64,000 nt of DNA from Persephonella sp. Its GTDB lineage: Bacteria; Aquificota; Aquificia; Aquificales; Hydrogenothermaceae. Shown here piece after piece: positions 1 through 64,000 of the stretch; the stretch's first letter is position 1; each line of letters opens with the position of its first letter. The DNA is taken from positions 1 to 64,000 of the forward strand of contig NZ_JALVTW010000025.1 in NCBI RefSeq assembly GCF_027023985.1, read 5' to 3'. The notes under the pieces were generated by a model that saw nothing but the letters and a program-made list of their open reading frames with translations, ran no database searches and was not told where the DNA came from. The position numbers were made by a program, and so were the translations under genes.

Positions 1-578
1 CCATTTGAAGGATTAATACCTTTTTCTAAGAATTTTTCATAAAAGGAAAAAGCCACTATGTTTTCAGTTAGGTTTAAAAACAACCCTACATTTTTTTCAG
101 CTTTGGGTGATGGGATATCATATTTTGATAGTAATTCTTCTAAAAAGATAGATTTAAGTAGATAGTTAAGGTATTTGTTTACTTCCCTAAAAGTCTGATT
201 TTTTGATATGGAATAATTTAGCAGGTCTATGGCTTCTGAAATAGAAAAAAGATTTTTAAGGGTTAGTGCTTTTTTAGTCAATATCTCAAATCCTAATGAA
301 TAATCTGGGTTTTGTGGAAAACTTATTTTTTTGTATAAATGGATTTTGTTAATTTTTCCTGTTTTGTCCAAATAGATTATGTTTGTGTTCTGATTTTTTA
401 ATGTGGATACTATCCAAACCGGAAGATAAAAGATAGTGAAAACGTTTTGTATATCATTTATGTTGATTTTGGTTATATCCTCTTTTTTGTGGACAAATAT
501 ATAACTGTCTTCTATGGTGAGGTTTAGAGGATTTTCTTTGAAAATGAACATATTTTTACGGATTAGATAGTCTTTCAT
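1..578 (-). CDS. cas1: Cas1-like CRISPR integrase, N-terminal part (runs off window)
   Basis: About 192 codons are present; the C-terminus lies beyond the left edge. Cas1 is the metal-dependent integrase that inserts new spacers at the leader end of an array. The first 80 residues look like the Cas1 beta-rich domain (YIFVHKKEDITKININDIQ, then a strand pair ending LDKTGKI). The helical part ends with EKFLEKGINPSNG, which matches the segment just before the usual GFLH histidine motif. Glu132 (in FREVNKYL) lies at about the spacing expected for the catalytic glutamate ahead of that histidine. The ATG at 578 was chosen because the helical and beta parts are then complete; its ribosome site is weak. 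The gene diverges from the array, with the leader between them. The call rests on motif and context only, and the sequence is divergent. Confidence 0.62.
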   Translation of the reverse strand, partial: MKDYLIRKNMFIFKENPLNLTIEDSYIFVHKKEDITKININDIQNVFTIFYLPVWIVSTLKNQNTNIIYLDKTGKINKIHLYKKISFPQNPDYSLGFEILTKKALTLKNLFSISEAIDLLNYSISKNQTFREVNKYLNYLLKSIFLEELLSKYDIPSPKAEKNVGLFLNLTENIVAFSFYEKFLEKGINPSN

Positions 579-615
579 TTCTAAGAACCTCAAATTTTGA
601 ATGATTTTGTATTTT

Positions 616-644
616 ATAAACGATGATTTTTAAAAAATCTGACA
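616..644 (-). promoter_or_regulatory. ECF-like promoter element upstream of cas1-like gene
   Basis: On the minus strand TGTCAGA (644-638) is followed after 15 bases by CGTTTAT (622-616), about 38 bases before the ATG. The same pattern occurs ahead of two genes beside the calp operon (5587-5616 and 5809-5838). The form resembles ECF sigma promoters of the TGTC/CGT type. That CalpS uses it is inference. Confidence 0.4.
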
Positions 645-745
645 TCTAATCTGTACCGGATATGAATATGATATAAATCATAAAATCCTCTCTAAAGGGC
701 TTAAAATCTGGATTTTATAATTGAGATAATATTGAGATTTTAAAT

Positions 746-774
746 TTGACAAAATCAAGGAAAATTAGTATTCT
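746..774 (+). promoter_or_regulatory. Promoter in the CRISPR leader
   Basis: TTGACA (746-751), 17 bases, then TATTCT (769-774) gives a sigma-70-type promoter pointing into the array. Transcription would begin near 781, about 68 bases before the first repeat. The stretch 579-848 is AT-rich and holds no open frame; it fits a leader at the array end with perfect repeats. Confidence 0.55.
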
Positions 775-848
775 AATAACAGGTCTGTCCAGAGTAAAGG
801 TTTCTTGGAAACTGAATATGTTGATTTTCAACGATTACAGAGGGGGCT

Positions 849-1752
849 CTTGAAACTGACCCGTTTAATGAGGGTATTGCGACTTTTATTCAGGTATTCT
901 TCTATTTCTTCCCTGTATTTCTCTTGAAACTGACCCGTTTAATGAGGGTATTGCGACTTTGGTTGCCATTATGTCCATTATTATTGCCATATCTTGAAAC
1001 TGACCCGTTTAATGAGGGTATTGCGACTCTGGGATATAATTTTCAAGCATGGTTTGGAATTCTCTTGAAACTGACCCGTTTAATGAGGGTATTGCGACAT
1101 TGCGACCTCCTGTTATACAAGCTGAATCACGATGGACTTGAAACTGACCCGTTTAATGAGGGTATTGCGACCACCGGTGCATCACATAACTGGACGCCGC
1201 CTTGGCATTCTTGAAACTGACCCGTTTAATGAGGGTATTGCGACCACCGGTGCATCACATAACTGGACGCCGCCTTGGCATTCTTGAAACTGACCCGTTT
1301 AATGAGGGTATTGCGACGCATCTTCATGCACCTCCGTAGTTATTAGCTACACTTGAAACTGACCCGTTTAATGAGGGTATTGCGACTAAACCGCATTTAT
1401 TCTTTCTTCTGGTGTTTCATATCTTGAAACTGACCCGTTTAATGAGGGTATTGCGACGCAGGACAGCTGCAGAAAATATGACTCTGCCATTTTCGTCAAC
1501 TTGAAACTGACCCGTTTAATGAGGGTATTGCGACATTCTCTTTAACATCCCAGTGCAGTCTTTAATGCCGTCTTGAAACTGACCCGTTTAATGAGGGTAT
1601 TGCGACAATATAGAGAAATGTTTTCAATATTCTGTCCACGCTTGACTTGAAATTGACCCGTTTAATGAGGGTATTGCGACAATCATATCCCGCTTCTTTT
1701 AGCTCAGTAATAGGAACCTTGAAACTGACCCGCTTAATGAGGGTATTATGTA
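849..1752 (+). CRISPR. CRISPR array, 13 repeats and 12 spacers
   Basis: The 35-base repeat begins CTTGAAACTGACCC and ends GAGGGTATTGCGAC. Repeats start at 849, 923, 993, 1064, 1137, 1210, 1283, 1352, 1423, 1500, 1572, 1646 and 1718. Spacers are 34-42 bases. Repeats 1-11 are identical; repeat 12 has one change (AAATTG for AAACTG). Repeat 13 has CGCTT for CGTTT and a lost 3' end (ATGTAG instead of GCGAC). Decay at the right end puts the leader on the left and transcription on the plus strand. The last eight bases, ATTGCGAC, would be the crRNA 5' tag and equal the end of a repeat known from Thermus type III arrays. ACCC and GGGT inside the repeat can pair as a short stem. With the Calp genes next door, a type III interference complex is expected elsewhere in the genome. 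Confidence 0.98.
1137..1282 (+). repeat. Tandem duplication of a repeat-spacer unit in the array
   Basis: Two identical 73-base units, 1137-1209 and 1210-1282, each consist of one repeat plus the spacer starting CACCGGTGCATCACATAACT. The spacer is clearly richer in G and C than the host sequence around it. The unit was probably doubled by recombination or slippage between repeats rather than acquired twice. Confidence 0.95.
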
Positions 1753-1843
1753 GCAAATTATAGAGAAAAATAAGAGAAGATTAGATTTTAAGACTAATTT
1801 GAGTAAATACTTCCAGGGCTGATTTTGTATTAGGATTTTTATA

Positions 1844-3439
1844 TTAAAAAATACTTTTTAGTCTGCTATCTTTTATATCAAAAACCGGATAGTATTTATC
1901 TTCCGGTGCTGAAGCATTAAAGTTGAAGTTATAAACATACCCATCCCAAAAGTGTCCAATAGCCATTCCCAATGCAAAAGCAATCGGAACAGGAACACTA
2001 AGGAAAAAGTGATATTTCTGAATCTGGTATTTCACCTTAAGCACATTAAGGACAGAATAAATCTCTGATACATATCTAATCCAGTAGTCCTCAGGAATAT
2101 CCTCAAAATCCTGAGGCAAAGGAATATCACCCTGAAATTCCCTTGACTCAATCTTTATTAAAGGCCAATTTCTTCCAGTAGTCTCAAGATAATTTTGAAC
2201 ATCTCCATAAGGACTATGACTTGCCAGCCAGATAGCAACAGCTACGTTTTCCCAGCTCTCTATATTTTCTGGTATTTCAACTTCTATATTTTTCATCTGT
2301 TTTTGTATATTTTTGCGAATATATTTTATTTTTCTCAGTTTTGCGGTCGTAGATAAATCTATAACAGGAATATACTCATCTGATTGGTAATGATAAACTA
2401 AAACAGGTTTCTTGGTTCCCAATTTTATTCCAAGCCCCATTGCCAGAGATATAGGAACAGATAAACCTATATGCAACACTCTTTTTTTTAAATCTACTTT
2501 TGAATAGATATTTTTTAATTTTTCCTCAAAATTCAAAACCTGCTTAATCCATTCATTTTCTTCTGAGAGTTGTTCTGGCGTTATAGCTGGAAGGGAATTC
2601 TCATAAGAAATAGCTAAATCTTTTCTTTCAATACCTAAAATATTTTTCAAACCATTAATAGAAAAATCCTTTTCCTTTTTCTTTATTTTCTTCTCTATTT
2701 TATTTAATGCTATGGTTGTTTCCTGTGGTGGTCTTTTTACCAAATAGACAAAAGGAATATCTACAGGTTTATCTCCAAGCCAGTAAATAAGTTCGTCTAT
2801 TTTATCAAGGCTATCCGGAGTTATAAGTTTAAGATTATGTGATTTGGCAATTTCTTCTTTTTGAGGAATATATGAAACCTCAAATATTTCTCCCTCTTCG
2901 TTAACCACTCCGGTAAAAGCAAAATTTTTTATATTTTCTTCAGGAAGCAATAAACCTGCTGTAACTGCCAGCATAAAGGATTTTCCGGTGAAATCTCTGT
3001 CAAAAACTACAAAAAAGTTTTGAATTTGGTGTTTCTTAGTTTTCAGCAGTTGTTTTATAGTGCTTAAAGCCTGCCTTATTTCTAAATTTGACGAAAAAGT
3101 TAATGTATCTATCGGTTTCGGGAGAGGTATTATATAGGCTGTTGCAAGTTCTCCTTTATTGTTTAAAGCAATTGGGAATTTTACCTCTATTGGTGTTGAT
3201 TTGAATATTTTTTTAGTGTTTAGCTCTGAAGTTTTTAGAAGTTTAGAAAGTTTTTCTATATCAAATAAATCTTCTCTTTTTTTTATTTGTGTCCATATTA
3301 AGAATTTAATTTCATTAGAGGTGGTTTTATCATTTAGAAGCTGATATAGTTCATCTACTTCTTTTGGTTCAACGGCTCCGCTTCTTAAAATCTCTTTAAG
3401 CCTTTCTGGTTTATTTTTATACTTTAATAATTCCCCCAA
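1844..3439 (-). CDS. calpL: CalpL, cA4-activated Lon-SAVED protease
   Basis: A protease switched on by cyclic tetra-adenylate made by a type III CRISPR complex. Residues about 90-235 are Lon-protease-like, with serine nucleophile Ser154 in FTGKSFMLA and candidate dyad lysine Lys194 in SYIPQKEEIA. The spacing matches the published Ser152/Lys193 pair of the Sulfurihydrogenibium protein. Residues about 260-531 are a SAVED domain made of two CARF-like halves, seen as HIGLSVPISLAMGLGIKLG (323-341) and HFFLSVPVPIAFALGMAIG (477-495). The family partner is CalpT, encoded directly upstream. The start is a TTG right after the CalpT stop (TAATTG), with AGAGG inside calpT as ribosome site. It is the last gene of the operon and faces the array. 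Homologues are described as protease and also as ring nuclease; those activities are known for the family, not shown here. Confidence 0.93.
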   Translation of the reverse strand: MGELLKYKNKPERLKEILRSGAVEPKEVDELYQLLNDKTTSNEIKFLIWTQIKKREDLFDIEKLSKLLKTSELNTKKIFKSTPIEVKFPIALNNKGELATAYIIPLPKPIDTLTFSSNLEIRQALSTIKQLLKTKKHQIQNFFVVFDRDFTGKSFMLAVTAGLLLPEENIKNFAFTGVVNEEGEIFEVSYIPQKEEIAKSHNLKLITPDSLDKIDELIYWLGDKPVDIPFVYLVKRPPQETTIALNKIEKKIKKKEKDFSINGLKNILGIERKDLAISYENSLPAITPEQLSEENEWIKQVLNFEEKLKNIYSKVDLKKRVLHIGLSVPISLAMGLGIKLGTKKPVLVYHYQSDEYIPVIDLSTTAKLRKIKYIRKNIQKQMKNIEVEIPENIESWENVAVAIWLASHSPYGDVQNYLETTGRNWPLIKIESREFQGDIPLPQDFEDIPEDYWIRYVSEIYSVLNVLKVKYQIQKYHFFLSVPVPIAFALGMAIGHFWDGYVYNFNFNASAPEDKYYPVFDIKDSRLKSIF

Positions 3440-4330
3440 TTATTTGACCTCTTTTATGGTTATGTTTTGTCCAATATAGTCTATGTTAATATTATCTTTG
3501 AACTCTTCCGGAATAGCTATTTGTATAACTTTTGGAAGATTTTCAAACTCATATTTTTCACCGAAAATTTCCAGCGCCGCAGGTTTATCTATTAGCTCTT
3601 CAGCTGGTTCTAACTCAAGGATTTTTTCTTCTTTGTTGTAAAACAGGGTAAAATTCTTACCTCTGTAAACAGTCTTTTCTTCCCCTGCAGCCAAAAGCTG
3701 TTTTTCTAATCTTTCAGGGGAAAGTTCTATAATAGTTTCCTCTTCCCAAAACTCAGGGGATTGAGCAAATACTTGCATTTTAAATGTCCTCTCAATTTCA
3801 TCTTTTAAAAATTGTTCCTGATAAAATCCCTCTCCTTCAGGATAAGAAAGACCTCTTCTATCTTTTGGGAGTTCTTCAATTTCTCCGTTATAGAATTTTT
3901 GAAGTATATCTATATCCTCTTTCTTCAATTTTCCAATATAAATAGCTTCATTTTTAATAAATTCTTCATCTAAGTTTAAAATTATTGGTAAAACAGCAAA
4001 TTTGTTAGAAATAGGATGTTCAAAATCTACGATAAGAGCTTTATCAGAAGCAAGTTGCCAGTAAGGTGTCATAACAAGAGCTATATATAAATCTTCTGTT
4101 TTATCCAAAATTGTGAAGAATATAGGTAAATTCTCGTCGGGATATTCATATACATTTCCGGCTTCAATTTTTTCATTTTTTTCAAATTTTGAAGGGGATA
4201 CTTTATCTAATATTTTCAAAATTTTATCTACCTCCTCTTTGGAAACTTTAAATTCCGGAGCTTCACCTTCTACTTTTTGCTGTGAAAGAGCTTTTTTGTA
4301 TTCGTTGTATATCAATTCTATTAGACGCAT
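3440..4330 (-). CDS. calpT: CalpT, MazF-like inhibitor cleaved by CalpL
   Basis: In the described Calp system CalpT bridges the protease and the sigma factor, and its cleavage by CalpL releases CalpS. The 296-residue product has a helical N-terminus (1-55). A MazF/PemK-like beta-rich part follows (about 56-150; AGNVYEY, YIALVMTPYW, DKALIVDFEHPISNKFAVLP), then a linker and a C-terminal part of about 10 kDa. Cleavage of the homologue gives pieces of about 23 and 10 kDa, so a cut between about residues 190 and 216 is expected; the segment QLLAAGEE is one candidate. The start ATG at 4330 was chosen over one 12 codons upstream because GAGGAGA sits nine bases before it, just after the calpS stop at 4345. 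The MazF resemblance is weak by eye, and no MazF catalytic residues are claimed. Confidence 0.85.
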   Translation of the reverse strand: MRLIELIYNEYKKALSQQKVEGEAPEFKVSKEEVDKILKILDKVSPSKFEKNEKIEAGNVYEYPDENLPIFFTILDKTEDLYIALVMTPYWQLASDKALIVDFEHPISNKFAVLPIILNLDEEFIKNEAIYIGKLKKEDIDILQKFYNGEIEELPKDRRGLSYPEGEGFYQEQFLKDEIERTFKMQVFAQSPEFWEEETIIELSPERLEKQLLAAGEEKTVYRGKNFTLFYNKEEKILELEPAEELIDKPAALEIFGEKYEFENLPKVIQIAIPEEFKDNINIDYIGQNITIKEVK

Positions 4331-4344
4331 ATCTGTTCTCCTCG

Positions 4345-5100
4345 CTAACTTCCTTTTAATAAACAAACTTTTTTACAAATTTCTGACATCAGAATACCTT
4401 TTTCTACGGCATATTCATAAATTTCGTAAGGAAACTTATGCTTCAGCATAATATCTTTTAATTTTTTTCTGTATCTTTCTCTGCCTTTATAGGTAGCGTC
4501 TTTTGAGCTGTCTTTTATGCAATCTTCAAGGTTATATTCATCAAAACAAAGAACTTTTTTCTCTTTTTCAGTTAAATTTTTTTGCAATAAATCAGTTAGA
4601 TGATTTGCTTCATCAAATAATAAAATTTCATTTTCCAGATTAACAGGACTTTCCAGACTTTCTTCCCGGGTCTTGTCAGTGCTTTCCTTGTGTTCAGGCT
4701 CATTTAAAGATATCTTTTCAAATGCAAGTTCAGATTTGTATTTTTTTAAAGGGTCTAATATGAAGTTGTTTTTTACAATGGTTTTTAGATAACTCTTTAT
4801 ATAGGACTGATTTCTATTCTGTATCACATTCAGGATTTTTTCTTTTTCTTTGTAGATTTTTGTTACCAAAAAAGGAAAAATTTCTTCAACGCAGGATATA
4901 ATTTTGTCTGAATAGGAATCTTCACAAACATACTCGGTTGTAAGCAGTTTGTATTTGTAATTAGTTGTATCATCTTTGAGAAAATCTTTTATTGCAAAAT
5001 ATATAATTTTTTTGAGCTCTATAAATAAAAATTCCAGCTCTTTATCAGAAACATTATTTTCATTAGTTAAAAATTTATATAAACCTTCTTTAAATTCCAT
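4345..5100 (-). CDS. calpS: CalpS, ECF-like sigma factor held by CalpT
   Basis: A 251-residue sigma factor of the extracytoplasmic-function type by organisation. A region-2-like helix lies near residues 95-125 (SYIKSYLKTIVKNNFILDPL). A region-4 helix-turn-helix follows at about 165-225 (LTEKEKKVLCFDEYN, then a basic helix GRERYRKKLKDI). The two are joined by an acidic linker rich in Glu and Ser. In the known system it is sequestered by CalpT-CalpL until cA4 arrives. Its ATG lies two bases after the stop of the upstream gene, with AGAGG inside that gene's end, so translation is probably coupled. Target promoters have not been read from this protein; the TGTCARA-N15/16-YGTTWAT elements nearby are candidates. 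A C-terminal tail with four cysteines (184, 194, 242, 246) is present. Confidence 0.85.
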   Translation of the reverse strand: MEFKEGLYKFLTNENNVSDKELEFLFIELKKIIYFAIKDFLKDDTTNYKYKLLTTEYVCEDSYSDKIISCVEEIFPFLVTKIYKEKEKILNVIQNRNQSYIKSYLKTIVKNNFILDPLKKYKSELAFEKISLNEPEHKESTDKTREESLESPVNLENEILLFDEANHLTDLLQKNLTEKEKKVLCFDEYNLEDCIKDSSKDATYKGRERYRKKLKDIMLKHKFPYEIYEYAVEKGILMSEICKKVCLLKGS

Positions 5101-5102
5101 TC

Positions 5103-5552
5103 TTAGCCTCTTTGATATTTCTTAATTTGCTTATATATATCTTCAATTTCTTGTTTATCACAAAATCCACAGGGTTGTGCTATATATTTAAGTTGCTCGG
5201 TGGTCAGTAAAAAAATTATTTTGTTTCCCCATAATCTAAAAACCTTTGATTTATTTTCCCATTTAAATAGTTTATTTTTACAAATACAGACTTTTTTTGT
5301 GCAGTTATTTATATTGATAGGAAGGAAATCTCCCTTTGTAGTTAGAAAAATTATTTTCTTTATAATCTTTTTATTTTTAGACAAAACTATTAATGGCCTA
5401 CAATCTCGTCCCCTCTGACTTCCTAACGGGACTTTAAGAGTTTTTTCTGCTTTGTTAACTTCTGACAACCATAAGGAAGCAAAATCATCTTTTTGTAGTT
5501 TTTCTTCAATCTTTGTTTGTAATATTTTCTTTAATTCTTCTCTGAAATTCAT
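5103..5552 (-). CDS. MazF/PemK-like small protein, first gene of the calp operon
   Basis: A 149-residue protein of unknown role that heads the operon, two bases before calpS. The segment VPLGSQRGRDCRPLIVLSKN (41-60) followed by IIFLTTKGD resembles the MazF/PemK signature, in which a Gly-rich loop is followed by RPxxVLS and a strand. The C-terminal half is Cys-rich: Cys84, Cys89 and Cys91, then Cys128 and Cys131 in a CGFC motif, which could bind zinc. A leading helix (1-35) precedes the beta part. CalpT is also described as MazF-like, so the operon would encode two related folds. It could be a toxin, a CalpT paralogue or a structural partner; I cannot tell which. The start is the first ATG, and the predicted promoter leaves almost no untranslated leader. 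Confidence 0.5.
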   Translation of the reverse strand: MNFREELKKILQTKIEEKLQKDDFASLWLSEVNKAEKTLKVPLGSQRGRDCRPLIVLSKNKKIIKKIIFLTTKGDFLPININNCTKKVCICKNKLFKWENKSKVFRLWGNKIIFLLTTEQLKYIAQPCGFCDKQEIEDIYKQIKKYQRG

Positions 5553-5562
5553 ATCACTTTAA

Positions 5563-5592
5563 ATAATAATAAAATCTCAGCAGCGGTGTCAA
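5563..5592 (-). promoter_or_regulatory. Promoter of the calp operon
   Basis: On the minus strand a perfect TTGACA (5592-5587), 18 bases, then TATTAT (5568-5563). The start would fall about 4-5 bases before the ATG at 5552, so the mRNA would be leaderless or nearly so. The -35 box is also the complement of the TGTCA of a divergent element on the plus strand. Confidence 0.5.
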
Positions 5593-5616
5593 AAGTCATT
5601 GATTTTTTCCGTTAAT
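5587..5616 (+). promoter_or_regulatory. ECF-like promoter element ahead of the 39-residue protein gene
   Basis: TGTCAAA (5587-5593), 16 bases, CGTTAAT (5610-5616). The predicted start is near 5622, giving a leader of about 20 bases that contains the strong AGGAGAAGG ribosome site. It has the same layout as the elements at 616-644 and 5809-5838 and overlaps the calp operon promoter. Confidence 0.42.
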
Positions 5617-5642
5617 TAATAAAAATCCTATAGGAGAAGGAA

Positions 5643-5762
5643 ATGGCTAAGAAAAAAATAAGGCAAAATAAAATGGCTGTTGCTGTAAACAAATCTATTG
5701 CGAACAGACAGGCCATTAGCACACTTGGAAGAGCAAGAATGTTTAAAAACAAGAAAAAGTAA
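5643..5762 (+). CDS. Very basic 39-residue protein of unknown function
   Basis: ATG at 5643 is preceded by a strong ribosome site, AGGAGAAGG. The product has 13 Lys or Arg in 39 residues and no Asp or Glu (it starts MAKKKIRQNKMAV and ends RMFKNKKK). Such a composition suggests contact with RNA or DNA, or membrane disturbance. It has no membrane segment and no cysteine. It is transcribed away from the calp operon from an adjoining divergent promoter region. It could be an ordinary ribosome-associated peptide of the lineage, or a CalpS-controlled response gene; the second idea rests only on the promoter element. Confidence 0.6.
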   Translation: MAKKKIRQNKMAVAVNKSIANRQAISTLGRARMFKNKKK

Positions 5763-5808
5763 AAGCCTCCTAAAAAAATCAAAAATATTGATGAGTTTTT
5801 ATATTAGG

Positions 5809-5838
5809 TGTCAGATTTTTGGAAAAATATCTGTTAAT
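5809..5838 (+). promoter_or_regulatory. ECF-like promoter element ahead of the DUF1232 gene
   Basis: TGTCAGA (5809-5815), 16 bases, TGTTAAT (5832-5838). The region from 5809 shares TGTCAGATTTTT and a following AAAAAT...GTT.ATAAAAT with the promoter region of the cas1-like gene. The same stretch holds an AT-rich inverted repeat, CAGATTTTT/AAAAATATCTG. Confidence 0.42.
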
Positions 5839-5869
5839 AAAATTAAAAAATCTTTAAGGAGGTAAGTTG

Positions 5870-6307
5870 ATGAAAAACTTTAACTTTGACGAGGAAAAAC
5901 TTAAAAAGTTTGTTGAGGAGAATATCCCTAAGGTTACCGAGAAAGATATACAGAGGGTTTTAGATAAAGAAAAGGAACTCCGTAAAAAGTTTCAGGGCAA
6001 TACTCCTCTGGGGCAGTTTGTTAAAGACTTAAAAATTTTGTTTTCTATGATAAAAGATTATGCTAACGGCTTATATAGAGAAATACCCTGGTTATCTATC
6101 GCTGCAATAGTATTTGCTCTCTTGTATGTTCTATCTCCCGTAGATTTTATACCTGATTTTATCCCCGGAGTTGGGTATGTAGATGATGCCTTTGTTATGG
6201 GACTTGTCCTGATGATGATAAAAGAAGATTTATACAGATATAGAGAGTGGAAAGTCCAGAGTGAGCTTAAAAACTCTACGCAGGGAGGGGGAGAAAATAT
6301 AACATAA
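5870..6307 (+). CDS. DUF1232 (YkvA-like) membrane protein
   Basis: A 145-residue protein with the DUF1232 signature LLYVLSPVDFIPDFIPGVGY at about 81-100, between two hydrophobic stretches (roughly 70-90 and 100-115). A charged N-terminal half (FDEEKLKKFVEENIPKVTEKD) probably lies in the cytoplasm. The biochemical role of the family is unknown. The ATG at 5870 is used because AGGAGGT lies six bases upstream; a TTG codon directly before it is in frame but too close to that site. It lies about 100 bases after the 39-residue protein gene, behind its own ECF-like element, and before a weak terminator. Confidence 0.8.
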   Translation: MKNFNFDEEKLKKFVEENIPKVTEKDIQRVLDKEKELRKKFQGNTPLGQFVKDLKILFSMIKDYANGLYREIPWLSIAAIVFALLYVLSPVDFIPDFIPGVGYVDDAFVMGLVLMMIKEDLYRYREWKVQSELKNSTQGGGENIT

Positions 6308-6319
6308 CCAATTACTTTT

Positions 6320-6340
6320 GGGGTATCCCCCTCTTTTTTA
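6320..6340 (+). terminator. Weak intrinsic terminator
   Basis: GGGG-TAT-CCCC followed by CTCTTTTTTA, starting 13 bases after the DUF1232 stop. The stem is only four G-C pairs. Confidence 0.4.
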
Positions 6341-6404
6341 ACTTTAAATAATATTCTTCTGTTGTAAAGTCAGTTTGATTAATAACTTAATCATTTTTAC
6401 AAAC

Positions 6405-6432
6405 TTGATTGCAACTTTGTATGTCTTATAAT
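6405..6432 (+). promoter_or_regulatory. Sigma-70-type promoter
   Basis: TTGATT (6405-6410), 16 bases, TATAAT (6427-6432), about 35 bases ahead of the next gene's ATG. Confidence 0.5.
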
Positions 6433-6466
6433 AGTTTTAGTTAGGAATAATATTACCGAGGCTAAG

Positions 6467-6727
6467 ATGGATATACTGCATAATATTGCATTATGGATTT
6501 TGGACTTATTTGACCACGGGTTAAAAGCATTTGAACCTTTACAGGGGAGAGTTGATTTAGATGAAAAAAAATATACTGCAATGCAGGGGATTGTGCACTT
6601 TATAGGTTGGTCTGTTGCTATAGGAATTATCATCTGGGTATTTAAATATATGAAAAAACATGCCCAGCAAGATGAAAGAATGAAAAAGTATTACGGTAAA
6701 TCAGAAGAGGATAAACCTCAAAATTGA
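6467..6727 (+). CDS. Small membrane protein of unknown function
   Basis: An 86-residue protein. It has an amphipathic start (MDILHNIALWILDLFDHG) and one clear membrane helix near residues 44-62 (IVHFIGWSVAIGIIIWVFKY). A very charged tail (KHAQQDERMKKYYGKSEEDK) follows. GAGG lies about nine bases before the ATG, and a good promoter stands upstream. It meets the pentaheme cytochrome gene tail to tail with a ten-base overlap. I do not recognise the family. It may belong with respiratory proteins, but only position suggests this. Confidence 0.65.
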   Translation: MDILHNIALWILDLFDHGLKAFEPLQGRVDLDEKKYTAMQGIVHFIGWSVAIGIIIWVFKYMKKHAQQDERMKKYYGKSEEDKPQN

Positions 6728-7629
6728 AACTCTTTTTGAAGAACTTTTTCCTTTTTATCTTTCCATGAAAGTTTTCTCAAGATTGTAATCACTACTTTAT
6801 CCGGTTTTGAATCAATAAAGAAATCCATCTCTTTCCATTTTCCAAATTTTAGAGGGTCTTTGGAATTTATTATCTGCATCTGATTAAAGATTTCATCTCC
6901 ATTTTTAAATCCTGTCAAGTATATATAAAGCTTAGGTTTTCCGTTATCAGCTGTAGGAACTGAATGGGGTATTCCTGTGTTTTTTATGCTAAGGGTAAGG
7001 ATATCATCATCAATGGAAACCTTAACCTGAAAATCCTTTTCAGAGGCTATAGAAGCAGGAAATTTATGGGAATGGATATCTTTTTTAGAATGCAGGTATG
7101 TAAACGGGAATTTTTGGATAAGTCTGCCCTTTTTGGCTGGCATGTGGCATTCCTGACAGTTTCTCTTTGAAGCTGTCTGTTGCCATTGCTGATAAGTTTT
7201 TTGATGGCAGGAAGAACAAACCTTTGATGTTATATAAACAGGGTCATAAGTGGAGTAGTGAGGCGGAGAAAATACATCATAGGGACCATGCATTGAATTT
7301 GTTTCTTCTTTGTAATGGCAGGAAAAGCAGTTAACTCCTTCTTTCCTAAGTTTATTTCTTAGCTGTGGTTTTTCTTCAGGATGTATCTCAAGGGGTGCGT
7401 GGCAGGAAAGACATTTAGTTTTAGTATGGTTATTACTTGCTTCTATATAATGGGGAGAAGTCCATGCTTTTGCATGTCTGGAATCAAGCCATTGGTTGTA
7501 TATGTTTTGATGGCATTCTGAACATCTTTTGGCAGGAGGACGCTGGAGCAGGTCCTCCTCTAAGAATAATTTTTCTACTTTGTCGCAACCTGCTATGAAA
7601 GCCGCTAATAATAGCAGGAGTAAAGGCAT
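6718..7629 (-). CDS. Pentaheme c-type cytochrome lipoprotein (cytochrome c554-like)
   Basis: An exported electron carrier. The N-terminus is a lipoprotein signal with lipobox AGC (Cys15), so it should be anchored outside the inner membrane. Five CxxCH haem sites stand at residues 36-40, 73-77, 101-105, 138-142 and 158-162. Extra histidines nearby (SRHAKAW, SMHGPY, PPHYS) can serve as distal ligands. The C-terminal 130 residues have no haem site and look beta-rich (HSVPTADNGKPKLYIYL). The layout suits the cytochrome c554/c' group of multihaem proteins; the redox partner is not readable. It is the last gene of the rubredoxin-methyltransferase-triheme operon, two bases after the previous stop. 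Confidence 0.82.
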   Translation of the reverse strand: MPLLLLLLAAFIAGCDKVEKLFLEEDLLQRPPAKRCSECHQNIYNQWLDSRHAKAWTSPHYIEASNNHTKTKCLSCHAPLEIHPEEKPQLRNKLRKEGVNCFSCHYKEETNSMHGPYDVFSPPHYSTYDPVYITSKVCSSCHQKTYQQWQQTASKRNCQECHMPAKKGRLIQKFPFTYLHSKKDIHSHKFPASIASEKDFQVKVSIDDDILTLSIKNTGIPHSVPTADNGKPKLYIYLTGFKNGDEIFNQMQIINSKDPLKFGKWKEMDFFIDSKPDKVVITILRKLSWKDKKEKVLQKEFQF

Positions 7630-7631
7630 TT

Positions 7632-8456
7632 TTAATCACCAAATTTTTCTTTAAGCAAATAAAGTGTTTGGTGAACATTATGGCATTTAACACAATTGTT
7701 TTGTGCTATCCAGCCGATATGGGTTGAAATAGCTTTTTTGTCTGATTTTTTGATAGCTTCCTGAAGGGCATTTATATGCTTTTGAGTTCTCTCTCCAAAG
7801 TATATCTTTTCTGAACCTTCTTCCTGTGTATGACACTCACTGCAGGATTGGGATAATCCTTTCAGTCTTTTTGTAAATGAAAGACCGGCTTTTTTTGCTT
7901 CTTTGTTTTTTCCTTCTGTAAGGTATACTTTCAGCAGTTTCATATCATTTGCTACATTTTTCATATAATCGCCGTATTCAAGCTTTTGACCGGATACCGG
8001 GTCTTCAACATTTATTTTCTTAAAATCAGGGGTATGATATTTAACTTTTACAGAGGCCTGATATGTTCTATGACACTGGACACAGGTTCTTCCTATTGCT
8101 TTTAGATTTTCCATTGCTGTTGCTTTGTCTTTGTTTTTAACTGCTTCTATTAATTTCTCTGCATTGGCTTTTTTTAGGTTTCTATCCCATTTTTTGACCA
8201 TTTGGCCGATTTTTAGATAATTTTCCTGTAATTTTTTAGCCCATAATTGTGCATTCTGCCAGTCTTCTCCTTTAAGATTTACAACCAGACCGGTCATTGA
8301 TGTTGAAAGCTGATGCATCAGGCTTAGAAATTCATATTTTTCAGATTTAGGTGGATAGTATTTTGAAAGTTCATCTGGGGGGTCTTTCAGTTTTACATTT
8401 TTTGCAAAAGCAGATGTAAGTAGTAATAAACTTAATATCCCTGCTAAAGCTCTCAT
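7632..8456 (-). CDS. Triheme periplasmic c-type cytochrome
   Basis: A 274-residue protein with a cleavable signal peptide (MRALAGILSLLLLTSAFA). Three CxxCH motifs stand at 125-129 (CVQCH), 205-209 (CSECH) and 255-259 (CVKCH). Each follows a helical segment, so the protein looks like repeated cytochrome-c'-type helical bundles. The N-terminal bundle (about 40-120) supplies the helices for the first haem. It probably hands electrons to or from the pentaheme lipoprotein encoded next. The ribosome site AGGAGGG six bases before the ATG is also one arm of an inverted repeat (8463-8499), which may limit translation. Confidence 0.82.
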   Translation of the reverse strand: MRALAGILSLLLLTSAFAKNVKLKDPPDELSKYYPPKSEKYEFLSLMHQLSTSMTGLVVNLKGEDWQNAQLWAKKLQENYLKIGQMVKKWDRNLKKANAEKLIEAVKNKDKATAMENLKAIGRTCVQCHRTYQASVKVKYHTPDFKKINVEDPVSGQKLEYGDYMKNVANDMKLLKVYLTEGKNKEAKKAGLSFTKRLKGLSQSCSECHTQEEGSEKIYFGERTQKHINALQEAIKKSDKKAISTHIGWIAQNNCVKCHNVHQTLYLLKEKFGD

Positions 8457-8462
8457 TTTTGT

Positions 8463-8499
8463 CCCTCCTGTCTTTTTATTTTATAAATTTGCAGGAGGG
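8463..8499 (-). promoter_or_regulatory. Inverted repeat that can hide the cytochrome ribosome site
   Basis: On the minus strand CCCTCCTG (8499-8492), a 21-base AT-rich loop, then CAGGAGGG (8470-8463). The second arm contains the Shine-Dalgarno sequence of the triheme cytochrome gene. No T-run follows, so it does not look like an intrinsic terminator. It sits between the methyltransferase stop and the cytochrome ATG. Confidence 0.55.
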
Positions 8500-8503
8500 G
8501 AAT

Positions 8504-9127
8504 TTATCTTTTTATGGCCATAATCATAAAAACAGGATAATCTCTTTTTTGCCCTTCTCTTTCTTTGGTTATGGTATGGACTATCTGGTATTTGACTTTT
8601 TCCAGACCGCTTTCTTTTAGCCAGTTTTCAACCTCTTTCTCATCAAAGCCAAAATGTTTTACATCTGTATTATCTGAATGAAATGTGCCATCTTCTTTGT
8701 AGAGGTCTATTACTGCAATATAGCCCCCTGTTTTAAGATATTCCTTTAGCTTTTTTAGGACTTCAATTGGGTCATCAAGATGGTGAAATGTCATTGAGGT
8801 GATAATCAGGTCAAAATCCTTTTCAGGAAAGCCCTCTGATATAATGTCATGTTTATAAATTCTTATGTTGTTTATATTATTTTTCTCAATTTTTTCTTTG
8901 AAAACATTAAGCATTCCTTCAGAAAGGTCAAAAGCTACAATCTCTTTTACGTAAGGTGCAAGCATTATATCCAGAATACCTGTGCCTGCTCCTATATCCA
9001 TAACTTTAAAGCTCTTGGTATCAGGAAGATTGTTTAAAATAGCCTTCAGGAAATCCTCAGACCTTTTGTATTTTTCCGGGGTGTCGTATCTGTTTGCAAC
9101 TGCGTCAAATCTTTTTCCTATATCCAT
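8504..9127 (-). CDS. SAM-dependent class I methyltransferase
   Basis: A 207-residue Rossmann-fold methyltransferase. Motif I is VMDIGAGTGILDIML (about 43-57), the acidic end of strand 2 is IVAFDLSEGML, and motif IV is FDLIITSMTFHHLDD. The substrate is not evident: the fold is like UbiE/Coq5 and many other small-molecule methylases, and the neighbouring quinone- or haem-linked genes do not decide it. Its ATG shares one base with the stop of the rubredoxin gene (TGATG), so the two are translationally coupled. Confidence 0.8.
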   Translation of the reverse strand: MDIGKRFDAVANRYDTPEKYKRSEDFLKAILNNLPDTKSFKVMDIGAGTGILDIMLAPYVKEIVAFDLSEGMLNVFKEKIEKNNINNIRIYKHDIISEGFPEKDFDLIITSMTFHHLDDPIEVLKKLKEYLKTGGYIAVIDLYKEDGTFHSDNTDVKHFGFDEKEVENWLKESGLEKVKYQIVHTITKEREGQKRDYPVFMIMAIKR

Positions 9128-9321
9128 CAGTCAATCCTGTAAAAATGGGATTTAGGATATTCACAAACAGGACATCTCCACTTATCAGGAAGTTCCTCAA
9201 ATCTTATTCCTGGGGAAATAGCCCTTTTTTCATCTCCTTTTTCAGGGTCATATATATACCCGCAGACTTTACATCTAAACCTGCCTATAGTCCTGTCCTT
9301 GATAATCACCTTTTCCTTCAT
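9127..9321 (-). CDS. Rubredoxin
   Basis: A 64-residue one-iron electron carrier. The four cysteine ligands lie in [11 protein letters not shown] and [13 protein letters not shown], the standard rubredoxin pattern. About a dozen residues precede the usual N-terminus ([15 protein letters not shown]). It heads an operon with a methyltransferase and two multihaem cytochromes; rubredoxins of such organisms often serve oxygen or superoxide removal. No Shine-Dalgarno site is seen. A possible -10 box (TATATT) lies six bases ahead of the ATG, so a leaderless message is possible. Confidence 0.93.
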
Positions 9322-9337
9322 ATCTAAAATATAGCAT

Positions 9338-9359
9338 AAAATTCATATCTTTGAATTTT
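9338..9359. promoter_or_regulatory. AT-rich inverted repeat upstream of rubredoxin
   Basis: AAAATTCA, six bases, TGAATTTT: perfect eight-base arms. It overlaps where the -35 and spacer of the rubredoxin promoter would lie, so it may be an operator. It could equally be part of the transcript end of the cyclase gene. Confidence 0.3.
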
Positions 9360-9417
9360 GTAGAATTATCTTGTGCAAGCTATTAAGACAATAATTATAA
9401 ATTGTAGTAGTTCCTTA

Positions 9418-10212
9418 TTAATAATTTTCAATAATTTTCAAAACAGCATTTATATGTTTTTCTCCATGCTTCTTGCACCAATCACTTTCGATTTTATAAT
9501 ACTTAAAATTGCTTTTCTTTTTTGTATAATATTTTTTCCAAGGACTAATATTTTCGCCTTTTAAACATCCACAAGAAATAACTAAGTAATTCTTAAACTT
9601 TTCTTGATTTAAAACATTATATATGTTTTCATCAATTCCTATTACCGTTTTGTTAGAAAAACGTTTCACATTTTTCGAGATTAATGCTGCATTATTGATA
9701 GCATTACCTGCCCAAACAAAGAATTTATCATCTCCTCTTTGTCCAATTAGTTTTACTAATAGATCTCCTTTAGAAATTCCGATTCCAAAAGAAAGATTTA
9801 CACCATATTTATTTTTGAATTTTTCCCTTACATACTCTTCTTGAAACGTTTTGAACGTTTTAGCTGCCAGAAAAGCTTTAATTTCCGCATATTCACCAGA
9901 GAAAAGAGATATTCCCCCATCTCCTTTTATGTCAATAAATTCGGAACCAAAGCTTTTGCTAATCTTTACAAATGGATATCCCGTATACTCTAAAAATTTA
10001 GCATAAACTCTTTTTGTTTTTCTATTAGAGATCTGTGTTGAATTCTTTAAATCTACAAGAACAACTACAACGTTATCAACTCTATTCCAAATTGGCTTTT
10101 CTACTTTTGCATTATTTATTGCTTGTTCTATAGTATTGTAGGTTTCTATTCTAATATTTTCTAAATAGCTTAGTTTTTCTTTTAATTTCTCAAAGAAACC
10201 CCAAAGTTCCAT
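9418..10212 (-). CDS. Stand-alone class III nucleotide cyclase, possibly Pycsar-like
   Basis: A 264-residue soluble cyclase-type protein. The catalytic domain spans about 45-235. Metal aspartates are Asp54 (VLVDLKNST) and Asp98 (IKGDGGISLF), followed by GVNLSFGIGISKGD and FVWAGNAINNAAL. The transition-state Asn is present (Asn173), but the Arg that usually follows four residues later is Leu177. There is no receptor, membrane or HAMP part; the first 45 residues are a helix. Small cyclases of this shape make cCMP or cUMP in Pycsar phage defence, but a Pycsar effector gene is normally adjacent and none is seen. Other options are an ordinary adenylate cyclase or an inactive relic. The flanks are AT-rich and non-coding (10213-10469). 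Confidence 0.72.
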   Translation of the reverse strand: MELWGFFEKLKEKLSYLENIRIETYNTIEQAINNAKVEKPIWNRVDNVVVVLVDLKNSTQISNRKTKRVYAKFLEYTGYPFVKISKSFGSEFIDIKGDGGISLFSGEYAEIKAFLAAKTFKTFQEEYVREKFKNKYGVNLSFGIGISKGDLLVKLIGQRGDDKFFVWAGNAINNAALISKNVKRFSNKTVIGIDENIYNVLNQEKFKNYLVISCGCLKGENISPWKKYYTKKKSNFKYYKIESDWCKKHGEKHINAVLKIIENY

Positions 10213-10469
10213 GAGAATTTAGCCCTATATATTTTGGGTAGTTAATGCTAGTTTTTTATATCCTATTTTATATATTTAATTTTATTTTCTACATGTAGTA
10301 GTTTTAGAGATTACCCTTATATGTTTTCGAGATTGATTTTGAATATTTTGCATAATCAGCCATCAAAGAAAAATATTAGATATGTGTGCTCATGTCTATA
10401 AAATTATAAGATATTGTTGCTTAATTAATAATGTGTTCTGAAATTTTTATTGCCTTTCAGAATATATTT

Positions 10470-10667
10470 TTATCCAAAATCCAAATTTTCATCTGTTTCA
10501 AGTGCTATATCCAAATCTGAGAAATATGAGGCTCTTCCGGTGGCAAAGGAACTAAAAAGATAAAGCCTGAATGAAATTTTAATATTTTCCCTGAAAATGC
10601 TCACAATCTCTTCTAAAAGCCTTGCTATTTTTTCATCTTTGTAAGACAAACTTTTTATCTTTTCCAT
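10470..10667 (-). pseudogene. Remnant of a minimal nucleotidyltransferase (MNT) antitoxin
   Basis: Only 65 codons remain of a family that normally has about 100. The core FSSFATGRASYFSDLDIAL matches the MNT pattern GSx10DxD, but the Gly is replaced by Ser and the frame stops soon after the two aspartates. No HEPN partner is found beside it. I see no continuation in other frames of the next 60 bases. The 257 bases beyond it, up to the cyclase, hold no supportable gene. Confidence 0.6.
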
Positions 10668-10731
10668 ACTATAAAGTCTAATTACCTTTGAGTTTGTTGT
10701 AAACTAATAAAAAAAATAATAGGAGGAAGGA

Positions 10732-11412
10732 ATGGTAACAGCAAGTTTGATAGATATTGAAGGAACAGTTTCACCTATAACATTTGTAAAGGATGTTCTG
10801 TTTCCTTATTCAGAAGAAAAAATGGAAAAGTTTATAAAAGAAAACAAAGACAAACCTGAAATAAAAAATATTCTCCAGCAGGTTCAGGGGATAGAAGGAA
10901 AGGATATGGATATAGATGAGATAATCCAGATATTAAAAAGATGGATAAAAGAGGACAGGAAAATAGCACCTTTGAAAGATATACAGGGATTTATATGGAA
11001 AGAAGGCTTTGAAAGTGGTCAGATAAAAGCTCCTCTTTATGAAGATGCATACCGCAAAATGAAAGAATGGAAAGAAAAGGGATATAAGCTTTATATTTAC
11101 TCTTCCGGTTCTGTTCAGGCTCAAAAATTATTTTTCTCTCATACAGATAAGGGGGATATTCTGGACTGGTTTTCAGGGCATTTTGATACCAAAATAGGAA
11201 ACAAAAAAGAGTCAGAATCTTACCGCAAAATCGCACAGGAGATAGGACTAAAGCCTGAAGAAATACTATTTTTATCAGACAATCTTGATGAGATAAAAGC
11301 TGCTGCACAGGCAGGAATGAAAGTTTACAGACTGGTAAGGCCGCAAGATGCGGAATATATTGAAAATTTTGAATACCCTCAAATAAAAAGTTTTGACGAG
11401 GTTCAACTGTGA
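10732..11412 (+). CDS. mtnC: Acireductone synthase (enolase-phosphatase E1)
   Basis: Bifunctional HAD-family enzyme of methionine salvage. It enolises and dephosphorylates 2,3-diketo-5-methylthiopentyl-1-phosphate to give acireductone. HAD motif I is LIDIEGTVSPI with nucleophile Asp8 and the E1-typical Glu10. Motif II is YIYSSGSVQAQ, and motif III/IV is ILFLSDNLDEIKAAAQAG. The length of 226 residues is normal. A strong GGAGGAAGG precedes the ATG. It forms a pair with rsgA, whose GTG overlaps its stop by four bases. Confidence 0.93.
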   Translation: MVTASLIDIEGTVSPITFVKDVLFPYSEEKMEKFIKENKDKPEIKNILQQVQGIEGKDMDIDEIIQILKRWIKEDRKIAPLKDIQGFIWKEGFESGQIKAPLYEDAYRKMKEWKEKGYKLYIYSSGSVQAQKLFFSHTDKGDILDWFSGHFDTKIGNKKESESYRKIAQEIGLKPEEILFLSDNLDEIKAAAQAGMKVYRLVRPQDAEYIENFEYPQIKSFDEVQL

Positions 11413-12296
11413 AGAAAGGACTTGTTATAGATAGAGAAGCGCAGATGATAGGGGTTTATACCCTTGATGATAAGAAGACATACAGAGGAATACCCAGAAA
11501 AAAAGTGTTAAAAAAGACAAAGATATATGCAGGAGATTATGTTTACGGTGAAGTTGTTGATGAAAACACATTTGCCATAGAACAGGTGGAAGAAAGGAAA
11601 AATTTCCTTGTCAGGCCACCTGTTGCAAATGTTGATAAAGTGCTGATTGTTTCTGCTATAAAAATGCCCGAGTTTGATAATTTCCTGATGGACAATCTAC
11701 TTGTTGTTTATGAACATTTTCAGACAGACCCGGTTATTATTTTTAATAAGATTGACCTGCTTAATCAAGAAGAAAAAGCAGAATTGGAAAAATGGACACA
11801 GATTTACACAGATGCCGGTTATGATGTGCTCTGGGTCAGTGCAGCTAAAAATGAGGGAATTCAGAAACTAACAGACTATCTGGAAGGAATGATTTGCGTT
11901 CTTGCAGGACCTTCAGGAGTAGGTAAGTCTTCAATCCTATCCAGACTTGTTGGTGTTCAGCTGGAAGTAAGGGAAGTTAGCGAGAAAACAGAAAGGGGAA
12001 GACATACAACAACAGGTGTAAGGCTGTTTCCATTTGGGGAAAACTCATTCATAGGCGACACCCCTGGATTTTCCAGCGTTGATGCGCTGTATTTCCTTAA
12101 ACCAAATGAAGTAAGGCTTTATTTCAGAGAGTTCCTGAGATACGACTGTAAGTTCCCTGATTGCACACACACCAGAGAACCGGGATGTCAGGTCAGGGAA
12201 GCAGTAAAGAACGGTGAAATATCCTGTGAAAGATACAAAAACTACATAAAAATAATAAAGGAAGACCCTGCCTTATGGCAGGAATTATGTCAATAG
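11409..12296 (+). CDS. rsgA: Ribosome small subunit GTPase RsgA
   Basis: Circularly permuted GTPase that helps mature the 30S subunit. An N-terminal OB domain (1-70) comes first. The GTPase motifs follow in permuted order: G4 NKID (113-116), G1 GPSGVGKS (167-174) and G3 DTPG (217-220). A C-terminal zinc site comprises Cys247, Cys252, His254 and Cys260. The start is GTG, inside the GTGA overlap with mtnC. The 3' end overlaps the convergent Fe-S gene by seven bases. Confidence 0.96.
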   Translation: MKKGLVIDREAQMIGVYTLDDKKTYRGIPRKKVLKKTKIYAGDYVYGEVVDENTFAIEQVEERKNFLVRPPVANVDKVLIVSAIKMPEFDNFLMDNLLVVYEHFQTDPVIIFNKIDLLNQEEKAELEKWTQIYTDAGYDVLWVSAAKNEGIQKLTDYLEGMICVLAGPSGVGKSSILSRLVGVQLEVREVSEKTERGRHTTTGVRLFPFGENSFIGDTPGFSSVDALYFLKPNEVRLYFREFLRYDCKFPDCTHTREPGCQVREAVKNGEISCERYKNYIKIIKEDPALWQELCQ

Positions 12297-13591
12297 ATGG
12301 AGCTTATAGACTGCTCCTCTTCTTCTTTATTTTCTGGTTTTTGTATGTTTTCCCCTTCAATTAATCTTTCTGCCAGATAGTCTGCAAGGTGGACAACTTT
12401 TATATTTTTGTAATCTCCGTGTTTATACATTCCATCAGCTATGTTAAATATACAACCTGGGCAGTCACTTAGGACATACTGAGCTTGGGTTTTTTCTATA
12501 TCTTTAACCTTTCTCTTTTGTATTTCTGTAGCAACTTCATAATTTGATACTGAGAAATATCCTGCAAAACCACAACACATCATTGCATCTTCACCTTCTA
12601 CATACTCAGCATCTATAACACCTTTCAGAAGGTCTCTGTAAACGTTCGGGTCTGTTGACATAGCTGTGTATGAGTGACATGGAAAGTGAAATGTTACCCT
12701 TTCACCTTCTCCTTTGAACACCAGATAACCTTCTTCTCTCAGTATCTCTGCAAAGTCTTTTACAGGATAGCCATATTCCTCTTGGAGAGCTCCACCACAG
12801 GTTGGACATGCAACAACGATATAATCAAATTCATACTTATCTATCTCTTCCTTGTTGTGTTTGTAAAGTTTTTCAAACAGTTCAACATAACCACCGTATA
12901 ACTGGGGTGCACCGCAACATCTTATATTTTCAGGGACAACAACCTCGTAACCTGCCTTTTCCATAAGTTTTATAACACTTTCACCTGTTTTGCCGTAAAA
13001 GGCATCTATCATGCAACCTGTAAAGAATAATAGTCTTCCCTTGGGTTTTTCAGGTTTTACCTCTACTCCCCTTAGACCAAATGGTTTTGCTGTTGGTTTA
13101 GGAAGTAGTTTTGTAAACTTTGGAATTCCTGTATTAAGAAAAACTGCGTTATATTCAGGGACATCTTTTTTAAACATCTTTCCATAAGCATTCATCAAAG
13201 AAGGGGCAAATTTCATAGATACCTTTGTTACAAAATTACCTGTCATTGCAAGGCCTTGGTAGACAGCTGTTTTAACAGGGTCAAACTTGGATTTTTTCTT
13301 TTCCTCGGCCATAGCCCTTGCCCTGAACATAATATCCTTGTATTCAACTTCATTAGGGCATATCCATTCACATCTTCTACACATTGCACATTCATTCCAC
13401 TGCTGAGCTATCTCTTCTGTCAGAGGAAGAACCCCATCAACAACAGCTTCAGCAAGTGCTAATCTACCTCTTGGAGATGACCTTTCCTGTTTCACAACAG
13501 AATAGGTTGGACATACAGAGCGGCATGCAGAACATTTTACACACTGGTGCGCCAGATTTTCTGGCAGTGTTACATCTATAATATCACCCAT
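12290..13591 (-). CDS. Fe-S oxidoreductase with two CCG domains (GlcF/GlpC/HdrD-like)
   Basis: A 433-residue electron-transfer subunit. Two [4Fe-4S] ferredoxin clusters are read at Cys17, 20, 23 and 27 and at Cys68, 71, 74 and 78. Two cysteine-rich CCG domains follow, with CCGAPQLYGG and CCGFAGYF as landmarks plus CPTCGG and CPGC. This layout is shared by the iron-sulfur subunits of glycolate, glycerol-3-phosphate and lactate oxidases and by HdrD. No flavoprotein partner is encoded beside it, so the substrate is open. It follows a small winged-helix gene with an eight-base overlap. Confidence 0.85.
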   Translation of the reverse strand: MGDIIDVTLPENLAHQCVKCSACRSVCPTYSVVKQERSSPRGRLALAEAVVDGVLPLTEEIAQQWNECAMCRRCEWICPNEVEYKDIMFRARAMAEEKKKSKFDPVKTAVYQGLAMTGNFVTKVSMKFAPSLMNAYGKMFKKDVPEYNAVFLNTGIPKFTKLLPKPTAKPFGLRGVEVKPEKPKGRLLFFTGCMIDAFYGKTGESVIKLMEKAGYEVVVPENIRCCGAPQLYGGYVELFEKLYKHNKEEIDKYEFDYIVVACPTCGGALQEEYGYPVKDFAEILREEGYLVFKGEGERVTFHFPCHSYTAMSTDPNVYRDLLKGVIDAEYVEGEDAMMCCGFAGYFSVSNYEVATEIQKRKVKDIEKTQAQYVLSDCPGCIFNIADGMYKHGDYKNIKVVHLADYLAERLIEGENIQKPENKEEEEQSISSIY

Positions 13592-13781
13592 TTTGTTCTC
13601 CTTTTACACCTAAGATTTTGTTATGACATTTATCTATCTCAATCAAACCATCTATATAAAGTTCATTTACTAATTTTTGAATACTATTTCTATCAATACC
13701 GGTTAGTTTTTCCAGTTCTCCTACCTTTAGAGGTTTGCCTGCTTCTTTGACAATTTGAAAAATCAGCTGTTTTTTGCTCAA
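13584..13781 (-). CDS. Small winged-helix DNA-binding protein
   Basis: 65 residues that are little more than one helix-turn-helix: KPLKVGELEKLTGIDRNSIQKLVNELYIDGLIEI reads as helices 2 and 3 followed by the wing. The start is taken as TTG at 13781, with GGGAAA just upstream; no ATG or GTG is available before an in-frame stop. It overlaps the Fe-S oxidoreductase start by eight bases and probably regulates that gene or itself. The family (ArsR, MarR or another) cannot be assigned. Confidence 0.6.
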   Translation of the reverse strand: MSKKQLIFQIVKEAGKPLKVGELEKLTGIDRNSIQKLVNELYIDGLIEIDKCHNKILGVKGEQNG

Positions 13782-13883
13782 TTTCCCTGCCTCTTCTTCA
13801 GGTATAAACTGAATATAAAAACATTAATATTTAAACACCATAACCAAAATCATAAAAGTTAGTAAAGGTTAACCCAACAACCA

Positions 13884-13912
13884 TTGACACAAAATCCTAT
13901 TAATAGTATTCA
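13884..13912 (+). promoter_or_regulatory. Candidate promoter of the chemosensory operon
   Basis: TTGACA (13884-13889), 17 bases, TATTCA (13907-13912). A GACGATAA at 13925-13932 resembles a sigma-28 -10 box, but no matching -35 is found. The ribosome site AGGAGGG stands seven bases before the ATG at 13963. Confidence 0.4.
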
Positions 13913-13962
13913 TTAATAATATAAGACGATAATTAATATAAAATTCAGGTTAGGAGGGAAAT

Positions 13963-15864
13963 ATGGGATTTATAAAGTTTAATGACTCTTCAGATAGTAA
14001 TATCCCTGAAAAAAATGATACACCTGCCCCGCCTCAAACACAACAATCAAAAAATATTTTTCCAATGGGAGATAGCATGGACTTAAAACAGCTTGCCCAG
14101 AATTTATTAAGTAAAATTCAAGAGGGTATGGCTGCTATCGAAGAACTGAAAGGAACAATGGAACAGATTGCTGCTGCCGCTGAAGAAAGTGCAGGAGCAG
14201 CAGAAGAAAGTTTAAGTGCAGTTACAGAAATCAAACAGAATGCTGCTTTAATGCAAAAAGAAACAGAAAAAGCTCTAATTGTAATAGAAAATTTTGAAAA
14301 TCTAATCAAAAATGCCACCGAAGATGTGAATGAAAGCGGAGCAGGAATGGCGAGAACTGCCGACAGTGCCCGTAAAATAGCCCAGAAAACAGAAGAGTTA
14401 TTTAATGCAGGCAAAAATATAACCGATGCAGTAGACCTTATAACAAAACTTGCTAAAAAAACATCTTTACTCGCTTTAAATGCAGCTATAGAAGCTGCCA
14501 GAGCAAAAGAAAAAGGCAAAAGCTTCACAGTAATGGCCTCAGAAATTAGAACAATGGCATCAAAATCAAATACTTATGCCCAGAAAATAAAAGATATAGT
14601 TAAAGAAATTCAGGACAAAATAAAACTAACAAGAGATGAAATGGAAAAATTAGAAAAAGAGATGTTAAACGCCTCAGATGAAAGTAATATAGCTGTTCAA
14701 AAAATGGAAGAGTTATTAAAGGCCTTTGAGGATATAGTAAGAAAAACAGAAGAGATGCTTGACCAGGTTAACAGGGTTGTAAATGAGATAGATATTCTAC
14801 ATCAAGGCTCTGAGACAATAGCGGCAGCAGCAGAAGAAGCAGCAGGAGCAACCAGTGAGGTGAGTAATACAGTTGCTTCTGAAGTTGTTGCTTTTTCTCA
14901 GATTGAAGAGGCTGCCCGCTCAATACTGGAAATCTCCATAAAAATAGATACAAAAAATAGCCAGATTGTAGCCAATGAGATTGCAACTGCATCTGAAGAA
15001 CTTTCTGCATCTATAGAAGAACTGGAAAAATCTATGGAACAGATAGTTGAAGCTCTCAACCAGATAGAAGAAGCAGCCAAAATATCCGAAGAAGATGCCA
15101 CTAAAAACTCGAATGTTGCCCAGAACTGTGTAAGCTACATTGAGCAGGCAAATAACTCAATTCAGAATATAGTTAATACCCTCCAAAAACTGTTTGAAGA
15201 CTATAATCAGATTTTTGAAACAGTAAAGAAAACCCGCCAGTTATCAAAACAAAATACAGAAAAATCAGAAGGGCTGAAACTTCATCTGAACCTGATTAAA
15301 TCAAAGATAAACTCATTGAACAATACAATCCGTAAAATTGAGCTGGCACTGGTTCAGACCACAGCTTTATCAATTAACGGAGCAGTTGAGGCAATAAGAA
15401 TAGGGGAATTAGGGGAAGGCTTTAGTGAGGTAAGCAGAGATATAAGGGAGCTTGCAACAACTTCAGAGGAAAATCTGGATAAGGTTATAGAAATCATAGA
15501 CCATGTAAATGAGGAAAATGACATAATTCTGGTTGAGCTAAACAACATAGTTCTTACTCAGGATAGAGAAAATGAAAAACTTCAGAAATTAGAAGTAGAT
15601 TTCGGAAAAAATTTAGACTCCTTCAAAGATCTTATGGAAACTATGGAAAAGCTAAAAAAATCTATAGAAGAAACAAAAGTAGCCCTTGAACAATCAAAAA
15701 TAGCAGCAGACCAGATAAAAGAAGCTGCAGAACTTTCCCTCAAAAATGCCTCGGAATCTAAACAGGCAGCAGAGCTGATACTAAACACCGTTAGAGAAAT
15801 GGACACAGCAGTTAATATACTCTCTGCTGTTGCAGAAAAACTGTCTAAAGGTGTGTCAGCATGA
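13963..15864 (+). CDS. Soluble chemoreceptor-like protein with two MCP signalling tips
   Basis: A 633-residue, almost wholly helical coiled-coil protein with no membrane segment or sensor domain. The first signalling hairpin tip is at about 160-205 (SLLALNAAIEAARAKEKGKS, then VMASEIRTMAS), close to the methyl-accepting consensus. A second, diverged tip is at about 455-505 (ALSINGAVEAIRIGELGEGF, then SRDIRELATTSEE). Methylation-type helices AAAAEESAGAAEESL (about 70-84) and AAAAEEAAGATSEV (about 287-300) precede them. It looks like two receptor cytoplasmic domains in tandem. It heads a run with CheW-, CheB- and CheR-like genes, and the next ATG overlaps its stop by four bases. What it senses is unknown; cytoplasmic signals via partners are likely. 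Confidence 0.85.
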   Translation: MGFIKFNDSSDSNIPEKNDTPAPPQTQQSKNIFPMGDSMDLKQLAQNLLSKIQEGMAAIEELKGTMEQIAAAAEESAGAAEESLSAVTEIKQNAALMQKETEKALIVIENFENLIKNATEDVNESGAGMARTADSARKIAQKTEELFNAGKNITDAVDLITKLAKKTSLLALNAAIEAARAKEKGKSFTVMASEIRTMASKSNTYAQKIKDIVKEIQDKIKLTRDEMEKLEKEMLNASDESNIAVQKMEELLKAFEDIVRKTEEMLDQVNRVVNEIDILHQGSETIAAAAEEAAGATSEVSNTVASEVVAFSQIEEAARSILEISIKIDTKNSQIVANEIATASEELSASIEELEKSMEQIVEALNQIEEAAKISEEDATKNSNVAQNCVSYIEQANNSIQNIVNTLQKLFEDYNQIFETVKKTRQLSKQNTEKSEGLKLHLNLIKSKINSLNNTIRKIELALVQTTALSINGAVEAIRIGELGEGFSEVSRDIRELATTSEENLDKVIEIIDHVNEENDIILVELNNIVLTQDRENEKLQKLEVDFGKNLDSFKDLMETMEKLKKSIEETKVALEQSKIAADQIKEAAELSLKNASESKQAAELILNTVREMDTAVNILSAVAEKLSKGVSA

Positions 15865-17204
15865 AAGTGAGTGTTCTGGAGTTTACCATTGGGAATAGTT
15901 TATTTGGAATTCAGGCAGATTATATAAAACTCATATTTGATGTAGAAGTTATAAAAGATGTAGATATGATGCCTGATTATGTAATTGGTATAACAAGATA
16001 TGGGGAGAATGTTTATCCTCTTATATGCACAGCCAGAATTCTGGAAATGGAAGGGGATTTTTGCAGTCAGCCTATAGGTAAAACTGCCATTGTTGTAAAG
16101 ACCAGAAAAGGTCTGTATGCACTTCTTATTGATGAAATAATAAAAATTCAGGAGATAGAAAAAACAGATGAAAACAGCATAATAAACTTTTATAAAGAGC
16201 AGGATACAGTTTTAGAAGAAATCACCCCAAAATTTATTGAACGAAGGGTAAATATTCCCAGCTTTTTTGAGAAAAAAGAAAAAGAATTTGCAAAAACATT
16301 ATCACAGGAAGAAAGAGCCTTTGTTTTATCTGAAATAGAAGATAGGATTATTGGATTTGATATTGATTTAGTTAAAAAGGTTGAAGATATAGAAGAGTTA
16401 ACCCCCTCAAAAATCCCAACAGAAAATTGGGTAAACAGGGTTTATTCCCTAAAAAATATAATTATTAAAACAGGCAATCTTAGAAAATTGCTTAATATCA
16501 ATGAAAAAAAAGGAGAAAATCTCATACTATTAGGCAAAGGTAACAAAATCCTGGGAATTGAGGTGGATAGGATAAACGATTTTGCTGCAGTTCCAGAAAA
16601 TGAAATAAGTATTTCAACAGAAGAGGAAATTTTTGACAGATATTTTATACATAATGGGAAAATTGTGTCTGTTATAGCAAACAAGCATATAAATAACTGG
16701 ATAGACCAGTATGCCCTGAAATCTGAAGTTCACCACGAAGAAGAAACAAAAAGAAAAGATACAAAGGAAATCCTACTGATAAAAATAGGAAATAAAAGAT
16801 TTGCCTTAAGAATGGACGAAATTGTGGAAGTCTTGAACTACGAAGATGTAAAAATCTCAACATATCCAACAAAAAATCCTTATATAAAAGGAATAATGGC
16901 CTTTAGAGAAAAAACATATTATTTAATTTCATTTGAGACAGCACTTAATCAGAAAATAGATATTGATGAAAATACTAAAATATTGATATTCCAGAAGGAC
17001 GGTAAAGAGGGAGCTCTTATAATATCAGAAATAGAAGATATCTTATCTGTTCCAGAAGAGAAGATAATTCCTGTTTCATCAGAGGATTCATTTATAGATG
17101 GAGCCTTTATTTCAGATACAGGGGATATTATTAACTTCTTGAATCCAAACTGGATATATAATGCAGGAGGATTAAAAGGAGAGCTGGTGGAGCATGGGCA
17201 ATAA
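15861..17204 (+). CDS. Triple CheW-domain protein
   Basis: 447 residues, three times the length of a CheW. The three CheW-like units start at about residue 1 (VLEFTIGNSLFGIQADYIK), 150 (ERAFVLSEIEDRIIGFDIDL) and 300 (ILLIKIGNKRFALRMDEIVE). The strand pair YVIGITRYGENVYPL or IKGIMAFREKTYYLI is typical of the fold. CheW couples receptors to the kinase CheA; a triple unit could cross-link several receptors or kinases. It starts inside the receptor gene's stop (ATGA) and overlaps cheB by eleven bases. Confidence 0.83.
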   Translation: MKVSVLEFTIGNSLFGIQADYIKLIFDVEVIKDVDMMPDYVIGITRYGENVYPLICTARILEMEGDFCSQPIGKTAIVVKTRKGLYALLIDEIIKIQEIEKTDENSIINFYKEQDTVLEEITPKFIERRVNIPSFFEKKEKEFAKTLSQEERAFVLSEIEDRIIGFDIDLVKKVEDIEELTPSKIPTENWVNRVYSLKNIIIKTGNLRKLLNINEKKGENLILLGKGNKILGIEVDRINDFAAVPENEISISTEEEIFDRYFIHNGKIVSVIANKHINNWIDQYALKSEVHHEEETKRKDTKEILLIKIGNKRFALRMDEIVEVLNYEDVKISTYPTKNPYIKGIMAFREKTYYLISFETALNQKIDIDENTKILIFQKDGKEGALIISEIEDILSVPEEKIIPVSSEDSFIDGAFISDTGDIINFLNPNWIYNAGGLKGELVEHGQ

Positions 17205-18270
17205 GAAAATACTTGTTGTAGATGACTCTGCATTAGTTCGGAGAATTCTGTCTAAAATTATTCAGGAATTAGGATATGAGGTAGATACAGCAAAAGATGG
17301 AGAGGAAGCTCTCCAAAAAATTCAGCAGGAGAATTATGACCTGATTACTCTGGATATTGAAATGCCTGGTAAAAATGGCATAGAAGTCCTGAGAGAAATT
17401 ATGGAAAAAAAGCCTACACGGGTGATGATAATCAGCTCCTACGCAACTGATAATGCAGATGTCACACTGGAAGCACTGGATTTAGGGGCTCTTACCTATA
17501 TAACAAAACCAGGTAAACTGGGAGTAGACCTTAAGAAAATAGAAGAGGAAATAAAAGTAAAAATAGAAGAATCCCTAAAAGTCCCCAAATACAAAATAAT
17601 AGCCAATAGAAGAAACAAAACCCCAAAAATAATCCACAAAGAGATATCTACAACAGATTTTGTTCCCAAAAAAGACCATAAATATGTTCTGATAGGAGCC
17701 TCCACAGGAGGACCCAGACTTATTGAAGAAATAGCAAGAACACTTCCAGAGAATTACCCTTATCCAATATGTGTGGTTCAACATATGCCTGTGAATTTCA
17801 CAAAAAAGTTTGCCGACAGGTTAAACAGTATCAGTAAGCTTACCGTTGTTGAAGCTTCCAACGGAGAAGAAGTTGTTCCCGGGAAGATGATAATAGCAAA
17901 AGGCGGATATCATCTGCATTTTAGAAGAAGACAGGATGATGTTATTGTGTGCAAACTGGTATCAAACGCCAGAGGTAGAATTTTCGTTCCATCTGTAGAT
18001 GAGATGTTTTTCTCAGCTTTAGAAGTTATGAACCCAAAAGATATAATTGCAATTCTTCTTACAGGAATAGGGGATGATGGCGCAGATGGTATGGTGGCTC
18101 TCAGAAAAGCAGGAGCTTACACCATAGCAGAAAGCGAAGAAACGGCAACAGTTTACGGAATGCCTAAGGAAGCTTATGTCCGAGGTGGAGCTTCGAAGGT
18201 TCTACCATTTCCAGAAATATTAGAAGAACTAATAAAATTAGGAATGGAGACAGATGTTCAAAAAGCATGA
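17194..18270 (+). CDS. cheB: Chemotaxis response regulator/protein-glutamate methylesterase
   Basis: Removes methyl groups from receptor glutamates. A receiver domain (about 1-122) has the acid pair in VVDDSALVRR, the phospho-acceptor Asp in LITLDIEMPGKNG and the Lys in TKPGK. The methylesterase domain (about 168-355) has the catalytic Ser in IGASTGGPRL, the His in VVQHMP and the Asp in TGIGDDGADGM. At 358 residues it is a normal full-length CheB. In this window there is no CheA to phosphorylate it. Confidence 0.96.
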   Translation: MGNKKILVVDDSALVRRILSKIIQELGYEVDTAKDGEEALQKIQQENYDLITLDIEMPGKNGIEVLREIMEKKPTRVMIISSYATDNADVTLEALDLGALTYITKPGKLGVDLKKIEEEIKVKIEESLKVPKYKIIANRRNKTPKIIHKEISTTDFVPKKDHKYVLIGASTGGPRLIEEIARTLPENYPYPICVVQHMPVNFTKKFADRLNSISKLTVVEASNGEEVVPGKMIIAKGGYHLHFRRRQDDVIVCKLVSNARGRIFVPSVDEMFFSALEVMNPKDIIAILLTGIGDDGADGMVALRKAGAYTIAESEETATVYGMPKEAYVRGGASKVLPFPEILEELIKLGMETDVQKA

Positions 18271-18856
18271 CCAGACTTATCATATACAGAGGTTTAAAGA
18301 GTTTGACGAAGCAAGGGTGTTTATAGAAGATATGAGCAAAGATGAGGAAAGCACCCTTGCAGCTATTGATTATATGATTACCCATAAGGAGTATTACTTT
18401 TTACTGAAAAATCTACTTAAAAACATAAAAAACAACAGACTAAACAGAAAAATGTATGAGTATGCTCTGTTATCCCTTGATAAATGCCCTAAAAGAGAAG
18501 AAGAAAAAGAAATCTACAGACAGATTTTAAGAACAGAGAGAACTGCTTTTGTGGAACCTTTAATAGACTTTCTCAAAAGTTGCAGCTGTGAGTTAAAAGA
18601 TTTTCTGTTTTCACTTATGGATGAAAACAGTCCGGAGCTACGTAGAATAGCAGTAAAGGCATTGCAACACTGTCCTGATAAAACAGCGGATAATCGTATT
18701 CTTCAGCTTGCAGTAAAAGAAAGAAACCAAAAGGTTTTAAGGGAAATAGCAAAATATATTCAGCTATTTATAACAGATAAACAGAAGCTGGAGGAGGTGA
18801 TACAAAAAAACTCAGAATTAAAAACGATAATAAGGAATTATACACAGGAAGGTTAA
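18254..18856 (+). CDS. HEAT-repeat-like protein between cheB and cheR
   Basis: A 200-residue all-helical protein. The segment SPELRRIAVKALQHCPDK followed by NQKVLREIAKYIQLF looks like two HEAT-type helical repeats; the first half (ESTLAAIDYMITHKEYYFLL) may be a diverged repeat. Such repeats serve protein contacts. It starts 17 bases inside cheB and ends four bases before cheR, so it is surely co-expressed with the chemosensory genes and may be a scaffold or adaptor. No known Che protein matches by eye. Confidence 0.65.
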   Translation: MFKKHDQTYHIQRFKEFDEARVFIEDMSKDEESTLAAIDYMITHKEYYFLLKNLLKNIKNNRLNRKMYEYALLSLDKCPKREEEKEIYRQILRTERTAFVEPLIDFLKSCSCELKDFLFSLMDENSPELRRIAVKALQHCPDKTADNRILQLAVKERNQKVLREIAKYIQLFITDKQKLEEVIQKNSELKTIIRNYTQEG

Positions 18857-18860
18857 TTGT

Positions 18861-19679
18861 ATGGATGTATCAACGCAACAGTTAAAAAAGCTTAGAGATT
18901 TTATCCAAACACATATAGGAGTTTTTATAGATGATGAGAAGTTAGATAATATATACAAAAGAAAAATAAAAGAACTTCTCGTCAAAAATAATTACAGGGA
19001 TTTTGATTCTTTTTACAGGGATGTATTAAGAAATCAATCCCTCAGGCAGGAGCTATACAACGCAGTTACCGTAAATGAAACATATTTTTTTAGGGAAGAA
19101 TACCAGTTTAAAACCCTTGTTAAGTATATAATTCCTGAGCTGGATAAAATTCGTCCTCCAACTGAGCCTATAAATATTCTCAGTGCTCCCTGTTCAACAG
19201 GGGAAGAGGTCTATAGTATCGCCATTTATATAATGGAAGAAGGTCATTACATCAAAAAAAGGGATTTTATGCTTCTTGGAATAGATATAGATAGTGATGC
19301 CATAAAAAAAGCCAAACAAGGAATATATTCAGAAAGGAGTATAAGTAAATTACCACAGCATATAAAAGAAAAATACTTCAAGAAAATAGGAAATCAGTAT
19401 CAGGTCATTGACCAGCTGAGGAAAGCTGTTTCATTCAAAGTGGTAAATGTGATGGATAAGCACACAATGAAACGACTTGGGAAATTTGATGTGATTTTTT
19501 CAAGAAATATGCTGATTTACTTTAACGAGATACACCGTAGAGAGATACTATCCACTTTTTACAATATGCTAAAACCAAACGGTTATCTTTTTCTGGGACA
19601 TGCAGAGCGTATTCCTCCAAATTTGAAGCTGTTTAAACAAATCAAATTGGGGGAAAGCTTTGTATACAAAAAGGAGTAA
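18861..19679 (+). CDS. cheR: Chemotaxis protein methyltransferase
   Basis: Methylates receptor glutamates using SAM. The N-terminal helical domain (1-75) carries the receptor-binding helices. The catalytic domain shows NAVTVNETYFFREEYQF, the SAM motif NILSAPCSTGEEVYSIA, and FDVIFSRNMLIYFNEIHRRE. The length of 272 residues is usual. AGGAAGG stands ahead of the ATG. The pair CheR-CheB implies that adaptation works on the receptor encoded in the operon or on others in the genome. Confidence 0.95.
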   Translation: MDVSTQQLKKLRDFIQTHIGVFIDDEKLDNIYKRKIKELLVKNNYRDFDSFYRDVLRNQSLRQELYNAVTVNETYFFREEYQFKTLVKYIIPELDKIRPPTEPINILSAPCSTGEEVYSIAIYIMEEGHYIKKRDFMLLGIDIDSDAIKKAKQGIYSERSISKLPQHIKEKYFKKIGNQYQVIDQLRKAVSFKVVNVMDKHTMKRLGKFDVIFSRNMLIYFNEIHRREILSTFYNMLKPNGYLFLGHAERIPPNLKLFKQIKLGESFVYKKE

Positions 19680-19707
19680 GTATGGCTTAGAAGAAGGGAA
19701 AATTTAT

Positions 19708-22068
19708 ATGATAGAAACAGATAAAGATTTAAATATCTTAGAGGTGCCCCAGAAGAATTTCTTAGGTTATAAAAATATAAAAGGGGAGAATTTTGTCAAT
19801 TTTATACAGAAAAAACAGGTTGCCGAATTCAAATCAAAAATAAAACAACTAGGAATAGGAAATAAATTTATCTTTTTCCCAAAACTTCGTCTTGTAACTG
19901 CTGATAAAAAAATTGAATATTTTGATGCTGTAATAATTAATCATGAAGAAATAATATGTATTTATCTTATAAATGTAACAGACAGTTATGAAAAGGAAAA
20001 AGTGTTTAGAAAAATCCTTGAAGTTGCTCCTATAGGAATATTTTTACATATCAGACTAAAACCTATTTTTGCGAACTCAAAAGTTGCAGAGATTCTGGAA
20101 ATTCCACAGGAAGAACTGGAAAACTTTAATGTTGAGAAACTTAAAGCTATTATTTATCCAAAAGATTGGCCAGTAATAGAAAATTATCTGGAAAAAAGGT
20201 TAAAGGGTGTAAAAGAAACAGCTGATTATATAGTGAGGATAAAAACTCCCAAAGGAAAAATCAAATGGGTGCATGTTGTTTCAGACACTATCTTTGTAAA
20301 AGGTATGCCTGCAGCTCTCGGTGCAGTTGAAGATGTAACGAAAAACATTTCTCTGGAAAATGCATACAGACTTTTATCTTCCATAAACAGAGCGATTATT
20401 AACACCTCCTCTGTTCATACGTTATTCAGACACCTTGTTGAGATTTTTGTTGATATAGGTAAGTTCAAACTTGCTGTTATTGAAAAAATTTCTCCTATCA
20501 GAGAAAGCATTCCAATAATGTATGAAGCTGATGAAGAAATTGCTGACAAAATAAATATAGAAAAACTTTCAGACAAAAATTTTATACAAAATGAACTTCC
20601 CGAAATTTTAGATCTGTATTTTGCCGTAAGTATCCCCATTGTCATCAAAGGAAAAACAGAATTTGCTTTATCTTTATACTCAGATATGCCTCAATTTACG
20701 AGTTTTAGAGAAAACGAAATATTTAGCGAGATTGCAGGGGATATCTCACTTGCTATTAGTTATATAAGAAAAGAACATGATTTATTCAAAAAAGAATACT
20801 TTGACGGTTTAACAGGAATTGGTAATAGAAAACTACTATTTAAAAAGTTAGATGAATTAATTTCTGAAAATCACCCATTTTATTTAATCCTTATTGATAT
20901 ATACAACTTCAAACATATAAATGAAGTTTATGGAGAAGAAACAGCAGATTTAATACTTAAACAATTTGTGGAAAATCTAAGAAAAGATATAACTGTCCAC
21001 TTTATCTTTAGAAGTGGTTCAGATGAAGTTGCTATTATATATACAGGTGATGATATAGTTAACTTCCTAAATAAATTAAAATCTATCATCCAGACGCCAA
21101 TCAATATAAAAGGTAATCTAATAAATCTTGATGTTAATATGGCTGTGGTTGAATATCCTAAAGATGCAAAATACAGGATGGAACTGATTCTGAAAGTTGA
21201 GAGAACACTTGAAATGGCAAAAAAAGAAGGTAGAAACACAATAAGATTCTTTAATGAAGAAGAGTATAAAAAAACAAGAAATTTTCTTTCTATGGAAGAA
21301 ATTATAGAAAAAGCAATAAAAGAAGATCTATTTTTTATAAATCTTCAACCTATAGTTTCTTTTGCAACAGGAGAGGTTGTTGCAGCAGAAACTCTTATCA
21401 GACTGAAGGATGAAAACGGTAATTATATATCTCCTGCAGATTTTATACCTGTTGCTGAACAGACAGGTCAGATTGTTTTAATAGATGACCTTGTAATAAG
21501 AAAAGTAAGTAAAATCATATCCCAGTGGAAAAAGGAAAATCTGAAACCCGTTAAGATTTCTATTAATGTAACCCCATCAAATATCAAAAATTTAGTTGAA
21601 ACATTTCACCATAAAAATCTCAATTACAATAACTCAGGATTTTCCCCAGAAGAGATAGAGAATCTGAAAAATTACGTAATTTTTGAACTGACAGAAAGGG
21701 AGTTTGTAGAGATAGCAGAAAATAAAAAAGAAATAGAAATTTTAAGGGAATTAGGATTTGAGATAGCTATAGATGATTTTGGAACAGGATACTCAAATCT
21801 GAACTATCTGGCAGAGACAGATATAGATTTTATAAAGATAGATATCTATTTTGTTAGAAATATGCTTTCCAATGAAAAAATATATAGATTGGTTAAATCT
21901 ATAATAAATATTGCAAAAATATTTGATATCAAAACTATAGCTGAAGGTGTGGAAAATACAGAAGAATACACAGCCCTAAAAGAGCTGGGCTGCGATTTTT
22001 ATCAGGGATACCATTTCTGTAAACCTGTTCTCCCTGAAGAGTTCAAAAAATATCTCAAAAAAGCCTAA
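19708..22068 (+). CDS. PAS-GAF protein with degenerate GGDEF and intact EAL domain
   Basis: A 786-residue cytoplasmic c-di-GMP phosphodiesterase candidate. The order is: an N-terminal sensor-like part; a PAS domain at about 110-230 (ending in GAVEDVTKNISLE); a GAF-like segment (NRAIINTSSVHTLFRHLVEIF); GGDEF at about 370-520; EAL to the end. The GGDEF signature is SGSDE, so cyclase activity is unlikely. EAL residues are in place: ETLIR (the ExLxR motif), DDFGTGYSNLNYL, IDFIKID and AEGVEN. The ATG at 19708 is preferred over a TTG at 19660, which would lie inside cheR; GAAGGGAA stands upstream of it. Its place at the end of the chemosensory operon suggests a joint output. Confidence 0.87.
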   Translation: MIETDKDLNILEVPQKNFLGYKNIKGENFVNFIQKKQVAEFKSKIKQLGIGNKFIFFPKLRLVTADKKIEYFDAVIINHEEIICIYLINVTDSYEKEKVFRKILEVAPIGIFLHIRLKPIFANSKVAEILEIPQEELENFNVEKLKAIIYPKDWPVIENYLEKRLKGVKETADYIVRIKTPKGKIKWVHVVSDTIFVKGMPAALGAVEDVTKNISLENAYRLLSSINRAIINTSSVHTLFRHLVEIFVDIGKFKLAVIEKISPIRESIPIMYEADEEIADKINIEKLSDKNFIQNELPEILDLYFAVSIPIVIKGKTEFALSLYSDMPQFTSFRENEIFSEIAGDISLAISYIRKEHDLFKKEYFDGLTGIGNRKLLFKKLDELISENHPFYLILIDIYNFKHINEVYGEETADLILKQFVENLRKDITVHFIFRSGSDEVAIIYTGDDIVNFLNKLKSIIQTPINIKGNLINLDVNMAVVEYPKDAKYRMELILKVERTLEMAKKEGRNTIRFFNEEEYKKTRNFLSMEEIIEKAIKEDLFFINLQPIVSFATGEVVAAETLIRLKDENGNYISPADFIPVAEQTGQIVLIDDLVIRKVSKIISQWKKENLKPVKISINVTPSNIKNLVETFHHKNLNYNNSGFSPEEIENLKNYVIFELTEREFVEIAENKKEIEILRELGFEIAIDDFGTGYSNLNYLAETDIDFIKIDIYFVRNMLSNEKIYRLVKSIINIAKIFDIKTIAEGVENTEEYTALKELGCDFYQGYHFCKPVLPEEFKKYLKKA

Positions 22069-23426
22069 TCTTCCAGTGTTTTTATACTTTCTTTTAACAT
22101 ATCTAAGAAATAATTTAGCTCATCCTCAGATATAACAAGAGGAGGCATTATTACCATAACATCTCCAAGAGGTCTTACCCATATACCTCTTTTGAGCATT
22201 TCTTTTGCCACCTTAAAGCCTATTCTTTCTCCATAAGGGAAAGGTTCCATCTTTTCTTTGTCTTTTACCAGTTCAATACCAGCCATAAATCCGTATTGCC
22301 TAACATCCCCTACATGCTTCAATTCCCAGAACTCTTTTAACCTTTCTTCTAACAGCTTTATTTTAGGCTGAAGTTTTTTTAATGTTTGTTCTTCCTCAAA
22401 TACTTCAAGGTTTGCTATAGCTACATTGCAGGCTATTGGGTTTCCTGTGTAAGTATGTCCGTGGTAAAAATGTTTCGCTTCTCCAAATTCTCCTAAAAAG
22501 GCATTGAATATCTCATCTGTTACAAGGGTGGCTGCAAGGGGAAGATATCCGCCTGTTATGCCTTTGCCAAGAGCCATTATATCCGGCTCAATTCCTTCCT
22601 TTTCGGAGGCAAACATATATCCAGACCTTCCAAAGCCTGTTGCAACCTCATCAACAATCATGAGAATGTTATACTCATCACATATTCTTCTGACTTCTTT
22701 TAAGTATCCCTTAGGGAAAGGAAGAATTCCTGCTGCTCCCTGCACTCCTGCCTCAAGGACAAATGCAGCTATCTCCTGATGATTTTTGAATATAAATTCT
22801 TCAACCTCTTCTATAAGAAGTTTTGTTGTGTCATATTCAAGGGCTTTTTCCCTCCCGACTTTTTTAACAGCCTCAAGATACGGAGAAGGCATTTTATAAA
22901 CATCAAAAAGAAGAGGCTTATATTTTTCATGGAATATGTTTATACCACCTACAGAAACACTTCCTATAGTATCCCCGTGATAAGCTTCAGACAGAGTTAC
23001 AAACTTATTTTTTTGTTTTTCCCCTTTGTTGTGCCAGTAGTGGTATGCAATCTTTATGGCAATTTCCATTGCCTCAGCACCATCTTCAGAGTAGAAAACC
23101 TTTGTAAGTTTAGGAGGAGTTATCTCCACAAGATTTTTGGCAAAGACTATTGCAGGGACATTAGAAGCACCAAGGGTGGTAAAATGAGCTATCTTTTGAA
23201 CCTGCTCAATAACAGCCTGATTGAGTTTTGGATGGTTATGCCCATGAACATTACACCATAGAGAAGCAACACCGTCTAAATATTTATTCCCGTATATATC
23301 ATATACATAAACACCTTCGCCCCTTTCAACAATAACATTTTCTTCTTCCCTGTAAACTTTCATCTGTGTAAATGGATGCCAGAAATACTCCTTATCCCAC
23401 TCCTCAAGATATTTTCTGTTCAGCAT
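22065..23426 (-). CDS. bioA: Adenosylmethionine-8-amino-7-oxononanoate aminotransferase
   Basis: PLP-dependent class III aminotransferase of biotin synthesis that makes 7,8-diaminopelargonate. The N-terminal WHPFTQMKVY segment is diagnostic for BioA. The cofactor Lys lies in ALGKGITGGYLPLAATL, with the aspartate in MIVDEVATGFGRSG. At 453 residues it is full length. AGGAGGAAAC stands before the ATG. No other biotin gene is nearby. It converges on the EAL gene with a four-base overlap. Confidence 0.95.
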   Translation of the reverse strand: MLNRKYLEEWDKEYFWHPFTQMKVYREEENVIVERGEGVYVYDIYGNKYLDGVASLWCNVHGHNHPKLNQAVIEQVQKIAHFTTLGASNVPAIVFAKNLVEITPPKLTKVFYSEDGAEAMEIAIKIAYHYWHNKGEKQKNKFVTLSEAYHGDTIGSVSVGGINIFHEKYKPLLFDVYKMPSPYLEAVKKVGREKALEYDTTKLLIEEVEEFIFKNHQEIAAFVLEAGVQGAAGILPFPKGYLKEVRRICDEYNILMIVDEVATGFGRSGYMFASEKEGIEPDIMALGKGITGGYLPLAATLVTDEIFNAFLGEFGEAKHFYHGHTYTGNPIACNVAIANLEVFEEEQTLKKLQPKIKLLEERLKEFWELKHVGDVRQYGFMAGIELVKDKEKMEPFPYGERIGFKVAKEMLKRGIWVRPLGDVMVIMPPLVISEDELNYFLDMLKESIKTLED

Positions 23427-23541
23427 GTTTCCTCCTGTATTGATAAATATTAATTTTTTCTGTGGACGAATTTAGTATCCTTAAATTATATTTAAAAACG
23501 AAGGAAGATGTTGTGCAATACTTAAATTACTAAGGATTTAG

Positions 23542-25071
23542 ATGAACTTTATTAAAATTTATAAAAGAGAAATTCTATACGCTGTAATTATCTTTATTTT
23601 CCTTAGTTTTATAGGTGTTTTTATTTCTTACAAATTTTATATTCAGAGTGAGCAAAACTTTATAGATAGAGCATTAAAGACCAATAAATATATAATCCTA
23701 TCTGAATTAAATTCCCTTACTGATATGTCAGATATTACTTATGACATAAGAATTAATCAACCTGATGTTCTACTTCTTATGTATATGGCCAATCATACCA
23801 AAGCTAAAAATACTTATCGGATACAGCTTTATAAAAAACTTTTGCCTGTGTATAAATCTTTAAAAAAACATGGCATTCGCCAACTACACTTTCACCTTCC
23901 TGGTTCCATAAGCTTTTTGAGATTTCATAAGCCTGATAAATACGAGGATTCCTTAGAAGGAATTAGATACACTATAGACCTTGTAAACAAAACTAAAAAA
24001 GTAGTTCGAGGATTTGAAGAGGGTAGAATATTTAATGGATTTCGGAATGTTTACCCGCTTTTTTATGAAAATGAGTTTATTGGAACCGTTGAAATATCTT
24101 TTTCTGCTGTTCCTGCAATAAAATCCTTAAACTATTTACATTTAGGATTTTATGGATTTCTAATCAGAAATGATTTGATTACCAAAAAAGTCTGGAAAGA
24201 AGAAAGAATACATTACATCCCTTCAAAAGCTATTCAGGAATATAGCTGGGATAAAAAAGTGTTATTTGCAATCTTAGGAAATAAAGACAAAATTAAAACT
24301 TTACGGCATCTTGAAACTATATTAAAAGGTAAATTGCCAAAAGTTATAAAAAAAGATATTGCATTAAGAATTTCATACAACGGAAAAGATTATCTTGCTT
24401 TCTTTATTCCTGTCAAAAATGTTAAAGGTGAATATGCTGCAGCTTTTGCCGGTTTTGTCCCAGAAGTATTTTTCAAAAAGAATCACCACAAATTCATATT
24501 TATGGGAATATCTGCTATAGGTTTCAACTTTTTTTTAGCCCTACTTATTTTTATACTACTTAAAAAAGATAAAGACTCTAAATTATCCCTTGAGAAAAAA
24601 TCAATAGTAGACCCTTTAACAGGACTTTTGAATAGAAGGGGTTTCTATAAATTATCTGAGTCAATTGTTGCGGCTGCAGAAAGGAAAAACAGACCTGTTT
24701 CTCTTATGTTTGCAGATATTGACCATTTCAAACAGATTAATGATAAGCATGGACATCATATAGGGGATAGGATTCTAAAAGAATTTGCAAGAATATTACG
24801 TTCAAATTTAAGAAAAAGCGATATTATCTCCAGATGGGGAGGAGAAGAATTTTTAATTCTTTTAAATGATACAGACACCCAGCAGGCCAAAAAAGTTGCC
24901 GAAAAAATTAGAAAAATTGTTGAAGACTCTCAAACCTCCCCTAAATTTACTGTCAGCTTTGGAGTTACTCAGAAAAGAAAAGAAGAAAAATTAGATTCTG
25001 CTATTGAAAGAGCTGATAAGTTATTGTATAAGGCCAAAACAACAGGCAGAAATAAAGTAGTTTCAGACTGA
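23542..25071 (+). CDS. Membrane diguanylate cyclase with dCache-type sensor
   Basis: 509 residues. Two membrane helices (about 10-30 and 320-340) bracket a periplasmic sensor of the double-Cache class. The motif HFHLPGSISFLRFHKPDK followed by GFEEGRIFNGFRNVYPLFYE is typical of the dCache_3 group. The GGDEF domain (about 350-505) has DPLTGLLNRRGFY, FADIDHFKQINDKHGH and an active RWGGEEFLI signature. No RxxD product-inhibition site is clear. It should make c-di-GMP in response to an outside ligand. It is monocistronic by spacing. Confidence 0.92.
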   Translation: MNFIKIYKREILYAVIIFIFLSFIGVFISYKFYIQSEQNFIDRALKTNKYIILSELNSLTDMSDITYDIRINQPDVLLLMYMANHTKAKNTYRIQLYKKLLPVYKSLKKHGIRQLHFHLPGSISFLRFHKPDKYEDSLEGIRYTIDLVNKTKKVVRGFEEGRIFNGFRNVYPLFYENEFIGTVEISFSAVPAIKSLNYLHLGFYGFLIRNDLITKKVWKEERIHYIPSKAIQEYSWDKKVLFAILGNKDKIKTLRHLETILKGKLPKVIKKDIALRISYNGKDYLAFFIPVKNVKGEYAAAFAGFVPEVFFKKNHHKFIFMGISAIGFNFFLALLIFILLKKDKDSKLSLEKKSIVDPLTGLLNRRGFYKLSESIVAAAERKNRPVSLMFADIDHFKQINDKHGHHIGDRILKEFARILRSNLRKSDIISRWGGEEFLILLNDTDTQQAKKVAEKIRKIVEDSQTSPKFTVSFGVTQKRKEEKLDSAIERADKLLYKAKTTGRNKVVSD

Positions 25072-25151
25072 TTTTCTCTGAGCTTTCTCATACCTGAAAA
25101 CCTTAAAAATAAACATACTGTAGTCAATTTATATAAGAAAAGGAGAGAAAT

Positions 25152-25805
25152 ATGATAAGGGAAGAAAATATTTATATGGTCATAAAAACGGAAAATGGAG
25201 AGAAAAGATTTGGCTGGGTTTTTTCAGAGGGTTATCCTAAGGGGGCTTCTGAATATTTCATCGCAACAGAGGAGATAATAAAGGATAAAGAAAATCCCTT
25301 AAAATATTTAAAAACAGTCAAATGGGCAATATATAGCGGGAAAACCGGAGAAAAATTAACACAGGATTTTGATTGGATTTCTCCGCTGGGGCTGGTAAAA
25401 GGGCAATCTCCATACTTCAGAGGAACATTAAATGGCAAAGATGCTTTATTTTCTCTGGAGGGACAAAAAACGGACTGGTTTGAAAAAATCAGGGATAGAG
25501 GAGCTTTAACAGGAGAAAGTAATTACTACTGGGGCAAGAAAAGTGGATATTTTGCCCTTTACGATATAATAACAGGAGAAAAGCTTACCGAAGATTTTAA
25601 ATCCTCTGTTATAGCAGGGGCTTTGGTTGGAAAATCAGAAAACCTTATTGTAGGCAGCTACGGAGACGAAATATTTTTTATACTTGATATAAAAACAGGG
25701 GAAAAACTTACTCCGGATTTTGATGAGCATAAATTAATAGAAATATTAAAACATGGGGATTTAGAAAGAGCAGTAAAGGAGCTTAACAATGGAAAAAATA
25801 CTTAA
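25152..25805 (+). CDS. Unknown protein with three TGEKLT repeats
   Basis: A 217-residue soluble protein of unknown function. TGEKLTxDF occurs at residues 65-73, 141-149 and 182-190, each after a strand-like segment (AIYSGK, ALYDII, FILDIK). Between them are GLVKGQSPYF, GALTGESNYYWGK and GALVGKSENL. The pattern suggests three blades or beta units, as in WG-type repeats, but I do not recognise a named family. AGGAGAG lies ahead of the ATG. It overlaps the HD hydrolase gene by 17 bases, so the two are one transcription unit. Confidence 0.7.
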   Translation: MIREENIYMVIKTENGEKRFGWVFSEGYPKGASEYFIATEEIIKDKENPLKYLKTVKWAIYSGKTGEKLTQDFDWISPLGLVKGQSPYFRGTLNGKDALFSLEGQKTDWFEKIRDRGALTGESNYYWGKKSGYFALYDIITGEKLTEDFKSSVIAGALVGKSENLIVGSYGDEIFFILDIKTGEKLTPDFDEHKLIEILKHGDLERAVKELNNGKNT

Positions 25806-26337
25806 AGCTGCAGAGTTTGCCAATGAAGCCCATAAACACCAGAAAAGAAAATCAACAGACCTGCCTTATATAACACATCCTTTATCTGTGGGTCTGATAC
25901 TGTCTAAATTCGGTGCAGAAGAGGATGAAATAATAGCAGGCTTGCTCCATGATGTTATAGAGGATACAGAATATACCTATGAAGATATCAAAAATGAATT
26001 TGGTCAAAAAATAGCGGATATTGTTCTTGAACTTTCTGAAGAAAAGGAACTTCCATGGGAAGAAAGGAAGAAAAAGCATATTGAACATCTAAAACAGGCT
26101 GATATTTCAACCAAAAGGGTTGCCCTTGCAGATAAACTGGCAAATCTATACAGCATAAAACACGAGCTTAAAGAACACGGAGAAAACCTGTGGAATAGGT
26201 TCAACAGAGGAAAAGAACAACAAAAATGGTATTATACCTCAATGGTTGAAGCCTGTGGCGGCGGTATAGAAGATGAAGTAATAAAAAAGCTTTATGAAGA
26301 GGCACAAAAGGTTTTAAAAGAAATATTTGCTGATTAA
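25789..26337 (+). CDS. HD-domain hydrolase, SpoT/MESH1-like
   Basis: A 182-residue single-domain HD phosphohydrolase. Metal and catalytic residues appear in HKHQKRKSTDLPYITHPL, in the HD pair LLHDVIEDT, and in ADKLANLYSIK. The HDxxEDT form is that of (p)ppGpp hydrolases of the RelA/SpoT family and of short MESH1-like enzymes. A role in removing alarmones or a related nucleotide is inferred. It has no synthetase, TGS or ACT part. It overlaps the repeat protein upstream and meets nuoF tail to tail. Confidence 0.83.
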   Translation: MEKILKAAEFANEAHKHQKRKSTDLPYITHPLSVGLILSKFGAEEDEIIAGLLHDVIEDTEYTYEDIKNEFGQKIADIVLELSEEKELPWEERKKKHIEHLKQADISTKRVALADKLANLYSIKHELKEHGENLWNRFNRGKEQQKWYYTSMVEACGGGIEDEVIKKLYEEAQKVLKEIFAD

Positions 26338-27623
26338 CCGAAGCATACCTTACAGGTTTTATTCAGATGTGCCTCAAATTCTTCAGGGAATTTCTTCAAA
26401 GCATCTGCTATGGCGTTAGGAGCAGAAAAACCAAGTCCACATATAGAGTTTGCAGGTATATTTTTTGCAAGATGTTTTAAATATTCTAAATCTTTTTGTG
26501 TAGCAGTTCCTTCTTTTAGCTTTTTCATGATAACATGTTGCTCATAGGTTCCGACTCTACAAGGTGTGCACTTTCCACAGCTTTCATGATGAAAGAAGTT
26601 TGTTATTACAAGTAAGGCATCAATTATACAGTCATCCTCATCTAAAACTATTGTTGTTCCTGTTCCACCAAATCCTTTAGGAGAGTAGTCCATAGGTGTA
26701 TCAAGTTCATCTGCAGAATACACTCCCAATGCACCGGCAAAAACGGCTTTAATCTTCTTGCCATCTTTTACGCCACCGGCCATTTCTATAAGCTCATTAA
26801 GGGTAATATCCATAGTAGATTCATAAACACCAGGTTTGTTTACCTTCCCGCTTACAGGGAATAATTTGGGGCCAAAAAATCCGGCAGGACCAATATTCAT
26901 AAAATGTGCTTCATAGGTAACAATAATCGGGATATTGGATAATGTTTCCACATTATTAACAACTGTAGGTTTACCGTATAAACCAACCTGTGCAGGATAA
27001 GGAGGTCTTAGTCTTGGGTGACCTCTTTTTCCTTCCAGACTCTCAAGCAGTGCAGTTTCTTCACCGCAAATATATGCTCCTGCTCCTCTGTAAACCTTTA
27101 TATCAAAGGAAAAATCAGTTCCGAGGATATTTTCACCTAAAAATCCATGCTCTTTTGCTTCCTGTATGGCATTTTCCAGTATGAGATATCCTGCAGGATA
27201 TTCTCCTCTGATATATATGTATCCCTCTTTTGCACCAAGGGCATATCCGGCAATAATCATACCTTCTAAAAGCAGATGAGGGTCTCTTTCTATGATTATT
27301 CTATCTTTGAATGTTCCCGGTTCTGATTCATCTGCATTACAGACAAGATATCTTGGAGGAGGATTCATTAAAGCAAAACGCCATTTTCTACCTGTTGGGA
27401 AACCTGCACCACCTCTTCCCCTGAGGGTGCTTTCCTCAACCAGAACAACTATATCCTCCGGTGTAAATTTTGTGAGGGCTTTTTTTAATGCAGAGTATCC
27501 CCCTGTTGTTACATATTCCTCTATATCAACTGTCCTGTTTTCTTTTGCTCTTCTAAGCAGCAGGTTCAGATTACTTTCAACATGTATCTCAGGTAGTCTT
27601 GGAATTTTATCCCTTATACTCAT
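26334..27623 (-). CDS. nuoF: NADH-quinone oxidoreductase subunit F-type flavoprotein
   Basis: The FMN- and NADH-binding subunit of complex I or of an NAD-linked hydrogenase or dehydrogenase. The nucleotide loop GRGGAGFPTG is at 69-78. FMN-site segments are CNADESEPGTFKDR and YICGEETALLESLEGKRG. The N3 cluster cysteines are CGKCTPCRVGT and a later Cys in NSICGLG. The length of 429 residues is normal. The ATG shares a base with the nuoE stop (TAATG). No other nuo gene is nearby, so the pair may serve complex I encoded elsewhere or another NAD-dependent complex. Confidence 0.93.
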   Translation of the reverse strand: MSIRDKIPRLPEIHVESNLNLLLRRAKENRTVDIEEYVTTGGYSALKKALTKFTPEDIVVLVEESTLRGRGGAGFPTGRKWRFALMNPPPRYLVCNADESEPGTFKDRIIIERDPHLLLEGMIIAGYALGAKEGYIYIRGEYPAGYLILENAIQEAKEHGFLGENILGTDFSFDIKVYRGAGAYICGEETALLESLEGKRGHPRLRPPYPAQVGLYGKPTVVNNVETLSNIPIIVTYEAHFMNIGPAGFFGPKLFPVSGKVNKPGVYESTMDITLNELIEMAGGVKDGKKIKAVFAGALGVYSADELDTPMDYSPKGFGGTGTTIVLDEDDCIIDALLVITNFFHHESCGKCTPCRVGTYEQHVIMKKLKEGTATQKDLEYLKHLAKNIPANSICGLGFSAPNAIADALKKFPEEFEAHLNKTCKVCFG

Positions 27624-28108
27624 TACTCATACCTGCCAAGGATTTCTTCTATCTGCTCTTCGGTTTTTATATTGCTTCCGTCATAAAGGTCATCATTTAT
27701 TAAAAATGCAGGTGCAATACCGCAACTTCCTATACACTCAACTAATTCAATATACCATTTTCCGTCTGGACTACTTTTTCCTATATCTGCTCCGGTTTTC
27801 TTTTTTATCATCTCAAGGATATTCTGATATCTGGCAAGATGGCAGGGCAGATTCCTGCAGATTCTTATATGATTTCTTGCGTTCTTTTTATATCTGAACA
27901 TATCGTAGAAGGTTACTATACCTTCTATATCTGCAAGGGGCACATGAAGATATTCTGATAGCTCTTCTATAGCCTGCTGGGGAATATCCCTATAAATATC
28001 AAGGATTTTATGCAGTGCTGGAATAATACACTGCTCCTTCAAAGGAAATCTTTCCCTGCACTTTTTTATCTCAGCAATAATCTGCTCATTTAAATATTTA
28101 AATTCCAT
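27623..28108 (-). CDS. nuoE: NADH-quinone oxidoreductase subunit E-type [2Fe-2S] protein
   Basis: A 161-residue thioredoxin-fold [2Fe-2S] subunit that works with NuoF. The cluster ligands lie in RICRNLPCHL and in ECIGSCGIAP. The N-terminal helical half (REFP-type CRERFPLKEQ to LHVPLADIEGIVTFYDMF) is typical of the family. It sits directly ahead of nuoF and 12 bases after metG, with which it may be co-transcribed. Confidence 0.92.
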   Translation of the reverse strand: MEFKYLNEQIIAEIKKCRERFPLKEQCIIPALHKILDIYRDIPQQAIEELSEYLHVPLADIEGIVTFYDMFRYKKNARNHIRICRNLPCHLARYQNILEMIKKKTGADIGKSSPDGKWYIELVECIGSCGIAPAFLINDDLYDGSNIKTEEQIEEILGRYE

Positions 28109-28120
28109 TTACTACCCCGT

Positions 28121-30022
<1,902 letters not shown>

Positions 30023-30118
30023 TTACAACCTCATTTTGTTTATTATAAGCAGTATTAAATTATATAACTGTTTAAATTTTTCCGAAAATGAATATTATTA
30101 AAATAAAAACTACTATGT

Positions 30119-32755
30119 ATGAAAATGAAACAAAAACAGGAAAATAGATATTTAAAATATAACCAGTTCCTTGAAAAGAGGGCAGGGATAAAAAGTTATG
30201 GTCAGAAGGTTGTATTAGTTTTAATTTTATTATTTTTTATCTCATTTATTGCTGCTGCCGCAATATTAACAGTTATAAACATTCAGGATGAAATTCAAAG
30301 AATTAAAATAAGCCTTGAAAAAACAATTAATATAGAAAAAAAGTTGATTAAGAAGGAACTGGAAACAATAGAAAATAATGCTAAAGTTTTTATATCAACC
30401 TATGAAAAGAAAAAGAATTCTACAAACACAAATATTGATTTCAATATACTAAAAAAGTCCCATATATACAGTATTTACAATAATGTTGAACACTATACAA
30501 TTGGAAGAAAAATTCCAATTTCCTCTGTAGAATTACTCCAATACTCAGATGACAAATATATTCTGCTTACAGACTATCTCATAATAAATATGCAAAATAT
30601 GTATTATGTATTTGTTAATAAATCTGCTTTTGATTATATCTTATCTCCTCAAAATTCGCCCTTAAGTGATTATGACCCTGTTTTTGTTTTAAAAAACTCA
30701 CCTAAAACTTTCAGTTCCTTTATATGTTCTTCTTCCAAGTTTGAAAATAGCAACTTTTACATAATTGGATGTGTGGATAAGTCAACTGTCATATACGGCA
30801 AAATTATTTCCACCGTATTTGGTAGTATTGTTGTATTTTCCGTGTTTTTCTTACTTTCTTTGTCTTTTTATACTTTTTTCTTCAAAAAAATTCTTCTCTA
30901 TCCTATTAACCATTTGAGGAAAAATGTTCAATATATGAGTGATAAAGGTCTGGAAAAAGTAACATTTGACCTTCATAAATACGGAGATGATGAATTTGCC
31001 AAAATATCCCAGGTTCTTGAAGCAACAAGGCAAAAAATACTTAAACATCAAAAAGGTATGAACTTAGTTTTGACTACAACTGCAAAAATGATATCTATGA
31101 CAAACGATATACATAACTTTGCTTTATTTGCTATAAATAGCCTTGACGAGCTTCTAAATGCAGAAGGAAGTGTTTTATGCCTATATTCAAAATTAGAAGA
31201 CCATTGTTCAATACTTGTTCATTCAGACAATTATTTACTTAATAAAATCCCATTTAATCTGGAAGAAAAAGAGTTCAAAAAATTACAAAAAACTCACCAT
31301 GCAAATAATATAATCCTTGACAAAAACGGGGATAGATACATAGCCTCAATAAAAAAAGAAGTTAATGATGAATATTCCCTTTATATAGTTATCTTTAAAC
31401 GAGGAGAAAGACTATCGGAGGAGGAACTTAAATATACTGATATGATTTTATCCCATCTGGTATATAGCATAAATCTGCTAAACCTTGCAACCTATGACCC
31501 GCTTACCAGACTTTATAACAGAAGGGCAATTGTTGAATATGCAGAAAAAGAAGTTGAGAGGGCAAAAAGATATAATCATGATTTTAGCATTATATTACTG
31601 GATATAGATGATTTTAAAGGAATAAATGATACTTATGGTCACACCATGGGAGATATTGTTTTAAAACAAGTAGCAGAAATTATTCAGGAAGAAACAAGAG
31701 ATGTAGATAAGGTAGGGAGATATGGTGGAGAAGAGTTTATTATTGTATTACCTGAAACAGAAACAGAAAGTGCCTTGAGACTTGCAGAAAGAATTAGAAA
31801 GAAAATATCAGAGAAAGAATTCAAAATAGGTGATTATAAGATATCAATCACAATAAGTGCAGGTGTTGCAGGCCTTGGTATACACGGAGAAACATTTGAG
31901 GAAATCTTACAGGCTGCAGATCTTGCACTTTATCAAGCCAAGAAAAACGGTAAAAATCAGGTTGTTATGCTTGGTAAAGAAGAAATTTCACAGATACTTG
32001 AGGAAGAATTTGAAAGTAAAAATTTCCTTCTTGATGCAATCTCAGAAGACAGGGTTATACCTTACTTTCAACCTATTGTTGATTTAAATACATTTGAAAT
32101 AGTTGGATATGAAGTTCTCGCAAGGATAAAAGAAGGTGATAGAGTAATTCCAGCTTACAAATTTATAACAACAGCAATTAAGTTTGGAATTGTTTTAAAA
32201 ATAGATGAGATAATTCAAAGAAAAACTGTGGAATTTTTATTAAAAAGTGAGAAAGTTCCTCAAATGATATTTTTCAACTTATCAAGGCCGTATATTCAGG
32301 ATATATACCATATTTCCCAGTTCGTTGAGCTTCTTGAAAAGAATAATATTCCTAAAGAGAACATTGTTCTGGAAATAACAGAAGAAGAAGCAATCAGTGA
32401 AATCACAATAGTTAAAGAGGCCATCAGAATTGCAAAATCAAAAGGAATCAGATTTGCCCTTGATGATTTTGGAGTGGGCTATTCAACCTTTTCTTATATA
32501 AAGCATTTTGATATTGATATAATTAAACTTGATGGTTCTCTTGTAAAAAATATTCACAAAGACAATGATAATCAGATTATTGTCGGTGGAATAGCCTATA
32601 TATGTCGAGAAAAAGGAATAAAACTCCTTGCAGAAATGGTAGAAACAGAAGAAGAAGTGAAAATACTAAGGGAGCTTGGCGTATCCTATGCACAGGGATA
32701 TATTTTTGGAAAGCCGCAGGATAATTTTATAGAAAATATAATGGAGGAATTATAA
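30119..32755 (+). CDS. Membrane GGDEF-EAL protein
   Basis: 878 residues. An N-terminal helix (about 28-50) and a second one near 235-255 frame an extracytoplasmic sensor of unknown class. A HAMP-like stretch, a GAF-like part (about 320-450), GGDEF and EAL follow. The GGDEF is intact (DPLTRLYNRRAIV, LDIDDFKGINDTYGH, RYGGEEFIIVL). EAL shows EVLAR and DDFGVGYSTFSYI, but EMVE replaces the usual EGVE and NLSRP replaces the usual NxS segment. Cyclase activity is likely; phosphodiesterase activity is less sure. No clear ribosome site precedes the ATG. Its stop overlaps the next ATG (TAATG). Confidence 0.88.
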   Translation: MKMKQKQENRYLKYNQFLEKRAGIKSYGQKVVLVLILLFFISFIAAAAILTVINIQDEIQRIKISLEKTINIEKKLIKKELETIENNAKVFISTYEKKKNSTNTNIDFNILKKSHIYSIYNNVEHYTIGRKIPISSVELLQYSDDKYILLTDYLIINMQNMYYVFVNKSAFDYILSPQNSPLSDYDPVFVLKNSPKTFSSFICSSSKFENSNFYIIGCVDKSTVIYGKIISTVFGSIVVFSVFFLLSLSFYTFFFKKILLYPINHLRKNVQYMSDKGLEKVTFDLHKYGDDEFAKISQVLEATRQKILKHQKGMNLVLTTTAKMISMTNDIHNFALFAINSLDELLNAEGSVLCLYSKLEDHCSILVHSDNYLLNKIPFNLEEKEFKKLQKTHHANNIILDKNGDRYIASIKKEVNDEYSLYIVIFKRGERLSEEELKYTDMILSHLVYSINLLNLATYDPLTRLYNRRAIVEYAEKEVERAKRYNHDFSIILLDIDDFKGINDTYGHTMGDIVLKQVAEIIQEETRDVDKVGRYGGEEFIIVLPETETESALRLAERIRKKISEKEFKIGDYKISITISAGVAGLGIHGETFEEILQAADLALYQAKKNGKNQVVMLGKEEISQILEEEFESKNFLLDAISEDRVIPYFQPIVDLNTFEIVGYEVLARIKEGDRVIPAYKFITTAIKFGIVLKIDEIIQRKTVEFLLKSEKVPQMIFFNLSRPYIQDIYHISQFVELLEKNNIPKENIVLEITEEEAISEITIVKEAIRIAKSKGIRFALDDFGVGYSTFSYIKHFDIDIIKLDGSLVKNIHKDNDNQIIVGGIAYICREKGIKLLAEMVETEEEVKILRELGVSYAQGYIFGKPQDNFIENIMEEL

Positions 32756-34134
32756 TGGGAATTAAGTTTGGGACTGATGGATGGAGAGCAGTTATCGCAA
32801 AGGATTTCACATTTGATAATCTTCTTAAAGTAGCACAGGCACATGCAGACCATCTCAAAGAAAAAAATGGAAAAAAAGTAGTAGTAGGATACGACACCAG
32901 ATTTATGTCAGAAAATTTTGCTGCAGCAGTTGCTGAAGTTTTTTCATCAAACGGTTTTGAGGTTATACTATCCTCCACTTTTTGCTCTACCCCTGCACTT
33001 TCACTGGCAGCAAGGGATTTTGATGCAGATGAAGGAGTAATGATAACAGCCTCCCATAATACATACGAATACAACGGATACAAAATTAAAGGAGGATACG
33101 GAGGTCCTGCAACTCCGGAAATAATCAGCAGTGTTGAAGAAAAATTAGGTAATACATCTCCTAAAACAGGCACTACAAAATGGGAGGAAATGGATTTTAA
33201 CAGTTATTACATAAAAACATTAAAAAAATATCTTACCCCCGGTGTATTTAATCAAAAGCCTGAAAAGGTAATCCACGACCCTATGCACGGTGCAACAATA
33301 GGACTGCTAAATAGAATACTTGAGGATACCCTCATTGATGTTGTTGAGATAAACCATTTCAGGGATGCATTTTTTGGTTTTAAACATCCTGAGCCTGTGG
33401 AAAAAAACCTACCTCTTTTAAGGGGAAAAACCGTCGCTGAAGAAGCAGTAGCAGGTATTGCAAATGATGGAGATGGAGATAGGGTTGGTGTAGTAGATGA
33501 AGCAGGGGAATTTATAAGCACCCAGATAGTATTTGCCCTTTTACTTCTCCACACAATAAGAAACAAGAAGACAGAAGGAGCAATAGCAAAAACAGTATCA
33601 ACAACATATCTGGTTGATAGGATAGCAAAAAAAGAAGGAAGAAAGTTATACAAAACCCCTGTAGGTTTCAAATACATTGCAGATTTATTCCTGAAGGAAA
33701 AAATAGCTTTTGGCGGTGAAGAATCAGGAGGCTACGGATTTGGTTTTCATATTCCTGAAAGGGATGGGTTATTATCCGGGTTGATGATTCTGGAAATGAT
33801 TCATCTTCACGGAAAATCTCTTACACAGCTTGTTGAGGATTTATTCTCAGAATTTGGAACAGCATATTACAAAAGACTTGACCTCAAAGTAGAAGGAGAT
33901 CAGGGAAGAGTTCTTATTGAAAAACTGAAAAAAGAGCCTCTAAAAGAAATAGCAGGATTTAAAGTAAAAGAAACTGACCTGACAGATGGAGTCAAATTTA
34001 TATTTGAAAATGACGGCTGGGTATTATTCAGAGCTTCCGGAACGGAGCCTGTCCTTAGAATTTATGTTGAGATGCCAGAAAAATCAGAAGTTGATATGAT
34101 ATTAGAAGAAAGTAAAAAACTGATTGGAGGATAA
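32755..34134 (+). CDS. Phosphoglucomutase/phosphomannomutase
   Basis: Alpha-D-phosphohexomutase that moves phosphate between C1 and C6 of hexoses. The phosphoserine loop is MITASHNTYEYNGYK with Ser100; the usual Pro after the Asn is Thr here. The metal loop is DGDGDRVGVVD, the sugar loop GGEESGGYGF, and the C-terminal phosphate loop RASGTEPVLRIYVE. At 459 residues all four domains are present. Glucose, mannose or glucosamine specificity cannot be settled by eye. GGAGG lies before the ATG. It heads a run of four short-spaced plus-strand genes. Confidence 0.93.
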   Translation: MGIKFGTDGWRAVIAKDFTFDNLLKVAQAHADHLKEKNGKKVVVGYDTRFMSENFAAAVAEVFSSNGFEVILSSTFCSTPALSLAARDFDADEGVMITASHNTYEYNGYKIKGGYGGPATPEIISSVEEKLGNTSPKTGTTKWEEMDFNSYYIKTLKKYLTPGVFNQKPEKVIHDPMHGATIGLLNRILEDTLIDVVEINHFRDAFFGFKHPEPVEKNLPLLRGKTVAEEAVAGIANDGDGDRVGVVDEAGEFISTQIVFALLLLHTIRNKKTEGAIAKTVSTTYLVDRIAKKEGRKLYKTPVGFKYIADLFLKEKIAFGGEESGGYGFGFHIPERDGLLSGLMILEMIHLHGKSLTQLVEDLFSEFGTAYYKRLDLKVEGDQGRVLIEKLKKEPLKEIAGFKVKETDLTDGVKFIFENDGWVLFRASGTEPVLRIYVEMPEKSEVDMILEESKKLIGG

Positions 34135-34137
34135 ACG

Positions 34138-34551
34138 GTGGAAGAGCTGGTTTTTCATCCTTATGATGTAAGAATGTCTGAAGAAGGGGAAATAATTGCT
34201 ATAGTTGAACCTGACGAGTACCTTAAAGAAATGATAGAAAACAAGGAAACATGCTGGGAAGTGGATATAGATGTGGATTACGATGAGGAAGAACACGAAC
34301 CATACCTGCTTGTAACACTTCTGAAAGATAAAGGCCAGATATCTATGGCTTTTCCCTATGGAGAAGCATGGGAAGCTTTATCAGAAAAGGGAGTAATATC
34401 TGTAGTTCTTCTTACACAGTTTGACCTTGACCACGGAGATACATCAGATGCAATTTCTATAACTGTTGAAATAGACGGCTTCCTCAAAGGTTATATAGCA
34501 GGTGCAATGAGAATGTGGGAAGCTGTAAGCGAAGAGATTGAGGAAGAATGA
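34138..34551 (+). CDS. Acidic protein of unknown function
   Basis: A 137-residue, strongly acidic protein with Glu/Asp runs (DVDYDEEEHE and a tail EEIEEE). No membrane segment or known motif is seen. The start is GTG at 34138, with GGAGG at good distance. It lies three bases after the phosphohexomutase stop and overlaps the thioesterase gene by four bases, so it is part of that operon. I cannot assign a family; the mixed strand and helix pattern suggests a small globular domain. Confidence 0.65.
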   Translation: MEELVFHPYDVRMSEEGEIIAIVEPDEYLKEMIENKETCWEVDIDVDYDEEEHEPYLLVTLLKDKGQISMAFPYGEAWEALSEKGVISVVLLTQFDLDHGDTSDAISITVEIDGFLKGYIAGAMRMWEAVSEEIEEE

Positions 34552-34946
34552 AACTTAATTACAGCAGAAAAGTTCATTTTTATGAGACAGATGCACAGGG
34601 GGTAGTTCACCATTCAAACTATCCCCGTTATTTTGAAGAGGCAAGAGGATATTTTTTAGAGGAACTGGGGTACCCTTATCACAAAGTAAGAGAAGAACTA
34701 AATATAGATATAGTTCTTGTTGAGCTTTCTGTTAAATACAAAAATCCATTAAGATATGGTGATATTTTTAATATAGAGTTCTGGATTTCACATATGGACA
34801 GATTTTTCTTTGATTTTGATTATGTGGTGACAGCAAATCAGACTCAAATTGCAACAGGAAAAACAAAACATGTTTGTATAGACAGATTTTCCAGAAAATT
34901 AGTTTCTGTCCCAGAGGTGCTTAGAAAAGGCTATGGAGAAAAATAA
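34548..34946 (+). CDS. Acyl-CoA thioesterase, 4HBT/YbgC family
   Basis: A 132-residue hot-dog-fold thioesterase. The signature YETDAQGVVHHSNYPRYFEE carries the catalytic Asp, as in YbgC and 4-hydroxybenzoyl-CoA thioesterase. The next landmark is IVLVELSVKYKNPLRYGD. It hydrolyses an acyl-CoA or acyl-carrier thioester whose chain is unknown. It is chained by short overlaps to the genes on both sides. Confidence 0.9.
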   Translation: MKLNYSRKVHFYETDAQGVVHHSNYPRYFEEARGYFLEELGYPYHKVREELNIDIVLVELSVKYKNPLRYGDIFNIEFWISHMDRFFFDFDYVVTANQTQIATGKTKHVCIDRFSRKLVSVPEVLRKGYGEK

Positions 34947-36249
34947 GATAGTATCCTCAGTTTCAGATCTTTTATCAGGCTATCAATGGGAGATATACAT
35001 ATCCTCGGTTCAGACTTTAAAGGTCGTTTCCGGCAATTTATCTATGGAAAGCCTGACAAAATCAAAAGAGACAGGGGTAGGAATCCGGATTAAAAAAGGA
35101 GAAAAAACCGGATTTTTTTATATATCAAATCCGACAGAAGAAAAAATTAATAAAGCAGTTCAAAAGGCTATACAGTCCATTGAGATATCCGAAGATGACC
35201 CTTATATCCAATTTTCAAGCCCTACTGACAATCCTGTAAATCCAGAAATATACGATAAATATTTTGCAGAAAATTTATCTGATGCTGAAAAATCTCAGAT
35301 TGCACTGGAATTTGAAGAAAAAATAAGGTCAAAGGATAGCAGAATAACCAATATTAGAAATTGCAGTTTTATTGAAAAAATATCTGAATATACTCTGATA
35401 AATAGTAATGGAGTAGAAATTTCTGAAAAATCCACAGCATACACAATTATGGCAGCAGCCATAGCAACAGGGGAAAAAGATAGCCAGATTGCATGGGGAT
35501 TTGACTCTTCCAGGTTTCTGTCTGATTTAAATGTAGATAAAACTGCAGAAGAGATGGTTCATAATGCTGTTTCTCTACTGGGAGCAAAGCCTATTCCTTC
35601 ACAGGTAATACCTGCTTTATTTCCTCCTTATGCATTTACACAGATTTTGGAAGCCTTTTTCCCTGTTTTTTCTGGGGAAAGTCTTATCACAGGAAAAACT
35701 TATCTAAAGGATAAACTACAGGAAAAAATAGCACCTGATTTTTTAACATTGATAGACAGCGGATTACTTAGCAGAAAAGTAGGTTCCAGAAAATTTGATG
35801 ATGAAGGAACTCCAACCCAGAGCACAGAGATAATCAAAAATGGAGTATTCCAGACATTTCTACATAGCATATACACAGCAAATAAAACTTCATCTACACC
35901 AACAGGTAACGGATTTAGGAATTCTTTTAAAGATACCCCATCGGTTCAGCCTTCAAACTTTTACCTATCAAATGGCAGTCAACCTGTAAAACCAGAAGGA
36001 AAATACTTTAAAGTAATAGAAATGATGGGGCTTCATACAGCAAACCCTGTTACAGGTGATTTTTCCGTAGGAGCAACAGGATTGCTTATTCAGGATGGGT
36101 ATGAATATCCTGTAAGCGGAATAACCATATCAGGTAACTTTTTTGAGCTGCTTGGAAATATAGTCCAGATAGGTAATGACCTGAAATTCTACGGAAGATT
36201 TGGAAGCCCTTCTGTATTTGTTTCCAGAATAAATATTGGAGGAGATTAA
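34933..36249 (+). CDS. pmbA: TldE/PmbA-type metalloprotease partner protein
   Basis: A 438-residue member of the TldD/PmbA family, which together process small peptides. Landmarks are GVGIRIKKGEKTGFFYISNP near the N-terminus, a central PALFPPYAFTQILEAFFPVFSGE, and a C-terminal GLHTANPVTGDFSVGATGLL. No HExxH motif is present, so this is the PmbA (TldE) half; TldD is not in the window. The start overlaps the thioesterase by 14 bases. Confidence 0.87.
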   Translation: MEKNKIVSSVSDLLSGYQWEIYISSVQTLKVVSGNLSMESLTKSKETGVGIRIKKGEKTGFFYISNPTEEKINKAVQKAIQSIEISEDDPYIQFSSPTDNPVNPEIYDKYFAENLSDAEKSQIALEFEEKIRSKDSRITNIRNCSFIEKISEYTLINSNGVEISEKSTAYTIMAAAIATGEKDSQIAWGFDSSRFLSDLNVDKTAEEMVHNAVSLLGAKPIPSQVIPALFPPYAFTQILEAFFPVFSGESLITGKTYLKDKLQEKIAPDFLTLIDSGLLSRKVGSRKFDDEGTPTQSTEIIKNGVFQTFLHSIYTANKTSSTPTGNGFRNSFKDTPSVQPSNFYLSNGSQPVKPEGKYFKVIEMMGLHTANPVTGDFSVGATGLLIQDGYEYPVSGITISGNFFELLGNIVQIGNDLKFYGRFGSPSVFVSRINIGGD

Positions 36250-36250
36250 A

Positions 36251-36338
36251 TGGTGCCCAGGGCGGGAGTCGAACCCGCACGCCCGTTAAGGGCACTGTCC
36301 CCTCAAGACAGCGCGTCTGCCAATTCCGCCACCTGGGC
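36251..36338 (-). tRNA. tRNA-Leu (anticodon GAG), CCA encoded
   Basis: The acceptor stem GCCCAGG pairs with CCTGGGC, followed by A and an encoded CCA (36253-36251). The anticodon arm is CTGTC-TTGAGGG-GACAG with anticodon GAG. The long variable arm TGCCCTTAACGGGCG is that of a class II tRNA. The T arm GCGGGTTCGACTCCCGC is perfect. It reads against the flanking protein genes and has its own promoter at 36352-36380. Confidence 0.97.
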
Positions 36339-36351
36339 AATTGAGGATAAT

Positions 36352-36380
36352 ATTATAAGCAAAAGGAGGGTCTTTTGCAA
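36352..36380 (-). promoter_or_regulatory. Promoter of tRNA-Leu, overlapping the next gene's start
   Basis: On the minus strand TTGCAA (36380-36375), 17 bases, perfect TATAAT (36357-36352), 14 bases upstream of the tRNA. TTGCAA is palindromic, and its plus-strand copy is the TTG start plus the first codon letters of the nucleotidyltransferase gene. The spacer holds that gene's AGGAGGG. Confidence 0.65.
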
Positions 36381-38978
36381 GTAGTTTTTTTAGCTGAAGG
36401 TGCAGACCTTGATGCACTTTCTACAGCTTACGGAATAACGCTTTTATACCCTGAAACAAAGATTTTGCTTCCGGGAGCTTTATCCTCAGGGGTTAGACTG
36501 GTTTTAAAACATTTTGAAAAACTATTTAAAAATAAACTAATTAAAAAAGAAGAACTATCCCAAATTGACACACTATTTCTGGCAGATACCAATAACTATA
36601 AAAAAGCAATAAAAGAATTAAAGGGGTATGTATCCCAAGAAACAAAAATAATCATATTTGACCATCATCCTGTAAGGATAAAAATCCCTTATAAAATAGA
36701 AAAACATATAAAAAAAACAGGTGCTGCAACCACAATAGTGGTAAATAAAATAAAAAAACAAAAAATCCCTATATCTCCTGATGAAGCAACATTACTTGCC
36801 CTTGGTATCTATGAAGACACAGGTAGTTTCCTTTATGAGATAACAACACCACAGGATTTGAGGGCAGCATCTTATTTGATATCAAAGGGGGCAGACATTA
36901 ATTTGATAAAAAATATAATTGAGGAAAAAATAGATATTCAGGAGATAGAAATAATCCACCAGATAGTTGATAATATTCAAAATTTCTATCTTAAAGACAA
37001 AAAAATCGTATTTTCCACAGCTTATAGCAGCCAGTATATACCTGATATATCTTCATACCTTCATATGATTAAACCACTGCAGGAAGCAGATGCCTTTTTT
37101 ATCCTGATTACAGAAAAAACCAAAACAAGTATAATAGCCCGTTCAAAAACTCCTGAAATAGATGTAGGAAAAATAATGTCCTTTTTAGGCGGTGGAGGAC
37201 ATTACACGACTGCCAGTGCTACAGTAAAAGGTCTGACTGTTCAGGAAATAAAAAATTACATAGAAATGGTGCTTATAGGAGAAACCCATAGAAACAGAAA
37301 AATAAAAGAATTTATGTCAAACCAGATAATTACCGTTAATAAAAATCAAAAGCTTTCCCAGATTAAAGACCTTCTTGACAAAGCACCTTTGCTCTTTGTT
37401 GTAAATAAAAACGGAAAATTTGAAGGAATAGTAATAACGAAGGTTTTAAAGGAAAGCCTGAAACACGGTCTATTGGAAGCAAAAGTAGAAAACTTTATCA
37501 TTGATAGTGTAATCACATTTGAACCTGAAACAACACTAATTGAAGCAGAAAAACAAATTATGAACTCTTCTCAGGAATATTTCCCTGTTTTAAAAAAAGG
37601 TAAGCCTGTAGGAATAATAAACAGAACATATATAATCAAGATTTTACACGGACAGGTATTTGATACAGAAAAGGATATTTTCATATCACGGGAGAGGATT
37701 AAACCTCGTTATCTAAATTATGAAAACCGCCTGAGAAATTATCTACCTGAAGATATAATCTCCCATCTTGAAAAAATCGGAAAAATATCAAAACAGCTTG
37801 GATATAACACATATCTGGTAGGAGGGATAGTCAGGGATATTATCTTAGGTAAGAAAAGCCTTGATATAGACCTAATTGTTGAGGGAGATGCGATACATCT
37901 TGCCAGAGAATATGCAAAAAGTGAAAAACTGCCTGTTCATACCTTTGATGAATTTATGACAGCCCAGATAACCTTAAAAAATGGCCAGAAAATAGACTTG
38001 GCAACAGCCAGAAAAGAGATTTATACCCATCCGGGAGCATACCCAAAGGTAGAAAAAGCAACCATAAAAGAAGACCTTTACCGGAGGGATTTTACAATAA
38101 ACACCCTTGCAATAGAGATCACAGAAGGCCGTTTTGGAACACTGATAGATTATTTTAATGGCATAAAGGATATAAAGGACAAAGTAATCAGAATTCTACA
38201 CCAGCTAAGTTTCGTTGAAGACCCTATCAGGATACTAAGGGCACTTAGATTTGCAGGAAGGCTTGGCTTTAGACTGGGGAAACACACAGAAAAACTGCTT
38301 AAACTATCTGTTGATGAGAATATGCTTGAATTTGCCCCGACAGGCAGGGTAAACCTTGAGTTTACTTATACATTTAACGAGGAAAAAGTGGTTGATATCC
38401 TTATGCTTATGAACAAATACAAAGTTCTCCACAGCCTTATTCCTGAATTTTATATGGATGAAAAAAGGGAAGAAATAATCAGCAGAGTCAGAGACACAAT
38501 TATCTCATTTGAGATGTTTCTTGATATAAAAATAGACAGGGTTTCAAACTATCTCCTTTCCCTTTTATACCATTTGCCATTTGAGATTTCTTACAAATTC
38601 CTTGAAAAATATCATTTTGAAAAAAGTAAAAAATTCTTTGAGGAATATTTTGATGTAAAAGACAAATTCAAAAAAATCCCTGAAAAAAATTCGGAGCTAT
38701 ACAAAAAAATAAAATTTATCAGCAAAGATTTACTTGTCTTTATATGTGCCAGCAGCGATATTGAACTTTCTGAAAGAATTATAAAAGTTCTGAAAAAAGA
38801 GGAAGAAAAAAAACTGCTTATATCAGGGAAAGACCTGCAGGAGCTGGGCATTAAGCCATCTCCCATATACAAAGTCATAATTGATGATGTGTTTAAAAAA
38901 TATCTAGATGAAGAGATAAAAACAAAAAAAGAAGCTATTGAATACATAAAATCCAGATACAGAGAGGAGATAAAATGA
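36375..38978 (+). CDS. DHH-CBS-tRNA nucleotidyltransferase (CCA/CC/A-adding type)
   Basis: An 867-residue fusion. A DHH phosphoesterase-like part comes first (FDHHPVRIK near 95-103, FLGGGGHYTTASAT near 270). Two CBS domains follow (about 310-440). Then comes a class II nucleotidyltransferase head (YLVGGIVRDIILG, with metal residues in DIDLIVEGDA) and a body with LYRRDFTINTLA and DPIRILRALRFAGRLGF. In Aquifex aeolicus CC and A addition are split between two enzymes; which half this is cannot be read. The start is TTG at 36375 with AGGAGGG five bases before it; no ATG is available nearby. The following gene overlaps by four bases. Confidence 0.88.
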   Translation: MQVVFLAEGADLDALSTAYGITLLYPETKILLPGALSSGVRLVLKHFEKLFKNKLIKKEELSQIDTLFLADTNNYKKAIKELKGYVSQETKIIIFDHHPVRIKIPYKIEKHIKKTGAATTIVVNKIKKQKIPISPDEATLLALGIYEDTGSFLYEITTPQDLRAASYLISKGADINLIKNIIEEKIDIQEIEIIHQIVDNIQNFYLKDKKIVFSTAYSSQYIPDISSYLHMIKPLQEADAFFILITEKTKTSIIARSKTPEIDVGKIMSFLGGGGHYTTASATVKGLTVQEIKNYIEMVLIGETHRNRKIKEFMSNQIITVNKNQKLSQIKDLLDKAPLLFVVNKNGKFEGIVITKVLKESLKHGLLEAKVENFIIDSVITFEPETTLIEAEKQIMNSSQEYFPVLKKGKPVGIINRTYIIKILHGQVFDTEKDIFISRERIKPRYLNYENRLRNYLPEDIISHLEKIGKISKQLGYNTYLVGGIVRDIILGKKSLDIDLIVEGDAIHLAREYAKSEKLPVHTFDEFMTAQITLKNGQKIDLATARKEIYTHPGAYPKVEKATIKEDLYRRDFTINTLAIEITEGRFGTLIDYFNGIKDIKDKVIRILHQLSFVEDPIRILRALRFAGRLGFRLGKHTEKLLKLSVDENMLEFAPTGRVNLEFTYTFNEEKVVDILMLMNKYKVLHSLIPEFYMDEKREEIISRVRDTIISFEMFLDIKIDRVSNYLLSLLYHLPFEISYKFLEKYHFEKSKKFFEEYFDVKDKFKKIPEKNSELYKKIKFISKDLLVFICASSDIELSERIIKVLKKEEEKKLLISGKDLQELGIKPSPIYKVIIDDVFKKYLDEEIKTKKEAIEYIKSRYREEIK

Positions 38979-39469
38979 TTTTCCTGAGTTTGATTGCCGC
39001 TGTTGTCCTTTCTATAGGGCAGGTTCCCCCTGTTGTCCATCTGGACGGAAAAATAGGAGGCAAAGTTGACGGAAAACCATTTTCCACAGAAATGATAAAA
39101 GGAAAGGTCTATCTGGTTTTATATGTTGACCCTGATAAAAGAGACCTGAATGAAGATTTTGCTGAGGCTTTAAAAAAACAGCATTTTGACCACTCAAAAT
39201 TCGGTTCAATAGCAATCATAAATATGAAGGCAACATGGCTGCCAAACTTTGTGCTGGAAAGCATCCTAAAGAAAAAGCAGAAAAAATATCCCCATACTAT
39301 TTATGTAAAGGATTACGATAAGGTTTTTGTCAAAAAATGGGGTTTAAAGGATGAAGATTACAACGTGCTACTTTTTGATAAAAGCGGCAAATTGTTGTTT
39401 TACAAGTCTGGAAAGCTAACTCCGGAAGATACCCAGAAGGTCATTCAGCTTATAAAACAGAATCTATGA
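38975..39469 (+). CDS. YtfJ-like exported thioredoxin-fold protein
   Basis: A 164-residue protein with a signal peptide (MIFLSLIAAVVLSIGQV). It has a thioredoxin-like pattern without a CxxC motif: GKVYLVLYVDPDKRDLNEDF, TWLPNFVLESILKKK, and YNVLLFDKSGKLLFYKSG. This matches YtfJ-type proteins, whose role is unclear; a direct redox function is unlikely without cysteines. Its ATG overlaps the stop of the nucleotidyltransferase (ATGA). Confidence 0.72.
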   Translation: MIFLSLIAAVVLSIGQVPPVVHLDGKIGGKVDGKPFSTEMIKGKVYLVLYVDPDKRDLNEDFAEALKKQHFDHSKFGSIAIINMKATWLPNFVLESILKKKQKKYPHTIYVKDYDKVFVKKWGLKDEDYNVLLFDKSGKLLFYKSGKLTPEDTQKVIQLIKQNL

Positions 39470-39527
39470 TTTATTTCAGTTATTCCCTTTTTTCTCAAGC
39501 ATAAAATAAGGAAAAGAGGTAATGACC

Positions 39528-40310
39528 ATGAAGATATGCACTTTTAATGTGAACTCTATACGGACAAGAAAAGATCTGATAATCCGTTGGCTTATAGAAA
39601 AGGAAAAGGATATAGATATCCTATGTTTTCAGGAAATAAAGGTTGAAGATGACAAATTTCCCTATGAAGATTTTGAAAAGCTTGGATACAAGGCTGTAGT
39701 TTATGGTCAAAAAGGATATAACGGTGTTGCAACCCTTTCCAGAAAGGATTTTGTTGAAATTAAAAAAGGTCTTGGGGATGAATACTTTGACCAGCAAAAA
39801 AGAATTTTATCTACAAAGATAGGAGATATCTGGGTCATAAATGTGTATGCTCCCCACGGAGATTTAAGAGGCGGAGATAAATACTATTACAAGCTTGACT
39901 GGTATAAAAGGTTCAGGCAGTTTTTGGATGAAAACTTTTCACCTGAAGATAAAATAATAGCCCTCGGAGATTTTAATGTTGCCATTGAAGATATAGATGT
40001 TTACGACCCGGAGCTACTTGCTGACACCATCGGCACAATGCCGGAAGAAAGGGAATCCTTCAAAAATATCCTTGATTTTGGTTTTGTTGATACTTTCAGA
40101 TATCTGTATCCAGACAAACAGCAGTTTACATGGTGGGATTATATCGGCGGTGCTATCTGGAAAAATGAAGGAATGAGAATAGATTACATTCTTGCCACAA
40201 AACCACTAATTCCACATCTGAAAGATGTTTATGTTGATTTATGGCCAAGGAGAAGAAGGACACCAAAACCATCAGACCACGCACCTGTAATAGCAATATT
40301 TGAGGTTTAA
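39528..40310 (+). CDS. xth: Exodeoxyribonuclease III
   Basis: AP endonuclease and 3'-5' exonuclease of base-excision repair. Motifs in order are KICTFNVNSIR, ILCFQEIKVED (metal Glu), VINVYAPHGD, LGDFNVAIEDIDVYDP, TWWDYIGG, MRIDYILAT and SDHAPV (catalytic His). The second ATG at 39528 is used because GAGGT lies seven bases before it and only one base before the first ATG at 39522. The product has 260 residues, which is normal. Confidence 0.95.
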   Translation: MKICTFNVNSIRTRKDLIIRWLIEKEKDIDILCFQEIKVEDDKFPYEDFEKLGYKAVVYGQKGYNGVATLSRKDFVEIKKGLGDEYFDQQKRILSTKIGDIWVINVYAPHGDLRGGDKYYYKLDWYKRFRQFLDENFSPEDKIIALGDFNVAIEDIDVYDPELLADTIGTMPEERESFKNILDFGFVDTFRYLYPDKQQFTWWDYIGGAIWKNEGMRIDYILATKPLIPHLKDVYVDLWPRRRRTPKPSDHAPVIAIFEV

Positions 40311-40311
40311 T

Positions 40312-41613
40312 ATGGATTTATTATTGGAAGGTTATAATCAGGACTTAAAAAGACTTGAGGAAGAAATAGATAAATATTATCAGGAATATCTGACCCTTAA
40401 TCAGGTTTTTATTTCAGATAAGAAGGATTACGAGCAAATTCTGCTTAACTACGGCACAGAAGAGCTAAAATTTACCCTTGGCTTTCTTACAAGTATTTAT
40501 AAAAATATCCAGCAAAAAAAATATGCGGTTATAGACAGTATTTTTGATACCATTGAGCATTCCGGAGAATTTGAACTATCAATATTTTACGGAAATCGTA
40601 TTTTAGAAAAGTTCAAAGGTCAGGATGCAGATGAGTATTTAATTAGACTCTATACCCTAAAAAGAATGCTTAACGCCCTATTGATCCTTGATGACAGACT
40701 GGAATTTTTAAAATATCTAATTGAGTTCATAAAAACCTCAAAGGAGTTTTTCAGTTCATACAGTAAACTCCTCAAAGAAAACTACCGTAATGCAATGGAT
40801 TTTTATCAATTTATCTATGTTTATTATTTGAAATTCCATTCTGATGACGAACAAGCCCTTGGTTCACTTATAAAAAGCTACAATATAAAAAAACTGATGA
40901 TAGAAAATCAGCTTTTACCTTATCCAAAAGAAAACAATATTTTACAAATTATAAATATAGTCGGCAGCTATCTGCAGATAGAGGATTCTTTCGTTGCACT
41001 CGTTATGGACATTGATGATTATATAAAGGAATTTGTAAAGCAGATAAAGGATTTAAAAGAGTTTTCTAAAAAAAGCCCTTCTATTCTGGAATTATACATG
41101 CAGCAGCCATTTAAAAAATATATCAACCAGTTTTTAACAAATATATACATAATGGGTTTTGAGGAAGAATACCATCAGGTCAGCCAGATTTTTCCTGAGA
41201 TTATAACAATAGACCATAAGCTTATAGTTGAGATAAACGAAATCCTTATGAAAGACCCGTTCAAAGAGAAAAAACTTTTATCCCTCAAGGAAGAGATTGA
41301 AAGGGCATTTAATAATCTGTCCTCTGAAAAAAAGGAAAGCGTGCTTTATGTTTATTACAATGCTTTAATTTCTGTATTTTATGAAAATCCTGAATTTTTG
41401 GAAAAAATAAAAAAAGAAATAGAAGAATACAAATCAAAACTAAGAAATGCTTACAGCCTTGATGTTCCATTGTTCAGGATTCTGGGAGTTCAAGGAGAAA
41501 AAGAAAAGGCAAAACAGCTTGCAAATCAGGTAAGGGAACAGGCAGTTATCGCAGGTAAAAAATTTCTTGTCAATGCAATAGATGACTATATAAAAACAGA
41601 ACTGGATGTATGA
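40312..41613 (+). CDS. Large helical protein of unknown function
   Basis: A 433-residue protein rich in Lys, Glu, Leu and Tyr. It is nearly all helix by pattern, with long heptad-like runs (for example LEEEIDKYYQEYLTLNQ and EKIKKEIEEYKSKLRNAY). No membrane segment or catalytic motif is visible. ATG at 40312, one base after the xth stop, is chosen because GAGG lies at proper distance; the in-frame TTG at 40300 lies inside xth. A TetR gene with its own promoter follows. Function unknown. Confidence 0.7.
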   Translation: MDLLLEGYNQDLKRLEEEIDKYYQEYLTLNQVFISDKKDYEQILLNYGTEELKFTLGFLTSIYKNIQQKKYAVIDSIFDTIEHSGEFELSIFYGNRILEKFKGQDADEYLIRLYTLKRMLNALLILDDRLEFLKYLIEFIKTSKEFFSSYSKLLKENYRNAMDFYQFIYVYYLKFHSDDEQALGSLIKSYNIKKLMIENQLLPYPKENNILQIINIVGSYLQIEDSFVALVMDIDDYIKEFVKQIKDLKEFSKKSPSILELYMQQPFKKYINQFLTNIYIMGFEEEYHQVSQIFPEIITIDHKLIVEINEILMKDPFKEKKLLSLKEEIERAFNNLSSEKKESVLYVYYNALISVFYENPEFLEKIKKEIEEYKSKLRNAYSLDVPLFRILGVQGEKEKAKQLANQVREQAVIAGKKFLVNAIDDYIKTELDV

Positions 41614-41626
41614 ACAAGCTTTCCAA

Positions 41627-41655
41627 TTGACACCTTAAATCTTTTTATTTAAATT
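41627..41655 (+). promoter_or_regulatory. Promoter of the TetR-efflux operon
   Basis: TTGACA (41627-41632), 17 bases, TAAATT (41650-41655). The start of transcription would be near 41662, only a few bases before the ATG at 41665. Confidence 0.55.
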
Positions 41656-41658
41656 AAA

Positions 41659-41676
41659 TGACTGATGAGTCAGTCA
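41659..41676. promoter_or_regulatory. TetR-type operator covering the start codon
   Basis: Perfect inverted repeat TGACTGA-TGAG-TCAGTCA. The arms resemble operators of AcrR/TetR repressors. The ATG of the TetR gene (41665-41667) lies inside it, and the predicted transcription start falls within it, so self-repression is very likely. Confidence 0.7.
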
Positions 41677-42210
41677 ACAAAAGAAAAGCTTATAAACTCG
41701 GCAATACAGATATTTTCCCAGAAGGGATTTTATAACACCAAAATATCCGATATAGTCCAGAATGCCGGACTGGCACAGGGCACATTTTATATATACTTCA
41801 AAAGCAAAGAAGATATTTTTATGCATATAGTCCTGATGATAGTTGACCAGATAAACCAGACCATTGAGAAATATTCCTCGCACAAAGATATTCCGGAAAA
41901 GGTTATGAAACTCTTTGCAAGGGAGATTTTTGCCCTTCTTTACCAGTATAAACAGATAGCTTATATATTTTTCTTCCAAATAATATGTGTAAATGAAGAA
42001 TTTCAGAAGATATACTTTGAGACATCAAGGAAAATCTTTGAGTTTTATAAAAAGAACCTTCAAGAGTTTCCGGATAATGAAATTAGAGCAGATATCCTTA
42101 TTGGTTATGGTAAAAGACTAACAGAGGTTGAACTTCTAATAAACAATCTTAGCTATGAAGAAATCATACAAAAATTTGATAAGGCAATAGAAATAATAAC
42201 AGGAGCCTGA
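41665..42210 (+). CDS. TetR-family repressor of the efflux operon
   Basis: A 181-residue regulator. The N-terminal helix-turn-helix is TKISDIVQNAGLAQGTFYIYFKSKEDIF, the standard TetR form ending in tyrosine and YFxSKE. The C-terminal ligand domain is not specific. It starts inside its own operator with almost no leader and no ribosome site, so translation may be leaderless. The TolC gene begins one base after its stop, making it the first gene of the efflux operon, which it should repress until a drug or other ligand binds. Confidence 0.92.
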   Translation: MSQSTKEKLINSAIQIFSQKGFYNTKISDIVQNAGLAQGTFYIYFKSKEDIFMHIVLMIVDQINQTIEKYSSHKDIPEKVMKLFAREIFALLYQYKQIAYIFFFQIICVNEEFQKIYFETSRKIFEFYKKNLQEFPDNEIRADILIGYGKRLTEVELLINNLSYEEIIQKFDKAIEIITGA

Positions 42211-42211
42211 T

Positions 42212-43492
42212 ATGAAAAGGTTATTATTTGCACTTATTCCTATGCTTGCTTACGGGCTAACTATAGATGAAGCAGTAGAAAAAGCAATAAAACAGAACCT
42301 TGAGATAAAACAGCAAAGGGTAGAGCTAAAAAAAGCAAAAATCCAGTTAAAAGAGGATTACAACCTGTGGGCACCTGAATTTTTTCTGAATTTTTCTTAC
42401 ACAACCTATAAAGATACTCCTTATACAAAAATTCCTTACGGAGTTTTACCTTTCCCCCTGTCATTTAAACAGGTAGACAAAGATTTTAAAAACTTCTCTG
42501 CAGGGATAAACTTCCCTATTTTTACAGGATTTGCACGGCCTAACAAGATTTCTATCTCAAAGCTTGAGATTAAATCTAACAGAGAGTTATTAAAAGAAAC
42601 CATTAATCAGATAACCGCTAAGACAAAAACAGCTTATCTTGATGCCCTTATGGCACAGGCAATTGTTGAAGTTTATAAAAAACAGCTCGAAGCTGTGAAA
42701 AAGCACCTATACCGTGTAAAAGAGTTCTATAAAGAAGGTCTGGTAACAAAGGTTGATATTCTTCAAACACAGGTGAAACTGTCAGAGATAAAAAGGAACC
42801 TGAGAAAAGCAGAAGGAGACCTGAAAATAGCAAAAGCAAGACTGAAAAAGATTTTAAATGAAAATATAAATGATGATATAGAGCTGCAGCCGGTAAAAAT
42901 AAAAATACCAGAAAATTTAAACCTTCAAGCTTTATACAACTTAGCCTTGAGAAACAGAAATATAATCAGGTCTGTTAGATTAAAAGAAAAAGAAATGGAA
43001 AAACTTGAGAAAATTAGACTATCCTCATTTTTTCCTAAAGTGGCAGCACAAGCTTATTATTTTTACACAGACCAGTATCCATATTTAGACCCAAAGGATA
43101 ATTATGCATTATCAATAGGTCTTCAATGGAAATTTCAAGGTATAAAGCCTTATTACTCAGCACTGAAAACAAAACTTGAGGCAAAAAAGGTAAGACTTCA
43201 GTTAAAACAGCTAAAAAACAATATAAAACTTGAGGTAAAAGCTACTTATGAAAACTTCCAGACAGCAAAAGAAAATCTAAAGGTGGCAGAAGACACCCTT
43301 GCAGAAGCAGAGGAATATTACAGAATGGTGGTTGAGCAGTTTAAAAATCAGCTTGCTTCCACAACCGATGTTCTGGATGCTGAAAGTATGCTTACATCTG
43401 CCAGAAAAGGCAGAGAAATCTCTTACTACCAATTTATAAAAGCATTTGTTGAACTGGAAAAGGCTGTAGGGGGAAGGATAAATGCGCAATAA
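42212..43492 (+). CDS. TolC-like outer membrane efflux channel
   Basis: A 426-residue outer-membrane factor. It has a signal peptide (MKRLLFALIPMLAYG) and two alpha-helical repeat units with long coiled coils (for example LKEDYNLWAPEFFLNFSYTT in the first and LRNRNIIRSVRLKEKEMEKL in the second). The late motif TTDVLDAESMLTSARKG is typical of TolC-family proteins. It works as the outer duct for the adaptors and pump encoded next. It overlaps the first adaptor gene by eleven bases. Confidence 0.9.
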   Translation: MKRLLFALIPMLAYGLTIDEAVEKAIKQNLEIKQQRVELKKAKIQLKEDYNLWAPEFFLNFSYTTYKDTPYTKIPYGVLPFPLSFKQVDKDFKNFSAGINFPIFTGFARPNKISISKLEIKSNRELLKETINQITAKTKTAYLDALMAQAIVEVYKKQLEAVKKHLYRVKEFYKEGLVTKVDILQTQVKLSEIKRNLRKAEGDLKIAKARLKKILNENINDDIELQPVKIKIPENLNLQALYNLALRNRNIIRSVRLKEKEMEKLEKIRLSSFFPKVAAQAYYFYTDQYPYLDPKDNYALSIGLQWKFQGIKPYYSALKTKLEAKKVRLQLKQLKNNIKLEVKATYENFQTAKENLKVAEDTLAEAEEYYRMVVEQFKNQLASTTDVLDAESMLTSARKGREISYYQFIKAFVELEKAVGGRINAQ

Positions 43493-44609
43493 GATAGGAT
43501 TAATCATAATTGTTGCTTTGATTGTGGTTTTTGCCTTTGTGGCATTTAAATGGATAAAACACAGGATTGATTATGCCGTTACAGATGCAGTTTTTGTTGA
43601 GAGTGACCAGATGGCTAATCTCTCTTTTTACAGGGCACAGGGAAAAATTATAAAACTGTATAAAAATGAAGGGGATACTGTTAAAAAAGGAGAGGTTATT
43701 GCCGAGATAGACCCTACAGACTATATAACAAAGCTAAAACAGGTAAAACATCAGATACAAGCCCTTCAGGCAAAAAAAGCGTCCCTTGAGGAAAAACTGA
43801 AAAAAACCACACAAAAAGTTTCAATAAAAGAAAAAACAGCTTATTTAACAAAAGAGCAGGTAAAAACTTCAATAAAAGCCCTTGAACATCAGCTAAAACA
43901 GATAAAAGCAAAAATTCAGCTTGTTAAAAGAGACGTTGAAAGATTTGAAAGACTGGCAAAAAAAGAGTTAATCCCCCATAGAAAATATGAAGAAGCCCAG
44001 ACACAGCTTAAGATATTAATCCAGCAGAAAAAAGCCACTCTTCAGCAGATAGAGAGTCTGAAACTTAATCTTAAAAAAGCACAGGAAAGTATAAAACTGG
44101 CAGAGGCGGAAAAGCTAAGTATTCCTGAAATAAAGAAAAATATAGAAAGTCTACAAAATAAAATTCTGGCATTACAGCAGCAGAAGAAGGATTTAGAAAA
44201 TTTAATCTCATATACAAAGTTAATTTCACCATACAACGGAAAAATAGCCAAAAAGTTTGTTAGCGAAGGAGAAGTAGTTCCTGCAGGGAAACCGATTTAT
44301 GCTATTGTTCCGGACAACACCCTTTATATCCTTGTTTTACTTGAAGAAACAAAACTGAAAGGTGTAAAAATAGGCAGCAAAGCAATAATACATATTGATG
44401 CTTATCCGGACAAGGAATACAAAGGAGAAGTCTTTGAGATAAATCCTGCAACGGCAGCAAAATTTGCTTTAGTTCCAAGGGATGTAACTGCCGGAGAGTT
44501 TACAAAAGTAGCCCAGAGGATACCTGTAAAAATAAAAATTACAGAAGGGGATTTATCTGTCCTGAAAGTTGGTCTTGGCGGAAAAGTAGAAATAAAAAGG
44601 GAAAAATAA
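43482..44609 (+). CDS. Membrane fusion (adaptor) protein, HlyD/EmrA type, first copy
   Basis: A 375-residue adaptor with one N-terminal membrane helix (IGLIIIVALIVVFAFVAF). A biotinyl-lipoyl half motif (AQGKIIKLYKNEGDTVKKG) comes next, then a very long coiled-coil hairpin of about 190 residues rich in Lys, Gln and Leu. The second lipoyl half is ISPYNGKIAKKFVSEGEVV, followed by a beta-barrel domain. The long hairpin is typical of EmrA, which serves MFS pumps. It stands between the TolC and EmrB-type genes. Confidence 0.9.
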   Translation: MRNKIGLIIIVALIVVFAFVAFKWIKHRIDYAVTDAVFVESDQMANLSFYRAQGKIIKLYKNEGDTVKKGEVIAEIDPTDYITKLKQVKHQIQALQAKKASLEEKLKKTTQKVSIKEKTAYLTKEQVKTSIKALEHQLKQIKAKIQLVKRDVERFERLAKKELIPHRKYEEAQTQLKILIQQKKATLQQIESLKLNLKKAQESIKLAEAEKLSIPEIKKNIESLQNKILALQQQKKDLENLISYTKLISPYNGKIAKKFVSEGEVVPAGKPIYAIVPDNTLYILVLLEETKLKGVKIGSKAIIHIDAYPDKEYKGEVFEINPATAAKFALVPRDVTAGEFTKVAQRIPVKIKITEGDLSVLKVGLGGKVEIKREK

Positions 44610-44610
44610 A

Positions 44611-46167
44611 TTGAACACAGATACACCTATTTATCAGCAGATATCAGTCTGGGAAAGAACGCTTATAACGATAATAGTAATGCTTGGGGCTTTTATGGCT
44701 ATTCTGGATACAACCATTGTTGATATTATTGTTCCAAAAATCACAGCCCCTTTAAAAACTGACCTTTACGGTGCCCAATGGGTTATCACAGCATATATGA
44801 TAGCCTCTGCCACTATGCTGATACTGGCTGAATGGCTAGACAAAAATTTTGGTCTGAGAAAAATCTATATATTCGGGGTTTTCCTGTTTGCTATTTCTTC
44901 TTTTGCCTGTGGTATATCAGACAGTCTTGAAACTATGGTGGCTGCAAGGGTTTTTCAAGGGATGGGAGAAGCCTTTATTATGGCAACGGCACAGGCAATT
45001 TTATTCTCCGTTTATCCTCCTGAGAAAAAAGGTCTGGCAATGGGGATTTTCGGGCTTGGTGTTAGTTTTGCCCCTTCTATAGGTCCTACCCTTGGTGGAT
45101 ATATCACAGAATATCTAAACTGGCGATGGGTATTTTTTATAAATATTCCTGTTGGAATTTTGACTGTTCTTCTGGCGCTATTTTATCTTCCTGAAACAAG
45201 TTTAATCAGGGAAAAAACAAGACTTAATTTTATTTCCTTTGGCCTCTTATCACTTTTTACCATTACAACGCTGATAATACTTTCAAAAGGACAGCAGCTT
45301 GGCTGGTTCATGTCTGATTTTATTGTCTATATGGTAATAATTGCCGTTTTTTCTCTGCTGTTTTATATCCTGTCTGAAATGGTTTCAAAACAGCCTTTAA
45401 TTGATTTTTCAATATTTAAAATAAAGGAATATTTTGTAGGATTTTCTATATTCTTTTTACTCCTTGGTTTTTCAATGTATCAGGTTTTTTATCTACTGCC
45501 CCTTTATTTTGAGTTTTTAAAAGGGTTATCTACTTTTGATGCAGGTTTACATATTCTTGCATTTGCGGTTTTTATTGCACTCTTTTCACCTATAGCAGGG
45601 ATACTGTCAGACAAAATAGGAGAGAAAAAGGTCTTATATATGGCAATTGTTATTTATTTGATAGCATCATTATACTTCCTGCCACGGCTTGATTATTTCA
45701 CACCGAATATAAAAGCTGCCATTATGACAATTCCTCTGGGGATATCACTGGGGATGTTTTTTGCACCGGTTACTACACTTGCATTAAGAAATCTTGGGGA
45801 AAAAACATCATTGGGAACCGGACTACTGCATTACTCCAGATTTATAGGTGGTTCTTTTGGAACGGCTATAGCAACAAATGACCTGTATAAATATGGTTAT
45901 CAGCATTTTGAGGGTATCAATAATCAGCAGAACATATCCTATGTGGAAATGTTTATAACAAAGCTTAGTCATATATTCTCCCAGTTTACATATCCGGAAA
46001 AGGCAAAAAAGCTTGCAATGGCACTAATTTATAAAGTCCAGTATCTTTATAGTATGAACTGGTCTTTCCACGATACATTTTTGGTTGCAGGATTATGGGG
46101 GTTATTTGGGGCTTTACCTGCCTTAATTCTGGTTTATTTTGATATCTTTAGAAGGAGAAAAGCATGA
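44611..46167 (+). CDS. EmrB/QacA-type multidrug MFS transporter (DHA2, 14 helices)
   Basis: A 518-residue proton-driven exporter. Motif D1 is MAILDTTIVDIIVPKI in the first helix. The Asp-rich loop AEWLDKNFGLRKIY is motif A, and GLGVSFAPSIGPTLGGYI is motif C of drug-proton antiporters. Hydrophobic segments count to about 14. The start is TTG at 44611, two bases after the adaptor's stop, with AGGGAAAA ahead; a later in-frame ATG would cut into the first helix. It would form a tripartite pump with the adaptors and TolC protein. The substrate is unknown. Confidence 0.9.
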   Translation: MNTDTPIYQQISVWERTLITIIVMLGAFMAILDTTIVDIIVPKITAPLKTDLYGAQWVITAYMIASATMLILAEWLDKNFGLRKIYIFGVFLFAISSFACGISDSLETMVAARVFQGMGEAFIMATAQAILFSVYPPEKKGLAMGIFGLGVSFAPSIGPTLGGYITEYLNWRWVFFINIPVGILTVLLALFYLPETSLIREKTRLNFISFGLLSLFTITTLIILSKGQQLGWFMSDFIVYMVIIAVFSLLFYILSEMVSKQPLIDFSIFKIKEYFVGFSIFFLLLGFSMYQVFYLLPLYFEFLKGLSTFDAGLHILAFAVFIALFSPIAGILSDKIGEKKVLYMAIVIYLIASLYFLPRLDYFTPNIKAAIMTIPLGISLGMFFAPVTTLALRNLGEKTSLGTGLLHYSRFIGGSFGTAIATNDLYKYGYQHFEGINNQQNISYVEMFITKLSHIFSQFTYPEKAKKLAMALIYKVQYLYSMNWSFHDTFLVAGLWGLFGALPALILVYFDIFRRRKA

Positions 46168-47321
46168 ATGCCATAAAAAAATACTGGTTGGGATTTGTTG
46201 TCCTGTTTCTTGTTGTGGTAGCTGCTTATTTTATTTATTTGAAGCTAAACCCAAAAAAACTACCCCCAAATCTTGTTATGGGAACAGGAAGAATAGATGG
46301 GGATTTAATCAATATAAACACAAAATACCCCGGAAGGATAAAACTCCTTGCTGTAGATGAAGGGGACAGGATAACAAAAGGTCAGCTTATAGCAAAATTA
46401 CAAAGTAAGGAATACGAAGCACAGCTAAAAGCAATAGAAGCAGAGATTAAAGCAAAACAAAAGGAAATAGAAGCCCAGAAAGTTCAGCTTCAAATTATAA
46501 AAGAAACCTTGCCTGAGAATGTCCAGAAAGCCTATGCAAATCTAAAATCCAGTAGATTTATGCTTGAGGAATTAAACCAGCAGATAAACTCTATGAAAAA
46601 GATTGTCCAGCAAGATGAAAGGGATTTTAAAAGGTTTAAATCTTTGACAGAAAAATCACTTTTTCCAAAGGAAAAATTTGAAAAAATAAAACTTAAGCTG
46701 GAAACAGATAAAGACAAACTAAAAGCCCTATTAAAAAAGAAAAACCAGCTAATCCAGCAGATAAACGCTGCAGAAAGTTCGTTAAAACAGGCAAAATCCA
46801 CACTAAAAAAAGTTCAGGCAGTTGAAAAATCAATAGTAGCCCTGCAGGAAAGCATTAAAGCCTTAAACGCGAAAAAGCAGCAGATACAGGCTGTCCTTGA
46901 TGAACTGAACATATATTCTCCAATTAATGGTTATGTGGTTGATAAAGTAGCCAATGTAGGCGAGGTGCTTGGGGCAGGAATGACCGTTATAACAGCAATA
47001 AATCCGGATGATTTATATCTGAAAATGTTTGTTGATACAATTTACACAGGAAAAATAAAAGTGGGAGACAAAGCAGAGATATTCCTTGACGCTTATCCGG
47101 ACAAACCAATTCCTGCAATTGTTGTAAAAATTGCCAAAAAGGCAGAGTTTACACCAAAAGAGGTTGCAGTCAGAGAAGATAGAATTCAAAGGGTTTATGC
47201 AGTTCATATAAAACCTGTTGAACCTAATCCATTGCTTAAGCTGGGACTTCCAGCAATTGGAGTTATTTCCCTTGATGGAAAAGGTTTACCAAAAAGTCTA
47301 AAGGAGCTTCCGGAGCTTTGA
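46164..47321 (+). CDS. Membrane fusion (adaptor) protein, HlyD type, second copy
   Basis: A 385-residue protein with an N-terminal membrane helix (WLGFVVLFLVVVAAYFIYL). It has lipoyl halves around IKLLAVDEGDRITKGQLIA and IYSPINGYVVDKVANVGEVL, about 180 residues of coiled-coil hairpin between them, and a beta-barrel. It differs clearly from the first adaptor and is closer to YhiI/YbhG-type adaptors that feed ABC exporters (GRIDGDLININTKYPGRI). With the double ABC ATPase two genes downstream, it may belong to that transporter rather than to the EmrB pump. It overlaps the pump gene by four bases. Confidence 0.87.
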   Translation: MNAIKKYWLGFVVLFLVVVAAYFIYLKLNPKKLPPNLVMGTGRIDGDLININTKYPGRIKLLAVDEGDRITKGQLIAKLQSKEYEAQLKAIEAEIKAKQKEIEAQKVQLQIIKETLPENVQKAYANLKSSRFMLEELNQQINSMKKIVQQDERDFKRFKSLTEKSLFPKEKFEKIKLKLETDKDKLKALLKKKNQLIQQINAAESSLKQAKSTLKKVQAVEKSIVALQESIKALNAKKQQIQAVLDELNIYSPINGYVVDKVANVGEVLGAGMTVITAINPDDLYLKMFVDTIYTGKIKVGDKAEIFLDAYPDKPIPAIVVKIAKKAEFTPKEVAVREDRIQRVYAVHIKPVEPNPLLKLGLPAIGVISLDGKGLPKSLKELPEL

Positions 47322-47332
47322 GGGAAGTTTAG

Positions 47333-48457
47333 ATGATGTATCAAAAAGTTATTTTGTATGTGGCTTTAATAGTTTTAACGATAGCAGGCTTTTTTGTTCT
47401 GAAAAAATTAACCCCCCGTGTATTGAAAAAATTACAGAAGAAATTCTCAATTAGAGAAAGGGATGTAGTTATCTTAGGAGATATTTTTATCAAAACAGTA
47501 GGCATTTTAGTATTTATTATTCTGTTTAATCTAATAGCCCATTTTCCGTATTTGGATAAGTATTTTGAAAAGTATGTTATCTCCTTGCTTAAAACCAGTA
47601 TTATAGAAACAGAATCTATCAAACTAAGTATTTACTCAATAATCAGAGGAATAATAATCTTTTATTCCCTTCTTTTAATCACAAAATTTTTCCGGAAAAT
47701 TTTGGAGATTTATTTTTATTACAAAGCCAAAGGTGAAGAAGTTGCCACAACAATTGATATTCTGGTTTACCATTTTGCACTGGTCATTATTGTCCTGATT
47801 ACATTATCTGCAATGGGAATAACTTGGAAACTGCTTATCCCAATTGCCGGAGCACTGGGAATAGGCATTGGTTTTGGTATTCAGGATATCGTAAATAACT
47901 TTATCAGCGGTTTTATTCTTCTTCTGGGAAAAACAATAAAAAGAGGCGACTGGATTTCTATTGGGGACCAGTTTGGCAAAATTATAGATATTGGGGTTAG
48001 AACCTCAGTTCTTAGAACTCTTGATAACATTGATATTATTATCCCTAACTCTCATCTGGTTTCAAACAAACTGATTAACTGGTCTCACACTGACCCCGTT
48101 GTTCGTATTCATATTCCTGTAGGAGTATCTTATAACTCGGATGTTGAGAAGGTAAAGATGACCCTCTTGGAAGTTGCAGAAAAAGCACCATTTGTCCTTA
48201 AAAACCGCCCCCGTGAAGCAAGATTTGTTGAATTTGGAGATAGCTCCCTTAATTTTGAGCTCCTTGTCTGGATAAATGTAAAAAGAACTCCAATACCCCT
48301 TGCAAAGAGTGAACTTAACTACCGTATCTGGTATGCATTCAAAGAAAAAGGCATAGAAATTCCATATCCCCAAAGAGACATCTGGTTCAAAAATAAACTG
48401 ATAATCCAAAAAGAAAAAGATGAAAAAGACACTACAAGTAAAAAATCTGACAGTTAG
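47333..48457 (+). CDS. Small-conductance mechanosensitive channel (MscS family)
   Basis: A 374-residue channel protein. It has several N-terminal membrane helices, then the pore helix GALGIGIGFGIQDIVNNFIS and the beta domain GDWISIGDQFGKIIDIGVRT with IIPNSHLVSNKLINWS. The C-terminal cage ends in YPQRDIWFKN. It should release solutes on osmotic downshock. Its place inside an efflux operon is unusual. The double-ABC gene starts 38 bases before its stop. Confidence 0.93.
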   Translation: MMYQKVILYVALIVLTIAGFFVLKKLTPRVLKKLQKKFSIRERDVVILGDIFIKTVGILVFIILFNLIAHFPYLDKYFEKYVISLLKTSIIETESIKLSIYSIIRGIIIFYSLLLITKFFRKILEIYFYYKAKGEEVATTIDILVYHFALVIIVLITLSAMGITWKLLIPIAGALGIGIGFGIQDIVNNFISGFILLLGKTIKRGDWISIGDQFGKIIDIGVRTSVLRTLDNIDIIIPNSHLVSNKLINWSHTDPVVRIHIPVGVSYNSDVEKVKMTLLEVAEKAPFVLKNRPREARFVEFGDSSLNFELLVWINVKRTPIPLAKSELNYRIWYAFKEKGIEIPYPQRDIWFKNKLIIQKEKDEKDTTSKKSDS

Positions 48458-50042
48458 ATATAAGAAAAAAATCGGGATTAAAGGGGCTTCTTTGGAAGCT
48501 GATGAAGGGGAGATTATTGGCTTTATTGGTCCTGATGGAGCTGGAAAAAGCTCATTAATGCATGCTATCGCAGGTGTAATTAAGTTCGAAGGAGAAATTA
48601 TTTATAGAGATCATACTTATCGTTCTCCAAAAGAAGCAGAAAAAATAAAACCATATATAGGCTTTATGCCACAGGGAATTGGACTGGTCTTATATCCACT
48701 TTTAACTGTAAAAGAGCATTTAGATTTTTTTACGGCAATAAGAAATCTTAAAAAGGATGATGAATACTGGCAGTATCGGGAAAGATTGCTTAAAATGGCA
48801 GGTTTGTATCAGTTTCAGGACAGACAGGCTGGACACCTTAGCGGTGGTATGCAGCAAAAATTATCTTTAATCTGCACTCTTATTCATAAACCAAAACTTC
48901 TTATACTTGATGAACCTACAACAGGAGTAGACCCACTCAGCAGGCGGGAGCTTTGGGAAATTATTGATGAAATAAGAAAAAAAGAAGGAATTATTGCTCT
49001 TATAAGCACAGGATATATGCAGGAAGCAGAAAAAATGGACAGGGTTCTACTTTTTGAAGATGGGCAGATTATTGCAAAAGGAACAGCTCAAGAACTTATA
49101 GACTCTGTTAGAGAGTATACATATGTTGAAACTGAATGCCATGATGAATGTTTTTCATTTAATAAAAGAACATACTCTTTAAAGCCTTTAAATGTTCCTC
49201 ACGCAGAGCCAGACCTTGAAAGTGTTTTCTTTGTGGATGCCTTGAAAAAATATAAACATATTTCAGAAATAACCGTTGAAGAAAGGGAAACACAGATAGA
49301 AATCCCGGAAATAGTTATGGAAGCAAAAGGCTTAACAAAAAGATTTGGTGATTTTGTAGCAGACGACCATATAGACATGATTTTGAGAAAAGGAGAAATA
49401 CTCGGGCTGTTAGGTGCCAATGGTGCAGGAAAGACAACATTTATAAAAATGCTACTAGGACTTTATCCAATTGATGAAGGAGAGCTCTGGCTACTTGGAA
49501 AAAAGATAGAGAGCTACAAAGACAGGCTTGAGCTAAAAAGCAAAATTGGATATGTCAGCCAGAAATTTGCCCTTTATAAAGATATGACAGTCAGGGAAAA
49601 TCTAATTTATTTTGCAAATATGCACAGAATACCTGTCTCAAAAGCCATAAAAAGAATAGAAAAATTGGCAGAGGGTCTGGGATTTAAGGAGTATATGAAC
49701 TATTTACCAACAGAACTCCCTCTTGGTATAAACCAGAGATTTTCTGTTGCTGCTGCTATACTCCACGAGCCAGTGGTTTTATTCTTAGATGAACCTACAA
49801 GTGGTGTTGATGCAGTTGCAAGGGCTCAGCTTTGGAAATTACTGCATCAGCTTAAACAAAAATGGGGAATATCTATTCTTATCACCACCCACTATATGAG
49901 CGAAGCTGAATACTGCAACAGGGTGGTTGTTCTGAAACAAGGTAAGAAAATCGTTGACGACACTCCTGAAAACCTTCACAAAAAATTCCCAGACGCCAAA
50001 ACTTTTGAAGATATTTTTGTTAAATTTTATGAAGAGAATTAA
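48420..50042 (+). CDS. Double ABC transporter ATPase (YhiH/YbhF-like)
   Basis: 540 residues with two ATPase domains. First: Walker A GPDGAGKSS, signature LSGGMQQKL, Walker B LLILDEPTTGVD. Second: Walker A GANGAGKTT, a degenerate signature LPLGINQRF, Walker B VLFLDEPTSGVD. The order adaptor-ATPase-ATPase resembles YhiI-RbbA or YbhG-YbhF clusters, where an ABC-2 permease follows. No permease gene follows here; a HEPN-MNT pair comes next. The ATG lies within the mscS end. Confidence 0.9.
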   Translation: MKKTLQVKNLTVRYKKKIGIKGASLEADEGEIIGFIGPDGAGKSSLMHAIAGVIKFEGEIIYRDHTYRSPKEAEKIKPYIGFMPQGIGLVLYPLLTVKEHLDFFTAIRNLKKDDEYWQYRERLLKMAGLYQFQDRQAGHLSGGMQQKLSLICTLIHKPKLLILDEPTTGVDPLSRRELWEIIDEIRKKEGIIALISTGYMQEAEKMDRVLLFEDGQIIAKGTAQELIDSVREYTYVETECHDECFSFNKRTYSLKPLNVPHAEPDLESVFFVDALKKYKHISEITVEERETQIEIPEIVMEAKGLTKRFGDFVADDHIDMILRKGEILGLLGANGAGKTTFIKMLLGLYPIDEGELWLLGKKIESYKDRLELKSKIGYVSQKFALYKDMTVRENLIYFANMHRIPVSKAIKRIEKLAEGLGFKEYMNYLPTELPLGINQRFSVAAAILHEPVVLFLDEPTSGVDAVARAQLWKLLHQLKQKWGISILITTHYMSEAEYCNRVVVLKQGKKIVDDTPENLHKKFPDAKTFEDIFVKFYEEN

Positions 50043-50084
50043 AAAGTTTAAAATTATGTTTAAAAGTTTTAGGAAATTTGAATA

Positions 50085-50537
50085 ATGAAGGATATAAAGC
50101 TGATTTTACAGGAAATTGAAAAGCATATTGATACTTTAGATTACGAAACAAAAAAGCTGAAAGAGCTTAACTTGTCTCCAGAAGATTTGGATAATTATGA
50201 AAACATAGTTTTACTTGATGCCTTTATTTTTAGATTTATAAAACTTCAAAGTGCAATAGGAGAAAAATTATTTCCATTATTTTTTGAAATTTTGACAGGA
50301 AGAAATTATACAGAAGTTACTTTTATAGATATATTAAACACTCTTGAAAAATATGGTTTTTTAGAAAGTGCTGAAGAATGGAACAAAATTAGAAAACTAA
50401 GAAATGAGTTTGTCCATATATACCCGTGGGAAACTGATATAAAATTAGAAGCAGTCAAAAACGCAATAGAAAAATTAAATTATATTAAAAAGACTTTTTT
50501 CAAAATAAGGAATTATCTTAATGCAAAAGGTATATAA
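50085..50537 (+). CDS. HEPN-domain toxin (HepT-like)
   Basis: A 150-residue helical HEPN protein. The ribonuclease motif RNEFVHIY (Arg106, His111, Tyr113) is the RX4HXY form found in HepT. In that family the tyrosine is the residue modified by the partner MntA. It should cleave RNA when free. The gene precedes and overlaps (17 bases) its nucleotidyltransferase partner. It sits after the ABC ATPase with a 42-base gap and lacks a strong ribosome site. Confidence 0.85.
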   Translation: MKDIKLILQEIEKHIDTLDYETKKLKELNLSPEDLDNYENIVLLDAFIFRFIKLQSAIGEKLFPLFFEILTGRNYTEVTFIDILNTLEKYGFLESAEEWNKIRKLRNEFVHIYPWETDIKLEAVKNAIEKLNYIKKTFFKIRNYLNAKGI

Positions 50538-50838
50538 AAAAGTCAGACTTTCAAAAGATGTTATTGATGAAATCATAAATTTATCTAAAAAATATTTTGG
50601 GCAAAATTGCCGAGTCTGGATTTTTGGTTCAAGGGCGGATTTAACGAAAAAAGGCGGTGATATTGATATATACATAGAAACGCCAGAATACAAAAATATC
50701 CTTGATAAGAAATTAGACTTTTTGGTTGAACTTGATAAAAAAATCGGCGAACAAAAAGTTGACTTAGTAATAAAACCATTAGACAGTCAGAACTATATAT
50801 CACAGGAAGCAAAATCAACAGGAATCAGGATTTATTAA
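50521..50838 (+). CDS. Minimal nucleotidyltransferase antitoxin (MntA-like)
   Basis: A 105-residue MNT protein. The catalytic motif FGSRADLTKKGGDIDIYIE has Gly36-Ser37 and aspartates 47 and 49, that is GSx9DxD, one residue shorter than the common GSx10DxD. In HepT-MntA pairs the MNT inactivates the HEPN toxin by attaching AMP to its tyrosine. Overlap with the toxin gene ensures joint expression. Unlike the remnant at 10470-10667 it looks complete. Confidence 0.87.
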   Translation: MQKVYKKVRLSKDVIDEIINLSKKYFGQNCRVWIFGSRADLTKKGGDIDIYIETPEYKNILDKKLDFLVELDKKIGEQKVDLVIKPLDSQNYISQEAKSTGIRIY

Positions 50839-50883
50839 AACTTTTAGCATTTCTGAGGATTACCCAGTATCTTTATTTTTAGG

Positions 50884-52026
50884 ATGAGAAAATATGTAAT
50901 TATCCTTGGAATAGTCAGCTTACTAACTGATATATCCAGTGAAATGATTTTCCCGATTTTACCTATTTTTTTGGAAAAATTCCTGTATGCAACTAAAACC
51001 CAAATAGGTTTGATTGAAGGATTAGCAGCATTAATAACAAGCTTTTTAAAGGTTTTTTCCGGATACCTGTCAGATAAGATTGGTAAAAGGAAACTTCTGG
51101 TGGTTTTGGGATATACTTTATCTGCTTTTTCAAAGCCCCTTTTATATTTTGCAACAAGCTGGATAGATGTTTTATGGATTAGAGCCTTAGAAAGAACAGG
51201 CAAAGGCGTAAGAACAGCCCCGAGAGATGCCATGATTTCCTCATTTTCTGAAGGAAAAAGCGGGCAGGCTTTTGGAATTCACAGAGGTATGGATACAGCA
51301 GGAGCAGTTTTAGGTTCGCTTTTTACATTTCTTTTTCTTATTTATTTTGGTGAAACCGAGGAAAATTTCAGAAAAATATTCTTATATGCCTTCTTTCCTG
51401 CAATAGCTGCAGTTGTTATTTTAATCGCTTTTGTAAAAGAACCTAAAATAAACAAAACCAGTTCTGAAATCAAAATTAGCTTTAAAGATCTTCCATCCGA
51501 TTTTAAAAAATTTGTGATAATCCAGTCTGTTTTTACACTTTTTACTATGAATTATACTTTTATTATTTTGAAAGCCAATGATGTCGGTATTTCTATCGGT
51601 TTTATTCCTCTTGCTTATCTGCTTTTTAATATTGTTTATGCTTTTTCCAGTTTTCCATTTGGTATTTTTTCAGACAAGATAGAAAAAACAAAAGCAATGC
51701 TGCTTACATATATTTTGTTTTCAATTACATCTTTTGTATTTTTGATAAAAAATTCATTCTTTGGCTGGCTGGGTTTTATTTTTTATGGAATATTTATGTC
51801 AGGTTATGAAGTGGTTTCAAGGGCTTTCATATCAGATTTAATAAAAAGTGAGAAAATAAAAGGCAGTGCTTATGGAATTTATCACACTTTAATTGGGATA
51901 ACGTCGTTTTTGTCTATGTTAATTGCAGGTATTTTATGGGATAAATTTGGCAGCTATATGCCTTTTTTAATCTCCTGCGTTATTTCTTTGTTTTTATCTT
52001 TTACTTTTGGGAAGTTGTTCAGGTAA
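50884..52026 (+). CDS. Major facilitator superfamily transporter
   Basis: A 380-residue, 12-helix MFS protein. Motif A is SGYLSDKIGKRKLL after helix 2, with RALERTGKGVRTAPRDAMI in the following loop and SFPFGIFSDKIEKTKA as the second-half motif A. The RTGKGxRxAPRDA loop marks a family of uncharacterised MFS exporters. The substrate is unknown. The ATG is preceded by an AGGA-type site. It follows the toxin-antitoxin pair by 45 bases. Confidence 0.87.
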   Translation: MRKYVIILGIVSLLTDISSEMIFPILPIFLEKFLYATKTQIGLIEGLAALITSFLKVFSGYLSDKIGKRKLLVVLGYTLSAFSKPLLYFATSWIDVLWIRALERTGKGVRTAPRDAMISSFSEGKSGQAFGIHRGMDTAGAVLGSLFTFLFLIYFGETEENFRKIFLYAFFPAIAAVVILIAFVKEPKINKTSSEIKISFKDLPSDFKKFVIIQSVFTLFTMNYTFIILKANDVGISIGFIPLAYLLFNIVYAFSSFPFGIFSDKIEKTKAMLLTYILFSITSFVFLIKNSFFGWLGFIFYGIFMSGYEVVSRAFISDLIKSEKIKGSAYGIYHTLIGITSFLSMLIAGILWDKFGSYMPFLISCVISLFLSFTFGKLFR

Positions 52027-52157
52027 AACTTAATAATAAATGTTATCGATTTTTTAAATTTTTTTAGTGATACTGTCCTAAATCATTAATAATCCTTAAA
52101 GTTTGGATATACGCTAACTTGCTTAGATATGCATATTAGATTATTATTATTTAACAA

Positions 52158-54848
52158 ATGAACCTAAGAGCAAAATTTTTACTACTTTATACAGGGATAT
52201 TTTTATTTCTGATTGGTTTTTTCTTATTTTTTTACTTTAATCTGGAGACAAAAAATTTTAAAAATATTGAATACAAGTATATATATTCCACATTTGAACA
52301 TGTAGATACTGACCTTAATAAACAGGTCAAAATCCTAAAAAACCTTACCAAAAACGAAGCTTATTGGGATGATATTTATCTGTTTGTTCAGGGAAAAAAT
52401 AAAAATTTTGTTCAAAGCAATTTTGATCCTAAAAATACAACCTTAAAAGACTACGGAATTAATATATATGCTGTTTTAAACTTAAAGAAAAAAACTGTTT
52501 TAAATAGATGTTATCCAAAATCTCTAAATTGTGATGAACTATTAAATAATCTAATTAAATCAATTACTTTTAATTATGAAAAAACCGGATTTATCTGGAT
52601 AGATAAACATCCATGGATAGTTTCAGTTCAATATATCCTCCCCACCAGTGGAAAAGGTAAAAAAGCAGGATTTCTTATATTCGGTAAGATGGTAAAAACT
52701 CCGGAGCTATCTCTGGATTATATTAAATTTGCAAATTATCCTATACAGATACCATTTCCCGATAAAAAAATAAGACTTACCAATGGAGAGTTATATCTAA
52801 AAGAGAATGAGAATAATTATATCTTTAGCCTTATGGAAGAAGATATAAATAAAAAGCTGTTGCCTATTTATTCTGGTAGTATTAAGCCGGTGATAATGCA
52901 ACAGGCATATACATTTATGATAATTGCCGGTTCGATTTTCGTTTCTATGTTCTTAGTAACATTTGTAGCACTGTATTTTCTATTCAGGAACTTCTTTAGA
53001 CAACCGCTGGCGAACATTATAGAAAAACTGAGGAATGTTGCAGAAAAAGGGGACTTTAACCGGAGATTACCTGAAAACTACAATTCAAAAGAGTTTAAAA
53101 CACTGGCGAAAGAGATAAATCTTTTACTGTCTGCAGCTGAAAATTATTTGAAACAGGCCAAAGAAAAGTCTCATATGTTTGAAGTTCTTGCTGAAAATGC
53201 ACCTGTAGGAGTTTACCTTTTCCGAGAAAAAATTGAATATATGAATCCGTTTATAGAAAATATCCTTGGATATACACCAGCAGAAGTTATAGGAAGACCT
53301 TTTACAGATTTTTTAACAGAAGTAGATCCAGAATTACGGGAAAAAATAATAAAAAATGTCCAAAGAAGATTAAAAGGAGAAAAATTCAGAAACGAATTCC
53401 AAATAAAAATAAGGGCAAAAGATGGAACTTTAAAAGACATCCTAATTATATCAAACACTGTTTTCATAAACGGAAAACCCTATGGTATGGGTATAGCAAT
53501 TGATATTACCCAAATAAAAGAATTAGAAAAAAAACTAAAAGAAATGATAGAGAAAGATTCTTTAACGGAATTACTCAGCAGAAGAGGATTTTATAATAAG
53601 CTTGATTATTTCATAAACCTTTATCGCAAGAATAGAAATAAATTTTTCCTGTTATTTATAGACCTTAATCATTTCAAGAATATAAATGATAATTATGGTC
53701 ATTCAATGGGAGATAAAGTTCTAAAAGTAATTGCAGATAGATTAAAAACAGCTCTTTGGAAAGAAGATATTGTAGGAAGACTGGGAGGAGATGAATTTGG
53801 TGTTATCATTCCTAATTTTGCTAAGTTTGAAGATATTGTAATTATTTTAGAGAAGATAATAAGAGAAATAGAAAAACCTGTGGAGGTTAACGGCCTCAAA
53901 TTTACCATAACAGCCAGCATTGGAATAACTGTTTTTCCAGAAGATGGAACTACTGCTGAGCAATTAATCAAAAGGGCTGATATAGCAATGTATAAAGCCA
54001 AAGAAAAATCCCGTAAAACAAATCAAAGTAGCTTTGTATTTTTCTCGCCGGAATTTGAAAAACATATCAAAGAAAAATTTGAGATAGAAAAAGAACTTAA
54101 AAGGGCTGTTCAGGAATCTTCTGAAGAGTTTTTTGTTTTATACCAGCCTATATTTGACCTGCAGGCAAACAGACCGGTTAAAGTTGAAGCTCTCGTTAGA
54201 TGGAATTCGGCAAAATTCGGTTTAATGCAACCTTCTGTTTTTATTCCTGTTGCAGAAGAAACGGGTATTATTAGCTCTATTACAAAAATTGTTATTGAAA
54301 AAGTAACAGAGCAGCTTAAAAAATGGCAGGAGAAAGGAATTGAACTAAGGGCTTCAATAAATATATCTCCAATAGATTTTAAAAATAAAGATGTTCTTGA
54401 GTTCCTTATAAATAAAGTAATAGAAAACAACCTTCAAGGAAAAATATGTATTGAAATTACAGAAAATATTCTCCTTGAAAATATTGACCATAATAAACGC
54501 ATACTTGATAAGCTCACCTTAAATGGTATAGAAGTCATGCTTGATGATTTTGGAACAGGATATTCATCATTAACATACCTGAAAAAATTCCCAATATCAG
54601 TTCTGAAAATAGATAGAGAATTTATAAAAGATATGACCCATGATGAATATGACAGAGGAATAGTTTTCACCGTAATTAAGCTGACACAAATACTATCAAT
54701 GGATTCCCTTGCCGAAGGAATAGAAACAGAAGAACATCTAAATATCCTTAAAGAGTTTGGCTGCACATATGGACAGGGATATTATTTTAGTAAGCCGGTA
54801 ACACCACAGGAAATTGAAAATAAATATTTTTCCACAATTTCTATATAA
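52158..54848 (+). CDS. Membrane HAMP-PAS-GGDEF-EAL protein with CHASE4-like sensor
   Basis: 896 residues. Membrane helices at about 8-28 and 252-275 frame an extracytoplasmic domain with NLTKNEAYWDDIY, as in CHASE4 sensors. HAMP (about 275-330), PAS (about 335-460, with LAENAPVGVYLF), GGDEF (about 470-630) and EAL (to the end) follow. GGDEF is active by motif (LGGDEFGVI). EAL has KVEALVRW, DDFGTGYSSLTYL and AEGIETEEHL. It can in principle both make and break c-di-GMP. The upstream 130 bases are AT-rich with no clear promoter. Confidence 0.92.
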   Translation: MNLRAKFLLLYTGIFLFLIGFFLFFYFNLETKNFKNIEYKYIYSTFEHVDTDLNKQVKILKNLTKNEAYWDDIYLFVQGKNKNFVQSNFDPKNTTLKDYGINIYAVLNLKKKTVLNRCYPKSLNCDELLNNLIKSITFNYEKTGFIWIDKHPWIVSVQYILPTSGKGKKAGFLIFGKMVKTPELSLDYIKFANYPIQIPFPDKKIRLTNGELYLKENENNYIFSLMEEDINKKLLPIYSGSIKPVIMQQAYTFMIIAGSIFVSMFLVTFVALYFLFRNFFRQPLANIIEKLRNVAEKGDFNRRLPENYNSKEFKTLAKEINLLLSAAENYLKQAKEKSHMFEVLAENAPVGVYLFREKIEYMNPFIENILGYTPAEVIGRPFTDFLTEVDPELREKIIKNVQRRLKGEKFRNEFQIKIRAKDGTLKDILIISNTVFINGKPYGMGIAIDITQIKELEKKLKEMIEKDSLTELLSRRGFYNKLDYFINLYRKNRNKFFLLFIDLNHFKNINDNYGHSMGDKVLKVIADRLKTALWKEDIVGRLGGDEFGVIIPNFAKFEDIVIILEKIIREIEKPVEVNGLKFTITASIGITVFPEDGTTAEQLIKRADIAMYKAKEKSRKTNQSSFVFFSPEFEKHIKEKFEIEKELKRAVQESSEEFFVLYQPIFDLQANRPVKVEALVRWNSAKFGLMQPSVFIPVAEETGIISSITKIVIEKVTEQLKKWQEKGIELRASINISPIDFKNKDVLEFLINKVIENNLQGKICIEITENILLENIDHNKRILDKLTLNGIEVMLDDFGTGYSSLTYLKKFPISVLKIDREFIKDMTHDEYDRGIVFTVIKLTQILSMDSLAEGIETEEHLNILKEFGCTYGQGYYFSKPVTPQEIENKYFSTISI

Positions 54849-54932
54849 CAAATTTCCCTAAATTTCAAGATTGATTTAGGCGAAAAATTTTTATAGATTT
54901 TTATTCCTCAAAACAGATACGGGGTTGGGAAA

Positions 54933-57900
54933 ATGTCAAAAGATTTTGTTCATCTGCATCTTCATAGCCATTATTCAATGCTTGATGGAATGATAAAAAT
55001 ACCTGAATTGGCACAGAAAGCACAGGAGTATGGATACAAAGCAGTGGCCTTAACAGACCATGGAAATATATTCGGTGCCATTGAGTTCTATCAAGAGATG
55101 AAAAAGGTTGGCGTAAAGCCAATCATTGGAATGGAAGCCTATTTTACAAATAATAGATTTGAAAAGAAAGGAGAAGGTTCAGACAGCATTCTGGCAGACA
55201 AAAACTACCACCTGATTTTGCATGCCAAAGACAAACAGGGATTTAAAAATCTTATGAAACTTTCTTCTCTTGCATATACAGAAGGTTTCTATTACAAACC
55301 CCGTATTGACTGGGAACTCCTTGAAAAATACCATGAAGGGCTTATATGTCAGACAGCCTGCCTTAAAGGATTTATTCCACATCTACTTTCAAAAGGAAAA
55401 TTTGACGAAGCCTATGAGTATGGAAAAAGGCTTAAGGACATATTCGGAGAAGACCTTTATTTTGAAATACAGCTAAACGGACTTGAAGAACAGGATATAG
55501 CAAATAAAGGTATTATAGAACTTGCTAAAAAACTCGGTGTAAAAATAGTAGCCACCAATGATTCCCATTATCTTAATGAAGAAGACGCAGAAGCACACGA
55601 TATCATAAAAGCCCTTCAGATGAAGATGACCCTGAAAGAACTTAAGGAAAAGGGGAGAGCATTTAAAGTTAGAGGACTTCATTTCACAACACCGGAAGAG
55701 ATGTATCAAAAATTCAAAGGCTACGAGGAAGCCCTGAAAAACACAATGGAAATTGCAGAAAAATGCAATGTTGAGATAGATACAGCAGAAACAAGAGGAT
55801 ATCTATTCCCTAAATTCCAGATTCCCGGACTTGATAGGGAAGCCACCTATGAAGAAAAAGAAAAATATTTTGAAAAACTGGCATGGGAAGGTCTGGAAAA
55901 AAGATTATCAAAAATGAAAGACCTTCCAAAAGAAAAATATCAGCAGTATAAAGAAAGACTTGAGTATGAGATAAATATAATCAAACAGATGGGTTTTCCT
56001 GAATATTTCCTTATTGTGCAGGATTTTATTAATTATGCAAAAGAAAACGGTATTCCCGTTGGCCCGGGTCGTGGTTCTGCCGCAGGTTCACTTGTTGCAT
56101 ATACACTTGGAATTACTGATGTAGATCCATTGCAACACGGCCTTATTTTTGAGAGATTTCTAAACCCAGACAGAATTTCTATGCCAGATATTGATGTGGA
56201 TTTCTGCCAGGAAAACAGACCAAAAGTCATAGAGTATGTGAAAAATAAATATGGCGAAAATGCTGTTGCCCAGATTATCACATACAACTTTATGAAATCA
56301 AAAATGGTTATCAGAGATGTTGCACGGGCTCTGGGCTTTTCCTATACAGAAGCAGATAAGATTGCAAAGATGATACTCCCGGGTCCTGTGCAAGGTTCAA
56401 CCCTAACAATTGATGAAAACCTTGAGGCAAATCCAGAATTTAGAAAACTTTATGAAACAGATGAAAAAGTCAGAAAACTTATAGACCTTGCAAGGAAGCT
56501 TGAAGGTTCAGCAAGACATACAGGAATTCACGCTGCCGGTGTGGTTATCGCCCCCGGAGACCTTGATGAATACGTTCCGGTATATGTGGACAAAGATGGG
56601 ACAAAGGCCACCCAGTTTGATATGGGAACCCTTGAAATGCTTGGTCTTGTTAAAATGGATTTCCTCGGTCTGAAAACCCTCACCGAACTTGATTATATGA
56701 GAAAACTGGTCAAGGAGAGACACGGGGTTGAGCTGAATTTCCTTGAGCTTGGATTTGACGACCCGAATGTTTATAAACTGCTGCAATCAGGCAAAACCAC
56801 AGGTGTATTTCAGCTTGAATCAAAAGGAATGCAAAATCTCTTAACAAAACTGAAACCGGATAAATTTGATGAAATTATAGCTATTCTTGCTCTGTTTAGA
56901 CCGGGACCCCTTATGTCAGGAATGGTAGATGAATACATAGAAAGGAAACATGGAAGAAAACCAGTTGAGTATCCTTTTGATGAAGTAAAGGAAATTTTGG
57001 AAGAAACCTACGGGCTGGTAGTCTATCAGGAACAAATAATGTTTATGGCTAACATCTTATCTGGTTTCACAATGGCAGAAGCGGACACACTCAGAAAAGC
57101 CATTGGTAAGAAAAAGGCTGATGTTATGGCCAAAATGAAAGATAGATTTATATCCGGAGCAGTCAAAAACGGATTTGATAAACAAAAAATAGAAAAGCTA
57201 TGGGATGATATAGAAAAATTCGCATCTTACTCCTTTAACAAATCACACTCTACAGCCTATGCTTATCTTACATACTGGACAGCCTATATAAAAACCTATT
57301 ATCCGGAGGAGTTCTTTGCCGTCAAGCTGACAACTGAAGGAAATGATGATAAATTCTTAAATCTTCTTCTGGATATGAAAGATTTTGGAATACAACTACT
57401 CCCTCCTGATGTAAACAAATCCCGTGCAGAGTTCTATATTGAGGATAGAGGAAAAATCAGATTTGGACTTGCAAGAATCAAGAATGTGGGAGAACAATCT
57501 GCAGAAGAAATAGTAAAAGAAAGAGAAGCAAATGGAAATTATACAGATATCTTTGATATTGCAGAAAGACTGGATTCAAAAAAACTAAACAAACGAGTTC
57601 TTGAAGCCCTGATAAAAGCCGGTGCTTTTGATTTTACTGGTGTTGATAGAGGTATTATGCTGGCTACTGTGGACAAGGCATTATCAGCCGGCCAGAAAAC
57701 AAGGGAACTTAAAGCTTCAGGACAAAACTCATTATTTGGATTGATGAGTGTTGAAAATACTGAGCCTGTTGTTTCCTATGAAAAAGCAAATTCTCTTTCA
57801 GAAAAGGAAAAACTCAATTACGAAAAAGAAGTTCTTGGTTTTTATCTATCAGGACATCCATTAAAAGCTTATGAAAAAGAACTTAGAGGGTATGTAACAC

Positions 57901-58430
57901 CAATAAACAAACTGATTGACAGAAAAACAGGAGACAAAGTTAAAATTGCCGGAGTAATCTCTGATATTAAAAGGAAAAAAACCCGTTCAGGAGCTACAAT
58001 GGCAATAATGACGGTGCAGGATGAAACGGGAATTATAGATGTCAGGGTTTTCACCGATAGAATGGAAGATACATCATTTTTAGAAGAGGACAGAATAGTA
58101 ATTATAGAAGGAAGTGTTGAAATAAATGAAGAACAGGAAAAGGTATCAATGAACGCAATAAATATTACCCCTGTTGAGTATATCAATAAACAGGTTTCGG
58201 CAGTCAGGTTTGTTTTATCAAAAGAAAAAGCAATGAATGGTGTTGCCATTAAACTAAAAGAAATCTGTGAAAAATACAGAGGCGATAAAGATGTAATCAT
58301 TGAGATTCAGGAGCCTGGCAAGTTCAGGGCAGAGATAGCAGCCCATAGTAATTTTGCAGTTGATATAAATGATGAATTTAAACAGGAAATATCAAAAATC
58401 CTATCTCCAGAAGAATTTTTCTTTGAATAA
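54933..58430 (+). CDS. dnaE: DNA polymerase III alpha subunit
   Basis: The replicative polymerase, 1165 residues, full length and without an intein. The order is: PHP domain (HLHLHSHYSMLDGMI at the start); palm, with the aspartates of the PDIDVDFCQ motif; GPGRGSAAGSLVAYTLGI; fingers with LFRPGPL and YGLVVYQEQIM; and the C-terminal helix-hairpin-helix and OB part (VKIAGVISDIKRKKTRSG). The ATG at 54933 is used; a flavodoxin-like gene follows 14 bases later. Confidence 0.98.
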   Translation: MSKDFVHLHLHSHYSMLDGMIKIPELAQKAQEYGYKAVALTDHGNIFGAIEFYQEMKKVGVKPIIGMEAYFTNNRFEKKGEGSDSILADKNYHLILHAKDKQGFKNLMKLSSLAYTEGFYYKPRIDWELLEKYHEGLICQTACLKGFIPHLLSKGKFDEAYEYGKRLKDIFGEDLYFEIQLNGLEEQDIANKGIIELAKKLGVKIVATNDSHYLNEEDAEAHDIIKALQMKMTLKELKEKGRAFKVRGLHFTTPEEMYQKFKGYEEALKNTMEIAEKCNVEIDTAETRGYLFPKFQIPGLDREATYEEKEKYFEKLAWEGLEKRLSKMKDLPKEKYQQYKERLEYEINIIKQMGFPEYFLIVQDFINYAKENGIPVGPGRGSAAGSLVAYTLGITDVDPLQHGLIFERFLNPDRISMPDIDVDFCQENRPKVIEYVKNKYGENAVAQIITYNFMKSKMVIRDVARALGFSYTEADKIAKMILPGPVQGSTLTIDENLEANPEFRKLYETDEKVRKLIDLARKLEGSARHTGIHAAGVVIAPGDLDEYVPVYVDKDGTKATQFDMGTLEMLGLVKMDFLGLKTLTELDYMRKLVKERHGVELNFLELGFDDPNVYKLLQSGKTTGVFQLESKGMQNLLTKLKPDKFDEIIAILALFRPGPLMSGMVDEYIERKHGRKPVEYPFDEVKEILEETYGLVVYQEQIMFMANILSGFTMAEADTLRKAIGKKKADVMAKMKDRFISGAVKNGFDKQKIEKLWDDIEKFASYSFNKSHSTAYAYLTYWTAYIKTYYPEEFFAVKLTTEGNDDKFLNLLLDMKDFGIQLLPPDVNKSRAEFYIEDRGKIRFGLARIKNVGEQSAEEIVKEREANGNYTDIFDIAERLDSKKLNKRVLEALIKAGAFDFTGVDRGIMLATVDKALSAGQKTRELKASGQNSLFGLMSVENTEPVVSYEKANSLSEKEKLNYEKEVLGFYLSGHPLKAYEKELRGYVTPINKLIDRKTGDKVKIAGVISDIKRKKTRSGATMAIMTVQDETGIIDVRVFTDRMEDTSFLEEDRIVIIEGSVEINEEQEKVSMNAINITPVEYINKQVSAVRFVLSKEKAMNGVAIKLKEICEKYRGDKDVIIEIQEPGKFRAEIAAHSNFAVDINDEFKQEISKILSPEEFFFE

Positions 58431-58444
58431 AAAGGAGAGGAAAA

Positions 58445-58978
58445 ATGGGTAAGGTTCTGGTTTTATATGACACTCAGACAGGACATACTGCAAAAATGGC
58501 CGAGTATGTGGCAAAAGGAGCAAGAAAATATCCTGTTGAGGTCAGGCTTAAAAGTGTTGATGAGGCCACAAAAGAAGATATTCTCTGGTGTGATGGTATA
58601 GCCGTTGGTAGCCCTACACATCTTGGTGTTGTTTCATGGAAAATGAAAAAGTTCTGGGACGACCTTGTTGATTTATGGGGAGAAATTGATGGCAAGATTG
58701 GATGTGCTTTTTCTTCCTCTGGTGGATGGGGTGGTGGTAATGAAATAGCCTGTATGTCAATACTTACAATTTTGATGAATTATGGGTTTTTGGTATTTGG
58801 AGTTACAGATTATACAGGGGATAAATTTACCCTTCACTACGGAGCTGTTTCTGCAGGTGAGCCGAGAAAGGAAGAAGAAATCAAAGCCTGTGAAAGACTG
58901 GGAGAAAGGCTTGCCCAGTGGGTTTTAGTATATGTTGATGGCAAAAAGGAATATAAAAAATCACAATCTCAGGAATAA
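58445..58978 (+). CDS. Flavodoxin-fold NAD(P)H:quinone oxidoreductase (WrbA-like)
   Basis: A 177-residue flavodoxin-fold protein. The FMN phosphate loop is LYDTQTGHTAKMAEYVA. The second FMN loop is GSPTHLGVVSWKMKKFWDDL, and the third FSSSGGWGGGNEIA. These resemble WrbA-type quinone reductases more than short flavodoxins. It may keep quinones reduced. AGGAGAGG lies before the ATG. It runs 18 bases into the convergent mfd gene. Confidence 0.87.
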   Translation: MGKVLVLYDTQTGHTAKMAEYVAKGARKYPVEVRLKSVDEATKEDILWCDGIAVGSPTHLGVVSWKMKKFWDDLVDLWGEIDGKIGCAFSSSGGWGGGNEIACMSILTILMNYGFLVFGVTDYTGDKFTLHYGAVSAGEPRKEEEIKACERLGERLAQWVLVYVDGKKEYKKSQSQE

Positions 58979-61768
58979 TTCTGTTAGCTTAGGTATCTCC
59001 TTTTTATTTAAAAATATCTCAACCTTTTCAGGTGATAAAAACTTAATATCAAAAATTTTCGGAAGTTCCATTATAAATTCCGGTGAAGGTGGATTTTCTG
59101 TATCCATATAAATTGTTGTGACAGGTTCCCTGAGTTCTATTTTGTTAATACCTTTGCCTGTCGCTGCCCTTTTGAGTTTTTCAATCTCCAGATATAATTC
59201 AAACACATCAGGTAGCCCTGAATAAAATTCCTTGAGATACTTATGGATATGTTCTATTTCTTTATAGTCTATAGCTTTAGACACAGTCATATATATGTTC
59301 ATCCTTTCTTTAGGGTCAGGTATAAACTCATCAGGTATATAACTTTCTATATCTACAACCATTACAGGTTCTTTTTCTGAACTACCTTTTTCTTCAGAAA
59401 TAGTTTCCTGAAGCAGTTTTATATACATTTCATATCCTACAGCTTTTATGTGCCCGCTCTGTTCAACTCCAAGTATATTTCCTGCTCCTCTAATCTGCAT
59501 ATCCTCAATAGAAATTTTCAGGCCTGAGCCAGGTCTTGTTAACCTTAGAATTGCATCAAGCCTTTTTTCTGCATCTTTTGATATTTCAGGAGGAACAAGA
59601 AGATAGCAGTATGCCTGAATGTTTCCCCTACCCACTCTGCCTCTAAGATGATAAAGCTGTGCAAGACCAAAAAGGTCTGCCCTTTCAACAATAAGAGTGT
59701 TTGCAGTTGGGATATCTATCCCTGTTTCTATTATTGATGTGGAAACCAGAATATCTATTTTCCTTTCTATAAAATCAAGTATTACCTTTTCAATCTGTTT
59801 AGGTTTCATTCTGCCATGGGCAACTTCAACATTTGCCTGTGGGAATATATCTTTAAGTGTTTTAGCTTTTTCCTCAATAGTATCAATACGGTTATGCAAA
59901 TAAAACACCTGACCTTTTCTATTTAGTTCAAACTCAATTGCTTTTTTGATTATATTCTCACTTTCAACAAATACATAGGTTTTTGTTTCAAGCCTACCTT
60001 CAGGGGGAGTTTTAATTACAGATAGTTCTTTTAAACCTGAAAGTGCCATATTTAATGTTCTCGGTATAGGAGTTGCTGTCATATAAAGGGTATCCACATC
60101 TTTTTTGATATGTCTTATCTTTTCTTTTGCACGGACCCCAAATCTGTGTTCCTCATCTATGATTAATAAGCCCAGATTTTTGAATTTAACATTATCTTGA
60201 AGTAACTTGTGGGTTCCTATAACAACGTCTATTTTCCCTTCTTCAAGCTGCTTTAAAATCTGTTCTGTTTCCTTTTTTGATTTTAGCCGTGATAGATTTT
60301 CTACTTTTATTCCGAATGGTTCAAGCCTTTCTTTGAAATTCCTGTAATGCTGATAAGAGAGTATAGTAGTCGGGGTTAAAACTGCTGTTTGTTTACCATT
60401 AATAGCAGCAATAAAAGCAGCCCTCAAAGCAACTTCTGTTTTACCAAACCCAACATCTCCGCAAATAACCCTTTCCATAGGTTTGTTAGAGGACATATCT
60501 TTTTTGACATCATTTATGGCTTTTAGCTGGTCTGGAGTTTCTATGTAGGGAAAGCTTTTTTCAAATTCAGAAATAAGCTCATCTGATATATTAAACGGTG
60601 GTCTTGTTATCTGCTGGCGCTGGGAATAAAGCTTAATCAGTTCCTTGGCTACTTTTTTAAGGGAATTTTTTATTTTTCTTTTGAGATTACGCCATGAGGT
60701 TCCGCCTATTTTGTCTAAAACAACATTTCCCTGTGGAGTATATCTGTAAATCTTATCAAAATGCAGATAGGATACATATATCTTTTCTCCTCCTGCATAC
60801 TCAAGAATCATAAAATCATAGGCTTTTCCTTTGATTTCCCTTGTTTCTATTCCCCTGAATATTCCTATTCCGTAATCTTCATGAATTATATAATCTCCTA
60901 CTTCAAGGGGAGAAAATTCAAAATCAAGGCTTTCTTGGTTCTCTGGAAGAAAAATGATTTTTTCTTCTTCTAAGACAGCAGGTTGTCTTAGTGGAAGACG
61001 GACTTTTTTGAAATCTGAGTAATCAGGTTTTTCTCCACCGGATACTTTATCCAGTAGATATGTGTCTTTCCCAATCTCTCTGTATATATTGAGATAATAA
61101 AAGTCAGCATTCTTGATAAATTTGCTAATATTTTCTTTTTCCGTCTCTTTAAACTGAATTTCAATCCCTGAACGGAGAATAACAGGTTCGTCATAAAGGG
61201 GATAAATATCTATCTGATTTACTTCTTTTCTGGTGTTAAGCTTTGAAATCTGGAATATATTTTCAACTGTATCCCCGAAAAAATCTATCTCAAAAACTCC
61301 CCTAAAAGGGATATAAATCCTAACAATTCCACCTTTTACTGAAAACTCTCCTTCATTTTCAACATTTTCTTCCCTAATGTATCCATGTTCAACAAGTTTG
61401 TAAAGTAAGTAATCCCTATCTAAATCTGTTCCTATGGAAACAGTAATTATTTCTTTATCAAAATTTTTTCTAATAGTTGTATTGAATATGTTAGGGTCTG
61501 AAACAGCTATAACCGGTTTTTTGCTTTTTATTAGCTGGGTAAGGGCAAAATTTCTTCTAATCTGAAGCTCAAGGTCATACTTATCAATCTGGGATGGCAG
61601 TTCAACAATCTGGATATCTTTTTTTAGATAATTAGCATAGACTCTGGCATCATTTAAAAATAGTTTTTTTCTCTTTTGGTCTTCTGTGATTACTAAAGAT
61701 TTTCCTTCTGTTTTGGCAACCAGATAATATTCAGGAAGAGAACCTGTAAACCCGTATAGCTTTTTCAT
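58961..61768 (-). CDS. mfd: Transcription-repair coupling factor
   Basis: A DNA translocase that removes stalled RNA polymerase and recruits UvrA. A UvrB-like N-terminal part (about 1-230) comes first. The RNA polymerase-binding domain has DYIIHEDYGIGIFRGIE (about 290-360). The helicase core has Walker A GDVGFGKTEVA, DEEHRFGVRAKE, TATPIPRTLNMAL, and RGRVGRGNIQAYCYLL. The C-terminal TRCF domain completes it. At 935 residues it is shorter than the roughly 1150 of Escherichia coli, mainly in the N-terminal part. No ribosome site is visible before the ATG; translation may couple to the gene upstream. Confidence 0.96.
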   Translation of the reverse strand: MKKLYGFTGSLPEYYLVAKTEGKSLVITEDQKRKKLFLNDARVYANYLKKDIQIVELPSQIDKYDLELQIRRNFALTQLIKSKKPVIAVSDPNIFNTTIRKNFDKEIITVSIGTDLDRDYLLYKLVEHGYIREENVENEGEFSVKGGIVRIYIPFRGVFEIDFFGDTVENIFQISKLNTRKEVNQIDIYPLYDEPVILRSGIEIQFKETEKENISKFIKNADFYYLNIYREIGKDTYLLDKVSGGEKPDYSDFKKVRLPLRQPAVLEEEKIIFLPENQESLDFEFSPLEVGDYIIHEDYGIGIFRGIETREIKGKAYDFMILEYAGGEKIYVSYLHFDKIYRYTPQGNVVLDKIGGTSWRNLKRKIKNSLKKVAKELIKLYSQRQQITRPPFNISDELISEFEKSFPYIETPDQLKAINDVKKDMSSNKPMERVICGDVGFGKTEVALRAAFIAAINGKQTAVLTPTTILSYQHYRNFKERLEPFGIKVENLSRLKSKKETEQILKQLEEGKIDVVIGTHKLLQDNVKFKNLGLLIIDEEHRFGVRAKEKIRHIKKDVDTLYMTATPIPRTLNMALSGLKELSVIKTPPEGRLETKTYVFVESENIIKKAIEFELNRKGQVFYLHNRIDTIEEKAKTLKDIFPQANVEVAHGRMKPKQIEKVILDFIERKIDILVSTSIIETGIDIPTANTLIVERADLFGLAQLYHLRGRVGRGNIQAYCYLLVPPEISKDAEKRLDAILRLTRPGSGLKISIEDMQIRGAGNILGVEQSGHIKAVGYEMYIKLLQETISEEKGSSEKEPVMVVDIESYIPDEFIPDPKERMNIYMTVSKAIDYKEIEHIHKYLKEFYSGLPDVFELYLEIEKLKRAATGKGINKIELREPVTTIYMDTENPPSPEFIMELPKIFDIKFLSPEKVEIFLNKKEIPKLTELFLRL

Positions 61769-61777
61769 AGGGGAAAA

Positions 61778-62281
61778 TTATTCATTTTTAAGAGTTCTTG
61801 CAAGTCTTCTTGCCTTTAGTCTTTGGGGCTTTTGTTTAATCTCAAATTTTTCTTCAGAAACAAAGATATATTTAGGGACATAATACATCAATGCAAGAAT
61901 TAGGGTAAGAACTCCTATTCCTATATAATCAAGAGGTTTAAAATGTGGCGCTTTTATAATTATTTCCCTTAAAACAGCAATAAGAGTTGTTTTTACTATT
62001 AGAGATGTATCAATCCGCCTTTCTTTCAAGTATTCTATTGTAAGCCTGAATAACTCAACAAGGATAAATAGATATATAAACTTTGGGATAAGGTCATAAA
62101 CTTTAACTTTAGCTTTTGTTAAAGAAAGGAAAATATCATAGAGAGCATAAATACTAAGCATAAAAAGTAGTATTAGAAGTATAAGGACAATAATATCTTC
62201 TAAAAATTCAAGAAAATTCCCTAATTTCCTATGTATTTCATGGGGTTTTAATATATCTTTAAATCTATCCCTCATCGGCAT
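61778..62281 (-). CDS. PsiE-like membrane protein
   Basis: A 167-residue protein with four hydrophobic helices: LEDIIVLILLILLFMLSIYA, LIPKFIYLFILVELFRLTIEYL, TTLIAVLREIIIK and YIGIGVLTLILALMYYV. The second, with LVELFRLTIEYLKERRID, and the third, with VLREIIIK, match the phosphate-starvation-inducible PsiE family. The function of PsiE is unknown. It lies 13 bases after a 38-residue membrane protein gene and 9 bases before mfd. The tail is very basic (KPQRLKARRLART). Confidence 0.75.
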   Translation of the reverse strand: MPMRDRFKDILKPHEIHRKLGNFLEFLEDIIVLILLILLFMLSIYALYDIFLSLTKAKVKVYDLIPKFIYLFILVELFRLTIEYLKERRIDTSLIVKTTLIAVLREIIIKAPHFKPLDYIGIGVLTLILALMYYVPKYIFVSEEKFEIKQKPQRLKARRLARTLKNE

Positions 62282-62293
62282 CTGAACCTAATT

Positions 62294-62410
62294 TTAGTTT
62301 TGTTTTTTCTCTTCTATGTAGTCTTGTATAGACTGGAAAGCAAGTATAATGCCACCTATAGCGAGGATAGAAAGACCTATTATAGTTAAAATCATGATTA
62401 AGGTTTCCAT
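62294..62410 (-). CDS. 38-residue single-helix membrane protein
   Basis: A short gene with a good ribosome site (AGGAG eight bases before the ATG) that begins 13 bases inside the gene upstream. The product is one membrane helix (LIMILTIIGLSILAIGGIIL) with a short charged tail (QDYIEEKKQN). The overlap and spacing make it part of the mltD-mfd operon. Function unknown; it may be a regulatory or stabilising peptide for a neighbouring membrane protein. Confidence 0.6.
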   Translation of the reverse strand: METLIMILTIIGLSILAIGGIILAFQSIQDYIEEKKQN

Positions 62411-62670
62411 TTTTCCAGCTCCTTTAGCTTTGTCCTAATAGTAATTACTATAATTAAAAAATAAATAGAAAATGTTAAAAAGACTACCAGTAAAAACACA
62501 AAAACTACTTCATACCATATGTTAGGTATATCAATAATTTTAGCTAAAGTTCCTATTCCTGCTCCAACAGTCAGAATCAAAATCAAAATAGTTCTGGTTA
62601 ATCCTTCTTTAACCTTTAACTTCTCTATTTCTAATTTCTTAAGCTCTATCTCTTTTTGCAGATTATCCAT
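62398..62670 (-). CDS. Small membrane protein with coiled-coil start
   Basis: A 90-residue protein. Residues 1-22 form a charged helix (KEIELKKLEIEKLKVKEG), followed by two membrane helices (RTILILILTVGAGIGTLAKI and YEVVFVFLLVVFLTFSIYFL) and a basic tail. No family is recognised. Its start overlaps the lytic transglycosylase gene by eight bases. Confidence 0.68.
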   Translation of the reverse strand: MDNLQKEIELKKLEIEKLKVKEGLTRTILILILTVGAGIGTLAKIIDIPNIWYEVVFVFLLVVFLTFSIYFLIIVITIRTKLKELEKWKP

Positions 62671-63955
62671 TCATTTTAACTTTTATCAGCTTTTTAACCT
62701 GTTTAACATCCCTTTTCTTTACAGGGATGAATAGCTTCATATTAGGATAAATATTTCCCTTTAGCTTATTCCATAGTTTAATAACTGTTATAGAAACTCC
62801 AAACTTACGGGAGATTTTTCTTAAAGTATCTCCTCTTTTAACTCTGTAATAAAAACCTTTTTGAGTATAAATCAACTCGTCTGTCAGGTCAATTAAGCCT
62901 CTATAATAATCGGGAGGTGCAAGGATATATGATGGAACAGTAATTATCATCTTAGAGTTAATATAGGAAGATTTTAAATGATTTAGTTTTTTTAGCCTTT
63001 TGACTGATGTATGGAATTTTTTGGCTATTTTAGCAAGGGTATCCCCCTTTTGAACCTGATAATTAATCAATGCTGGATATTTTTTCAGTGGTGCATTTTC
63101 TACAACATATAAAACAGCATTTTTCATTCCCTTTGGAACATACAGGTTATATTCCTGATTATCAGGTGGAATAACGCCCCTTTTTAGATGGGGGTTCATC
63201 TCTTTTAGTTTTTTATATGGAATACCTGTATTTTTTGCTATATATTTAAGAGATACAGGTTTGTTTAGTTTTACTACATCATAGCTAATATAGTCATAAT
63301 TGAAATTTTCCTTTTTCAATAAATCTTTGACTATTATTACCGTTGCAATAAAGTTAGGCACGTAATTTCTGGTTTCCCTTGAAAGATACTCATCTATATC
63401 CCAAAAATTTCTTGCCCTGTATCTGTTGATTTTTCTTATTATTGTTCCTTCACCTGCATTATAACTGGCAAGGGCAAGTCCCCAATCTTCAAAAATGCTA
63501 TGCAAGTCTTTTAGATAAAGGGCTGCTGCTATTGTGGATTTTTCAGGGTCGAGTCTTTCATCAACCCATTTGTTTATTTTCAGCCCATACGTTCTGGCTG
63601 TATGAGGCATAAACTGCCATAATCCCCGAGCTCCTGCAGGGGATTTTACATAAATGTTGAAATGGCTTTCTATTATTGGTAGAAAAGCCATATCCTCCGG
63701 AATTCCATATTCTTTGAAGATTTTTCTTATGGCAGGAATATATTTTTTTCCTCTGTTGAGGATAATCTTTATTCTTGGTAAACCTCTCTTTCTAAAAAGG
63801 ATTACCCTGTTTCTAATCAGAGAATAGTTAGCAATTCCTATCTTTTGTAGTTTAAAGTTTTTATAAGCCCATGAGTTAGACTTCTCTATTTCCTTTGCAG
63901 TAGCCAAGAAAAACACTACAAAAAATGCTATAATTAATCCTGAAAATCTTTTCAT
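62663..63955 (-). CDS. MltD-like lytic transglycosylase with LysM domains
   Basis: An exported murein-cleaving enzyme of 430 residues. A signal peptide (GLIIAFFVVFFLATA) comes first. The SLT domain has the catalytic Glu96 in PIIESHFNIYVKSP, then AGARGLWQFMPHTARTYGL and ALASYNAGEGTI. Three LysM-type peptidoglycan-binding units follow: a diverged one near 230-280, then YQVQKGDTLAKIAKKFHTS and YRVKRGDTLRKISRKFGVS. This is the MltD architecture. It is the first gene of the minus-strand operon leading to mfd; the promoter must lie at or beyond the window end (63956-64000 shows no clear boxes). Confidence 0.9.
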   Translation of the reverse strand: MKRFSGLIIAFFVVFFLATAKEIEKSNSWAYKNFKLQKIGIANYSLIRNRVILFRKRGLPRIKIILNRGKKYIPAIRKIFKEYGIPEDMAFLPIIESHFNIYVKSPAGARGLWQFMPHTARTYGLKINKWVDERLDPEKSTIAAALYLKDLHSIFEDWGLALASYNAGEGTIIRKINRYRARNFWDIDEYLSRETRNYVPNFIATVIIVKDLLKKENFNYDYISYDVVKLNKPVSLKYIAKNTGIPYKKLKEMNPHLKRGVIPPDNQEYNLYVPKGMKNAVLYVVENAPLKKYPALINYQVQKGDTLAKIAKKFHTSVKRLKKLNHLKSSYINSKMIITVPSYILAPPDYYRGLIDLTDELIYTQKGFYYRVKRGDTLRKISRKFGVSITVIKLWNKLKGNIYPNMKLFIPVKKRDVKQVKKLIKVKMNG

Positions 63956-64000
63956 TTCTGCCGTAACTACCGCTCCTTAATAATTTTTATTGAAATTTAA

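What the first reader, a model, noticed from the sequence alone, without database searches (positions are those of the whole stretch)
616..5838. Shared ECF-like promoter element at three genes around the CRISPR-Calp locus: candidate CalpS regulon
Directly seen: TGTCAGA-N15-CGTTTAT (644-616, minus, before the cas1-like gene), TGTCAAA-N16-CGTTAAT (5587-5616, before the 39-residue protein gene) and TGTCAGA-N16-TGTTAAT (5809-5838, before the DUF1232 gene). The first and third also share TGTCAGATTTTT and ATAAAAT. Known: some ECF sigma factors (for example the ECF41 group) use TGTC-type -35 and CGT-type -10 boxes, and CalpS is an ECF-like sigma released by cA4 signalling. Inferred: freed CalpS turns on spacer acquisition and two small response genes. 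I saw no further copy in front of other genes here.
Basis: partly seen in the sequence, partly recalled or inferred. Interest (0 to 1): 0.8.

Follow-up and report, generated by a model that had tools for sequence, protein, structure and literature searches.

The report
CRISPR-wide promoter element, likely CalpS-read
A short two-part promoter signal, first noticed at three genes beside a CRISPR alarm system, turns out to sit in front of CRISPR genes all over this bacterium and its relatives, which suggests that detecting a virus makes the cell switch on its whole CRISPR arsenal through one dedicated transcription factor (CalpS); that factor's role is inferred, not shown.

Summary
The three sites are real and exact. 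Shuffles of the window give 0.01 expected matches; 4 are found. In the 1.9 Mb genome the motif occurs 8 times (0 in the reversed control). Six are promoter-positioned, all at CRISPR/Calp genes: cas1', calpT, p39, DUF1232, plus cas10 and cmr1 on other contigs. Across 41 genomes of the family the general form TGTCAGA-N16/17-GTTWAT occurs 122 times against 11 in the control, mostly about 33 nt before cas10, cas6, cas1', cas8b, csm2, cmr1, calpT, p39 or DUF1232 when promoter-positioned. In the strain whose CalpL was crystallised it precedes cas6. It reaches a second family. Motif-bearing cas promoters track Calp presence (p=0.001 and 0.007), and no other classical ECF sigma was found. Best reading: CalpS, freed by cA4 signalling, boosts the whole CRISPR system plus its own anti-sigma and protease. 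Weak point: five Calp-negative genomes keep the motif at cas genes, so recognition by CalpS is inferred, not shown.

The parts
616..644 (-). Promoter-like site 1: TGTCAGA-N15-CGTTTAT, 37 nt before the ATG (578) of cas1'
   Evidence: same site at the orthologue in L025, L118, L112, L126, L133
4359..4388 (-).
   Evidence: kept in G072 (two copies), G073, G077, G083, G069, G104 although the encoded CalpS tail differs (FR-stop vs CL)
5587..5616 (+). Promoter-like site 2: TGTCAAA-N16-CGTTAAT, 26 nt before the 39-residue protein gene
   Evidence: kept in G072, G073, G077 and with one changed base in G083
5809..5838 (+). Promoter-like site 3: TGTCAGA-N16-TGTTAAT, 31 nt before the DUF1232 ATG (5870)
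   Evidence: 30/30 identical in G072 and G083, diverged but kept in G077
3..578 (-). cas1' (degenerate Cas1-like, truncated at the contig start); intact orthologues are followed by cas2-cas1-cas2
   Evidence: no Pfam/NCBIfam/PADLOC hit
645..842 (.). Region between site 1 and the first CRISPR repeat (presumed leader, since the degenerate repeat is at the right end)
   Evidence: read from the sequence
845..1752 (+). CRISPR array, last repeat degenerate (limits approximate)
   Evidence: read from the sequence
1844..3439 (-). calpL: Lon protease-SAVED (cA4-activated protease)
   Evidence: Pfam SAVED 3e-20; PADLOC CRISPR-Lon 3e-105; PDB 7qda CalpL 8e-43
3440..4330 (-). calpT: anti-sigma factor
   Evidence: PADLOC CRISPR-T 1e-12; synteny and profile family
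4345..5100 (-). calpS: ECF-like sigma factor
   Evidence: member of a profile family found beside calpT-calpL; weak structural match to sigma factors
5103..5552 (-). Conserved Cys-rich gene directly upstream of calpS, candidate fourth Calp gene
   Evidence: a similar Cys-rich ORF is present at this place in all 21 Calp loci examined
5643..5762 (+). p39: 39-residue basic protein, putative regulon member
   Evidence: homologues in G072, G073, G077, G083 beside Calp, each preceded by the motif or a one-base variant
5870..6307 (+). DUF1232 protein, putative regulon member
   Evidence: Pfam PF06803 1.7e-14; orthologues only in G000, G072, G083, G077, G065

Best explanation
The element TGTCAGA-N15/16-NGTTWAT is a -35/-10 promoter read by the ECF-like sigma factor CalpS. 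Type III detection of viral RNA makes cA4; cA4 activates CalpL; CalpL cuts CalpT; CalpS is freed and starts transcription shortly before a set of genes. These are (a) the CRISPR machinery itself: cas10/csm, cmr, cas6, type I-B genes and the cas1'-cas2-cas1 acquisition operon; (b) a few accessory genes (p39, DUF1232, and in relatives membrane-anchored RmuC-like nucleases); and (c) calpT-calpL. Induction of (a) is a positive loop that raises surveillance, crRNA processing and acquisition after detection. Induction of (c) is a brake: new CalpT re-captures CalpS, and new CalpL, whose SAVED domain is a ring nuclease (PMC11417357), removes cA4. The cas10 promoter often has a second, sigma70-like TTGACA box downstream of the motif, giving basal expression for surveillance. 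Shown here: the element, its gene set, its conservation, its link with Calp. Known from the literature: cA4-CalpL-CalpT-CalpS signalling. Inferred: that CalpS reads the element, the transcription start, and both loops.
For: Exact motif 8x in the genome, 0 in control; 6 promoter-positioned, all at CRISPR/Calp genes. Fourth site found independently. Family-wide 122 vs 11 control hits. Promoter-positioned copies have a median distance of 33 nt to the start codon. Targets: cas10, cas6, cmr1, csm2, cas8b, cas1'-cas2-cas1, calpT. At calpT the -10 box is conserved while the overlapping CalpS codons differ. Same gene classes in family f2: csm2, cas10, cas2-cas1, cas7b, and a GGTTTAT variant before calpT. 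In the strain with CalpL identical to PDB 7qda the motif precedes cas6. Motif-bearing cas promoters associate with Calp: p=0.0013 and p=0.007. Layout matches ECF41 promoters. No other classical ECF sigma found: the own genome's other sigma70 proteins have regions 1.2 and/or 3 or lie in the flagellar cluster, and the latter also exists in Calp-negative G092.
Against: Calp-negative genomes G076 (5 sites), G065, G091, G092 and G098 keep the motif before cas6, cas10 or cas1'. Each belongs to a genus with Calp-positive members, so loss or an assembly gap is possible, but another reader is not excluded. Four Calp-positive genomes (G081, G093, G100, G103) show no exact motif at a cas gene. CalpS has no Pfam or PDB sequence match to sigma factors, and its model is only moderately confident (pLDDT 72; best Foldseek E 0.45). 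The association tests ignore shared ancestry. No expression data.
Confidence: 0.72

Rival explanations
1. The element is a genuine CRISPR-wide promoter, but it is read by a sigma factor other than CalpS that is present in all these genomes; Calp association reflects that Calp and type III loci travel together.
For: Motif persists at cas6/cas10/cas1' in Calp-negative G065, G076, G091, G092, G098. All ten genomes tested have four or more sigma70-type proteins.
Against: No classical ECF sigma found in the own genome; the small two-domain one sits in the flagellar cluster and is equally present in G092, which has a single cas site. Calp-negative genomes have far fewer promoter-positioned sites (12 vs 49, of which 5 in G076). 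calpT itself carries the site, as expected of the cognate sigma.
Confidence: 0.18
2. The element is a binding site of a DNA-binding repressor or activator of cas genes rather than a sigma promoter.
For: Some copies look dyad-symmetric, e.g. GATTTTTTAAAAATC at site 1.
Against: Dyad score over 74 sites barely exceeds spacer-shuffled copies (5.53 vs 5.16 of 8; no site reaches 8). Two boxes with fixed N15/16 spacing at a fairly constant distance before start codons, with only an A/T bias in the spacer, fit a promoter.
Confidence: 0.06
3. Chance matches or sequence constrained by something else (coding in calpS, recent duplication).
For: The calpT site overlaps the CalpS reading frame (MSEIC), and site 3 is 30/30 identical in three genomes, so those copies are not independent.
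Against: 122 vs 11 control matches; copies before cas6, cas10, cas1' differ throughout the spacer; different CalpS codons give the same -10 box; present in two families.
Confidence: 0.02

Closest known systems
CalpL/CalpT/CalpS of Sulfurihydrogenibium sp. YO3AOP1 (type III-B CRISPR; PMC11417357, PMC12751052)
   Same: Same three proteins in the same order; the CalpL of genome G099 is identical to PDB 7qda and that genome carries the element before cas6.
   Different: The papers held describe release of CalpS and a 'transcriptional response' but name no promoter or regulon; the original Nature paper was not held.
ECF41 sigma factor promoters (TGTCACA-n16-CGTC; PMC3426412)
   Same: TGTCA-type -35, CGT/TGT-type -10, 16 nt spacing.
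   Different: Here -35 is TGTCAGA and -10 is NGTTWAT; CalpS is controlled by a protease-cut anti-sigma rather than a fused C-terminal domain.
DdvS/DdvA ECF sigma/anti-sigma of Myxococcus xanthus (cited in PMC12288465)
   Different: DdvA is described as a transmembrane anti-sigma (title of the cited 2024 paper); Calp is released by the CRISPR system's own cA4 signal, which would close a loop, and its candidate regulon is dispersed over several loci.
Csa3a/Csa3b of Sulfolobales (PMC8844856, PMC7480081)
   Same: cOA-binding factors that control acquisition genes, arrays and cmr genes: the same logic of type III detection feeding back on cas expression.
   Different: CARF-wHTH DNA-binding proteins in archaea that bind the signal directly; no sigma factor or proteolysis.

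Membership tests
Calp system (CalpL/T/S) | CalpL: Lon protease fused to SAVED | tested here: met
   Pfam SAVED, PADLOC CRISPR-Lon, PDB CalpL matches
Calp system (CalpL/T/S) | CalpT and CalpS genes directly upstream of calpL | tested here: met
   PADLOC CRISPR-T 1e-12; CalpS profile found next to calpT-calpL throughout the order
Calp system (CalpL/T/S) | cA4-dependent cleavage of CalpT and release of CalpS | not testable with these tools
   biochemical; reported for the Sulfurihydrogenibium proteins (PMC11417357)
ECF sigma factor | sigma2 and sigma4 domains only | tested here: inconclusive
   no Pfam hit, no PDB sequence hit; most Foldseek matches, including the top 17, are sigma-factor chains but best E is 0.45
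ECF-type promoter | two boxes, about 16 nt apart, -10 with CGT/TGT core, a short distance before the gene | tested here: met
ECF41 promoter | -35 TGTCACA and -10 CGTC | tested here: not met
   consensus here TGTCAGA and NGTTWAT
CalpS regulon | transcription dependent on CalpS | not testable with these tools
   needs transcription assays
CalpS regulon | promoter at the sigma/anti-sigma locus itself | tested here: met
   site before calpT in G000, G072, G073, G077, G083, G069, G104 and, as a variant, G046

The most novel reading that the evidence does not exclude
A type III CRISPR system uses its own alarm molecule to release a dedicated sigma factor that redirects RNA polymerase to all CRISPR-Cas operons of the cell (RNA-targeting, DNA-targeting and spacer acquisition), to membrane-anchored nucleases, and to its own anti-sigma factor and ring-nuclease protease, making CRISPR immunity an inducible, self-limiting stress regulon conserved across Aquificales.
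Probability: 0.6. Interest if true: 0.88.

Novelty: new variant of a known kind. Interest (0 to 1): 0.78.

Why it matters
What CalpS switches on is the missing last step of the Calp pathway, and the papers held here do not answer it. This gives an explicit promoter sequence, a ready list of target genes in some twenty genomes, and single promoters (cas6, calpT) that can be tested in vitro with the very proteins already purified. If right, type III CRISPR detection would induce the whole CRISPR arsenal, including DNA-targeting type I-B and spacer acquisition, with a built-in brake.

Tried and rejected
A first loose pattern was mis-specified (off-spacing TGTCA+N16/17): 11 hits vs 9 control, kept as an off-spacing control. 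The correct loose form gave 13 vs 4; the five extra hits were taken as noise. Dyad-symmetry (operator) reading: no clear excess. Spacer-length control in fetched loci is biased because most loci were chosen by the motif; not used as proof. An apparent 222-aa 'ECF' found by PF04542 proved to be the flagellar-cluster sigma. PDB sequence searches with the CalpS and cas1' profiles found nothing. The 39-residue protein is too short for a collection search. G000:C2 and C3 hits are inside genes; C11:131076 precedes a non-cas gene and is identical in Calp-negative relatives, so it is not counted as regulon.
Full report
OBSERVATION. The three elements are at the stated places and are exact matches of TGTCARA-N15/16-YGTTWAT. 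In dinucleotide shuffles of the window 0.01 matches are expected and none of 100 shuffles had four; the window has four. It lies in the last codons of calpS and 28 nt before the calpT ATG (4330). Since it was not used to write the pattern, it is independent support.

OWN GENOME. The window is the start of contig C25 of a 1.90 Mb, 38-contig genome. The pattern occurs 8 times, 0 times reversed. Two hits are inside genes (C2, C3). The other six are about 26-55 nt before genes: cas1', calpT, p39 and DUF1232 in the window, cas10/csm1 at C31:4884 (Pfam Cas10 palm 1e-30, PADLOC Cas10 2e-122), and a cmr1-headed type III-B operon that continues into type I-B genes at C37:50773 (PADLOC Cmr1 3e-35). All six belong to CRISPR or the Calp locus.

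RELATIVES. CalpL is found in 54 of 112 genomes of the order, CalpS by an 18-sequence profile in 46. The general form TGTCAGA-N16/17-GTTWAT occurs 122 times in 41 genomes of the family, 11 times reversed. Reading the surroundings of these hits, most promoter-positioned copies precede cas10, cas6, cas1', csm2, cmr1, cas8b, calpT, p39 or DUF1232. G077 (another genus; CalpL 38% identical) alone has a dozen, including RmuC (Pfam 3.5e-51) and an archaeal-type Holliday-junction-endonuclease relative (Pfam 1.7e-43), both with an N-terminal membrane-anchor-like stretch. The pooled promoter-positioned sites lie a median 33 nt before the start codon, consensus TGTCAGA...CGTTTAT with an A/T-rich spacer. 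Among loci fetched by cas6 or cas10 protein similarity, and so not chosen by motif, about half have the element within 130 nt upstream (10 of 21 and 10 of 22), with further one-base variants.

SECOND FAMILY. In family f2 exact copies stand before csm2 (G002), cas2-cas1 (G018), cas10 (G020) and cas7b (G036, G059) (cas7b Pfam DevR 9e-29). G046 has TGTCAGA-N16-GGTTTAT at the calpS end just before calpT, as in the window, and a related copy before a cas1-like-cas2-cas1-cas2 operon.

LINK TO CALP. Genomes with the element in promoter position at a cas or Calp gene: 15 of 20 Calp-positive against 5 of 21 Calp-negative in the window's family (p=0.0013), 5 of 25 against 0 of 39 in f2 (p=0.007; relatedness not corrected, and the f1 count includes calpT sites). 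At calpT the -10 box is formed by different codons (CGT TAA in some species, TGT TTA in others) with the same spacing, which argues for constraint on the DNA. The strain whose CalpL is identical to PDB 7qda has the element 32 nt before cas6.

WHAT SPEAKS AGAINST CalpS. Calp-negative G076, G065, G091, G092 and G098 keep the element at cas6, cas10 or cas1'. Each belongs to a genus with Calp-positive members, so loss with relic promoters, horizontal arrival of the gene with its promoter, or an assembly gap are possible, but a second reader of the element cannot be excluded. CalpS shows no sequence match to sigma factors; its predicted fold finds mostly sigma factors (top 17), without significance (best E 0.45). 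On the other hand no other classical ECF sigma was found in the genome, although a search that misses CalpS itself could miss others.

MECHANISM. Shown: the element and its gene set. From the literature: cA4 activates CalpL, CalpT is cut, CalpS is released, and CalpL's SAVED domain is a ring nuclease (PMC11417357, PMC12751052). Inferred: CalpS then drives the element. This gives a positive loop through cas10, cas6 and acquisition genes and a negative loop through calpT-calpL. At cas10 a TTGACA/TTGACT box follows the element in many species (for example G000, G081, G069, G065, G068), fitting a basal sigma70 promoter plus an inducible one; this was judged by eye only.

COMPARISON. The layout resembles ECF41 promoters (TGTCACA-n16-CGTC, PMC3426412) but the boxes differ. 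Functionally the nearest precedents are DdvS/DdvA in Myxococcus and cA4-binding Csa3 factors in archaea. Literature searches found no description of a CalpS promoter or regulon, but the original Calp paper was not held.

VERDICT. The element is almost certainly a CRISPR-wide promoter of Aquificales; CalpS as its reader is the best explanation (0.72).

Noticed in passing
window 5103-5552 (minus) and the ORF directly upstream of calpS in L025, L024, L109, L102, L106, L027, L116, L026, L144, L142, L147, L148, L032, L028, L030, L036, L033, L034, L031, L351: A small Cys-rich protein (4-7 Cys, C-terminal CGxC/CAxC motif) is encoded directly upstream of calpS in all 21 Calp loci examined, including the crystallised strain: a candidate fourth Calp component, perhaps zinc-binding. 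No family match.
   Followed up: partly
window 3-578 (minus); L118:2323-3174, L112:1835-2707, L126:4743-5600, L133:2343-3200: A degenerate Cas1-like protein heads a cas1'-cas2-cas1-cas2 operon; in the comparison with Cas1 the conserved FLH reads FLN or VLN. Role unknown.
   Followed up: partly
L110 (G077:C143) 4853-9999: Five copies of the element within 5.2 kb, before small genes, a lipoprotein-like gene and proteins of unknown function: a possible further effector island.
   Followed up: no
L105 (G083 second contig, 164 kb) 5166 and 8248: Element copies before a DEAD-box helicase gene and near a short protein matching the CalpL profile (9e-25); a CalpT-profile match lies 5 kb on.
   Followed up: no
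upstream of cas10 in L251, L254, L259, L264, L128 and others: TTGACA/TTGACT box downstream of the element, suggesting tandem inducible and basal promoters.
   Followed up: partly
L031 (G088) 10470, 11679, 14567 (minus): Beside a diverged Calp locus, three copies with a T-run before CGTTTAT precede a AAA ATPase, a lipoprotein-like gene and a 63-residue gene.
   Followed up: no

Follow-up and report, generated by a model that had tools for sequence, protein, structure and literature searches.

Poor start codons are usually put down to expression level. In the window analyzed here, meaning the whole 64,000-nt stretch of Persephonella DNA, the gene of a putative tRNA nucleotidyltransferase starts with TTG, and on the opposite strand the same bases belong to what looks like the −35 box of a divergent tRNA-Leu gene. 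Does the promoter of the neighboring gene account for the start codon? Read directly on the minus strand, TTGCAA (36380–36375) is followed by a spacer of 17 nt (36374–36358) and TATAAT (36357–36352), with 13 nt between the −10 box and base 1 of tRNA-Leu(GAG) as placed by ARAGORN. The features of the region are as follows.

34933–36249, plus strand: gene of a PmbA/TldD-family protease; its end is 1 nt away from the 3′ end of the tRNA gene
36251–36338, minus strand: tRNA-Leu, anticodon GAG, CCA encoded (ARAGORN; RF00005, 49.8 bits at 36254–36338; 3′ end CACCA)
36351–36356, plus strand: candidate −10 box TATTAT (5/6 match), overlapping the tRNA −10 box; from sequence only, with a speculative leader of ~12 nt
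36352–36357, minus strand: putative −10 box TATAAT of the tRNA promoter (6/6 match; also in 33/33 tRNA-adjacent family genomes)
36358–36374, minus strand: promoter spacer, 17 nt, whose complement is the translation-initiation region of the enzyme gene
36359–36378, plus strand: inverted repeat GCAAAAGG-AGGG-TCTTTTGC, which could fold the Shine-Dalgarno sequence and the start codon (RNA fold)
36363–36369, plus strand: Shine-Dalgarno sequence AAGGAGG of the enzyme gene, within the promoter spacer, 5 nt before TTG
36375–36380, minus strand: putative −35 box of the tRNA promoter, TTGCAA (29/33 tRNA-adjacent genomes; TTGCAT in 4/33)
36375–36377, plus strand: TTG start codon of the nucleotidyltransferase gene, corresponding to −35 positions 4–6 (Shine-Dalgarno sequence, upstream in-frame stop, homologues)
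36378–36380, plus strand: codon 2, CAA (Gln), corresponding to −35 positions 1–3 (TTG); CAA in 33/33
36375–38978, plus strand: nucleotidyltransferase open reading frame of 867 aa, beginning TTG CAA

The overlap of promoter and start codon is real, which confirms the original observation. As had been claimed, TTGCAA serves both genes, since the minus-strand −35 hexamer is identical with plus-strand codons 1 and 2 at 36375–36380, and the ribosome site does sit in the 17-base spacer, with AAGGAGG at 36363–36369 lying inside 36358–36374. TTG is the first possible start of the enzyme in the window, because an in-frame TAA is located upstream (36348–36350) and neither ATG, GTG nor TTG occurs between this stop and position 36375. 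A scan of 30000–42000 at the Rfam gathering thresholds was empty, tRNA included; the tRNA call rests on ARAGORN and on the genome search with RF00005.

The protein encoded on the plus strand combines a DHH domain, two CBS domains and a poly(A) polymerase head (Pfam PF01368, PF00571 in two stretches, and PF01743) and matches the profile NF041569 at 1.2e-143, with residues 1–856 aligned to 1–871 of 880. Because its score of 480 bits lies under the curated NCBI cut-off of 1440, it is labeled here as a predicted ‘A-adding-type’ tRNA nucleotidyltransferase rather than filed as an NF041569 member, and A-only addition is putative. Among solved structures, the closest in sequence carry the name ‘poly A polymerase’, for example PDB 1vfg and 4wby (E about 1e-80), which we take to be the Aquifex A-adding enzyme. 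An enzyme homologue with 95% identity is present in a Persephonella MAG, and a search for related loci returned four, three of which are close relatives. In a crude test, about nine of the 30 tRNA genes of the same genome (eight by script and Val-TAC by eye) do not encode CCA, so that these ∼9 tRNAs must acquire CC and A post-transcriptionally.

A promoter scan of 4.5 kb gave 17 matches against 16.3 expected from shuffled sequences, i.e., no excess, and at this chance level the scan was dropped as evidence by itself. What raises the putative tRNA promoter above chance is its position, its conservation and the codon constraint described below. Its sequence is of the sigma-70 type, with TATAAT at 13 nt from the tRNA, a spacer of 17 nt and a TTGCAA that matches TTGACA at 4/6 positions. 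For 15 of the 29 further tRNA genes inspected in this genome, a promoter matching at 9/12 positions or better was detected; the distance to the tRNA is 12–15 nt in 12 of these 15, and exact TATAAT occurs in nine and exact TTGACA in seven of the 15, in a scan that is biased to consensus-like hexamers and thus shows the expected position rather than an unbiased motif. The tRNA-Leu(GAG) promoter resembles these same-genome promoters (TTGNNN-16/18-TATAAT) in architecture and position, but in contrast to them it covers the start codon of a divergent gene. Since the promoters of tRNA-His and tRNA-Ser(GGA) also read TTGCAA at −35, this hexamer is acceptable as a −35 box in the Persephonella genome. 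When all 30 tRNA genes, tRNA-Leu(GAG) included, were scanned for an opposite-strand frame of at least 80 aa starting within 75 nt, four others were found, and none of these four frames starts on a −35 box that belongs to a promoter match scoring 9/12 or more.

The order was searched across 112 genomes, of which 41 belong to the same family of heat-loving bacteria as the window. The 5′ end of the enzyme gene was readable in 35 of the 41; G070, G071, G075, G085, G096 and G103, without this end or without a match at 1e-100, were left out, and G093, below the 1e-100 threshold, was added by reading its locus (L079). A divergent tRNA-Leu(GAG) gene accompanies the enzyme gene in 33 of the 35 genomes; the tRNA gene of G084 is truncated by its contig. 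Of the two hexamers whose conservation in relatives had been proposed as a check, TATAAT is present in all 33 tRNA-adjacent genomes, at a spacing of 17 nt in 30 and of 16 nt in three, whereas TTGCAA is found in 29 and gives way to TTGCAT in four. The palindrome named in the original prediction is therefore not a conserved unit. The enzyme starts with TTG in 29 of the 33 genomes, with ATG in four and with GTG in none, the start codons being assigned from Shine-Dalgarno sequence, frame and homology, in several genes with a weak Shine-Dalgarno match only (AGG or GAGG). Codon 2 is CAA in 33/33, including the four genes with an ATG start; as the family rows are related by phylogeny, none of these counts represents independent events. 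TTG is favored but not required, because ATG together with TTGCAT occurs in two clades that keep the adjacent tRNA, G072/G073 and G078/G079. Across the family genomes, the enzyme is between 96% and 42% identical to that of the window. The next upstream gene is PmbA in 23 of 34 family rows; a thioesterase gene directly adjoins the tRNA in three, and neither was found beside the pair in eight (one contig is too short and two are the genomes with separated genes described next). The tRNA–enzyme pair thus seems to have outlived its upstream neighbor in some genomes.

Two genomes of one genus, G094 and G095, carry the enzyme gene without an upstream tRNA, and here it starts with ATG GAT and ATG AAT, respectively. 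In a tree of 41 rows they nest within the tRNA-adjacent clade as sister to G080 (support 97/95), and the tRNA-adjacent state requires two changes on this tree, for which a single gain plus a single loss is the simplest reading. The separation amounts to one event in two genomes of a single genus. In G094, tRNA-Leu(GAG) is located elsewhere with the promoter TTGAAA-16-TATAAT, beside a gene that is presumably yebC-like, and the enzyme gene (L026) is preceded by what we take to be the serine-tRNA ligase gene. In the 69%-complete assembly of G095, a tRNA-Leu(GAG) match above 78% identity was not found. Of the 71 genomes outside the family, 28 (8 + 20) were read, and the nearest in-frame start of the enzyme gene is ATG in 22 and GTG in six but never TTG; one of the 28 has CAA as codon 2. 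An in-frame TTG is located farther upstream, past a nearer ATG, in G001, G029, G064 and G111. Excluding the upstream region of G106, none of the 27 outgroup upstream regions, which span 172 nt to 2.5 kb, contains tRNA-Leu(GAG). While the catalytic half of the window's enzyme is homologous to the Aquifex A-adding enzyme, its locus differs in both the TTG start and the adjoining tRNA-Leu(GAG), neither of which was seen in these genes and upstream regions outside the family. The earlier suggestion that the promoter may force the use of TTG gains support from this distribution, with TTG as start in 29/33 tRNA-adjacent genes, 0/2 separated genes and, as nearest in-frame start, 0/28 outgroup genes. 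In 12 outgroup genomes in which tRNA-Leu(GAG) stands alone, the best-scoring −35 box is TTGGCA in five. By eye, a plus-strand TATAAT lies 8–10 nt ahead of the likely enzyme start at the outgroup loci L042, L044, L176 and L181–L185, which suggests that the enzyme mRNAs at these loci are leaderless or have very short leaders.

Synonymous sites were analyzed in 31 aligned tRNA-adjacent genes; G090 and G093 are absent from the tree and from the codon test, and G099 and G101, with a spacer of 16 nt, were omitted from one set of column counts and included in the codon and parsimony tests. Excluding the start codon, 105 columns have one residue throughout the 31 aligned proteins, and codon 2 is the only one of them encoded by a single codon. 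Elsewhere in these genes Gln is encoded by CAG 324 times and by CAA 245 times, and in the enzyme gene of the window by 15 CAG and six CAA. Parsimony on a FastTree protein tree assigned no third-position change to codon 2, the next lowest value among the 105 columns being one and the median seven. The start codon changed twice (TTG/ATG) on this tree and the third positions of codons 3–7 took 6 to 11 steps; codons 1–2 and the −10 box are almost fixed across the tRNA-adjacent genes. As there is no synonymous change at codon 2, selection acts on its bases and not on Gln alone. The constraint thus appears stronger than the original prediction held, because CAA is invariant even where the start codon is ATG.

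We consider it very likely that the tRNA-Leu(GAG) promoter uses codons 1–2 of the enzyme gene as its −35 box, with the ribosome-binding region as the 17-nt spacer, and that selection on tRNA transcription has held TTG CAA in place. The −35 box in this register would be the complement of codon 2 followed by that of codon 1. Codon 2 is complementary to −35 positions 1–3, so a TTG that is maintained there would fix this codon as CAA and the second residue as Gln. The consensus TTGACA is impossible here, because it would require TGT as start codon, and the choice of start codon would set the rest of the box: TTG gives TTGCAA (4/6), ATG gives TTGCAT and GTG gives TTGCAC (both 3/6). Among the common start codons, only TTG has a complement that provides the consensus A at −35 position 6. 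TTG would accordingly represent a compromise, in which a poorer start codon is traded for a better promoter, and the two ATG clades would have tipped the other way. Selection would have kept TTG CAA in most of the family, and the sequence would have been lost where the genes separated. Most likely, then, the tRNA promoter imposed both the TTG start and Gln2 on the enzyme; we infer that TATAAT/TTGCAA is the promoter in use and that the −35 box is what selection sees. That regulatory DNA overlapping coding DNA constrains it is already known in general; our search of titles and abstract openings, which covers part of the literature, returned no report of this overlap or of a start codon explained in this way.

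Could the conserved bases serve translation instead, with TTG kept as a weak start that limits the enzyme level, CAA as a favorable second codon, and a merely coincidental promoter? A minority of genes is known to start with TTG, with a mean share of 5.72% of CDSs in a large bacterial survey (excerpt of PMC5850271), and a crude count in the window gives 3/46 long open reading frames with a codon prior and 5/46 without. Yet neither the two separated family genes nor the 28 outgroup genes use TTG, the base following the start codon is generally preferred to be A rather than C according to the same excerpt (PMC5850271), and the invariant Gln/CAA in 33/33 genomes, kept in genes with ATG starts, would be left unexplained; we regard this reading as improbable. 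Shared ancestry or local mutational coldness could likewise preserve the sequence, and the layout is indeed inherited, with two changes on the tree that can be read as one gain and one loss. This has very little to recommend it, since the third positions of codons 3–7 change freely while codons 1–2 and the −10 box stay nearly fixed, in full-length proteins that have diverged to 42–61% identity to the window in other genera. Equally hard to credit is that TTGCAA, instead of being a −35 box, serves as the site of a regulator or forms one side of a hairpin that sequesters the Shine-Dalgarno sequence. The two arms GCAAAAGG and TCTTTTGC of the window do fold when taken alone (36359–36385, −8.2 kcal/mol, z −4.0), but z is only −1.7 in the longer stretch 36345–36395, the upstream arm is by eye not kept across the family, and in four genomes the palindrome is broken whereas its spacing to TATAAT is kept. 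As a conserved unit, the hairpin was rejected for its weakness in the longer stretch and its absence, by eye, from the family as a whole. Shorter versions of the 36359–36378 inverted repeat were noticed by eye in some related genomes.

The −10 region could have a further function that would add to the tRNA promoter model rather than replace it. As a bidirectional promoter, TATTATA would load RNA polymerase in either direction, the enzyme mRNA would have a leader of ∼12 nt that begins at the Shine-Dalgarno sequence, and tRNA and enzyme synthesis would compete. In line with this, the plus-strand TATTAT (5/6) overlaps the minus-strand TATAAT, and an excerpt of PMC12825309 describes bidirectional promoters of E. 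coli as competing when one direction is substantially activated. We nevertheless hold it doubtful, though worth keeping in view: TATAATA is present in all nine other tRNA promoters of this genome with an exact TATAAT, eight of which lack an opposite-strand frame of 80 aa that begins within 75 nt, a plus-strand −35 box is not evident by eye, and the co-directional upstream gene would allow read-through instead. As far as the excerpts of PMC12825309 and PMC10268837 describe them, bidirectional and overlapping divergent promoters likewise use one DNA element for both strands, with possible competition between polymerases; here, by contrast, a −35 box and a start codon are shared and the second promoter is only putative. 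Similarly, −10 motifs adjoining open reading frames and leaderless genes (excerpt of PMC12340547) place a promoter element near a start codon, but in those systems the promoter drives the same gene, and here it would drive the divergent tRNA.

Read-through from the PmbA/TldD-family gene would cross the tRNA in antisense orientation before it reached the enzyme gene, and antisense transcripts to a tRNA are reported for Aquifex aeolicus in an excerpt of PMC4227106. Interference of tRNA transcription with that of the enzyme is a plausible consequence of the overlap. A more elaborate version, which we judge unlikely, takes the overlap to be a regulatory device: polymerase on the strong tRNA promoter would block read-through or bidirectional transcription into the enzyme gene, so that a drop in tRNA synthesis would raise the level of the repair enzyme, and the pair would be kept for this coupling, with the start codon and residue 2 as its price. 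Because a tRNA gene is paired with a tRNA-finishing enzyme, such regulatory coupling can be addressed directly at this locus.

With the tRNA promoter as the preferred explanation, the promoter of a neighbor would account for residue 2 of a protein as well as for its start codon. The natural control provided by two genomes without the overlap and the synonymous-site test back a constraint at the DNA level on a translation start, which makes the locus a clean, testable case and a warning for start-site annotation. In 10 of the 33 tRNA-adjacent genomes (L014–L021, L028 and L030) an in-frame ATG is located 18 nt upstream of the TTG/ATG start. It was rejected as a general start, being absent from 23/33 genomes including the window and having the Shine-Dalgarno sequence downstream of it. 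This ATG arises where the complement of the −10 box ends (as in TATATG and similar sequences), and automatic annotation may wrongly pick it.
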